This document shows positions 1 to 34,235 of a stretch of 34,235 nt of DNA, one piece after another. This DNA comes from a virus. Each line of letters opens with the position of its first letter. The stretch's first letter is position 1. Under the pieces are notes generated by a model that made no database searches, was not told the origin of the DNA, and saw nothing but the letters and a program-made list of their open reading frames with translations. A program made the position numbers and the translations under genes. The stretch spans positions 1 through 34,235 of IMG/VR virus record IMGVR_UViG_3300046515_000272; one strand, written 5' to 3'.

Positions 1-612
1 ATGGAAACGTCCAGTCCAAGACAAGCAGTTCAAACCCGCGACCAGGTACTGATCGCGCACGCCCAGAACCAGATCGCCCGTACCAGCATGAGCCAGGATG
101 ACTTTGCCCAATCGCTGAGCCGTGAACTGCATTTGTCCTGCGCCGAGAAGGCGATTGCCAAGGACGTTCCTGATTTCGATGCGCTGACCCAAGCCAATGA
201 CGTGACCGAGTTCGTGAAAGCGACCGGCCGATGGCTGAAGCGTGTCCAGCGTTGGCTTTCCGCCGAGAACGATCTGCCGTCGTGGCTGGAAGAGTCGTGG
301 GTTGACGCACTGATCCCTGAATACCGCGACCACTGCATCAACGAACTGGCAAGCCGTCACGGCCTGATCGGCGCTCGCCACCTGGACAGCGACCTGTGTG
401 CAAACAAGAGCTTTGGCGCGCTGATCCGCGCACTGGGCGATGTGATCGACACCGGCAGTGAAGTCTTCGACGACCAAGTGATGTGCGAGCAAGACCTTCC
501 TCACCTCCCGGCTTTCGCCAAGCAATGCAGGCAGGTGGAAGCGCGGGCGGGTGAATTGGGGCGTAAAGCCGAGCAGTTGATGAGCTCCGGACGACTGAAA
601 GTCGTTTCCTGA
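1..612 (+). CDS. Hypothetical phage regulatory-type protein, 203 aa
   Basis: I do not recognise a family with certainty. The protein is soluble and mostly helical. Residues 1-60 could contain a degenerate helix-turn-helix (a stretch around MSQDDFAQSL), followed by a tryptophan-rich middle (WLKRVQRWL, LPSWLEESWV at about 78-105) and a helical C-terminus. The overall plan, an N-terminal DNA-binding-like part and a C-terminal helical part with 'ARHGLIGARHLDSD', recalls the regulatory proteins that lie between Cro-like repressors and the O gene in lambdoid prophages (YmfL/YdaT-type), and its position fits that, but this is inference. The first base of the window is the A of its ATG, so a start further upstream cannot be excluded. 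It ends 72 bases before the next gene, with a hairpin between. Confidence 0.6.
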   Translation: METSSPRQAVQTRDQVLIAHAQNQIARTSMSQDDFAQSLSRELHLSCAEKAIAKDVPDFDALTQANDVTEFVKATGRWLKRVQRWLSAENDLPSWLEESWVDALIPEYRDHCINELASRHGLIGARHLDSDLCANKSFGALIRALGDVIDTGSEVFDDQVMCEQDLPHLPAFAKQCRQVEARAGELGRKAEQLMSSGRLKVVS

Positions 613-627
613 ATTTCAGACACAAAA

Positions 628-647
628 AAACCGCCGGGCATGGCGGT
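628..647 (-). terminator. Hairpin with a T tract on the minus strand
   Basis: ACCGCC and GGCGGT form a six-base stem around a short loop. The run of seven A's lies on the left, so as an intrinsic terminator it would work best on leftward (minus-strand) transcripts, where it reads as a stem followed by TTTTTTT. On the plus strand only TTAATT follows. It could shield the right arm from leftward transcription or act as a weak attenuator before the GIY-YIG gene. Confidence 0.5.
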
Positions 648-684
648 TAATTCGTTGAAGCAAGATGTACGAGGAATCATACCA

Positions 685-1077
685 ATGAACATTGGCTTTA
701 TCTACTGCTTGTCTAACCCCGCGATGCCGGGGCTTTGCAAGATCGGGAAGACAGACAGGGCGCCATCTAAACGGTGCTGGGAGCTGTCGTCGTCAACATC
801 AGCTCCTCTCGAATTCGAAATTGAATTCTACGTCGAGGTCGCATCGCCTGATCGGATTGAGCGCGCTATTCACGCGGGGCTTGATGCGCATCGAATCAAT
901 CCTGGGCGCGAGTTCTTCAAATGTCTCCCCGGCTTGGCATTTCACTGGCTTCAGTGCAACGCCGACATCCTAAGCGAATGCATCAAGAGTGATATCTGGG
1001 GCCAGCTCAATGAGCTCCAAGCGGCCGGTCTTCTGCCTAGCTCGCCCCCGTCAAACGTTATCGAGGTGGACTTCTAA
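685..1077 (+). CDS. GIY-YIG (T5orf172/MUG113-type) domain protein, 130 aa
   Basis: Residues 3-23 carry the GIY-YIG signature in the T5orf172 form: GFIYC, then GLCKIGKT, followed by an arginine in 'PSKRCWEL' and the late motif NPGREFFKC near residue 80. In this family the fold is a nuclease-like DNA-binding domain seen mostly in phage proteins; the biochemical role is usually unproven. I placed the start at 685 because GAGGA at 671-675 is well spaced from it, while the upstream in-frame ATG at 640 lies inside a hairpin. It ends one base into the replication gene (TAATG), so the two are translationally coupled. It may act on DNA near the adjacent replication origin. Confidence 0.8.
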   Translation: MNIGFIYCLSNPAMPGLCKIGKTDRAPSKRCWELSSSTSAPLEFEIEFYVEVASPDRIERAIHAGLDAHRINPGREFFKCLPGLAFHWLQCNADILSECIKSDIWGQLNELQAAGLLPSSPPSNVIEVDF

Positions 1078-2027
1078 TGGCCCGCGCACGAAACATCAAA
1101 CCTGGCCTGTTCAGCAATGAGCTCCTCGCCGAGCTTCCAGCATTCGACCGCCTATTGTTCATCGGCATGTGGTGCTTGGCTGACCGAGAGGGTCGGCTTG
1201 AGGATCGCCCGAAGCGTATCCGTATGGAGCTCTTTCCAATCGATGCCTATGACGTAGACGAAGGGCTTGAGCGGCTCTCTGCTACTGGCTTCATCACGCG
1301 CTATCAGGCGGAGGGATTCTCGGTCATTGAGATCACCAATTTCCAGAAACACCAGAACCCTCACGGCTCTGAAAGAGACAGCGCGCTACCTGACAAAGAC
1401 GGTTATCTCACTGTTAATGAACGCAAAAAGAACGTTGTTGTACCGGGAAAGCAGCGTAAGGAACACGTTAAAGCACAGGATTTTAACGTTAACCCACCGT
1501 TAGAGCCTGTTAAGAGTGATTCCAGTAACGCCCTGATTCCTGATTCTCCGAATCCTGATTCACTGATTCCTGAAGAAGATCACCACCACTCTCTCAACGC
1601 GTCCGAGGCGGATCCGGTTTCCGGAGATTTGGTTGCGGAAACTTACGAAGGCCTCGACGGCAAAGACGACGAACCCGAAAAGCCGGAGCAACCTGCCGAC
1701 CCAAAGGCCCCAGTGGAGATGACGCTGGACTGGAAACCTGACGCCAAGCTGCTGAAGACCTACTGCGCCCACTACGGCTTATCGCCCGACCTATTCACCC
1801 ACGAAACCATGGCTGCGTTCACTGCGCACCACGAATCCAATGGCGGCATGCAGACGCAAGCCAAGTGGGTTTCGAAGCTCGTTGGCTGGGTGAAGTCCGA
1901 CCAGGCCAAGGCAAGCAATGTTCGCCCGTTCGTGAAGCGCGAAACGCAATCTCGTCACCACGGCTTCGCCGGTCGCGACTACACCGCAGGCCTGACCCAG
2001 CGGGAGGACGGCAGTTATGCGCTCTGA
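1077..2027 (+). CDS. Phage replication initiator (lambda O-like), DnaT-type C-terminal domain
   Basis: The 316-aa protein has an N-terminal winged-helix-like region of the phage replication/DnaD type (residues 1-100, beginning MARARNIKPGLF, with LLFIGMWCLADREGR and a later ITNFQKHQNPH motif). A long polar linker (about 115-210) follows, then a DnaT DNA-binding-like domain (about 215-285; LDWKPDAKLL... AKWVSKLVGWVK). It should bind the origin and recruit the loader encoded next. The linker DNA holds CTGATTC repeats and GTTAA-rich sequence, matching the lambda arrangement with the origin inside gene O. The gene starts on the TAATG overlap with its upstream neighbour and overlaps the helicase-loader start by 11 bases. 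Confidence 0.88.
   Translation: MARARNIKPGLFSNELLAELPAFDRLLFIGMWCLADREGRLEDRPKRIRMELFPIDAYDVDEGLERLSATGFITRYQAEGFSVIEITNFQKHQNPHGSERDSALPDKDGYLTVNERKKNVVVPGKQRKEHVKAQDFNVNPPLEPVKSDSSNALIPDSPNPDSLIPEEDHHHSLNASEADPVSGDLVAETYEGLDGKDDEPEKPEQPADPKAPVEMTLDWKPDAKLLKTYCAHYGLSPDLFTHETMAAFTAHHESNGGMQTQAKWVSKLVGWVKSDQAKASNVRPFVKRETQSRHHGFAGRDYTAGLTQREDGSYAL
1516..1570 (+). other. Candidate replication origin: CTGATTC iterons inside the O-like gene
   Basis: CTGATTC occurs at 1533, 1540, 1555 and 1563, with a related GTGATTCC at 1516, and an inverted GATTC/GAATC pair lies near 1541-1553. They are directly preceded by AT-rich sequence with several GTTAA/TTAACG elements (about 1410-1515). In lambda the O-binding iterons and an AT-rich unwinding region sit in the middle of gene O; the layout here is the same with the AT-rich side on the left. 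The repeats encode a low-complexity linker (PDSPNPDSLIP), so repetition may partly reflect the peptide. Confidence 0.5.
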
Positions 2028-2829
2028 AAAGGTGATTGCCATGTCCGAGGTGAAACAGGCCGCCGGCCAGCGTATCCAGCCAGCCCACTGCGACGATCAC
2101 GGCCCGTTCGAACAGCGCGTCACCGTGCTGTTGGGTCGTGAGATCGTGGGTCGCTGCCCTGAGTGCGAACGCAAGGAGCGCACCGAACGCGAAGCCAAGC
2201 AGCGCGCCGAAGAGATCCGGATCAAGCGTGAAGCCATGGCGAAGAAGCTCGGCGCGGCGCTGATTCCGAAACGCTTCGCTGATCGCACCCTGGACAATTA
2301 CCAGGTCGAGCACGAAGGCCAGCGCAAAGCCTTGGCGTTCTGCCGTCGATACGTCGCCGCGTTCGCCGAGATCGAGCGCACCGGCCGCTGCCTGATGCTG
2401 CTGGGCCAGCCCGGTACCGGAAAGACACATCTTGGCGCGGCCATGGCCAACGACCTGATGCGCGCCACCGCGGCCACAGCGGTGTACCGAACTGTTGGCT
2501 CAATCCTGCAGTCGATCCGCGCGACCTACGACCGCAACAACGAGCAGTCCGAGGCCGACATCCTGTCCAGCCTGATCGAACCTTCGCTGCTGGTCCTCGA
2601 TGAGGTCGGTGTGAGCAAGGAACAGCCGAGCGACTTCGAGCTGACCACCCTGTTCGCAATCATCAACGGCCGGTACGAGCAGATGCGACCGACTGTGGTG
2701 ATTTCCAACCTGAGCGGCGACCAGCTGCCTCTGGCGATGGGCGAGCGTTGCGTTGATCGGCTGCGCGAGGGCGGTGGGGTGGTTGTCCCGTTCGATTGGG
2801 AATCGCAGCGCGGAAAGGAGGGGTTCTGA
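2017..2829 (+). CDS. DnaC-like helicase loader, AAA+ ATPase, 270 aa
   Basis: Walker A is GQPGTGKT at residues 130-137 and Walker B is LLVLDEVG at about 191-198, with a later sensor-like ISNLSGDQL and an arginine near VDRLREGG, typical of the DnaC/IstB-like group. An N-terminal Cys/His cluster (C25, H28, C47, C50) probably binds zinc. The enzyme should load the host replicative helicase at the origin bound by the upstream initiator. Two starts are possible: 2017 (GGGAGG at 2002-2006) and 2041 (AAGGTGA just ahead). I give the longer one, since it overlaps the previous gene and has the better ribosome site. It ends on an ATG overlap (TGATG) with a tiny ORF. Confidence 0.9.
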   Translation: MRSEKVIAMSEVKQAAGQRIQPAHCDDHGPFEQRVTVLLGREIVGRCPECERKERTEREAKQRAEEIRIKREAMAKKLGAALIPKRFADRTLDNYQVEHEGQRKALAFCRRYVAAFAEIERTGRCLMLLGQPGTGKTHLGAAMANDLMRATAATAVYRTVGSILQSIRATYDRNNEQSEADILSSLIEPSLLVLDEVGVSKEQPSDFELTTLFAIINGRYEQMRPTVVISNLSGDQLPLAMGERCVDRLREGGGVVVPFDWESQRGKEGF

Positions 2830-2945
2830 TGACCAACCGAATCGTTATCGCAATAGCCATCATCACGCTGGTAGCCGGATACGGCTTCAACCACAAGGTG
2901 GAGCGGCCTGCTCAGTCCGTGAATCTGCAGGAGGTGTTTCGATGA
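2829..2945 (+). CDS. Tiny membrane peptide, 38 aa
   Basis: A 38-codon frame begins on the TGATG overlap with the helicase-loader stop and ends on an ATGA overlap with the next gene. The first 18 residues (MTNRIVIAIAIITLVAGY) form one hydrophobic membrane-spanning segment, and the rest is a short polar tail. It has no recognisable function. The tight coupling on both sides, with no wasted bases, and the hydrophobic composition support it being translated; small single-span peptides are common in this part of Pseudomonas phage genomes. Confidence 0.55.
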   Translation: MTNRIVIAIAIITLVAGYGFNHKVERPAQSVNLQEVFR

Positions 2946-3181
2946 ACATCGAGAAAATGCAGGCAGAGTTCGAAGCTGCAATATCCGAAAAGGCCGGCGA
3001 GCCACTACTGGCAATCTACCTAAGCCGCAGGGGCGATACCTACAGCACAAGCACTCTCCATTTTGCGTGGTGGGCATGGCAAGCCAGCCGCACTGCGCTG
3101 TTGAAAAAGCAAGCCCAGGAACAAGAAGAGTTCCTTGCCCACCTTGCCGACTTTGAGCAGGAGGACACTCTCCATGGCTGA
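2942..3181 (+). CDS. Hypothetical nin-region protein, 79 aa
   Basis: It starts at ATG 2942 with CAGGAGG about seven bases upstream, inside the stop overlap of the 38-aa gene. It is a small soluble acidic protein with a central 'FAWWAWQASR' motif, of the W-x-W-Q-x-x-R sort that recurs in short phage proteins, and a polar helical tail. No catalytic motif is visible. It lies directly upstream of ninB and overlaps that start by eight bases, so it belongs to the same translationally coupled string. Confidence 0.65.
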   Translation: MNIEKMQAEFEAAISEKAGEPLLAIYLSRRGDTYSTSTLHFAWWAWQASRTALLKKQAQEQEEFLAHLADFEQEDTLHG

Positions 3182-3593
3182 AGTCCTCATGCGCAGCCGC
3201 GACGACACCAGCCGCCTCATGGGCATCCTCCACGCCACTGACTTCACCAAGCCGAAGCTGATCGTGATCAAGGAGCCGGACCGCAACGGCGAGCAGAACA
3301 AGAAGCTTCACGCCATGTTGGCCGACATCTCCCGCCAGGTGGAGCACGCCGGCCGCAAATGGGACGTGACGGTATGGAAGCGTCTCTGCACCGCTGCATG
3401 GCTGCGCGAGAGCGGCGAGACAATCCAGATGATCCCGGCCATCGACGGAAAGGGCATCGACGTGCTGTACGAGCGCACCAGCAAGCTCAGCGTGAGTAAG
3501 TGCGCTGAGTTGATCGAATGGGTGTCTGCGTTTGGCGCCGAGCACCAGGTGCGGTGGTCGCAGAAGGATCTGTGGGAGGGCCGCTATGACTGA
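3174..3593 (+). CDS. ninB: NinB-like recombination protein, 139 aa
   Basis: The protein matches the NinB (lambda Orf) type: an N-terminal strand-rich part, then 'NKKLHAMLADISRQV', 'KWDVTVWKRLCTAAWLRE' and a C-terminal 'KLSVSKCAELIEWVSAFGAEHQVRW'. Lambda Orf/NinB is a single-strand DNA and SSB-associated recombination mediator acting in the phage recombination pathway. The start at 3174 is chosen because GGAGG lies about ten bases upstream; a more upstream ATG in frame would overlap the previous gene by far more. NinG follows 90 bases later, the usual nin order. Confidence 0.85.
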   Translation: MAEVLMRSRDDTSRLMGILHATDFTKPKLIVIKEPDRNGEQNKKLHAMLADISRQVEHAGRKWDVTVWKRLCTAAWLRESGETIQMIPAIDGKGIDVLYERTSKLSVSKCAELIEWVSAFGAEHQVRWSQKDLWEGRYD

Positions 3594-3687
3594 GTTCGCC
3601 AAGGGCCTCTTACGGGCCATCGCCACCATGCTCGAGCACAGCTACCACTCAAACCCATGCGCGCATCAATTTGGGGGTGGGCTGTGA
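3586..3687 (+). CDS. Tiny ORF between ninB and ninG, 33 aa
   Basis: This ORF starts at ATG 3586, overlapping the end of ninB, with GGGAGG about seven bases upstream, and ends on a GTGA overlap with the proposed ninG start. The peptide (MTEFAKGLLRAIATMLEH...) is amphipathic at first and glycine-rich at the end. It has no recognisable function and may serve mainly to couple translation from ninB into the GTG start of ninG. Support comes only from its ribosome site and the precise overlaps. Confidence 0.45.
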   Translation: MTEFAKGLLRAIATMLEHSYHSNPCAHQFGGGL

Positions 3688-4286
3688 TCGGACAGGCAGT
3701 TAAGAAGTCGCCGCCGGCGCGCAAGAAGAAAACCTGCATCAATCCGGTGTGCAAGGTCGAGTTCGTTCCTGCTCGTTTGGGGCAGAAGGTTTGCGGCTAC
3801 CAGTGCGGCCTGGCCATAGCTCCGGCGAATCAGGACAAGGTCCGAAAGGCGCTGGCTCAGATCGAACGGAAGGAAGTCAGGGCACGCAAGGAGAAGCTGA
3901 AGAGCAGGGCGGATCACATCGCTGACACGCAGCGCGCTTTCAACTCTTGGATTCGTGAGCGTGATGCCGGACAGCCCTGCATCAGTTGCGGCACCACGGC
4001 TGATGTCCAGTACTGCGCCGGCCATTATCGGACGACCGCAGCAGCGCCGGAACTCCGCTTTGAGCCGCTGAACGTGCATCTACAGTGCAACCGGAACTGC
4101 AACATGGGCAAGTCCGGAAACCTTCTTGGGTACCGGCCACGCCTGATCGAGAAGATTGGACTGGCGGCGGTTGAGTGGCTGGAAGGCCTGCATGAGCCGA
4201 AGAAATACACGATCGATGACCTGAAGGCGCTGACCGCGCACTACAGGGCACTGACTAGAGAGCTGAAACGGGGAGAAGTAGCATGA
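3684..4286 (+). CDS. ninG: NinG-like recombination endonuclease (lambda Rap family), 200 aa
   Basis: Lambda NinG (Rap) is a structure-specific endonuclease that cuts recombination intermediates. Here there are two metal-binding-type regions: an N-terminal cysteine set (TCINPVCKVEF ... KVCGYQCG) and a C-terminal HNH-like core (PCISCG, AGHYRTTAAAPELRF, NVHLQCNRNCN, NLLGYR), separated by a charged helix. I prefer the GTG at 3684, coupled to the upstream 33-aa ORF with GGGGGTGGG ahead of it; ATG 3657 in frame is the alternative. The gene ends on an ATGA overlap with the Q-position gene. Confidence 0.88.
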   Translation: MIGQAVKKSPPARKKKTCINPVCKVEFVPARLGQKVCGYQCGLAIAPANQDKVRKALAQIERKEVRARKEKLKSRADHIADTQRAFNSWIRERDAGQPCISCGTTADVQYCAGHYRTTAAAPELRFEPLNVHLQCNRNCNMGKSGNLLGYRPRLIEKIGLAAVEWLEGLHEPKKYTIDDLKALTAHYRALTRELKRGEVA

Positions 4287-4969
4287 AAATTATCGGAGCG
4301 CGTCAGGCTTGGCACGATGCACTGCACGAACACCGTCCTTCGGCTTTGGCAGTGGCTGCTGAACAGGCCCTGATTGGCAAGAAGAGCGGCGCCGGGGACA
4401 CCAAGATCATGGTCATGCTGGAAAACCATGATGGTCAGGAAGTGGCGAGGGTTTACGAGGTTCGGAAGGAGGGCGTGATGGAAACGCGCTCTGGCCGTCG
4501 CTTATCCGAGTCGCGCTGCGCTCACATGCTCATTGCCGGGCTGGTGCTGCGCGCCATTGATACGCTGCCCAAGTCGCTGCGTCACTTCGGCAATTTCATG
4601 TACTCCCCGGTGGCGACCGGAAACGACCTCAGCATTGCGCACGGCCTCGTCTGGCTGGGAAGTGGCATGGAATCGCTCACAGATCGCAAGAAGCAGCGCG
4701 CCTACTGGATGGCTATGGCGGCTCTCCAGTCGCACAAGATGATCGTGGGTGGTGGAACAGGCATGGGGCCAGGCGGGGTATGCATGTTCGTCGAGGACCG
4801 GACTGGCGAGAAGATGAATCCGCAGAACTGGGCGCGAGACTGGGAAGAGATTTGGAATGCCCTCTGCACGCATATCGACAAGCTCGACAAGCAGGCGCTC
4901 AAGCCGGTTTCGGCAGTGGTCGCGATGATGCGTGAAGGGTCAGAAAATGACCGTGAAATTGCCGCTTGA
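4283..4969 (+). CDS. Q-position protein, possible late antiterminator, 228 aa
   Basis: I do not recognise the family from sequence. The protein is soluble and helical in its second half, with tryptophans and a glycine-rich turn (GGGTGMGPGGV at about 153-163). Two points of context suggest a late regulator: it is the last gene of the nin string, starting on the ATGA overlap with ninG (GGGGAGAAG upstream), and a promoter-like sequence overlaps its 3' end with a strong terminator just beyond, as in lambda Q-pR'-tR'. That functional reading is inference. No zinc cluster of the lambda Q type is visible, so it would be a different antiterminator family, or Q may be absent. Confidence 0.7.
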   Translation: MKIIGARQAWHDALHEHRPSALAVAAEQALIGKKSGAGDTKIMVMLENHDGQEVARVYEVRKEGVMETRSGRRLSESRCAHMLIAGLVLRAIDTLPKSLRHFGNFMYSPVATGNDLSIAHGLVWLGSGMESLTDRKKQRAYWMAMAALQSHKMIVGGGTGMGPGGVCMFVEDRTGEKMNPQNWARDWEEIWNALCTHIDKLDKQALKPVSAVVAMMREGSENDREIAA

Positions 4970-4995
4970 CGATTTGAGGAGCGATCTGGCACTAT
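4966..4995 (+). promoter_or_regulatory. Candidate late promoter (pR'-like)
   Basis: TTGACG (4966-4971) matches five of six bases of a -35 element and is followed, 18 bases later, by CACTAT (4990-4995), a weak -10. It begins in the last codons of the Q-position gene. Transcripts would start near 5002, pass a small hairpin (TTCGCC-TCT-GGCGAA, 5013-5027) and reach a strong terminator at 5038-5063. The short leader between promoter and terminator is the arrangement on which Q-type antiterminators act. Confidence 0.4.
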
Positions 4996-5037
4996 TTCGT
5001 CACTGTCACAATTTCGCCTCTGGCGAAGTAGACCGAG

Positions 5038-5063
5038 AAACCCGCCCACCAGCGGGTTTTTTT
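5038..5063 (+). terminator. Strong intrinsic terminator, tR'-like
   Basis: AAACCCGC pairs with GCGGGTTT around the loop CCACCA, and a run of seven T's ends the element. It is 40-60 bases downstream of the candidate late promoter and 37 bases ahead of the first late gene, so late transcription must pass it. Confidence 0.85.
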
Positions 5064-5099
5064 GTGCCTGAAGAAAACTAAACCTTCGAGGAATGCCGA

Positions 5100-5390
5100 A
5101 TGATCAAGCGACTCACCATGTACCTGGGTTTTGCGCTCGTCGCATGCCTGTCCTGTTTCTCGGTGTCGGCACTGGCCGATCCGATCTCCTACGCCCAGCA
5201 CGCCGTCCGGTCCATGGGCGAGCCGCAAGGTGTGGCACTCAAGCGCCTGGAAATGACCCTGGTCGCCTGGCGAACGGGTAGTCAATCCGCCGACGAAGCC
5301 CTGAAGTCCAATCTGCGCGCATCCAGCAATCACTTCGAAATGACCTCGGCCAAGCCAAAGCCTGAAAGCTTCGCGCTGCCGATCTGCTGA
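5100..5390 (+). CDS. Small exported protein, 96 aa
   Basis: A typical signal peptide occupies residues 1-27 (charged MIKR, hydrophobic core, ALADP with a likely cut after ALA). The mature part of about 70 residues is polar and helical with no recognised domain and a single C-terminal cysteine. GAGGAA lies about eight bases before the ATG. It is the first gene behind the candidate late promoter and terminator, and is itself bracketed by another terminator at 5405-5434, so it is set apart from its neighbours. A role in lysis or in changing the host envelope is possible but not shown. Confidence 0.65.
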   Translation: MIKRLTMYLGFALVACLSCFSVSALADPISYAQHAVRSMGEPQGVALKRLEMTLVAWRTGSQSADEALKSNLRASSNHFEMTSAKPKPESFALPIC

Positions 5391-5404
5391 ATACGCCTGA
5401 TGTG

Positions 5405-5434
5405 AAAAAGCCCGGACCCCATGCCGGGCTTTTT
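5405..5434 (+). terminator. Intrinsic terminator
   Basis: AAAAAGCCCGG and CCGGGCTTTTT form an eleven-base perfect stem around an eight-base loop, with T's at the 3' end and A's at the 5' end, so it should work in both directions. It follows the exported 96-aa gene directly. Confidence 0.88.
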
Positions 5435-5578
5435 GTACCGCCGAGGAAAGCCGCTACCCAAGTGGATGCTTTCCCGGATGTATCTGTTTCCCCAATCCCT
5501 CGGAACCTCTGATCGCCAAGTTCAGCGAGGGCCTCATTCGTCCCTGAATCCATCGTGCTGCTCCTCCAGCGCTCCTTT

Positions 5579-5601
5579 GCCCGGAAACTTCGGGCGTTTT
5601 T
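5579..5601 (+). terminator. Terminator-like hairpin ahead of the 102-aa gene
   Basis: GCCCG pairs with CGGGC around a seven-base loop, followed by GTTTTT. It ends 15 bases before an ATG and directly ahead of the ribosome site GGAAAG. The 5391-5615 interval otherwise holds only the preceding terminator; no separate gene is evident in it. Confidence 0.65.
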
Positions 5602-5615
5602 ATTCCGGAAAGCCC

Positions 5616-5924
5616 ATGACAGACGTATCCCGCATCGCAGACAGCACGGTGTTCAAAATCGTCGTGCCCGTCCTGCAGACCGTTTTGTCTGCTGCTGCGA
5701 TCGGTGCGTTCGTGTATGTCGTGGGCTCGTTGTCCACGCTTCAGGCCTCGCTGAACGCTTACCAGACGAGCCAAGCGCTGTTAACTCAACGAGTTGATTC
5801 CCTCGAGCGCTCGCGCGATGCAGGTGACAAATTCATCGACACCCTGCGCAGCTCCGACCAGCGTCAAGACTTTCGCCTGGACTCGCTCACCGAGATGGTG
5901 AAGTCGTTCGGACGGCCAAAGTGA
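5616..5924 (+). CDS. Membrane protein with C-terminal coiled coil, 102 aa
   Basis: One membrane span (residues about 13-42, VFKIVVPVLQTVLSAAAIGA) is followed by a charged helical region likely to form a coiled coil (about 45-100). That is the layout of an inner-membrane spanin or of a small accessory lysis protein. The start at 5616 is preferred over a frame extending upstream to 5421, because the extension would run through two terminator hairpins, and GGAAAG precedes 5616. The next gene, a lipoprotein, starts on a GTGA overlap with this stop, so the pair could be an inner/outer membrane partnership; this is inference. Confidence 0.6.
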   Translation: MTDVSRIADSTVFKIVVPVLQTVLSAAAIGAFVYVVGSLSTLQASLNAYQTSQALLTQRVDSLERSRDAGDKFIDTLRSSDQRQDFRLDSLTEMVKSFGRPK

Positions 5925-6169
5925 GGTGCGCACTGGTTGTAGTGCTGTTGCTTGCCGGGTGCGCACAGCAAGACGCAGGAACCCGGAAACCAGCCGAGCA
6001 CAAGACAACGGTTTTCCGGTTCACGTCTGCCCCTTCGGTATGTCCTGAGACTGAACCACCAAAGGCCGCACTGCGCCGCGTGACGAAGAGCCGTGAGGAT
6101 TGGAAGCGCTACGCCGAAAGCCTCGAAAAACTCATTCCCTCGGACGCAGAACATGGCCCTCATCCCTGA
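5921..6169 (+). CDS. Small lipoprotein, LysC/Rz1-like, 82 aa
   Basis: A GTG start lies in a GTGA overlap with the preceding stop. Residues 1-14 are a lipoprotein signal ending in LLLAGC with the lipidated cysteine at about 14. The mature part has a second cysteine in 'SVCPETEPP' and a helical 'REDWKRYAESLEKLI' tail. The proportions, and a PP-rich segment followed by a W-containing helix, resemble outer-membrane spanins such as LysC of P2-like phages, but similarity is loose. Together with the upstream membrane/coiled-coil protein it may form a second spanin-like pair besides Rz/Rz1 at 32724-33266. Confidence 0.6.
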   Translation: MRCALVVVLLLAGCAQQDAGTRKPAEHKTTVFRFTSAPSVCPETEPPKAALRRVTKSREDWKRYAESLEKLIPSDAEHGPHP

Positions 6170-6374
6170 ATGGCGGAAAGCCTGGCGAATGACCAGCGTT
6201 CAACTCGCCGCGCTGATTGCTGCGGTTAATGCTGCTGCCGGCGCATGGGCATTATTCCAGGGTGCGGTGAACCCGTTGTTGTTCGCCAGCGTGAATATGG
6301 CCCTGAGCGTTGCAGTAGCGATTGCCAGGGTGATCCCACAATCGAAGCTGCGCGAACCTCCAGCTAACGAGTAA
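6153..6374 (+). CDS. Holin-like membrane protein (DUF7940-like), 73 aa
   Basis: The protein starts MALIPEWRKAWRM and then has two hydrophobic stretches (about 15-37 and 40-60) ending in a charged tail. This 'PEWRxAWR + two spans' form is that of a small phage membrane family (DUF7940) often named as a possible holin. The start at 6153 overlaps the upstream lipoprotein by 17 bases. Together with the two preceding genes it makes a small envelope module ahead of the packaging genes. Holin function is inferred from size, topology and context only. Confidence 0.6.
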   Translation: MALIPEWRKAWRMTSVQLAALIAAVNAAAGAWALFQGAVNPLLFASVNMALSVAVAIARVIPQSKLREPPANE

Positions 6375-6417
6375 TTCGCACCGCACCATCATCCTCCTGC
6401 CAGGCCGAGGCTTCGCC

Positions 6418-6705
6418 ATGAAAATTGGACCGCTGAATCTTTTCAATCGCATGCGTGGAGCTGGCGGTTCTCGCTCTGGAGTGATGGTGGCTTCTCTCCA
6501 CTGGCGTAACTCGATCACATGGCGCTGGGCTCTTCACTGGCAAGAGACGAATAAGCTGATCCCGTGCGGTTTTGGATCGACTCGAACTTACAAGTCTGAA
6601 CCAGGATGGAACGGCTCGGCCATCCTGAACCTGCCAGTGCTGGGATACCTCAGGCTGACAATTCAGCCGAATAAGTTCCAAGCAGGCTGGAAGGCATACA
6701 GCTGA
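6418..6705 (+). CDS. Hypothetical phage protein, 95 aa
   Basis: The start is MKIGPLNLFNR, with CGAGG about nine bases upstream. It is a tryptophan- and arginine-rich small protein (HWRNSITWRWALHW), without a signal peptide or a convincing membrane span. Its name-like N-terminus recurs in Pseudomonas phage hypothetical proteins as I recall them, but no function is known to me. It precedes the self-contained 72-aa gene with its own promoter. Confidence 0.6.
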   Translation: MKIGPLNLFNRMRGAGGSRSGVMVASLHWRNSITWRWALHWQETNKLIPCGFGSTRTYKSEPGWNGSAILNLPVLGYLRLTIQPNKFQAGWKAYS

Positions 6706-6742
6706 TCCGCGTCACGAATTCAGATGCGTCCGTTTCGTGGCG

Positions 6743-6774
6743 CTGAAAACAGAGCTGCAAAAAACCTCTATAGT
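6743..6774 (+). promoter_or_regulatory. Promoter of the 72-aa gene
   Basis: TATAGT (6769-6774) matches five of six bases of the -10 element. The -35 is weak: CTGAAA (6743-6748) lies 20 bases upstream, longer than ideal. Transcription should start at about 6781, only some 20 bases before the ATG at 6802. The -10 element is part of an inverted repeat described separately. Confidence 0.55.
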
Positions 6775-6796
6775 GGCCTTTCCCCACCAGAGGTTT
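6762..6796 (+). promoter_or_regulatory. Dyad joining the -10 element to the ribosome site
   Basis: AAACCTCT (6762-6769) is the exact inverse of AGAGGTTT (6789-6796); inside them GTGG (6773-6776) pairs with CCAC (6784-6787). The left arm overlaps the -10 element and the right arm contains the ribosome site AGAGG. In DNA it could be an operator; in a read-through RNA it would form a 12-pair hairpin that hides the ribosome site. RNA started from the local promoter would lack the left arm. Confidence 0.7.
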
Positions 6797-6801
6797 ATCC
6801 C

Positions 6802-7020
6802 ATGACTAGACGTCAAGATGTGCTTATCGCTACCCACCAAGCAAGAAGCAGTGATGGGCGTGAGTTCGAAATTCAGGAAATCCAAGAGTATTTGATTTCG
6901 GGCGGCGACCGAATTCCATCGCTCAAGAGATATCAGCAACCAAACGGGCGCGGCGTGAACCTGCTCAAAAATGGTGACTTTGAACTAGTCGCCATTGGCG
7001 TTACGGCATCCCCCGTCTGA
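6802..7020 (+). CDS. Moron-like small protein, 72 aa
   Basis: The protein begins MTRRQDVLIATHQARSSDGR and is soluble and strand-rich, with no recognised domain; a short 'LKNGDFELVAIG' closes it. The start at 6802 is chosen from the AGAGG eight bases upstream and the promoter above; the upstream ATG at 6724 precedes the promoter. Its own promoter within the late region marks it as a gene that can be expressed independently, for example from the prophage. It is unrelated to the packaging genes that follow. Confidence 0.65.
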   Translation: MTRRQDVLIATHQARSSDGREFEIQEIQEYLISGGDRIPSLKRYQQPNGRGVNLLKNGDFELVAIGVTASPV

Positions 7021-7047
7021 ATCCAACATCAAAGCCACGGGGGTGCA

Positions 7048-7671
7048 ATGAACCGGCCTACACCCCCAGCGTTGATGCTCGAAGTCTCCGACCTGTACAT
7101 GCTTGGTATCCGGCTTACTCCGGCCCCTGAGGTATGGGAGTGGATCACCGAAACGATCCTCGCGGATACCGGGAGCATCCATAACGAAGACCACGCGCAC
7201 CTGATCGACGCTGACATCGCGGTGATGTGGGCATCGTCTAGCTTCGAGAAACAGGGTCGCCGTGTGTTGGGACAGGCTGAGCAAGTGGCCTTCCGCGCAG
7301 GGGGTTGGCAGAAGGCCCGGATGGAGCAGCAGATGTTCGATTGGTTCGGCGGTGTGCCGACCTTCATCATCACGCTTGCTGCCGACTACTGCTCGACCTG
7401 CAGCGACACCGAGTTCTGCGCGCTGATCGAACACGAGCTGTATCACCTGGCCCAGGCCACTGACAAATACGGCCAGCCTGCTTTCACCCAGGACGGGGCG
7501 CCCAAGCTGAAGCTTCAAGGCCACGATGTCGAAGAGTTCGTCGGTGTGGTCCGCCGCTATGGTGCGAGCAATGAGGTTCAGGCCATGGTCGACGCTGCAA
7601 ACAAACCCGCCGAGGTGGGGAAACTGAATATTTCGAGGGCCTGCGGAACCTGTCTGCTCAAGTCGGCCTGA
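7048..7671 (+). CDS. Putative phage metallopeptidase, 207 aa
   Basis: The protein contains a zincin-type motif HELYH at residues 129-133 within 'ALIEHELYHLAQATD', matching the putative phage metallopeptidase domain found beside packaging genes in many Pseudomonas phages. The second-half segment 'LKLQGHDVEEFVGVVRRYGA' holds a further His and acidic residues that could complete the metal site. CGGGGGTG precedes the ATG. Its role is not established; position just ahead of the small terminase is conserved in my experience of such genomes. A Cys pair (CSTCSD) lies just before the motif. Confidence 0.8.
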   Translation: MNRPTPPALMLEVSDLYMLGIRLTPAPEVWEWITETILADTGSIHNEDHAHLIDADIAVMWASSSFEKQGRRVLGQAEQVAFRAGGWQKARMEQQMFDWFGGVPTFIITLAADYCSTCSDTEFCALIEHELYHLAQATDKYGQPAFTQDGAPKLKLQGHDVEEFVGVVRRYGASNEVQAMVDAANKPAEVGKLNISRACGTCLLKSA

Positions 7672-7702
7672 TGTGAGACAGGCATGAGACGGAATCCAAT
7701 CT

Positions 7703-8164
7703 ATGGCAGCCCTGAAAAACGATGTGAAAGCCTTCATCGTTCAGGCTTTGGCATGCTTCGACACGCCTACCCAAGTCTCACAGTCGGTTAAGCAGGAATT
7801 CAACGTTGACGTGACCCGTCAGCAGGTTGAGCAGCACGATCCAACCAAGCGCGCCGGAGTGAATCTGGCAAAGCGGTGGGTGACGCTCTTCGAGGACACT
7901 CGAAAGCGGTTTCGTGAAGAGACCGCAGACATCCCGATCGCCAACCGTGCTTTCCGGCTCCGAGCCATGAACCGGTTCGTCGAGCGTGCGGAAACCACGA
8001 AGAACATCGTCCTCGCCATGCAGATACTCGAGCAGGCGGCCAAAGAAACCGGCGACATGTACGTCAACCGCCACCGCCGCGATGAGCCTGACGACGAACC
8101 AGCAGTGCCCACTCGAATCCAGGTCGACGTAGTGGATGCGAGGAAGCCGAATGCCGAGCCTTAA
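7703..8164 (+). CDS. Terminase small subunit-like protein (DUF2280), 153 aa
   Basis: The N-terminus reads MAALKNDVKAFIVQALACFDTP, then 'VSQSVKQEFNVDVTRQQVEQHDP', a helix-turn-helix-like region characteristic of DUF2280, with 'GVNLAKRWVTLFEDTRKRF' and 'RAMNRFVERAE' following. Proteins of this family occupy the small-terminase place directly upstream of the large subunit. It should bind the packaging site and deliver DNA to the motor. It overlaps the terminase large-subunit start by 14 bases. Confidence 0.85.
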   Translation: MAALKNDVKAFIVQALACFDTPTQVSQSVKQEFNVDVTRQQVEQHDPTKRAGVNLAKRWVTLFEDTRKRFREETADIPIANRAFRLRAMNRFVERAETTKNIVLAMQILEQAAKETGDMYVNRHRRDEPDDEPAVPTRIQVDVVDARKPNAEP

Positions 8165-9452
8165 CGTTCCGCAGGCCAGCTTCCTTCAGATGCAGCACAA
8201 GTTCCGCGCCTTCGTGGCCGGATTCGGTTCGGGCAAGACGTGGGTAGGGTGCTCGGCGCTCAGCAAGCACTTCATGGAGTGGCCAGGCGTCAACGCTGGC
8301 TACTTCGCACCGACTTACCCGCAGATCCGGGACATCTTCTATCCGACGATGGATGAGGTTGCCTTTGACTGGGGGCTGAAGACCAAGATCAACCAGGCGA
8401 ACCACGAGGTTCACGTCTACAGCGGCCGGCAGTACCGCGGCACTGTGATTTGCCGATCGATGGAGAAGCCGCAAACCATCGTCGGTTTCAAGATCGGTCA
8501 CGCCCTGGTCGATGAGCTGGACGTGCTGACCGCCATCAAGGCTCAGCAGGCCTGGCGCAAGATCATTGCCCGGATGCGCTACAACGTCGCCGGGCTGAAA
8601 AACGGTGTGGATGTCACGACCACGCCGGAAGGATTCAAGTTCGTCTTCCAGCAGTTCGTGAAGCAGTTGCGCGACAAGCCCGCGCTCAACGCCATGTATG
8701 GCCTGGTGCAGGCCAGCACGTTCGACAACGAACTGAACCTGCCCGACGACTACATCCCGTCACTAATGGAGTCGTACCCCGAGCAGTTGATCAGGGCCTA
8801 CTTGAACGGCCAGTTCGTCAACCTGACGTCTGGATCGATCTACCACGCCTACGACCGAAAGCTGAATCAGTGCTTTGACACCGTACAGGCAGGTGAGCCG
8901 CTGTTCATCGGCATGGACTTCAACGTCGGCAAGATGGCGGCGGTCACGCATGTGAAGCGAGACCAGGGAATGCCCCGCGCGGTTGATGAGCTGATGGATG
9001 GCTACGATACGCCAGACATGATCCGACGCATCAAGGAGCGGTACTGGCGGCACAACGGCAACGACTTCGAGAAGACCTGCGAAATCAGGATCTACCCGGA
9101 CGCCTCTGGCGACTCGCGCAAATCAGTAAACGCCAGCCTCACCGACATTGCCATGCTCAAGCAGTCCGGCTTCACGGTGATTGCTCCGGCGGCAAACCCA
9201 CCGGTGAAGGACCGCATCAACGCCATGAACGCGATGTTCTGCAACGCGCAGGGTGAGCGCCGCTACTTGGTCAACCCGTTTACCTGCCCAACGTATGCCG
9301 ATGGCCTTGAGCAGCAGATCTGGGCGCCCAACGGCGAGCCCGACAAGACCCAGGGCAACGACCACGCGAACGACGGCGGCGGTTACTTCATCCACAAAGA
9401 ATTCCCGATCATTAAACCGGTCACCACCTTGAATATGGGGTTTGCTCGCTGA
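8151..9452 (+). CDS. Terminase large subunit, 433 aa
   Basis: The packaging ATPase-nuclease has a Walker A variant GFGSGKT at residues 24-30, an acidic Walker B-like 'HALVDELDV' at about 118-126, a coupling motif 'VTTTPEGFKF' and an RNase H-type nuclease domain starting 'FIGMDFNVGKMAAV' (D256), with later 'YPDASGD' and 'NDHANDGGGY'. The start at 8151 has GAGGA about seven bases upstream; an in-frame ATG at 8136 is less well placed. It drives DNA into the prohead together with the portal encoded next (TGATG overlap). Confidence 0.95.
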   Translation: MPSLNVPQASFLQMQHKFRAFVAGFGSGKTWVGCSALSKHFMEWPGVNAGYFAPTYPQIRDIFYPTMDEVAFDWGLKTKINQANHEVHVYSGRQYRGTVICRSMEKPQTIVGFKIGHALVDELDVLTAIKAQQAWRKIIARMRYNVAGLKNGVDVTTTPEGFKFVFQQFVKQLRDKPALNAMYGLVQASTFDNELNLPDDYIPSLMESYPEQLIRAYLNGQFVNLTSGSIYHAYDRKLNQCFDTVQAGEPLFIGMDFNVGKMAAVTHVKRDQGMPRAVDELMDGYDTPDMIRRIKERYWRHNGNDFEKTCEIRIYPDASGDSRKSVNASLTDIAMLKQSGFTVIAPAANPPVKDRINAMNAMFCNAQGERRYLVNPFTCPTYADGLEQQIWAPNGEPDKTQGNDHANDGGGYFIHKEFPIIKPVTTLNMGFAR

Positions 9453-10912
9453 TGGCCAATGACGTCACATTCACCCGCCCCGAGTACGACGCGGCGAAGA
9501 ACCGCTGGCGTCTGGTGCGTGACGTCTGCAAAGGCTCGGAAACAATTAAGGCCGGCGGCGATCTCTACCTCCCGCGTCCGAACGCTCATGACAAGAGCAA
9601 GGAAAACGAGGAGCGGTACAAGGGCTACAAAGCTCGCGCCGTGTTCTACAACGCCACCGGCCGCACGAAACACAGTCTGGTCGGGGCGGTGTTCCGCACT
9701 TGGCCGACGTTCACCGCACCTGGTGCGCTGGAATACGTGTCCAAGGACATCGACGGGCAGGGCGTCAGCATCTACCAGCAGTCTCAATCGGTGATCGGGC
9801 ATCTGCTCGAGGTCGGGCGCCATGGCCTGCTGGTGGACTACGCTGCGGTTGAGGCTGGCAGTGTCAGCAAGGCCGATGAGATCTCGGGCCGCGCCCGGGC
9901 GAACGTCAGCAGCTACCCGGCTGAGTCCATCCGCAACTGGAAGACCCGGCAGGTTGGCGGCCAGCATCTGCTGAGCCTTGTGGTGCTGCGTGAGACTGTC
10001 GACGTCGATACGGATGACGGATTCGGCAGCGAGCAGGTGGTTCAGTACCGCGTCCTGCGCCTGGACGAGTCCGGGATCTACACGCAGGAGGTCTGGCAGG
10101 AAGGTACGGCTGTCACCGAAATGGTCACGCCGCCATTCGCCCCGCTAAATGGCTCTGGCCAGCAGTGGAAGGTAATCCCGTTCCAGTTTCTCGGCAGCGA
10201 GAACAACGACACCAGCATCGACGACTCGCCGCTGTACGACATGGCCGAGGTCAACATCGGGCATTACCGGAACAGCGCGGACTATGAAGACGCGGCGTTC
10301 CTAATGGGCCAGCCGCAGGTGTTCATGGCCGGCCTCGATGAGCAGTGGGTCAAGCTGCTGGAGGAGAAGGGCATCTACTTCGGCTCGCGGGCCATCCTGC
10401 CGCTGCCGGTCAATGGCTCGGCGGGCATTCTGCAGGCCCAGGCCAACACCATGATCAAAGAGGCCATGGACGCCAAGGAAACCCAACTCGTTGCCTTGGG
10501 CGCCCGGCTAATCGAGCGCGGGAGTGCGGTGAAGACGGCCACTCAGGCCGACAATGACAGCGCCGCCGAACACAGCGTGCTTTCGCTGGTGGTCAGCAAC
10601 GTCAGCGAGGCCTACACCCAGTGCCTGGCATGGATGGCTGAGTTCACCGCTGCGACTGGCAAGGCCGAGTACAAGCTGAATCAGGACTTCACGCAGATCA
10701 GCTTGGACGCGAACATTATGGCCGGCCTTTTCAATGCCGTGCAGGGCGGTCGACTGCCTGTGACCGACTTCTGGCAGTACCTGCGCGATCGCGGAATCAT
10801 CAATCCTGAAAAGGATGACGATCAGATCCGCGATGAGCTTGAAACGGACGCGGCCAGCCTGAACCTGGACAACGAGGATCCACCGAATGGCGGCCAACCA
10901 AGCAATCCTTGA
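9452..10912 (+). CDS. Portal protein (DUF4055), 486 aa
   Basis: The sequence is of the DUF4055 type: an N-terminal 'DVCKGSETIKAGGDLYLPRP', 'YKARAVFYNATGRTKHSLVGAVFR', 'GRHGLLVDYA', a central 'NIGHYRNSADYEDAAFLMGQPQVFMAG' (split here by function) and a helical C-terminus. DUF4055 proteins are the portals of many Pseudomonas siphophages and form the dodecameric ring through which DNA is packaged. It starts on the stop of the terminase and overlaps the next head gene by 26 bases, as usual for a portal-MuF pair. Confidence 0.92.
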   Translation: MANDVTFTRPEYDAAKNRWRLVRDVCKGSETIKAGGDLYLPRPNAHDKSKENEERYKGYKARAVFYNATGRTKHSLVGAVFRTWPTFTAPGALEYVSKDIDGQGVSIYQQSQSVIGHLLEVGRHGLLVDYAAVEAGSVSKADEISGRARANVSSYPAESIRNWKTRQVGGQHLLSLVVLRETVDVDTDDGFGSEQVVQYRVLRLDESGIYTQEVWQEGTAVTEMVTPPFAPLNGSGQQWKVIPFQFLGSENNDTSIDDSPLYDMAEVNIGHYRNSADYEDAAFLMGQPQVFMAGLDEQWVKLLEEKGIYFGSRAILPLPVNGSAGILQAQANTMIKEAMDAKETQLVALGARLIERGSAVKTATQADNDSAAEHSVLSLVVSNVSEAYTQCLAWMAEFTAATGKAEYKLNQDFTQISLDANIMAGLFNAVQGGRLPVTDFWQYLRDRGIINPEKDDDQIRDELETDAASLNLDNEDPPNGGQPSNP

Positions 10913-11972
10913 CGCCACCATCCGGCACGCTGTCTTCCTGGAGCAACTCAAGTCGGGTGAGGTGAAGAAGTTTGCCCCGTTCCTGAAGGAGATCGACCGC
11001 AGCATCCGCGACCGGCTGACCAAGGCTGATTTGACCGACTACACGGCGGTGCGCCTTGAGCGCCTGCTGAAAGAAGTCGACAGCCTGCTGCTGGGCATCT
11101 TCAACCGGTTCAGCGATCAGCTGAATCTCGACTTGGTGGACATCGCCAACTACGAGGCGCAGTTCGAAGCGACCAGCCTGACGCGCGCGGCGCCTCCTAG
11201 CATCACGTTCGACGCGGCGTTGCCCGGATCGGCTGCAATCCGAGCAGCCATCCTCACCAATCCGCTCAGCGTGCGCGGTGCTGATGGCGGCAAGCTGCTC
11301 GACTCGTTCATCGAGGGATTCACATCAACGGAGCGGCAACGCCTCACAGGCGCGATTAGGCAGGGCTTCTTCGAAGGCCAGACAAACTTCCAGATCATCA
11401 AGAACATTCGCGGAACCAAGGCGCTCAACTACAACGACGGCATCCTGGCCACGACCAACCGCAACGCCGGGTCGGTTGTCCGCACCGCAGTCCAGCACGT
11501 AGCCACCCAGGCGCGGATGGAGACCCTGAAGGAAAACAGCGACGTTGTTCAGGCTGTTGAGTGGGTCAGCACGCTGGATTCGAAGACGACCGCCCAGTGC
11601 AGGACGCTGGATGGCCGACGATTCAAGCTGATTGAGGGGCCACGACCTCCGATCCACATTAACTGCCGCTCGACGGTGGTAGCGATAACCCGGTTCAGCG
11701 CGCTGCTCTCGAAAGACGGCACGCGAGCCTCGGTCGGTGACAGCGGACCTCAACAGGTGAGGGCAGACCTCAGCTATTACGACTGGCTCACCCAGCAGCC
11801 AGCAGCGTTTCAGGACAAGGCTATCGGCCCGGTTCGAGCAAAGCTGCTCCGCGATGGGGGGCTCAGCGTCGAACGGTTCTCCGAACTGCAACTCGACCGC
11901 AATTTCGCACCGCTGACCCTCGATCAGATGAAGAGGCTTGAGCCTCTGGCTTTCAAAAGGGCAGCCCTTTGA
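10887..11972 (+). CDS. Head morphogenesis protein, SPP1 gp7/MuF-like, 361 aa
   Basis: A helical N-terminal portion is followed by the SPP1 gp7-type domain, with 'NRNAGSVVRTAVQHVATQARME', 'WVSTLDSKTTAQCRTLDGRRF' and the closing 'PPIHINCRSTV', containing the conserved C...HxNCRS motif. Proteins of this family are minor capsid components that associate with the portal and may be ejected with DNA. GAGGA lies ten bases before the ATG. The last codons contain a short palindrome (AAAGGGCAGCCCTTT). A 128-base gap then leads to a gene with its own regulatory signals. Confidence 0.9.
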   Translation: MAANQAILDATIRHAVFLEQLKSGEVKKFAPFLKEIDRSIRDRLTKADLTDYTAVRLERLLKEVDSLLLGIFNRFSDQLNLDLVDIANYEAQFEATSLTRAAPPSITFDAALPGSAAIRAAILTNPLSVRGADGGKLLDSFIEGFTSTERQRLTGAIRQGFFEGQTNFQIIKNIRGTKALNYNDGILATTNRNAGSVVRTAVQHVATQARMETLKENSDVVQAVEWVSTLDSKTTAQCRTLDGRRFKLIEGPRPPIHINCRSTVVAITRFSALLSKDGTRASVGDSGPQQVRADLSYYDWLTQQPAAFQDKAIGPVRAKLLRDGGLSVERFSELQLDRNFAPLTLDQMKRLEPLAFKRAAL

Positions 11973-12045
11973 TAACCCAAGAAGGCGATCCATTCCGGTT
12001 TTCTTTTGCGGCGGCGTCGACAGGAGCTCACCGGTCGCGCTTCGA

Positions 12046-12096
12046 TTGTTTGCGCGGTTTGGATCTGATAGCTTGGTGATATCAATCAGGAAGCTA
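12046..12096 (+). promoter_or_regulatory. Candidate promoter and dyad of the repeat-protein gene
   Basis: TTGTTT (12046-12051) lies 17 bases from TAGCTT (12069-12074), which is preceded by TG as in an extended -10 element. TAGCTT is the exact inverse of AAGCTA (12091-12096), which overlaps the ribosome site AGGAAG; CTGAT (12065-12069) can alternatively pair with ATCAG (12085-12089). The promoter match is modest, but the layout is the same as at the 72-aa gene. Confidence 0.4.
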
Positions 12097-12100
12097 CGTT

Positions 12101-12457
12101 ATGAAATGGTCTGTTGTCGGCGCGTCAATTCTATTCATCGTTGTTGCCCCAGTTGCTATCGCTCAGAGCTACATCTACGGCCAACCTAACACCAGCTACA
12201 ACAGCATCGGTAATACGGTGTACGGATCAGATGGAAGCTCCTATAACCAGATAGGCAACACTACATACGGCTCGAACGGTTCTACGTCGACCCGCATCGG
12301 GAACAACACATACGATTCAAATGGCGGAGCAAGTACGCAGATTGGGAACACGATGTACCATTCCGATGGATCAACTGCGACACAGATTGGTAACACAGTT
12401 TATGGCTCCGACGGTCATTCCTGCTCACAGATAGGTAATTCGACCTTCTGTAACTAG
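12101..12457 (+). CDS. Secreted protein of 15-residue tandem repeats, 118 aa
   Basis: A signal peptide (residues 1-22, ending VAIAQ) precedes five full and one partial 15-residue repeats starting at residue 36. The consensus is IGNTxYGSDGSSxxQ, with cysteines only in the last full repeat and the final CN, which could form a disulphide. The regular Gly/Asn/Ser/Thr pattern suggests a short beta-solenoid or an extended fibre; I recall similar 'IGNTTYHSDG' repeats in bacterial exported proteins of unknown role. The gene is set between its own promoter-like dyad and two terminators, in the middle of the head genes, so it is an inserted cargo gene rather than a capsid part. The base composition is more AT-rich than the neighbours. 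Confidence 0.75.
   Translation: MKWSVVGASILFIVVAPVAIAQSYIYGQPNTSYNSIGNTVYGSDGSSYNQIGNTTYGSNGSTSTRIGNNTYDSNGGASTQIGNTMYHSDGSTATQIGNTVYGSDGHSCSQIGNSTFCN
12206..12454 (+). repeat. 45-bp tandem coding repeats
   Basis: Five and a half copies of a 45-base unit encode the 15-residue repeats of the secreted protein. The peptide is better conserved than the DNA: codons for I-G-N-T and Y vary between copies (for example atcggtaat, ataggcaac, atcgggaac), so the array is old enough to have diverged at silent sites while keeping the protein pattern. Confidence 0.85.
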
Positions 12458-12502
12458 TGCGCCGAGACGCAGCCTCAACCGAATTTGAGTCGGTAAATTT
12501 CT

Positions 12503-12529
12503 AAGCCCTGCCATTTGCAGGGCTTTTTT
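12503..12529 (+). terminator. Intrinsic terminator after the repeat-protein gene
   Basis: AAGCCCTGC pairs perfectly with GCAGGGCTT around CATTT, and six T's close it. It is the first of two terminators in tandem. Confidence 0.88.
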
Positions 12530-12547
12530 CATCCGCTGGATTTAAAC

Positions 12548-12573
12548 AGCCTCGTGTTTCACGGGGCTTTTTT
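12548..12573 (+). terminator. Second tandem terminator before the scaffold gene
   Basis: AGCCTCGTG pairs with CACGGGGCT (one G-T pair) in a hairpin with a tiny TTT loop region, followed by six T's. It stands 45 bases before the scaffold ATG; late transcripts for the scaffold and capsid genes must pass both terminators or start locally. Confidence 0.8.
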
Positions 12574-12618
12574 GTATCTGCAGGCAGGGCCTGCATCCTC
12601 GTCTCTGGGAGACAACCA

Positions 12619-13326
12619 ATGCTGAAGTTCCAACTGGACACCCTTGATGGCGTCGACGAATCCGTGCGCGCGCTGTACACCGAAAAAGACGGCAAATTCG
12701 TTCTGGGCATCGAAGGTTTGCCACAACCAGAAGACGTCTCAGGCCTGAAATCCAAGGTCGAGGAGCTGCTCGGCGAGAAGAAAGCCGCAGAGAAAGCTCG
12801 CAAGGATGCCGAAGAGGCAGCACGCCTTGAGCGTGAAGAAGCCGCGCGCAAGTCCGGCAACGTCGAGGAGCTCGAAAAGTCCTGGTCGGAAAAGTACAAC
12901 CGCCGCGAAGCTGAGCTGAACGGTTTGCTCGAGCAGGAGCGTGGCAGCCTTGGCAGTCAGATCCGGGATCTGACCGTAGGCCGCACCGCGACCGACATTG
13001 CAGCAGCATTGGCAATCCCAGGCAGCGCCAAGGCGTTGCTTCCCCACATCGAACGCCGCTTGAGCGTTGAACTGCGTGACGGTAAACCAACCGTCGTCGT
13101 TCTCGATCAGGCAGGCAAGCTCTCGGCGGCAACGCTGGATGAGCTGAAAGCAGAATTCACCAACGACACGGCGTTCGCGCCGCTGATCGCTGGCAGTAAG
13201 GCATCGGGCGGCGGGGCTGCCGGTGCTGGGAATGGCGGCGGGGCCGCAAAAGGAAACATCGGCGGCACTAAAACGGAACGCACTGCGGCAATCGCCAGCA
13301 AGTTCCCGGACCTCCCTCTCAATTAA
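12619..13326 (+). CDS. Head scaffolding-type protein, 235 aa
   Basis: The gene directly upstream of the major capsid gene encodes a highly charged helical protein: residues 30-110 are a strong coiled coil (SGLKSKVEELLGEKKAAEKA and onwards), followed by a folded segment and a Gly/Ala-rich linker (about 195-215) before a short basic tail. This is the usual build of phage scaffold proteins, which guide shell assembly and then leave or are cleaved. GGGAG precedes the ATG. No protease motif is visible, so a separate head protease is not evident in this window. Confidence 0.78.
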   Translation: MLKFQLDTLDGVDESVRALYTEKDGKFVLGIEGLPQPEDVSGLKSKVEELLGEKKAAEKARKDAEEAARLEREEAARKSGNVEELEKSWSEKYNRREAELNGLLEQERGSLGSQIRDLTVGRTATDIAAALAIPGSAKALLPHIERRLSVELRDGKPTVVVLDQAGKLSAATLDELKAEFTNDTAFAPLIAGSKASGGGAAGAGNGGGAAKGNIGGTKTERTAAIASKFPDLPLN

Positions 13327-13336
13327 GGAATAACCC

Positions 13337-14305
13337 ATGTCCCTGTCTCAAATGCAGGTCTTCAACGATTACGTCATGCCGGCGACGCTGGAGACCCTGG
13401 ATCAAATGCTCGCTGCCTTCAACGCTGCCAGCAACGGCGCCATCGTGCTGTCCCCGGACGGCTTCACTGGCGACTTCCTGCAAGAGTCGTTCTTCCAGAA
13501 CCTTGCTGCCGCCCAGCGTCGCGTGAACCGTTACGCCGCCCAGGCTGCGGTGACTCCGGTCGACCTGACCGAGCTGCAGAACACCACCGTGAAGGTGGCT
13601 GGTGGTTTCGGCCCGGTTCGCTACGAGCCTTCCCAAATGACCTGGCTGCAGCGTCCGACCGCTCAAGGCATTGAAGTGGCGTCGCGCGCGTTCGCTGAAA
13701 TCCTGCTCAAGGATCAACTGAACACCGCCATCGCCGCGCTGGTTGCCGCGATCACTGCGCAGGCCGCCGCAGTCAACGATGTATCGGCAACTGCTGGCAT
13801 CACCCAAGCGGGCCTGAACAGCTCGCACGCCAAGTTCGGCGACGCCAGTCAGAATCTGGTTGCTCAGGTCATGACCGGCAGCACCTGGCATAAGCTGGTC
13901 GGCCAGAACCTGGCCAACGCCCAGAACTTGTTCCTGGCCGGCAACGTTCGTGTCGTGGACATCCTCGGTAAGACCTCCGTGGTCACCGATGCTCCGGCGC
14001 TTTCCCAGACCGGCACGCCGAACAAGGAAATCATCCTCAGCCTGGCCTCCGGCGCCGCGCTCGTGCATGACAGTCGCGACATCATCTCAAACGTCGAAAC
14101 CAGCAACGGCCAGACTCGTATCGAGACCACCATTCAGGTTGATTACACCTTCGGCCTCGGCCTGAAGGGCTACACCTGGGACACCGCGAACGGCGGCAAG
14201 TCGCCTTCCAGCGCGGCGCTGGCCACCGGCACCAACTGGGACAAAACCGCATCCAGCATCAAGGACACCGCTGGTGTTGCCCTGATCGGTGACGCTTCTA
14301 AGTAA
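13337..14305 (+). CDS. Major capsid protein (gp13-like, HK97 fold), 322 aa
   Basis: The protein begins MSLSQMQVFNDYVMPATLETL and contains 'GDFLQESFFQNLAAAQRRVNRYA', 'PVRYEPSQMTWLQRPTAQGIE', 'NLFLAGNVRVVDILGKTSVVTDAP' and a C-terminal 'YTFGLGLKGYTWDTANGGKSP'. This matches the gp13-like major capsid family of Pseudomonas siphophages. AAGGAA is nine bases upstream. Codon choice is strongly GC-ended and uniform, as expected for an abundant product. A strong hairpin follows the stop. Confidence 0.9.
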   Translation: MSLSQMQVFNDYVMPATLETLDQMLAAFNAASNGAIVLSPDGFTGDFLQESFFQNLAAAQRRVNRYAAQAAVTPVDLTELQNTTVKVAGGFGPVRYEPSQMTWLQRPTAQGIEVASRAFAEILLKDQLNTAIAALVAAITAQAAAVNDVSATAGITQAGLNSSHAKFGDASQNLVAQVMTGSTWHKLVGQNLANAQNLFLAGNVRVVDILGKTSVVTDAPALSQTGTPNKEIILSLASGAALVHDSRDIISNVETSNGQTRIETTIQVDYTFGLGLKGYTWDTANGGKSPSSAALATGTNWDKTASSIKDTAGVALIGDASK

Positions 14306-14316
14306 CCCCTTGATGT

Positions 14317-14343
14317 CCAAGCCTGGGCGTGTGCCCGGCTTGG
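14317..14343 (+). promoter_or_regulatory. Strong hairpin after the capsid gene
   Basis: CCAAGCC and GGCTTGG enclose GGGC-GTGT-GCCC, giving an eleven-pair stem with one bulged T. No T tract follows. It ends two bases before the GAGGA ribosome site of the next gene. It may protect the 3' end of the capsid message or limit translation of the next gene, so that more capsid protein is made. Confidence 0.6.
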
Positions 14344-14356
14344 CGAGGATGTGATC

Positions 14357-14938
14357 ATGAGCAAGAAAAACATCTGGTATCTGGAAGGACCATTCCACCA
14401 GTACCAAGAAGATGTGAAGGCGCTGGCCAAAGAGCGCGGGCTTCGCATCGTTGATGCCAACATGACTGACAGTCGTGAAGATGAGGCTGTCGACGTGCCT
14501 GAAGTCACCACTCGGCCTGAGCTGCGCGTTCTCGTTGTAGATGGTAGCGACAATGGCTCGGCTATTGAGGCCATGCGCCGCGAACTTGAAGCCGTCGGCT
14601 TGATTGTCGAAGACTTGGCTACCGGTGATCTCCAGAGGCCTGAAGAGGGTGAGATGGCGATTCGGTTGTTCGAGGGGCTCACGCAAATGTCCCAGAACTT
14701 CCAGTCTCTGATTACTGAACGTGATCGTCTGGTCACGAACCGTGATGAGCTCACCCGGGAAAACGAAAGTCTTCTCGCCACGAACCGGGAACTGAAAGAA
14801 GCCGCCGCCAAGCAGATCAGCGATGCTGACGAAGTGGACGCCATGAAGGCAAAGCTGGATGCCGCCGGTGTAAGCTACCGATCCAATGCGTCGAAAGACT
14901 CCCTGGAGAAGCTGGTCGCCGATCTTCCGCCTGCTTGA
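14357..14938 (+). CDS. Hypothetical head-region protein with coiled coil and HeH-like end, 193 aa
   Basis: It starts at ATG 14357, seven bases after GAGGA; a GTG at 14351 is in frame but too near the ribosome site. The first half is a mixed domain (KNIWYLEGPFHQYQEDVKALA); residues about 105-155 form a coiled coil (LITERDRLVTNRDELTRENE). The last 35 residues (VDAMKAKLDAAGVSYRSNASKDSLEKL) look like the short HeH/LEM-type helix-extended-loop-helix fold that often ends phage head proteins. A head fibre or decoration role is possible but unproven. Confidence 0.65.
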   Translation: MSKKNIWYLEGPFHQYQEDVKALAKERGLRIVDANMTDSREDEAVDVPEVTTRPELRVLVVDGSDNGSAIEAMRRELEAVGLIVEDLATGDLQRPEEGEMAIRLFEGLTQMSQNFQSLITERDRLVTNRDELTRENESLLATNRELKEAAAKQISDADEVDAMKAKLDAAGVSYRSNASKDSLEKLVADLPPA

Positions 14939-14966
14939 TCCCCAAATCTGAATCGGGAAAACACAG

Positions 14967-15470
14967 ATGTCTCTTATCACCGAGGACGGTACCGGCAAGC
15001 CTGATGCCGAAAGCTACGCGAGCGCTGCCGATCTGGTCATCTACGCCGGGAAGTTTGGCGTGACGATCCCGGCAGACGAGCCAGCGCAGGAAGCATTGCT
15101 GCGCCGGGCGGCCTTGGCGATGGATGGCATGACGTGGAAAGGGCGCAAGATGTTGAGTGATCAGGGTTTGGCCTGGCCTCGGCGCGGTGTCGAGCTGGAT
15201 TGCGAGATCAAGCCCGACAACTACCTGCCAGCCCGCATCGAGTACGGCCAGATGGCGTTGGCGGCCGAGATTCACGCTGACGACATCGATCCGCCTGAGC
15301 TTCGGAAGGGCGCTGTGACGCTGGACCGAGTAGAAGGCGCGGTGACGCGGGAATACGCTGTGATTCCGAGCAACAGTTCCCGACTTCTGCCCGCGGCGCC
15401 GGATCGGCCAAGTGCAACGCAGTTTGCTGATTACCTGCTGAGGCGGGGCCTCTTCGCCGTGCGAGCCTGA
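14967..15470 (+). CDS. Head-tail connector protein (DnaT-like family), 167 aa
   Basis: The N-terminus MSLITEDGTGKPDAESYASAAD and the middle 'EALLRRAALAMDGMTWKGRK' with 'QGLAWPRRG' fit the family labelled 'putative DnaT-like ssDNA-binding protein', whose members sit after the capsid gene and act as head-completion adaptors; the name is historical. 'LPARIEYGQMALAAEI' is the matching helix. It lies between the HeH-like protein and the head-closure gene, consistent with a connector ring on the portal. Confidence 0.8.
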   Translation: MSLITEDGTGKPDAESYASAADLVIYAGKFGVTIPADEPAQEALLRRAALAMDGMTWKGRKMLSDQGLAWPRRGVELDCEIKPDNYLPARIEYGQMALAAEIHADDIDPPELRKGAVTLDRVEGAVTREYAVIPSNSSRLLPAAPDRPSATQFADYLLRRGLFAVRA

Positions 15471-15494
15471 TAGAGTTGGTTACCCAATATCAGG
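15466..15494 (+). promoter_or_regulatory. Extended -10 promoter with dyad over the ribosome site
   Basis: TGATAGAGT (15468-15476) is an extended -10 element without a clear -35. CCTGATA (15466-15472) is the exact inverse of TATCAGG (15488-15494), and TTGG (15476-15479) pairs with CCAA (15484-15487) inside it, giving an 11-pair stem. AGG at 15492-15494, eight bases before the ATG at 15503, is the likely ribosome site and lies in the right arm. Confidence 0.5.
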
Positions 15495-15502
15495 TTCAGG
15501 TT

Positions 15503-15676
15503 ATGAGCAGCGATAACGATAAAATCCGAGTCAAATTCACCGAGGAAGAATGGCTTCAGATCGAGATCCAGGCCGCAGCTGCGGGGATGGAGCCAAAAGA
15601 CTACCTCAGTGAAGTGCTGAAAGACGCAATCGATGAAATTAGGGACGAGCAAGCCGCATCTAGAACCGTGCATTGA
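15503..15676 (+). CDS. Ribbon-helix-helix-like small protein, 57 aa
   Basis: The short protein has the pattern of a ribbon-helix-helix (Arc/CopG-type) DNA-binding protein: a strand 'DKIRVKFTEEEW', a helix 'LQIEIQAAAAGM', and a second helix 'PKDYLSEVLKDAI'. Such proteins are repressors or antitoxins. I chose ATG 15503; the TTG at 15476 would lie within the promoter dyad. Its own promoter within the head-tail connector genes marks it as an insertion, or as a regulator that could bind its own dyad. No toxin partner is next to it. Confidence 0.6.
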   Translation: MSSDNDKIRVKFTEEEWLQIEIQAAAAGMEPKDYLSEVLKDAIDEIRDEQAASRTVH

Positions 15677-15708
15677 GCCTGCCTACCTGAGCGCCTAACG
15701 GAGCCAAC

Positions 15709-16077
15709 ATGGCCTTCTATGACGAGATGGCCGTGATGGCCTTGGACCTGATCACCGAGTTTGGTCAGCCAGTAACCCTCCGCGACACGGTCAAGGGCGT
15801 ATATAACCCCAGCACCGGCAAGACCGGGCCGGACACAGTAACCGAGCGGACAGCCCAAGGCATCCTCCTCGATTTCACCGGCCAAGAATTCCAAACCAAC
15901 AGCCTGATCAAGGTTGGCGACAAGAAGCTGAAGATCGCCGCGAGCGGGCTTGCCGCGCCGCCAACGCTGTTGAGCAAGGCGGTGATCCAGGGTAAGACCT
16001 GGTCAATCATCCCACCTCTGAAAGAGATCAATCCAGCCGGTACGCCATTGCTCTACGAGCTGCAGGTGCGATCATGA
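15709..16077 (+). CDS. Head closure / head-tail joining protein, 122 aa
   Basis: A small strand-rich protein with 'PVTLRDTVKGVYNPSTGKTG' near the N-terminus and 'IKVGDKKLKIAASGL' and 'VIQGKTWSIIPPLKEINPAGTPLLYELQVR' later, the typical composition of SPP1 gp16/HK97 gp9-like stoppers. It follows the connector gene and its last four bases (ATGA) overlap the tail-completion gene start. It should plug the connector after DNA packaging and give the docking surface for the tail. Confidence 0.75.
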   Translation: MAFYDEMAVMALDLITEFGQPVTLRDTVKGVYNPSTGKTGPDTVTERTAQGILLDFTGQEFQTNSLIKVGDKKLKIAASGLAAPPTLLSKAVIQGKTWSIIPPLKEINPAGTPLLYELQVRS

Positions 16078-16730
16078 GCAGGGCAGGCGCCGGTCAGTCC
16101 GGCAGCTTCGCGCTGAGCCTGGCTCAGTTCGCCGAACAGGCCAAGGAAGCAATCGACGCGAGCCTGCGAGAGATCGTGATCGAACTCGGCAGCAGCGTTA
16201 TCCGCATGTCGCCCGTGGGCAATCCAGAGATCTGGGCCGCCAACGTGGCGCATCGAGCGAAGAACACCCGCGCCGCCGATGGCTACGACTTCAAGGTGGC
16301 TGTCCGCAACACACTGATCAACCTCGACGACAGCAACTTCACCAAGTCCGGCAATCTGCGCAAGGGCGTGAAGTACGCCAAGCCGCTGACCAAAGCCGAG
16401 CGGGTGCAGAACTTCAATGTGAATGGGCTGGTTTCCGGAAAGGACTACGTCGGCGGACGCTTTCGTGGCAACTGGATGTTCAGCATCGGATCGCCAGACA
16501 ACACCACGACGGAGGAGGTCGACCCGAGCGGGCGCAAGTCCACTGCACGGATCGTCGATGGAGCAATCGAGTTCAAGGCAGGCGACACGGCCTACATCAC
16601 AAACTCGCTGCCGTACGCGATCCCGCTGGAGTTCGGCCATTCTCATCAGGCGCCCGGCGGAATTGTCCGCATCACTGTCGCGCGCTTTCAGCAGATCGTG
16701 CTGGAGGCCATCAGGAACAACCAGATATGA
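16074..16730 (+). CDS. HK97 gp10-like tail completion protein with an extra internal segment, 218 aa
   Basis: The start MSRAGAGQSGSFALSLAQF, the 'SSVIRMSPVGNP' helix-turn and 'GGRFRGNWMFSIG' are the hallmarks of the gp10-like tail/neck family, as is the C-terminal 'LPYAIPLEFGHS'. In the form I know, the SPVGNP motif is soon followed by GGRFRGNW; here about 70 residues lie between (about 55-122), including 'NLRKGVKYAKPLTKAERVQNF'. The insert is in frame and similar in composition, so it is not a sequencing artefact by eye. It likely stabilises the head-tail joint. Confidence 0.78.
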   Translation: MSRAGAGQSGSFALSLAQFAEQAKEAIDASLREIVIELGSSVIRMSPVGNPEIWAANVAHRAKNTRAADGYDFKVAVRNTLINLDDSNFTKSGNLRKGVKYAKPLTKAERVQNFNVNGLVSGKDYVGGRFRGNWMFSIGSPDNTTTEEVDPSGRKSTARIVDGAIEFKAGDTAYITNSLPYAIPLEFGHSHQAPGGIVRITVARFQQIVLEAIRNNQI

Positions 16731-16924
16731 ATTACGAAGACGTCGAAGTTCGCACATTCTGGCGGTATGCCCTGTGCAAGTGCGGTGAAAGGCTTGAGCG
16801 TGAGCCCGATTCGCCGGTCTACATGACCAATCCTCCGCTTTATTTGCACTCATGCCCGAATTGTAAAAACCGGCAGCCATTGCCGTACCAGTCGCCGCAA
16901 ATGATGACTGAGGTCGTCAAATGA
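16727..16924 (+). CDS. Zinc-ribbon-like small protein, 65 aa
   Basis: The protein carries two cysteine pairs, CKCG (about 17-20) and CPNC (about 43-46), spaced as in a small zinc ribbon, with aromatic and proline-rich surroundings. It is joined by ATGA overlaps to both the tail-completion gene before it and the tail-terminator gene after it, so it is part of the late operon and not an independent cassette. Its function is unknown; a structural or regulatory zinc protein of the connector region is possible. Confidence 0.65.
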   Translation: MNYEDVEVRTFWRYALCKCGERLEREPDSPVYMTNPPLYLHSCPNCKNRQPLPYQSPQMMTEVVK

Positions 16925-17331
16925 GCCATCAGATCATCCGTCGCATTTACGAACAGCAGCTTTCGGCTTGGGCAGCGCCGAGTGGCTTGCGTATCGCTTA
17001 TCAGGGCGTGGCATTCGAACCCGGTGACGACGAGACCTACCTTCGGACCTTCACGCTGCCCGCTGGCACAGACACCCAGACGCTGGAAGGTACGGACCGG
17101 GTCTACACCGGCGTGTTTCAGATCAGCATCGTGTCACCGGCTGGCAACGGCACCGGCGATGCAGAAGGGCTGGTCGATAACCTCGATGAACTCTTCCCGG
17201 CATTTCTGCGGCTGAAACAGGCTGACTTCGAAGTGATGGTGCTGACGCCTGTTGAGCCCGGGCCCGCCATCGTCGACGACACCACGCTTACCGTATCGGC
17301 TTCGTTTCAGTATCGGGCCGACCGCGCATAA
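16921..17331 (+). CDS. Tail terminator protein (DUF4128-like), 136 aa
   Basis: The sequence starts MSHQIIRRIYEQQLSAWA and contains 'RTFTLPAGTDTQTLEGTDRVYTGVFQISI' (in two strands) and 'AEGLVDNLDELFPAF', consistent with the DUF4128/lambda gpU-like terminators that cap the tail tube at its head-proximal end. Its place directly before the major tail protein is the usual one. A hairpin and the tail-tube ribosome site follow. Confidence 0.8.
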   Translation: MSHQIIRRIYEQQLSAWAAPSGLRIAYQGVAFEPGDDETYLRTFTLPAGTDTQTLEGTDRVYTGVFQISIVSPAGNGTGDAEGLVDNLDELFPAFLRLKQADFEVMVLTPVEPGPAIVDDTTLTVSASFQYRADRA

Positions 17332-17353
17332 CCCGCCCGTTGGGCAAACCCTG

Positions 17354-17374
17354 AACCCCGCCAAGTGCGGGGTT
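17354..17374 (+). terminator. Terminator-like hairpin before the major tail gene
   Basis: AACCCCGC pairs with GCGGGGTT around CAAGT. The following TTCTTCATTTCT is a poor T tract, so termination is probably partial. The ACGAGGAAAA ribosome site follows 12 bases later, the arrangement seen at several other late genes. Confidence 0.55.
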
Positions 17375-17400
17375 CTTCATTTCTGTACGAGGAAAACCCA

Positions 17401-18051
17401 ATGAGTGCCATTCTTCCCAACGGCTCGATCTTTGAAATTGCCACGGCCTACAGCGTGCCGAAGGCTTTCACCGCCATCACCAATGCCAAGCCGCCTGAGG
17501 TTGCCTCCGCTGCGCACGGCTTGGATGATGGTGATGTGCTGGTCGTGAAATCGGGCTGGACCCGCCTGAACGACAAGGTCGTCCGCGTGATCGGCTCTGA
17601 CACTGATAGTTTCGAGCTGGACGGGATCGACACCACCAAAACCTCCGTGTACACCGCTGGTTCCGGTGTCGGGTCTGTGCGCTCTGTTAGCAACTGGGCC
17701 CAGATCAGCCAGATTACCGACAACAACAGCTCCGGTGGTGAGCAGCAGTTCGCTACGTTCGGTTTCCTGGAGGAGTCGGATGATCGTCAACTGCCAACCA
17801 CCAAGAGCCCGATTACTCTGTCGCTAACCGTGGCGGATGACGACAGCCTGCCGTACGTTGCGGCCGTCGAAGCCGCCGACGACGATCGCGAGCCGCGCGT
17901 GCTCCGCCTGACGCTACCCAACGGCGCGACCATCTACTACAACGCCTATGTGTCGATCACACCGACTCCGACCCTCACGCGTAACAACGTGATGGCCCGC
18001 GTTATCACCCTGTCGCTGGCGTCTCGCCCAACTCGCTACAAGGCGGCCTAA
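17401..18051 (+). CDS. Major tail tube protein, 216 aa
   Basis: It is strand-rich with 'NGSIFEIATAYSVPKAFTAIT', 'HGLDDGDVLVVKSGWTRLNDKV' and C-terminal 'NGATIYYNAYVSITPTPTLTRN', and ends in a conserved 'ITLSLASRPTRY'. This form matches lambda gpV-like tail tube subunits of Pseudomonas siphophages. The start at 17401 has GAGGAAAA ten bases upstream; an in-frame ATG at 17365 lies between the hairpin and this site and is unlikely. It polymerises into the tube around the tape measure. Confidence 0.85.
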   Translation: MSAILPNGSIFEIATAYSVPKAFTAITNAKPPEVASAAHGLDDGDVLVVKSGWTRLNDKVVRVIGSDTDSFELDGIDTTKTSVYTAGSGVGSVRSVSNWAQISQITDNNSSGGEQQFATFGFLEESDDRQLPTTKSPITLSLTVADDDSLPYVAAVEAADDDREPRVLRLTLPNGATIYYNAYVSITPTPTLTRNNVMARVITLSLASRPTRYKAA

Positions 18052-18054
18052 TCC

Positions 18055-18447
18055 ATGGCGACCAAGTTCAAAATCGCTCAGTCCGCCACGTTCAAGGCGG
18101 ACGTGGAAATCCCACGCGTAGGCGGTACCACGGTGAAGGTGCCGTTTGAGTTCAAGTACCGTAACCGCAAGGAGCTGGCCACGCTGTTCGCCGGCTGGCA
18201 GCAAGCGGCGAAAGATGATCAGGAGCGGTTCAAGGAAAAGGGCGACGACATCACCCTAGTCGACATCACCGACGCGAACATCGAGCGGCAGGTGGAGCAG
18301 GTGAGCGAGCTCGTGGTGGGCTGGGGCTTTGAAGACAAGTTCACGCCTGATGCCATTCGCGCGTTGGTCGAAACCTCTGCCGGTGCCGGTGACGCGATCG
18401 TCACTGCGTACCAGAACGCCTTCGCGGTCGCCCGCTTGGGAAACTAA
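18055..18447 (+). CDS. Tail assembly chaperone, lambda gpG-like, 130 aa
   Basis: The protein begins MATKFKIAQSATFKADVEIP and has 'PFEFKYRNRKELATLFAGW', 'IERQVEQVSELVVGWGFEDKFT' and 'IRALVETSAGAGDAIVTAYQNAF', the usual content of the phage tail assembly chaperone that coats the tape measure before tube assembly. Its final codons TTG GGA AAC TAA contain the slippery heptamer GGGAAAC just before the stop, so a minority of ribosomes should shift -1 into the next frame to make a longer GT-type protein. Confidence 0.88.
   Translation: MATKFKIAQSATFKADVEIPRVGGTTVKVPFEFKYRNRKELATLFAGWQQAAKDDQERFKEKGDDITLVDITDANIERQVEQVSELVVGWGFEDKFTPDAIRALVETSAGAGDAIVTAYQNAFAVARLGN
18438..18444 (+). promoter_or_regulatory. 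-1 programmed frameshift site GGGAAAC
   Basis: The seven bases have the X XXY YYZ form in the correct phase (G GGA AAC) and lie directly before the TAA of the chaperone gene. After slippage both tRNAs re-pair well (GGA to GGG, AAC to AAA). The -1 frame is open from the site through the DUF1799-like frame. Lambda uses GGGAAAG for the same G/GT event. Confidence 0.85.
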
Positions 18448-18758
18448 GAACGGTCGCGCGCCTGATGTATGAAGCGGGACCGTCGGATTCCGCTCTGGCG
18501 GCCTTCGGCTTGTCCCGCGCAGACATCCCAGATGAAGAGTTCGAAGTCTTCCCTGATGCGTGGCCAGCCTTCGTCACGTTCAACGCGATGTCCACACAGT
18601 GGCGTACCGGCTTTGGCGGCGCCGTGGGCCTGGACTACAGCGTCATCAGCGGCGTGACTGCCTTCCTTGGTTTCACCAAAAAACAAACAGCCAGGCTATT
18701 TCCGGACCTTCGGGTCATGGAGGCCGAAGCGTTGCTCGTCATGAGCGAATCGAAATAG
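18444..18758 (+). CDS. Tail assembly chaperone extension (DUF1799-like, T part of GT)
   Basis: In the -1 frame relative to the chaperone, this continues from the slippery site through 'LRTVARLMYEAGPSD' to the stop at 18758. It contains 'FGLSRADIPDEEFEVFPDAW' and 'STQWRTGFGGAVGLDYSVI', the DUF1799 form. Frameshifting would give a fusion of about 234 aa. An independent start at ATG 18465 is possible but has no good ribosome site. In lambda, the T part binds tail-tube subunits while the G part binds the tape measure. Confidence 0.82.
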   Translation, partial: LRTVARLMYEAGPSDSALAAFGLSRADIPDEEFEVFPDAWPAFVTFNAMSTQWRTGFGGAVGLDYSVISGVTAFLGFTKKQTARLFPDLRVMEAEALLVMSESK

Positions 18759-18768
18759 CGGAGCACTC

Positions 18769-21700
18769 ATGTCGGGCACAATCGCAGAACTGGGCATCGC
18801 GGTTGATTCGGGTGATGCCGCCCAAGCCGCGACCGATCTCGACAAACTCACCGCGGCCGGCGTAAAGGCCGAGAAAGCCGCTGACGACGTCACCGCCGGT
18901 TTCAAAAAGACAGCTGACGCGGCTGACAAGTTGGCCGAGGCCGAGGCGCGAGCTGCGCAGGCAACTGACGAGGCCAAGGCGCGTCTCATCGAAGTCGCGA
19001 AGACTTCGCTCCAAAACAGCGAGTATTACCAGCGACTGACGACCAGCGTCAGCAGCACTTCCACCGCGATGGACGCCAGCCGCGATTCAACTGCAAGCCT
19101 GGCAGCATTACAAAAACGCCTGCAGGCCGAGTCTGACGCCCTAGTCGGAACAAATCAGCAGGGCGCCAAGGCCGCAAAGGATGCGGCAGCGGCCGTCGGC
19201 GTGCAGGCCGATGGCTTACAGGCGCTGCTGGGTAAGATCAGTCCTGCGTTGGCGGCGCTGCAAAAGCTTGACGATCAACAAGAGCTGCTGAACAAGCACC
19301 GCGCCGACGGCAACATCGGCGAGGATGACTTCAAAACCTTCTCGGCATCCATCGACGCCGCGCGGCAGAAGGTCAAAGGCTTGGGCGACGAGACATCGAA
19401 GTTCAGCCTGAACACCAAAGGCGCGCGCGAGAACGTCCTGCAGTTGGGCAATGCCCTGGCCGAAGGCAACTTTCGTGTGGCTGCTCACAATCTCCTGGAG
19501 ATCGGCACCAGCGCAGGCACATCTGCACTGCGTTTGGTTGCGATTCTTGCGCCCATCGCTGCGGTTGCCGCAGTCGTGGCCACCCTCGGCATCGCTTATT
19601 ACAAGGGCAGCGAGGAAGCCGACAGCTACAACAAGGCGCTGATCACAACCGGCAACGCCGCAGGCGTCAGTGCCAGCCAACTGGGTTCACTGGCGCGCCA
19701 GGTAAGCGCAACCGTCGGCACAACTGGCGCGGCCGCCGAAGTGCTCGCGACTCTCGCTTCGAATGGCAAAATCGCAGGCGACAGCTTTGGTGCAATCACT
19801 CAGGCTGCCATCGGCATGCAGGAGGCGACCGGAACCGCTGTCAGCGCGACCATTGCCGAGTTTGTGAAGCTGGCCGACGACCCTGTTAAGGCGTCTGCGG
19901 CGCTGAACGAGCAGTATCACTATCTGACCGCGTCCGTGTACTCGCAGATCGCCGCTCTTGAGGAGCAAGGCGACCATGCAGGGGCGGTAAAGCTTGCGAC
20001 CGAGCAATACGCTGACGCGATCAACGAACGCACCCCGAAGATCCTCGAAAACCTGAGCTTCTGGGAGCGCGGTTATCTGGCCGTGGTGAAAGCCGCAGAC
20101 GGGTTGAAGAACCTTGGGCGCTCCGATATCGATACGGATATCGCCAACGCCCAGCGCGACCTCGACCAGGCGCAAAACGGCGACGTCGGCCTGTTTCAAA
20201 ACAAACAGGAGATGATCGAGTACTACACCGACAAGCTCACCTTCCTCAAGGATACGAAGGCTGCCAACGCCGACATCGCCAAATATGATGCCGAGCAAGC
20301 GAAAGCGCAGCAGGATTCGATCGGGGCCATGGCCAAGATCGATGCGCTCACCAAGTCCTCCTGGACCAATGAGCAGAAGCGCACAGACGCGGTAAAGGAA
20401 TACAAGAAGTGGCTGGACGACATCCGGAAGACCGATCCCAATGATTCGCGGCTCAACCAGACGACGGTCGACAAAAACCTCTCCAATATCAACGACAAGT
20501 TCAAGGATCCGAAAGGCCCGGCCAATCAGCTGAACCTCACCGGGTTTAACGACGCTCAGAACAACCTCAAGTCAATCACCGGCTACTACCAGAACCTCGA
20601 AAAGGAACTGGATTCGGCGCAGAAGGCCGGTCTGGTTTCCGCCGAGTCCTACAGCAGCCAGCGCGTTGCGATTGTTGAGCAGGAGAAGGGCGACCTCACC
20701 GCAGCATATGAGGCCGAAATTTCGGCGCTTGAGTCTGTTCGCGACAAGTCCTCCACCACAGCGCAGCAACGCATTCAGCTGGACGAAAAGATCGCGGACG
20801 CCCGGACCAGCATGGTCAAGGCGCAGAAAGACGCTGACAGCCAGCTTGAGGTGCTGGCCAACAACGAAAAAGGCCGCATCGATAAGCAGACGCGCTCAAT
20901 CAGCCAGTACGTGCAGGCGCTGGATCAGCAACAGAAGGCGCTTGAACTTGCCGGGCAACGCGCAGTGCTGGGTGTGGGCCGCGGTGGCAGGCAAAACGCA
21001 CTCGATGGGCAACTGAACAGTCAGCAGGACCGGTTTGCTCAGCAAGCGCTCGACCTGGCCAACCAGAAGTCCGACCCCTCCCGGAATATGTCGGATGAGG
21101 AGTTCGCCAAAAAATCCCAGGCTCTGGCCGACGCCAATAAGAAAGCAACCGACCAGATCCGGCAGAATTACGCCGATGTAGAGATTGCCCAAGGCGATTG
21201 GACCAATGGAGCGACCTCCGCTTGGGGAAACTACCTCGACAGCGCGCGCGACATCGCCGGGCAGACGAGGACGCTCTTCACCAACGCCTTCAGCAGCATG
21301 GAGGATGCCATCGTCAATTTCGCGCTGACCGGGAAGCTTTCTTTCTCGGACTTTGCGAAGTCGATCCTTGCCGATATGGCTCGGATCGCAACACGCCAGG
21401 CGTCGTCTTCGCTGCTGAGCGCTTTGTTTGGCGCTGGCCTGAGCTACTTCGGCGGCGGAAATGGTAACGGGTTGGCTGCTGGTTCAGCCGGCGCGACGTC
21501 CTCAAACCTCGGCGCATCGCAGGCCGGGTATTCATCCTCCTACTTCCCGCAAGCTAAAGGCGGGGCGTGGCTGGATGGCGTGCAGATGTTCGCCAATGGC
21601 GGCGCCTTCACCAACGGCATTGTCAGTTCGCCCACAGCGTTTGGGATGTCGGGTGGTGGGGCTGGCGTTATGGGTGAGGCAGGGCCTGAGGCGATCATGC

Positions 21701-21939
21701 CGCTTACCCGTACGTCTGGGGGTGCCTTGGGTGTGCGCGCAATCGGTGGCGGCGGGTCAAATGTTCAAATCAATGCGCCAGTGAGCATTTCGGTAGAAGA
21801 CCGGAGCTCCGAGGGGTTGACGCTCGATCAGACGGCACTCGCCCAGAACCTACAAATCCAGATCAAGCAGGCGGCCGATAAAGCAGTCGCTGATTCATGG
21901 CGACCGGGCGGCGTCAGCTTCCGGCAGACGAGGACCTGA
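18769..21939 (+). CDS. Tail tape measure protein, 1056 aa
   Basis: This is the longest tail gene apart from J. It is alanine-rich and helical, with a coiled N-terminus (residues 20-110), a hydrophobic stretch at about 245-275 (LRLVAILAPIAAVAAVVATL) and a C-terminal lambda gpH-type domain (about 820-890; FTNAFSSMEDAIVNFALTGK ... DFAKSILADMARIATRQA), then a glycine-rich region. It sets tail length and helps DNA cross the cell envelope. It follows the GT frame by ten bases and is followed two bases later by the gpM-like gene. Confidence 0.93.
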   Translation: MSGTIAELGIAVDSGDAAQAATDLDKLTAAGVKAEKAADDVTAGFKKTADAADKLAEAEARAAQATDEAKARLIEVAKTSLQNSEYYQRLTTSVSSTSTAMDASRDSTASLAALQKRLQAESDALVGTNQQGAKAAKDAAAAVGVQADGLQALLGKISPALAALQKLDDQQELLNKHRADGNIGEDDFKTFSASIDAARQKVKGLGDETSKFSLNTKGARENVLQLGNALAEGNFRVAAHNLLEIGTSAGTSALRLVAILAPIAAVAAVVATLGIAYYKGSEEADSYNKALITTGNAAGVSASQLGSLARQVSATVGTTGAAAEVLATLASNGKIAGDSFGAITQAAIGMQEATGTAVSATIAEFVKLADDPVKASAALNEQYHYLTASVYSQIAALEEQGDHAGAVKLATEQYADAINERTPKILENLSFWERGYLAVVKAADGLKNLGRSDIDTDIANAQRDLDQAQNGDVGLFQNKQEMIEYYTDKLTFLKDTKAANADIAKYDAEQAKAQQDSIGAMAKIDALTKSSWTNEQKRTDAVKEYKKWLDDIRKTDPNDSRLNQTTVDKNLSNINDKFKDPKGPANQLNLTGFNDAQNNLKSITGYYQNLEKELDSAQKAGLVSAESYSSQRVAIVEQEKGDLTAAYEAEISALESVRDKSSTTAQQRIQLDEKIADARTSMVKAQKDADSQLEVLANNEKGRIDKQTRSISQYVQALDQQQKALELAGQRAVLGVGRGGRQNALDGQLNSQQDRFAQQALDLANQKSDPSRNMSDEEFAKKSQALADANKKATDQIRQNYADVEIAQGDWTNGATSAWGNYLDSARDIAGQTRTLFTNAFSSMEDAIVNFALTGKLSFSDFAKSILADMARIATRQASSSLLSALFGAGLSYFGGGNGNGLAAGSAGATSSNLGASQAGYSSSYFPQAKGGAWLDGVQMFANGGAFTNGIVSSPTAFGMSGGGAGVMGEAGPEAIMPLTRTSGGALGVRAIGGGGSNVQINAPVSISVEDRSSEGLTLDQTALAQNLQIQIKQAADKAVADSWRPGGVSFRQTRT

Positions 21940-21941
21940 TC

Positions 21942-22280
21942 ATGGCTATCGAAACGTTCACCTGGCCGACTCAGTTCGGTGATGCGCCGGATATCAACTG
22001 GCGGACCCGGAAATCGCAATTCGGAAATGGCTACACCCAAAAAGTCGGCGACGGTCCGAACAATAAGGTGCAGTCGTTTCCGATCACCTACACCGGGCCA
22101 AAGTCCACGGTGCAGCAGATTATGGAATTCCTGGACCGTCATGCTGGTGCGAAAGCCTTCAAATGGACCACTCCATTGGGAGAGGTCGGGCTCTATACCT
22201 GCGAAAAGTCGGTTCCTACACCGCTGGGCGGCGGTCAGTTCAAGCTTACCGCAACGTTCGACCAAGCATTCCTACCGTAA
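21942..22280 (+). CDS. Minor tail protein, lambda gpM-like, 112 aa
   Basis: The protein starts MAIETFTWPTQFGDAPDINW and has 'RKSQFGNGYTQKVGDGPNNK' and 'LDRHAGAKAFKWTTPLGE' with the ending 'TATFDQAFLP', all characteristic of the lambda M minor tail family. The start at 21942 sits just after the tape measure stop; GACGAGGA is upstream. It contributes to the tail tip hub beneath the tape measure. Confidence 0.9.
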   Translation: MAIETFTWPTQFGDAPDINWRTRKSQFGNGYTQKVGDGPNNKVQSFPITYTGPKSTVQQIMEFLDRHAGAKAFKWTTPLGEVGLYTCEKSVPTPLGGGQFKLTATFDQAFLP

Positions 22281-22289
22281 GGATCCACC

Positions 22290-23039
22290 ATGCCGTTAAT
22301 CAATGACCTGCAGGTTCTCGAACCTGGCAGCGAGGTTTTGCTTTTCGAGTTGGACGGTTCAGATTACGGCGCCGACGTCTTGCGATTCCATGGTCACTCA
22401 ATCCCGCATACTCAGGCCGAGATCATTGCGGCAGGCGATGATGCCGATCAACTGCCGGCGAAGTCGATTTGGTGGCAGGGCGAGGAGTACGGTGCCTGGC
22501 CGATGCAGATCGACGGCATCGAGGCCAACGGCGACGGGACGGCAGTGCGCCCAACATTGTCAGTCGGGAACGTGAATGGGCGAATCACAGCGCTGTGCCT
22601 CGCCTTCGAGGATCTGCTCGAGTTCAAGCTGACTATGCGGCACACGTTGGTGCGCTATATCGATGCCGTGAACTTTCCAGCGGGCAACCCAGAGGCGGAT
22701 CCCACGCAGGAATCCATCGAGGTCTGGTATTTGGACCAGAAGACCAACGAGGACGGTGAAACCGTTTCGTGGGAGTTGGCCAGCCCGGGCGATGTCGGCG
22801 GAGAGACCATCGGCAGACAGATGACCACTCTATGCCACTGGTGCCTCACCGGCGGATATCGCGGGCCGAACTGCGGTTACACAGGTCCGTACTTCGACAA
22901 GGACGGCAAGCCGACTGACAACCCTGAGCTGGACGAGTGCAACGGGCTGCTGACCTCCGGCTGCGAACCGCGCTGGGGTGCCAACAACGAATTACCTTTC
23001 GGCGGCTTCCCGGCTGTCTCGCTGATAGCCCGGAGTTGA
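22290..23039 (+). CDS. Minor tail protein, lambda gpL-like, iron-sulphur type, 249 aa
   Basis: The first 170 residues form the usual gpL-like N-terminal domain. The C-terminal part contains five cysteines at about 182, 185, 195, 217 and 225 (CHWC, NCGYTG, DECNGL, SGCEPRWG) and ends 'ELPFGGFPAV'. Lambda gpL is known to hold an iron-sulphur cluster through C-terminal cysteines, and the spacing here is consistent. The protein belongs to the tail tip. It has an ATG in AAGGATCCACC context and is followed after two bases by the gpK-like gene. Confidence 0.9.
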   Translation: MPLINDLQVLEPGSEVLLFELDGSDYGADVLRFHGHSIPHTQAEIIAAGDDADQLPAKSIWWQGEEYGAWPMQIDGIEANGDGTAVRPTLSVGNVNGRITALCLAFEDLLEFKLTMRHTLVRYIDAVNFPAGNPEADPTQESIEVWYLDQKTNEDGETVSWELASPGDVGGETIGRQMTTLCHWCLTGGYRGPNCGYTGPYFDKDGKPTDNPELDECNGLLTSGCEPRWGANNELPFGGFPAVSLIARS

Positions 23040-23041
23040 CC

Positions 23042-23797
23042 ATGCTCAAGCACATTTTGAAGGCGGTTCGGGCCCATGCCGCCTCCGAGTATCCGCGCGA
23101 GAGCTGCGGCCTGCTGATCAGCATCGGCCGCAAGCAGAAGTACATCCCGTGTCCGAACACTGCAACCGACCCGAACGAAGAGTTCCGGATTGCTCCGGAG
23201 GATTACGCTGCGGCCGAAGACCAGGGCGACGTGATCGGCATCGTTCACTCGCACCCAGACGCGACCAGCAGGCCGTCTCCGCGCGATTTGGCCATGTGCG
23301 AAGCGACCGAACTGCCTTGGCACATCTTGAGCTGGCCGGAAGGTGACCTGCGCACAATTGTGCCCACCGGCCATACGCCGCTGCTGGGTCGTCCGTTCGT
23401 GCATGGTGCCTGGGACTGCTGGCAGGTCTGCGCCGACTGGTATAAGCGCGAATGGGGCCTGGAGTTTGAATACTTCAAGCGCGAGGACGGTTGGTGGGAG
23501 CAGGCGGACGGCCCAAGTCTGTATGAGCAAGCCTACGAGGCCGCAGGCTTTCAGCGCGTTGGCACACTGCAACGCGGCGACATGATCGTCATGGAAGTAG
23601 GGCGCACCAAGCACCCGAACCATGCAGGGATCTACCTTGGCGCTGACGCAATGCTGCCAGGCGAGTCGGTTGCTGTGCACGGCGCCGGGCCTTTCCTGCT
23701 CCATCACATCTACGGCAAGCCGTCCGAGATCATTGTCTTCGGCGGGCCTTGGCATGACAGAACTCGTCTTATTCTGAGGCATGCGCATGCTACTTAG
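23042..23797 (+). CDS. Tail tip peptidase, lambda gpK-like, JAMM plus NlpC/P60, 251 aa
   Basis: The N-terminal half is a JAB/MPN metalloprotease-type domain with HSHPD at residues 69-73 and S79/D82. The C-terminal half is an NlpC/P60 cysteine peptidase-type domain with C126 in 'GAWDCWQVCADWY' and H194 in 'HPNHAGIYLG'. Both sets of catalytic residues are present. The fused form is that of lambda gpK, which is needed for tail tip assembly and may cut peptidoglycan during infection. Two unrelated cassettes follow before the gpI-like gene, which is normally adjacent. Confidence 0.92.
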   Translation: MLKHILKAVRAHAASEYPRESCGLLISIGRKQKYIPCPNTATDPNEEFRIAPEDYAAAEDQGDVIGIVHSHPDATSRPSPRDLAMCEATELPWHILSWPEGDLRTIVPTGHTPLLGRPFVHGAWDCWQVCADWYKREWGLEFEYFKREDGWWEQADGPSLYEQAYEAAGFQRVGTLQRGDMIVMEVGRTKHPNHAGIYLGADAMLPGESVAVHGAGPFLLHHIYGKPSEIIVFGGPWHDRTRLILRHAHAT

Positions 23798-23817
23798 TCT
23801 TCCATAAATTAACCGTG

Positions 23818-24405
23818 TTATGGCTGGATTTCGCCCTCGTTTATTAAGGCAGCGGCTCTCCGGGTATAATGAAAAACGCGGCTTCCTTTGCTGTTTCGGC
23901 TCACTGAGACCAAGCCCAATTGCAGGAGGGCGTCGAGGTCGTCCTCAATGAATCTTGGCTCATCGGGAGCCCATCCGCCTGTGCCATCAAGGGAATGAAA
24001 AATCGTTCCGACAGACATATGGCTTTCTAAAAGCTTTCCCGATCCACTCGACTCATAAAACTTAAGGAAAGCTAAAGCCTGCTTTGATAACAGGGCGCTG
24101 GGTTTGGTATTCGAAGCAAGCGCTTCAAAGCCCTCTATACCGCTTGTGAAGCTCGCAAGTGCGTTCTCGATTCGATCCAAGCGCTCGACAAAATCAGTCC
24201 GTTGCACGTTCAAGATGGCTTTGATGCTGACGGATGTCGCGTGGTTAGCCTCAATAGATGCCTTTAGCTCCTCTTGACCAGACTGTATCAGCCAAGTCAA
24301 AAAAGCATCAAAGTCTCTACCTGCCTCGCTGTCGCGGTTTGCTTTGTATTGCCCTATAAGGCCAACCAATGTTGCAAATGTGCCAGTAGCGGTTAACGGA
24401 TCCAT
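23818..24405 (-). CDS. Minus-strand moron of unknown function, 195 aa
   Basis: This gene is inverted relative to the tail operon and lies between the gpK and gpI homologues. The protein starts MDPLTATGTFATLVGLIGQY, a weakly hydrophobic helix, and continues with a helical middle (about 25-100) including 'LTWLIQSGQEELKASIEANH'. The C-terminal 70 residues (about 125-190) have a winged-helix look: 'DDLDALLQLGLVSVSRNSKGSRVFHYTRRA'. The N-terminal form reminds me of small adaptor domains in bacterial defence proteins, but I cannot name a family. AAGGAA lies six bases before the ATG. Lower GC, inversion and place at a tail-gene boundary indicate a lysogenic-conversion gene, possibly superinfection exclusion. 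Confidence 0.72.
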   Translation of the reverse strand: MDPLTATGTFATLVGLIGQYKANRDSEAGRDFDAFLTWLIQSGQEELKASIEANHATSVSIKAILNVQRTDFVERLDRIENALASFTSGIEGFEALASNTKPSALLSKQALAFLKFYESSGSGKLLESHMSVGTIFHSLDGTGGWAPDEPRFIEDDLDALLQLGLVSVSRNSKGSRVFHYTRRAAALINEGEIQP

Positions 24406-24479
24406 AAATCGTTCCTTTTAATGGAGGCGCAACTTTACGATCTCTGCACTCACATCAGCTACTGACCTTTTGTCCACAC

Positions 24480-24531
24480 TGGATAGGCACACAGCCCGGT
24501 GCTACCCTCGGGTCTTTCTCATTGAGGGATA
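24480..24531 (+). promoter_or_regulatory. Promoter and ribosome-site dyad of the lipoprotein gene
   Basis: TGGATA (24480-24485, four of six -35 bases) is 17 bases from TACCCT (24503-24508), which is preceded by TGC as in an extended -10 element. CCCTC (24505-24509) is the inverse of GAGGG (24524-24528), which is the ribosome site; TA outside each arm extends the pairing past one bulge. The leader from a start near 24515 would lack the left arm. Confidence 0.5.
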
Positions 24532-24534
24532 ATC

Positions 24535-24879
24535 ATGCGAATTTTGATAGGGGCGCTGGCTGTTGCCCTGTTGGCGGGATGCGTGTCGCCAAGTGATTTG
24601 AAGACGAACAAGCCCACCACCAGTGCAAGCACGAAGAAGTCGCCGAAGGAATACACGCTCTGTGTTTACCCGAAGTGGCAGGACGCTCGCTCTGAGGCAG
24701 TGATGTCTGAAACGTCAGACGGATATCGCATTGTGATTGGCGCGATGCAGCTGACTGATGAGCTAGTCGAGGTCAGCAAGTCTGGCGCTGGCAGTCGAGT
24801 TAATTTCTATCAGAGGGTCGCGTGGATGCCCGGTGTGGGGCGAACGGCGATCGAAGAGGCGGTTAAAGACTGCCTCTGA
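24535..24879 (+). CDS. Small lipoprotein moron, 114 aa
   Basis: A lipoprotein signal (MRILIGALAVALLAGCVSPS) has the lipobox LLAGC with the cysteine at residue 16. The mature part has a disordered Thr/Ser/Lys stretch, then a compact domain with 'YTLCVYPKWQDARSEAVM' and a terminal cysteine (VKDCL). Its own promoter, a following terminator, and a divergent minus-strand neighbour show that it is an inserted unit and not a tail protein. Surface lipoproteins of this sort can block superinfection, as known for other phages; for this one it is conjecture. Confidence 0.72.
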   Translation: MRILIGALAVALLAGCVSPSDLKTNKPTTSASTKKSPKEYTLCVYPKWQDARSEAVMSETSDGYRIVIGAMQLTDELVEVSKSGAGSRVNFYQRVAWMPGVGRTAIEEAVKDCL

Positions 24880-24887
24880 CCCAAACC

Positions 24888-24908
24888 AGCCACCTTCGGG
24901 TGGCTTTT
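24888..24908 (+). terminator. Terminator with TTCG loop
   Basis: AGCCACC pairs with GGTGGCT around the stable TTCG tetraloop and is followed by TTTTCTTTT. It closes the lipoprotein unit and lies just ahead of the gpI-like gene's GAGGGGG ribosome site. Confidence 0.85.
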
Positions 24909-24928
24909 CTTTTGAGGGGGAAATGTCC

Positions 24929-25519
24929 ATGACTGTGGCTTCATACAGCCCGATGACCACAATTTTTCTGTCTGGCTCGCTGGCCAAAAAGTTCGGGCGC
25001 ACGCATCGCCGCCAGATTGACTCGGGCCAAGTATGGGAAGCGTTCAAGGCTCTCAAGGCGACCTTGGCCGGATTTGATGAGGAGATTAAACGCCTCGACC
25101 GGCTGGGCATGCGATTTGCGATTTACCGCAACCGGAAGAACGAAGCCACTGATGCATTCGACCTCGGCGGAACTCGCGAACTGCGAATCGTCCCGGTCGT
25201 GTCCGGGAGCAAGCGTGCTGGCATCCTTCAAACCATCATCGGCGCCGTGATCTTCGTGGCGTCGTTCTTCGTGCCAGGCATGCAGGGGTGGGGGCAGTCG
25301 CTCGGCGCCTCATTGGTACTTGGTGGCGTTATTCAAATGCTCAGTCCTCAGTCTTCTGGACTCAAGCAAAGCGCCGCGCCTGAAAACCTGCCGTCCTACG
25401 CATTCGGCTCAGCCCGCAATACCACTGCCAGTGGCAACCCGGTCCCTATCTGTATCGGCCGCAGGCGCTGGGGTGGCGCGATCATTTCTGCATCGATCTA
25501 CGCCGAAGACAAAACCTAA
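24929..25519 (+). CDS. Tail assembly protein, lambda gpI-like, 196 aa
   Basis: The family form is clear: 'FLSGSLAKKFGRTHRRQIDSG' at the N-terminus, 'RRKNEATDAF'-type middle (here NRKNEATDAF), a hydrophobic pair of spans (about 96-145; ILQTIIGAVIFVASFFVPGM) and 'SYAFGSARNTTASGNPVPICIG' before the end. ATG 24929 has GAGGGGG eight bases upstream, while ATG 24923 in frame is only two bases from it, so I prefer 24929. Lambda gpI acts with gpJ, gpK and gpL in building the tail tip. A palindrome and a terminator-like hairpin separate it from gpJ. Confidence 0.88.
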   Translation: MTVASYSPMTTIFLSGSLAKKFGRTHRRQIDSGQVWEAFKALKATLAGFDEEIKRLDRLGMRFAIYRNRKNEATDAFDLGGTRELRIVPVVSGSKRAGILQTIIGAVIFVASFFVPGMQGWGQSLGASLVLGGVIQMLSPQSSGLKQSAAPENLPSYAFGSARNTTASGNPVPICIGRRRWGGAIISASIYAEDKT

Positions 25520-25531
25520 TTCCTGAATTAG
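25516..25531 (+). repeat. Palindrome at the end of the gpI-like gene
   Basis: CTAATTC and GAATTAG form a seven-base inverted repeat with two bases between. It overlaps the TAA of the gpI-like gene and is followed eight bases later by a GC-rich hairpin, so the two hairpins are arranged in tandem. Confidence 0.6.
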
Positions 25532-25538
25532 AAGACCG

Positions 25539-25560
25539 ACCGCCGATTGGCGGTTTTTTT
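25539..25560 (+). terminator. Terminator-like hairpin ahead of gpJ
   Basis: ACCGCC pairs with GGCGGT around GATT and is followed by seven T's. The ribosome site TGGAGAAAA begins only six bases after the last T, with the J start at 25577. The same order occurs before the gene at 32281. Confidence 0.8.
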
Positions 25561-25576
25561 ATGCCTGGAGAAAAGC

Positions 25577-28500
25577 ATGGGCGCAGCTGAGAGAATCGAT
25601 ATCACCGGAGCCAAAGGCGGAAGCAGCAGTCCAAAGGCTCCGATTGAGGCTGTGGATAGCCTGCGCTCTACCAACTTGGCCAAGATCCTGATCGCAGTGG
25701 GCGAGGGTGAATTCGATGGCACGCCGACTGCTGCGAACATCTACTTGGACAACACGCCAATCAACGATGCCAGCGGCAACGTCAACTTTCCAAACGTGAA
25801 ATGGGAGTGGCGTACCGGCGCCGTAGATCAGCCCTACATCCCAGGTATTCCATCGGTCGAGAACGAAACAACCGTCAACGTCGAGCTTCGCAGCGACACC
25901 GCGTGGGTGCGTTCGCTAACCAACACCCAGCTTTCTGCCGTACGCCTGCGTTTTGCATGGCCGGCACTCCAGCAGCAGGACGACAACGGCAACGTAGGCG
26001 GCTACCGCATTGAATACGCGATCGATATCGCGACTGACGGCGGCGCCTATCAGCAGGTCCTCGATGAGGCGGTCGACGGCAAGACGACCACCCGTTATGA
26101 GCGGTCGCGCCGTATCGATTTGCCGTCGGCCACCACTGGATGGCAGATCCGCGTGCGCCGCATCACGCCGAACCAGAACACCAACAAAATCGCAGACACG
26201 ATGCTGGTCGCCGGCTATACCGAAGTCATCGACGCGAAACTGCGCTACCCAAACACCGCTCTTCTTTACATCGAGTTCGACGCCGAGCAGTTCACCAACA
26301 TTCCGGCGGTGACGGTAGACTGCAACGGGCGTAAGTGGCAGGTGCCGAGCAACTATGACCCGGTTGCGCGCACGTATTCAGGTGTGTGGGACGGCACATT
26401 CAAATCGGCGTGGACCAATAACCCGGCATGGGTAACCTTCGGGGTCTGCACCGTTGACCGATTCGGCCTGGGCAAGCGCATCAAGCCCTTTATGGTCGAC
26501 AAGTGGGAGCTGTACCGGATCGCCCAGTACTGCGACCAGTTGGTGCCAAACGGTGTAGGCGGGCAGGAGCCGCGCTTCCTCTGTGACATGAACCTGCAAG
26601 GCAAGGCCGAAGCCTGGACGCTGCTGCGCGACATCTCTGCGATCTATCGTGGCATGACGTACTGGGCCGAAGGCCAGATCGTGATGCAAGCCGACATGCC
26701 GCGCGCGCAGGATATCGATTACGTTTTCACCCGCGCGAACGTGATCGATGGCAAGTTCTCGTACGGCAGTGCGTCGACGAAGACCCGGTACACCCGGGCT
26801 ATCGTCAGCTACGACAACCCGGCGAACAACTACGACACCGACGTAACTGCTTTCGCCGATCCTGAGCTGCAACGTCGCTTTGGTGACAAGCCTGTCGAGA
26901 TCAGCGCGATCGGCTGCACCCGCGCGTCTGAAGCGCAGCGCCGCGGTAAATGGGCGGTGATGAGCAACAACCAGGACCGGACCGTTACGTTCAAGACCGG
27001 TATGGAGGGCGAAATCCCTCTGCCTGGCTACATCATCCCGATCGCTGACTCGCTGCTGGCAGGTCGCGAAATTGGCGGCCGTATTTCTGCCGCCGCCGGA
27101 CGCGTCGTGACGCTGGACCGAGATACCCTAGCCAAGGCTGGGGATCGTCTCATCATCAACCTGCCGAGCGGAAAGGCTGAAGGCCGTACGGTTCAGTCTG
27201 TTGCCGGTCGCGCGGTGACGCTGACCACGGCTTACAGCGAAACGCCGGCGCCGCAGCTTCAATGGGCGTTGGATGCCGATGACCTAGCAATACCGCTGTA
27301 CCGCGTCCTGAGCAGAAAGCGGACGACCGAAGGTGATTACGAGTTCGCAGCACTGCAATTCGAGCCCGGCAAGTTCGCTTTCATCGACACCGGCGCGCGT
27401 CTGGAAGAGCGGCCGATCAGCGTCATTCCGATTACTGTGGTTCCGGCGCCGCCGAGCGTCACGCTTACATCGACCACTGCCATTGCTCAAGGGTTGGCCG
27501 TCACCACGATGACGATCACCTGGCCTGCGGTAAATGGCGCTGTGGCCTACGACGTCGAGTGGCGCAAGGACAACGGCAACTGGATCAAGGTGCAGCGCAC
27601 CGGGATGACCAGTGTGGACATCACCGGCATTTACCGCGGGGCGTACCTAGCCCGGGTGCGTGCGGTGAGCGCCTACGATATCTCGTCGATCTGGCGTAGC
27701 TCCATCCTGACCCAGCTCAATGGCAAGGAAGGGTTGCCGCCGGCGGTGACGTCGCTCACAGCCATTCCGCTGATCTTTGGCATTCACCTGAAATGGACTT
27801 TCCCACCAGGTGCGGATGACACACAACGGACGGAGATCTGGTACAGCCCGAACACCGCGCTGGAATCCGCAACGAAGCTCAGCGATCTGGCCTACCCGCA
27901 GTCCGAGTACAACATGCAGGGCCTGCTGGCGGGCGTGACGTTCTTCTTCTGGGCGAGACTGGTGGACCGGACCGGCAACATTGGTCCGCGGTATCCGACT
28001 GGCATCGGTGTGATGGGGCAGAGCAGCTCAGAAGCCGGGCCTATTCTCGACATGATCGCTGGTCAGATCGGTGAGACGGAGCTCGGGCAGGAGCTGCAGG
28101 ACAAAATCGACAAGATCGACGACCTGCAAGAGCAGATCGACGCGCTGGATGGGCTGAAAGCCTACGACCCGAATCAGACCTATCTGAAAGGTCAGATGAA
28201 CGTCGTGGATGGGCGGATCTTCCAGGCCGAGCAGGATGTTCCGGTAAACACGCCGCCACCAAACACTGCGTACTGGAATGACGTCGGCGACCTGCTGGAG
28301 ACGGCAAACGGCCTGGCTGAACAGGTGTCCACGCACGAAACTGAAATCACCGAGATCAACGGCGTGCTCACCTCGCAGGCTTCGGCCTTACAGGTGCTGC
28401 GCGCGGCGAGCCGCGATGACGACGGGGAGGGCGATGCTATCGATGCCCTGCGTGGCTGGAACGCGACCGCAAGCTTTGCCCAAGAGGTCAAGGTTCGCAC

Positions 28501-29140
28501 GACGCAGAACAGCGCGCTCGCCCAGCAGTTGACCACGCTTGACGCGACGGTGGGCGAGAACGAGGCCAGCCTCACTACGTTGACTCAGACGGTGGCCACC
28601 GACAAAGAAGCCACCGCGCTGGCGATCCAGCAGTTGCATGTCGACGTCGACGACAACTCGGCCGACATTCAGACCCAGTCCCAGGCCATTGCCACCATCG
28701 ACGGCAAGGTAAGCACGTCCTGGTCGGTGAAGATGCAGGTCACGGCGAACGGTCAATACGTCGCGGCTGGCATCGGGCTTGGCATCGAGAACGGCCCGGC
28801 AGGTTTGCAAAGCCAGTTCCTGGTGTCGGCCGATCGATTTGCGGTGGTCAACACTATTGCCGGTGGCGCGATTGCCGTGCCGTTCGCTGTTCAGGGCGGT
28901 CAGGTCTTTATCAACCAGGCGTTCATCCAGGACGGCACGATCACCAACGCCAAGATCGGCAGCTTCATCAGCTCGACCAACTACGTTCAGGGACAAACGG
29001 GCTGGCGCCTGAACAAGGACGGGACGCTGGAGATCAACGGAGCGGTCGCAGGGCAGGGGCGTTTGGTCGTGAACAACCAGTACGTCGCGGTCTACGACGC
29101 AAATAACGTGCTTCGGGTGAAGCTTGGGAACCTAGCATGA
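25577..29140 (+). CDS. Tail tip host-specificity protein, lambda gpJ-like, 1187 aa
   Basis: The start MGAAERIDITGAKGGSSSPK is the usual gpJ opening. The N-terminal 600 residues form the tail hub (with 'CDQLVPNGVGGQEPRF' and 'AIYRGMTYWAEGQIVMQ'); about 640-820 hold fibronectin type III-like segments (PPSVTLTSTTAI, WPAVNGAVAYDVEW); then a coiled segment, a small carbohydrate-binding-like module (about 865-895; AYDPNQTYLKGQMNVVDGRI) and a DUF1983-type C-terminus (GIGLGIENGPAGLQSQFLV). The end of J binds the host receptor in lambda. I chose 25577 because TGGAGAAAA precedes it; the frame's upstream extension falls in the hairpin. Confidence 0.93.
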   Translation: MGAAERIDITGAKGGSSSPKAPIEAVDSLRSTNLAKILIAVGEGEFDGTPTAANIYLDNTPINDASGNVNFPNVKWEWRTGAVDQPYIPGIPSVENETTVNVELRSDTAWVRSLTNTQLSAVRLRFAWPALQQQDDNGNVGGYRIEYAIDIATDGGAYQQVLDEAVDGKTTTRYERSRRIDLPSATTGWQIRVRRITPNQNTNKIADTMLVAGYTEVIDAKLRYPNTALLYIEFDAEQFTNIPAVTVDCNGRKWQVPSNYDPVARTYSGVWDGTFKSAWTNNPAWVTFGVCTVDRFGLGKRIKPFMVDKWELYRIAQYCDQLVPNGVGGQEPRFLCDMNLQGKAEAWTLLRDISAIYRGMTYWAEGQIVMQADMPRAQDIDYVFTRANVIDGKFSYGSASTKTRYTRAIVSYDNPANNYDTDVTAFADPELQRRFGDKPVEISAIGCTRASEAQRRGKWAVMSNNQDRTVTFKTGMEGEIPLPGYIIPIADSLLAGREIGGRISAAAGRVVTLDRDTLAKAGDRLIINLPSGKAEGRTVQSVAGRAVTLTTAYSETPAPQLQWALDADDLAIPLYRVLSRKRTTEGDYEFAALQFEPGKFAFIDTGARLEERPISVIPITVVPAPPSVTLTSTTAIAQGLAVTTMTITWPAVNGAVAYDVEWRKDNGNWIKVQRTGMTSVDITGIYRGAYLARVRAVSAYDISSIWRSSILTQLNGKEGLPPAVTSLTAIPLIFGIHLKWTFPPGADDTQRTEIWYSPNTALESATKLSDLAYPQSEYNMQGLLAGVTFFFWARLVDRTGNIGPRYPTGIGVMGQSSSEAGPILDMIAGQIGETELGQELQDKIDKIDDLQEQIDALDGLKAYDPNQTYLKGQMNVVDGRIFQAEQDVPVNTPPPNTAYWNDVGDLLETANGLAEQVSTHETEITEINGVLTSQASALQVLRAASRDDDGEGDAIDALRGWNATASFAQEVKVRTTQNSALAQQLTTLDATVGENEASLTTLTQTVATDKEATALAIQQLHVDVDDNSADIQTQSQAIATIDGKVSTSWSVKMQVTANGQYVAAGIGLGIENGPAGLQSQFLVSADRFAVVNTIAGGAIAVPFAVQGGQVFINQAFIQDGTITNAKIGSFISSTNYVQGQTGWRLNKDGTLEINGAVAGQGRLVVNNQYVAVYDANNVLRVKLGNLA

Positions 29141-29463
29141 GTTATGGGATGAGGATATGGGGGGCGGATGGCGCCCTTCAGATTGACGAAAACTCATTCA
29201 CCATGCGCATTGCCGCTTCGTACCTAGTGACTTTCACGGGAGGCACAAAGCAATCGCAGACCTTCTCGGCGCCAGGATGTAACACGGGCAATGCTGTTGC
29301 CGTGCTGGTGCCTGTCGCCGCATACAACGCGCAAGCGCGGCAGCACAAGGCGGTACTTGCTGATGACGGCACTGTGACTGTTTACAACTACCTCACGGAA
29401 AACCCTGCAATCCCCAATATTTCGAACGGAACCATGCGTTTGATGATCGTGAGGTTTCAATGA
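29137..29463 (+). CDS. Tail-tip associated protein (DUF6453-like), 108 aa
   Basis: The opening MSYGMRIWGADGALQIDENSF, the later 'YLVTFTGGTKQSQTF' and ending 'NGTMRLMIVRF' are typical of the small DUF6453 proteins encoded after J in lambdoid phages. It overlaps the J stop by four bases (ATGA) and the next gene similarly. The next gene starts with a similar phrase (MSFGLQFTNTSGVV), suggesting that the two derive from a duplicated family. A role in tail tip or fibre attachment is likely, but not shown. Confidence 0.72.
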   Translation: MSYGMRIWGADGALQIDENSFTMRIAASYLVTFTGGTKQSQTFSAPGCNTGNAVAVLVPVAAYNAQARQHKAVLADDGTVTVYNYLTENPAIPNISNGTMRLMIVRFQ

Positions 29464-30152
29464 GTTTCGGCCTACAGTTCACCAACACCAGCGGCGTGGT
29501 TACGCTGGATTCAGAGTTTGCCAGGATGTGCGTTATTGCGTCGGGCAGCCTGAACAACAACGGTAGCTCTGATCGAAACTCAACCAATATGTTCGGGGTC
29601 ACGATAACCACCCAAGAGCCGCCCCTGATCTTTATCAAACCGGCTAACCCCAACAACGGTTGGGCCGTTAGCATGAATACGTTCATGCCCATTGGCTCAC
29701 CCGGGGCATGGACGGGATTTCAGATCATATCGACGTATGTTCAGTCGCCAATCTTCGCGCAGGGGGAATGGTTCGCGTGCCAGTTTGGAGCGATCCCATC
29801 TGCCGCATACGGCCTGCGGTTATGGGATGGGGCCGGAAATGTTCTGTTTGACTCCGGAACACCTGCCGCCGTATTCACCCGGGCTGCGCAGAATTGGTCT
29901 TTTGTAAAGATCGAATCAACCCCGACAACATCACTTCGCCGTTACTACTCGACACCGTTCAATTTCGCCACCGGCGAATATCAGATGGTCAACCAGTTCG
30001 GAATGACCATGCTGTCCAACGACAATATCGGAAGGGCAATTTCAACTTGGTGGGATTGGCCGACCAACACGCTATGGGCAGTAACGGAAGGTTTCAGCAA
30101 CCCTGCTGAGTTTCAAATACCGGCCTTGTTCGCTAAACGAAACGTAAATTAA
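29460..30152 (+). CDS. Second DUF6453-like tail-tip protein, 230 aa
   Basis: This protein begins MSFGLQFTNTSGVVTLDSEF and has 'WFACQFGAIPSAAYGLRLWDGAGNVLFDSG', split by a short turn, which is the repeated 'YGLRLWDxxGxxxFDS' feature of the family. It is strand-rich and Trp/Asn-rich, as expected for a fibre or receptor-binding part. The start overlaps the preceding stop (ATGA). It is about twice the length of the first member, so it probably has an additional C-terminal domain with 'TPTTSLRRYYSTPFNFATGE'. Confidence 0.72.
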   Translation: MSFGLQFTNTSGVVTLDSEFARMCVIASGSLNNNGSSDRNSTNMFGVTITTQEPPLIFIKPANPNNGWAVSMNTFMPIGSPGAWTGFQIISTYVQSPIFAQGEWFACQFGAIPSAAYGLRLWDGAGNVLFDSGTPAAVFTRAAQNWSFVKIESTPTTSLRRYYSTPFNFATGEYQMVNQFGMTMLSNDNIGRAISTWWDWPTNTLWAVTEGFSNPAEFQIPALFAKRNVN

Positions 30153-30165
30153 GAGAGAGCACTCT

Positions 30166-31425
30166 ATGCCCTGGACAAGATCCGGAACGGTTTCGGTCGC
30201 CCAAAATTCCACTACGGTCACTGGTACCGGCACAGACTTTGCGGCTGATAGTCGCGTAGGTGATGCCTTTATCGGCCCTGATGGTCGCCAGTACGAAATC
30301 AGCAACGCCGCGAGCGCGACGGTCATCTCCATCCTTCCGGCTTACGCTGGCCCAACACTGGCGGCGGGCAATTACGCCATTGTGCCGATTCAGGGCTACA
30401 ACAAAGATACTGCGGATGCATTGCGTCAGGCTTCGCTTGAGGTCGGCGATGCGCTGGATGGCATGGCGGAGAGCGTGCAAAGCTCAGCTGAAAGTGCAAC
30501 GGCCGCGGCGGCCGCGCGAGACGCCACGATCGCATACAGGGATGCGGCCGCCTTGAGCGCCAGCGCGGCTGATGACTCTGAGGCTCAGGCGCTTAGCTAT
30601 CGGGATGCAGCTCAAGGCTCGGCATCCACGGCGAGCACGCAGGCGAGTAACGCAGCCTCCGCAAGAACTGCCGCTGAGGCGGCCAGAGATGCGGCCCTTG
30701 GCTATCGGGATAATGCCTCGGCCAGCGCTACAGCTGCTGCTGCCTCAGCTGCTGCCGCGAACGGGGTAGGCCCTGCTTACTTACAGGGCCTGCTTCCTGT
30801 TTGGAACTCTGGGACGAGTATTTCGCTAGGCACTGGTATGGCGTACATCCCTGGGCTTGGAAAGAGCGTATCAGTCACATCCGTATTAACGCTGAGCGGT
30901 CTCTCTTTGGTGGCAGATACCTGGTATTGGCTTTATCTCTATGACAACGCTGGAACGCCGGCCATTGAGCTGGTGACAACTACTCCGACGGTTCCTTATT
31001 CAGGAACTGCTCGAACAAAAACTGGTGACACCAGCCGTCGATTCGTGTTCGCCGTCAGAACTATCGGAACATCTCTTGCACCTTTTAAGGTTGGAGCGGA
31101 TGGTTTCTGTCAGTACTTGGGGAACTGTGACCTATCGCCATATGTAATTGCCAACACGACGGGGACGACGGCTTTCACCGCGCTTGGCGTGCGGGGGCTT
31201 GTTCCGATAAGTACCAACGTTCTGGGGATCATGCTTCAAGCCGCTGGAACCTCTTACCAGTTCGCAGCGACTGGCGGCAGCGGGGGTAGGTTCATCGTTG
31301 CAAACCCGAACAGTAGGGTTGCTACACGAATGCTTTGTAATGATGCAGGGCAGATCGACACACAGTCGAGTATCGCGGGTCAAGTCTACACGGCAGCCAT
31401 TAACGGATATGGGATGGATCGATAA
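30166..31425 (+). CDS. Tail fibre protein, 419 aa
   Basis: The N-terminus (MPWTRSGTVSVAQNSTTVTGTGTDF ... GDAFIGPDG) is the attachment domain found on many siphophage side fibres. Residues about 85-205 are Ala/Ser-rich with repeated 'YRDAAxxSAS' units that form a trimeric coil, as in lambda Stf. The C-terminus (about 205-419) is strand-rich and ends 'YTAAINGYGMDR'. AAGAGAGAG precedes the ATG. The fibre chaperone gene starts on its stop codon. Confidence 0.85.
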   Translation: MPWTRSGTVSVAQNSTTVTGTGTDFAADSRVGDAFIGPDGRQYEISNAASATVISILPAYAGPTLAAGNYAIVPIQGYNKDTADALRQASLEVGDALDGMAESVQSSAESATAAAAARDATIAYRDAAALSASAADDSEAQALSYRDAAQGSASTASTQASNAASARTAAEAARDAALGYRDNASASATAAAASAAAANGVGPAYLQGLLPVWNSGTSISLGTGMAYIPGLGKSVSVTSVLTLSGLSLVADTWYWLYLYDNAGTPAIELVTTTPTVPYSGTARTKTGDTSRRFVFAVRTIGTSLAPFKVGADGFCQYLGNCDLSPYVIANTTGTTAFTALGVRGLVPISTNVLGIMLQAAGTSYQFAATGGSGGRFIVANPNSRVATRMLCNDAGQIDTQSSIAGQVYTAAINGYGMDR

Positions 31426-31877
31426 TGCCCTACGCAACTACGACTTCAGGCTGGCGTTCGGTTCCTGATGGCTTCACTGAAGATGACCTTCATCCAGGCG
31501 AGACATTGGTTGAGCAGATCACCGATGAAGTGCTTTACGAGATGGCGAAAGCTCAATATCCCGCCCGCATCTCATCCAGCCGGTACGACGCGGAAACGGC
31601 CGGGATCACGGTCAACGGCATGTTCATCGACACCGGCCGCGACAGCCAGGCGTTGATCACCGGCGCTGCGCTCTCGGCCATGATCGATCCTGGCTACGTC
31701 TGCAACTGGAAGACGAGCGAGGGCTTCGTACAGTTGGACGCCCAAGCGCTGATCGCCATTGCCCAGGCAATCCGCGCGCACGTGCAGGCCTGCTTCGACC
31801 GTGAGGCGGTCTTGCTGACTGCTCTGGATAACGGGAGCTTCGTCGAGGACATGCTGAACGGAGGCTGGCCCGCATGA
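31425..31877 (+). CDS. Tail fibre assembly-like protein (DUF4376), 150 aa
   Basis: The N-terminal 40 residues (TTSGWRSVPDGFTEDDLHPGET) are the fibre-associated start, and the remainder contains 'YPARISSSRYDAETAGITVNGMFIDTGRDSQALITGA', broken by conserved glycines, which is the DUF4376 domain of tail fibre assembly and fibre-end proteins. 'IAQAIRAHVQACFDREA' forms the last helix. It starts on the stop of the fibre gene (TAATG). It probably helps fold or decorate the fibre. Confidence 0.82.
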   Translation: MPYATTTSGWRSVPDGFTEDDLHPGETLVEQITDEVLYEMAKAQYPARISSSRYDAETAGITVNGMFIDTGRDSQALITGAALSAMIDPGYVCNWKTSEGFVQLDAQALIAIAQAIRAHVQACFDREAVLLTALDNGSFVEDMLNGGWPA

Positions 31878-32281
31878 ACCGTTTCACAACCACGCTGAAA
31901 ACCGAACAGATCGGCAAGTGGACGCACGTTCTGCTCGCTGACCTGGTGCTGGCTGACGAGGAAGAGCAGGTCATCACCGTGCCCACGGGGTTCAGAACCG
32001 ACTTTGCCAGCATCAAGGTGCTGCACAACGCCTTCCTGTTCGTGCTGTTCGCCCTGGTGTCCGGTTACGGCAATTACGCCGCAACCGTGCATGACTGGCT
32101 CTACACAACCGGGCAGATCAGCCGTAAGCGCGCCGATGCGGTGTTGTACCGCGCGCTGCGCGCCGAGGGCGTTGCTCGATGGCGGGCCTGGCTCTTCTGG
32201 GCCGGCGTCCGAATAGGCGGCGCCGATCAATACACAGCGACCCCGACCAGTTCGGGGTTTTTTACGTCTGGAGAAAAGTGA
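31874..32281 (+). CDS. DUF1353 protein, 135 aa
   Basis: The protein contains 'VPTGFRTDFASI' and 'GNYAATVHDWLYTTGQISRKRADAVLYRALRAEG', the hallmarks of DUF1353, a family commonly encoded between tail fibres and lysis genes; its His-Asp pair (VHDWLY) suggests a metal-binding or hydrolytic role, not established. Its C-terminal codons (GFFTSGEK) read through the hairpin and the ribosome site of the next gene, so the ending may be a by-product of the overlap. It starts on an ATGA overlap with the preceding gene. Confidence 0.82.
   Translation: MNRFTTTLKTEQIGKWTHVLLADLVLADEEEQVITVPTGFRTDFASIKVLHNAFLFVLFALVSGYGNYAATVHDWLYTTGQISRKRADAVLYRALRAEGVARWRAWLFWAGVRIGGADQYTATPTSSGFFTSGEK
32240..32263 (+). 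terminator. Terminator-like hairpin inside the DUF1353 gene end
   Basis: ACCCCGA pairs with TCGGGGT around CCAGT and is followed by six T's, then by TCTGGAGAAAAG and the ATG at 32281. It lies within the coding end of the DUF1353 gene, so ribosomes finishing that gene would melt it and could suppress termination. Confidence 0.75.
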
Positions 32282-32727
32282 TGCCACCTGTTACTCGAGG
32301 GGTTCGCAACAACAACCCCGGCAATATCGATTACAACCCACGCAACCAGTGGCAGGGCCAGCAGCTGCCAGATCCGGCGATCGAGAAGCGGTTCGCTCGG
32401 TTCGATACCGCCGAGAACGGTATCCGCGCGCTGGCGAAGCTGGTTCTGGCTTATCGCGGCAAGGACGGGATGCCGGGGATTGGCGGGCCGAGGATCGACA
32501 CTGTGCGCGAGGTCATCAATCGCTGGGCGCCAGGCGTGGAGAACGACACCGAGTCGTACATCAAGGCCGTGGCCGCCGGCGTAGGCGTCGCTCCGAACCA
32601 GCCGATCGATCTGCGCAACTTCCGCACACTGATCGCGATCACGACCGGGATCATCCAGCACGAAAACGGCAGCGTCCCGTACGCGGCGCCGGTAATCGCC
32701 GAGGGCGTGCAGAGGGCTCTGGTATGA
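32281..32727 (+). CDS. P5-like muralytic structural protein, candidate endolysin, 148 aa
   Basis: The N-terminus 'GVRNNNPGNIDYNPRNQWQGQ' with 'RFDTAENGIRALAKLVLAYRGKDG' and 'IDTVREVINRWAPGVENDTESYI' is the form of the lytic transglycosylase-like proteins related to PM2 structural protein P5, found in many Pseudomonas phages in the lysis position. The ATG overlaps the previous stop (TGATG) with TGGAGAAAA ahead of it. It has no signal peptide, so release at lysis would need a holin. It is the only clear peptidoglycan enzyme in this part of the window. Confidence 0.82.
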   Translation: MPPVTRGVRNNNPGNIDYNPRNQWQGQQLPDPAIEKRFARFDTAENGIRALAKLVLAYRGKDGMPGIGGPRIDTVREVINRWAPGVENDTESYIKAVAAGVGVAPNQPIDLRNFRTLIAITTGIIQHENGSVPYAAPVIAEGVQRALV

Positions 32728-33266
32728 ACGACCTGCGCGTGAAGCTCCTGATCTGCGCGCTGGCATCTGCTGCAGTGTTGGGCTTGGCCTGGTGGGCACT
32801 ATCTTCGGCATATGGTCGAGGTGAAGCCGCGGCCGACCTGCGCTGGAAGGCTCAGTGGGCTGATCAGGAGGCACTACAAGCAAAAGGCTTGGCAGCCGCG
32901 ACCACGGCGAACCGGGCAGAAGAGCAGCGCCGGCAGTCGGCAATCAATGAGGTGGAAAACGATGCAAGACAACAACAGACGGCCGCGACCGCTGATGCTT
33001 CTGGTGCTGATGCTGCTGGTGAGCGGGTGCGCGGGCAAGCAGGAAAATTGGCTGCCGGAGCAAGCTGCACCACCAGCGATTCCGGAGCTCCCCAGCCAGG
33101 CGCGTCAGCCACCCGCGCCGCAATGGTGCTCTCCGACATGTTCCAGCGCGCTGACAAAAGAGCGGGAGAGCTGGCAAGGTCTTATGACGCAGCAAGAATA
33201 GCGGGACTTACGTGTGAGCAGTCCTATGAGGCTTTGAGCGCTCGTAAGGTTCCTAGCGGTAACTAA
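32724..33266 (+). CDS. Inner-membrane spanin (DUF2514, Rz-like), 180 aa
   Basis: An N-terminal membrane span (residues about 7-28, KLLICALASAAVLGLAWWAL) is followed by a long charged helix (GRGEAAADLRWKAQWADQEA and on) likely to be a coiled coil, and a Cys-containing C-terminus with 'SDMFQRADKRAGELARSYDAARIAGLTCEQSY' separated by short turns. This is DUF2514, an Rz-type protein. It starts on an ATGA overlap with the endolysin gene. The outer partner is encoded inside it in another frame. The pair disrupts the outer membrane at lysis. Confidence 0.88.
   Translation: MNDLRVKLLICALASAAVLGLAWWALSSAYGRGEAAADLRWKAQWADQEALQAKGLAAATTANRAEEQRRQSAINEVENDARQQQTAATADASGADAAGERVRGQAGKLAAGASCTTSDSGAPQPGASATRAAMVLSDMFQRADKRAGELARSYDAARIAGLTCEQSYEALSARKVPSGN
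32962..33201 (+). CDS. Outer-membrane spanin lipoprotein (Rz1-like), nested within Rz, 79 aa
   Basis: In the +1 frame inside the Rz-like gene, the ATG at 32962 (GAGGTGG upstream) opens a 79-aa lipoprotein: basic N-terminus, hydrophobic core (LMLLVLMLLVSGC) with the lipobox cysteine at residue 23, then a proline-rich mature part (QAAPPAIPELPSQARQPPAP) with two cysteines and a final helix. This is the Rz1 build, and full nesting inside Rz is known from lambda. The good lipobox and ribosome site in an otherwise overlapping frame make it very probably real. Confidence 0.85.
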   Translation: MQDNNRRPRPLMLLVLMLLVSGCAGKQENWLPEQAAPPAIPELPSQARQPPAPQWCSPTCSSALTKERESWQGLMTQQE

Positions 33267-33445
33267 TTGCGATCTTCGCTCGGCGAAAACTCAACTGCTG
33301 GACCGAGCAAATCGTAGTATCGGAAGTGGAAATCTGCTTCCTGCTTCTTGCCGTCAAGCTTGGCACGCACGGCTTGATTGAAGTGCCATTCCCGCATGCG
33401 ACGTAGACTGGCAAGCTGACGTTGAGATCTATTATTTTGCGGCAT
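33263..33445 (-). CDS. Minus-strand conserved small protein, 60 aa
   Basis: Read leftward, GGGAGG lies four bases before ATG 33445. The basic protein begins MPQNNRSQRQLASLRRMREW and ends 'FHFRYYDLLGPAVEFSP'; it is helical, with no signal or membrane span. The ORF can extend upstream to 33532 but the strong ribosome site favours the internal start. It is convergent with the lysis genes, overlapping the Rz stop by four bases. I recall similar small proteins in Pseudomonas prophages, without function. TATATT (33485-33480, minus strand) is a good -10 for it. Confidence 0.7.
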   Translation of the reverse strand: MPQNNRSQRQLASLRRMREWHFNQAVRAKLDGKKQEADFHFRYYDLLGPAVEFSPSEDRN

Positions 33446-33454
33446 GCTACCTCC

Positions 33455-33486
33455 CTGATATTGAATCTCCCTGTCCTCAAATATAG
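33455..33486 (-). promoter_or_regulatory. Minus-strand -10 element and dyad upstream of the 60-aa gene
   Basis: On the minus strand TATATT (33485-33480) matches five of six -10 bases, with a weak TTTCTC -35 17 bases before. The segment CTATATTTGA can pair, with two bulges, with TCAATATCAG, whose end overlaps the first base of the GGGAGG ribosome site. The layout resembles the other insertion genes, though the stem is less perfect. Confidence 0.4.
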
Positions 33487-33635
33487 ATCCAAACGAGCAA
33501 GTGAGAAATATGCGAACGGATGGAAAAATCACTCAGCCACTGCTACTTGGCCAGATTTTCACCTGCTGCAGGCGTGCGTCCTGATTTGTGCCGCCGATCG
33601 AAGCGTATTGACCCGCCTGCTCGAATTCTCGTTAA

Positions 33636-33651
33636 CTGTATATTCGTACAG
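33636..33651 (+). promoter_or_regulatory. LexA (SOS) box
   Basis: CTGTATATTCGTACAG has the exact CTG-N10-CAG spacing and strong dyad of a LexA site, and flanking AA and TA extend the symmetry. TATATT inside it (33639-33644) can serve as a -10 element, so LexA would block the promoter directly. The two small genes to the right should be induced by DNA damage. Confidence 0.85.
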
Positions 33652-33760
33652 TATTCGAGCATCAGCCATGCATTTCCTTGTAACCCGTCGACGTCGCCTA
33701 GGCGTTGCGCTGACTGCGAAAGAAGTCAGAGACGCCACTCCCATAAAGGGTGATGTCCAC

Positions 33761-33961
33761 ATGAATGAAACCGGCAACAGCAGCCTTGGTCGTGTGACGG
33801 TGGAGGCGTTCATCATGAGGACAGGAACTGGTCCAGAAATTCTGCCGATACTGCTGGACGCGAAGGTGACCGGGCTCGGAACGACGGGTCTGAACATCAC
33901 CGGCGTCGAAGAGGTAGACGGAGCGTTCTATTTCCAATCGTGGTGGTGCCGATTTGACTGA
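33761..33961 (+). CDS. SOS-regulated small protein, 66 aa
   Basis: The frame downstream of the LexA box contains 'SLGRVTVEAFIMRTGTGPEI' and 'VTGLGTTGLNITGVEEVDGAFYFQSWWCRF', a compact strand-rich protein. Two starts are possible: ATG 33761, with AAAGGGTGA eight bases upstream, and ATG 33668, nearer the LexA box but without a good ribosome site. I prefer 33761 (66 aa against 97). The function is unknown. It overlaps the following gene by eight bases, so both form one SOS-controlled unit, at the end of the phage late region. Confidence 0.68.
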   Translation: MNETGNSSLGRVTVEAFIMRTGTGPEILPILLDAKVTGLGTTGLNITGVEEVDGAFYFQSWWCRFD

Positions 33962-34235
33962 TGACCCACTGGCCGACTGGCGCGCGGCGATCAAAGCGCG
34001 CGACGACCTGATCACCGATCCGGAGGGCCACCGGGCAAAGCTGGTTGCGCTGGCGATGCTCGCCGGCCGGATGCACCAGGTCGGTGAGAAGGAATTGAAC
34101 GAGATGCTCGAGCTTTCCGACGCCGCGCGACTCTGGGCGCTGGTTGAGTGGGAGGAGGCTGAGCGGATCGGTCTGTTCTCGGGTGGAGCGCCAGACCGGG
34201 CCGATGGGTTGCAGATCATAAAAGGGAGAGGGTGA
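33954..34235 (+). CDS. SOS-regulated helical protein with TTG start, 93 aa
   Basis: The frame opens with TTG at 33954 within the end of the upstream gene; no in-frame ATG is near. The protein (MTDDPLADWRAAIKARDDLI ...) is helical and acidic with 'LVALAMLAGRMHQVGEKELNEMLELSDAARLWALVEWEEAE', separated by turns. No family is recognised. Being coupled to the preceding gene, it should also be induced by DNA damage. It ends exactly at the end of the window with TGA. Confidence 0.7.
   Translation: MTDDPLADWRAAIKARDDLITDPEGHRAKLVALAMLAGRMHQVGEKELNEMLELSDAARLWALVEWEEAERIGLFSGGAPDRADGLQIIKGRG

Follow-up and report, generated by a model that had tools for sequence, protein, structure and literature searches.

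A tail-tip junction of Pseudomonas-type phages as a probable moron hotspot with a fixed lipoprotein gene and interchangeable cargo behind a promoter-like module

Why are two tail-tip genes of a lambda-like phage, the homologues of gpK and gpI, held about 1.1 kb apart, and do the genes between them work together or separately? We addressed this question in a stretch of viral DNA of 34,235 nucleotides (IMG/VR record IMGVR_UViG_3300046515_000272, positions 1 to 34,235; henceforth the window), in which the tail module has the lambda-like order L-K-I-J and the region 23798-24929 lies between the gpK and gpI homologues (henceforth K and I). The closest named phages to the window are Pseudomonas phages, and these relatives suggest a Pseudomonas-type host. 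An earlier note, made from the sequence alone, had described a minus-strand open reading frame (ORF) of 195 codons, a divergent lipoprotein ORF and a terminator between K and I, and we found this anatomy to be correct:

23042..23797, plus strand: gpK homologue (Prok-JAB and NlpC/P60; PF14464 5.6e-19, PF00877 3.3e-10, phrog_30 2.3e-118), left border of the putative hotspot
23818..24405, minus strand: 195-aa cargo gene, henceforth X195 (homologues in phage junctions and in Proteobacteria; AlphaFold model)
24423..24494, minus strand: promoter-like module 5' of X195 (the only match in the window to model R1, in whose underlying alignment this copy is itself a row, 43.7 bits, E 4.7e-13; nhmmer 3.6e-8)
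24480..24508, plus strand: predicted lipoprotein promoter, with a -35-like TGGATA at 24480-24485, 17 nt and an extended -10, TGCTACCCT, at 24500-24508 (conservation)
24535..24879, plus strand: gene for a 114-aa lipoprotein with signal peptide MRILIGALAVALLAGC (phrog_914 1.3e-32)
24888..24905, plus strand: intrinsic terminator, stem AGCCACC-TTCG-GGTGGCT followed by TTTTCTTTT (strong hairpin with T-run)
24923..25519, plus strand: gpI homologue, starting at 24923 or 24929 (phrog_32 1.8e-61), right border of the putative hotspot

The G+C content is 0.616 in K, 0.559 in the lipoprotein gene and 0.497 in X195. Both genes between K and I are real, given that X195 has relatives, an intact frame and a pN/pS of ~0.23-0.28 between phage copies, and that the lipoprotein belongs to phrog_914 and has more than 80 relatives. 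An Rfam scan of the window returned zero families.

To place this arrangement among related phages, as the earlier note had proposed, we gathered relatives by K alone, thereby avoiding bias from the lipoprotein or X195, and obtained 71 distinct K-I junctions, with ORFs called mechanically. K and I were adjacent (5 bp) in 2 of the 71, the median gap being ~1.4 kb, and the assumption that the two genes are normally neighbours thus does not hold for this group. A lipobox protein was found 40-76 nt before I in 64 of these junctions; in the full distinct set, whose counts are not independent events because the IMG/VR loci are mutually related and were found via K, the lipoprotein, X195 or the module pattern, the lipoprotein was present in 122 of 129 junctions and missing in 7. 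The lipoprotein gene therefore belongs to the junction as a rule, and X195 alone is variable cargo, rather than the two forming a single insertion as had been supposed. The distance from K to the lipoprotein gene ranged from 39 bp to ~3.8 kb (≤60 bp in 7 of the 71 junctions), and most junctions with a gap above 60 bp held differing genes there; across the junction loci the mean G+C content of the gap was 0.51 vs 0.63 for K. Extra genes thus stand between genes that are adjacent or nearly so in relatives, as expected of a moron. We consider it reasonably probable that the K-I junction is a moron hotspot, composed of a fixed exclusion lipoprotein and of swappable cargo lying behind a shared promoter-like module. 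In one locus (L063:2840-4947) we also observed two tandem lipoprotein-I pairs, which looks like a duplication of this unit.

In the K-lipoprotein gap, X195 is one interchangeable cargo gene among many. A scan of 100 sequences, i.e., X195 and 99 cargo ORF representatives (some of them chance frames), gave matches to zeta toxin, YhaV, YafO, HEPN_AbiU2, Imm_superinfect, a WaaP kinase and M78/capP, as well as to NYN with OST-HTH, Clp protease-like, trypsin-like and aspartyl-protease-like domains, and 26 PADLOC models were matched among the cargo. The survey of related phages therefore did turn up other cargo, and the description of both genes as resembling lysogenic-conversion cargo stands: they have promoters or promoter-like sequences of their own and low G+C content, X195 is patchily distributed, and genes of defence, toxin and superinfection types are abundant in the junction. 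A WaaP/Kdo-type LPS kinase is encoded in one junction and Imm_superinfect in another; both could alter phage receptors or entry.

We found that the lipoprotein slot is filled by five unrelated mature types (74, 43, 2, 2 and 1 members; n = 122), most of which share a near-identical, MRILIGAL-like signal peptide. The window copy belongs to type 0 (phrog_914), all 74 members of which have exactly three cysteines, with the extra cysteine pair invariant. None of the 122 lipoproteins has Asp at position +2 (the window copy reads MRILIGALAVALLAGC-V), i.e., the lipobox signal peptide comes without the inner-membrane retention residue. A promoter before the lipoprotein gene, which had been proposed earlier, is supported by conservation, with TGCTACCCT as the window copy: an extended -10 of the form TGnTAnnnT, mostly 23-27 nt before the lipoprotein ATG, was found in 84 of 122 junctions, vs 0 of 366 start sites of I, J, K and L in those phages and 2.8% of shuffled sequence. 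It is kept even in empty junctions, where the K stop codon can supply the TG. A simple sigma-70 scan of the window junction found no site, the lipoprotein promoter included. Most of the junctions displayed have a hairpin with a T-run 3' of the lipoprotein gene. An own promoter together with a terminator are marks of a moron, and the lipoprotein gene has both, X195 having the promoter-like module only; a terminator by itself is no such marker, since similar T-run hairpins are also present in the I-J interval. A second one of this kind lies between I and J of the window (25520-25560; CCGCCGATTGGCGG TTTTTTT).

AlphaFold confidently predicted a compact alpha/beta mature domain for the lipoprotein (mean pLDDT 82.8). 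Comparison with PDB structures gave a best Z of 8.1 among scattered, unrelated rows (e.g., BamC and Flpp3), which is the level of a common arrangement, and in the viral structure library only its own phiAH14a homologue fell below 0.001; a PDB sequence search with the X195 and lipoprotein alignments returned nothing significant. By analogy, the lipoprotein is probably an outer-membrane superinfection-exclusion protein that works like Cor, Llp or Rtp45. Exclusion of phages in E. coli has been shown for lipoproteins that mEp phages encode within their structural cluster (PMC11893012), and Rtp45 and Llp block receptors by binding them from the periplasmic side (PMC12685063). The likeness to Cor (phi80, N15, mEp167) and to the mEp021/mEp010 Lpp lies in a phage lipoprotein with a lipobox and predicted outer-membrane sorting, and for the mEp Lpp also in a gene of the structural cluster with several sequence types; on the other hand, no sequence relation was seen, and the lipoprotein type here does not follow the J end. 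With T5 Llp and Rtp45, which shut FhuA or LptD, the shared traits are a periplasm-facing lipoprotein and a predicted intramolecular disulfide, the window lipoprotein differing in its larger size (~99 mature residues) and predicted alpha/beta fold, again with no sequence relation seen.

A lipoprotein that shuts the receptor used by its own phage would be expected to vary in type along with the receptor-binding end of J. Comparing lipoprotein type with J segments in 47 phages by Mantel and partial Mantel tests gave no correlation (raw r <0.07). Nearest-neighbour linkage was strong only with the adjacent I allele (same type 0.66 vs 0.31), and the signal at the J end was weak (0.49, p ~0.02). It may be that J is not the receptor-binding protein of these phages. 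The same pattern is also what one would see if the lipoprotein were a part of the tail tip or of the late programme, e.g., a helper of lysis or of I assembly, with the I linkage reflecting a joint function. This reading, which would suit the constant position directly upstream of I as well as the missing Mantel correlation with J, seems to us unlikely: a late-programme part would hardly be expected to have five unrelated mature folds in one slot, to be missing from some junctions, and to carry its own promoter and terminator, and physical neighbourhood alone accounts for the linkage with I. Even less credible is the proposal of the earlier note that X195 and the lipoprotein form one two-component exclusion system, a cytoplasmic sensor or effector plus an outer-membrane lipoprotein, here taken as joined by a shared divergent promoter. 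The upstream block of the X195 module and the lipoprotein promoter do overlap (24480-24494), and in many junctions the module stands ~50 bp from the lipoprotein gene; against this, nearly all junctions with the lipoprotein lack X195, bacterial chromosomes can carry X195 and lack the lipoprotein, and the same module precedes many unrelated ORF families. The two genes are independent of each other, and we regard a joint system as very improbable.

X195 represents an undescribed, patchily distributed family with a modelled C-terminal winged helix. Relatives with 62-67% identity were found in other K-I junctions (L005/L098, L040/L095 and L050), and relatives with 26-43% identity in Ramlibacter, Shewanella, Ectothiorhodospira, Desulfuromonas, Psychrobacter, Gallionellaceae and Variovorax and in one other prophage, these diverged relatives being solo genes. 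X195 was detected in 5 of 369 sampled Gammaproteobacteria, one of them spurious (~1%), and clearly in 2 of 300 sampled genomes from the order of Ramlibacter; the phage collection searched for it contained none. Some of these searches used 23818-24402, i.e., the gene without its start codon, from which no change in the results is expected. Fourteen residues are invariant across 11 sequences. We dismissed an X195 match within a 969-aa open frame (L104) as a chance frame, and an apparently shared N-terminal domain in Dechloromonas (L094) proved instead to be an X195 copy broken by an insertion and stops; this copy (L094 / G006:C1:1552131-1555112) is split by ~2.4 kb of inserted DNA.

The profile and structure searches that had been suggested for both proteins gave a family, phrog_914, for the lipoprotein and no significant defence-family match for X195. 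Specifically, none of the profile libraries names X195, its best matches to defence profiles (PADLOC JetA, E 0.007; Pfam DUF3375, E 0.1) stayed under the cut-off, and Foldseek gave zero matches below 0.001. The winged-helix-like end that had been read from the sequence agrees with the AlphaFold model, in which residues ~100-190 are predicted as a winged helix with pLDDT mostly 87-92, and the N-terminal half is modelled as helices at low confidence. At the X195 3' end a terminator was not found, and no fixed plus-strand antidote was seen for it. Around some X195 copies we found defence-type genes, which is suggestive only: Abi_C 73 bp upstream on the same strand (L102), PIN7 (L086), Mrr with M78 ~2.4 kb off (L090) and M78 (L050).

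Many of the cargo genes share a DNA element. This module of ~72 bp recurs 5' of minus-strand cargo and consists of CCTGtccnggCATCCAGcgTGGAtggAAngCCAGTAAC, 17 random bases and TAGTAGCnTtntgCC; its general type is CTG..CATCCAG..TGGA..CAGTAAC-N17-TAGTAGC, the window copy having diverged in the last block (TAGTAGC). The junction loci, 1.2 Mb in all, contained 46 occurrences of a simple core pattern, which was present in the K-lipoprotein gap of 43 of 122 junctions; a profile search gave 178 distinct copies. Where both K and I were within reach of a copy, it stood in the K-I interval in 127 cases, always antisense to the tail genes, and elsewhere in 9, several of these in the I-J junction. Among named entries, the module is carried by AUS531phi, phiAH14a and a P. 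aeruginosa prophage record. The module was found in 25 of 298 genomes of one OprF-bearing family (presumably Pseudomonadaceae, as the genomes were chosen by a strong OprF match), mostly in prophage tail regions, vs a single, marginal case among 369 Gammaproteobacteria. Several of the genome copies are outside any recognised K-I region, for the most part ahead of an accessory gene. The ORFs 3' of the module fall into 49 unrelated families (blastp), and an ORF of at least 60 aa follows 93% of modules vs 47% of random positions, which means that some of the small downstream families are likely chance frames.

Of 149 copies in which the spacer of the module could be measured, 133 have one of 17 nt, and its information content is near zero; being constant in length and random in sequence, it looks like the gap between two blocks contacted by a polymerase or regulator. 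The blocks CAGTAAC and TAGTAGC, 17 nt apart, do not correspond to TTGACA/TATAAT-like sigma-70 hexamers at 16-18 nt. A LexA-like reading (CTG-N10-CAG) was dropped, as the middle is not AT-rich and the blocks reach beyond it, and an ECF-type -35/-10 (AGTAAC ... CGTA) fits poorly, with a spacing of 15 and a poorly conserved CG. A literature search, with most subscription papers outside its reach, returned nothing relevant on the letters of the module or on a shared cargo promoter. We tentatively suggest that the module could be a portable promoter specific to Pseudomonas, with one conserved host factor as its reader, behind which temperate phages and islands would place unrelated cargo (defence genes among it), and X195 an undescribed defence protein of that regulon; taken as a whole, this is possible and somewhat doubtful. 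If it were true, a single host regulator (an alternative sigma factor or activator) would switch on a large regulon of prophage cargo, and prophages of different repressor types could express their cargo in common. Given that new cargo sits in the K-lipoprotein gap and behind CAGTAAC-N17-TAGTAGC, a DNA pattern, in place of homology, could be used to collect undescribed defence and exclusion genes.

Both halves of this suggestion have a competitor. Since the module stands before unrelated cargo in several junctions, also outside phages, it might be a recombination seam or attachment site for cargo swapping instead of a promoter. A seam would not be expected to keep a spacer of fixed length and random sequence, as two protein contact blocks predict, nor to lie consistently antisense to the tail genes and ahead of an ORF, and nearly all loci have one module copy per junction, with a flanking second copy absent; we find this reading improbable. 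For X195, the competing view is that of a transcription regulator with a MarR-like winged helix, tuning host or prophage genes and not acting as a defence effector, and this we hold to be an appreciable possibility, if short of an even one. It draws on the modelled C-terminal winged helix, whose top structural neighbours are MarR-type regulators (Z 8.7, rmsd 2.7 over 77 aa, with no sequence match), and on the occurrence of X195 as a solo gene in varied contexts. MarR proteins, however, dimerise via helices that flank the winged helix, which the low-confidence N-terminal half of X195 does not show; a Z near 8 may reflect a common arrangement only, and winged helices are common in defence proteins too.

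Returning to the hotspot explanation, we envisage the following course of events. In the lysogen the late operon would be silent, and the lipoprotein gene would be transcribed rightward from its own promoter and stopped by its terminator. Judging from the lipobox and the +2 residue, the product would be lipidated and sorted to the outer membrane, would fold in the periplasm with a probable disulfide and, as with Cor, Llp and Rtp45, would bind an outer-membrane receptor from below, such that related phages could not adsorb or inject. Cargo genes would be exchanged between K and the lipoprotein gene, and a cargo gene inserted behind the module would be expressed with the tail operon still off. 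X195 would be transcribed leftward from the module, against the late operon, to give a protein, cytoplasmic or membrane-associated, whose most likely role in the lysogen is phage defence or host regulation. The lipoprotein would thus shield the cell at the outer membrane, and the cargo would add an exchangeable intracellular function.

Parts of this arrangement have counterparts in known systems. HK022 gp20 is an annotated moron in the same gpK-gpI position, and differs in that its product is short, has a hydrophobic segment at the N-terminus and lacks a lipobox. Tab, a minus-strand defence gene embedded in a late operon, has a promoter of its own and is expressed from the prophage (PMC10884400); like X195, Tab of phage JBD26 is minus-strand cargo in the late operon of a Pseudomonas prophage, whereas it occupies a terminase-gene junction, encodes another protein and has a fixed plus-strand antidote. 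The P2/P4 defence hotspots likewise hold many unrelated defence genes in a fixed phage junction, in contrast to which the present site is a lambda-like tail junction with one promoter-like module for many cargo genes and a bordering, fixed lipoprotein gene.

Several further observations concern the module. Copies in the I-J junction (L002:5355-5413 in phage Alize and L357:3501-3561 in phiAH14a), which lie next to or 5' of a gene running against the tail genes, mark a second cargo site in the tail operon, and in prophages (L393 and L394) the module lies upstream of the tape-measure gene region, a third tail position. Further copies, in genomes presumed to be of Pseudomonadaceae (L390, L391, L392, L395, L396, L397 and L398), have no recognised K-I tail genes within ~8 kb and mostly precede an accessory gene. 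Finally, in 21 copies a leader hairpin (type CGGTCCGTTGCCTGCAAGCCCATGGACCG) lies between the module and the cargo ORF (e.g., L176:7243-7277, L060:2090-2124, L062:3198-3232 and L114:7709-7743), and its arms vary between loci with apparently matching changes, which points to a possible RNA control element.
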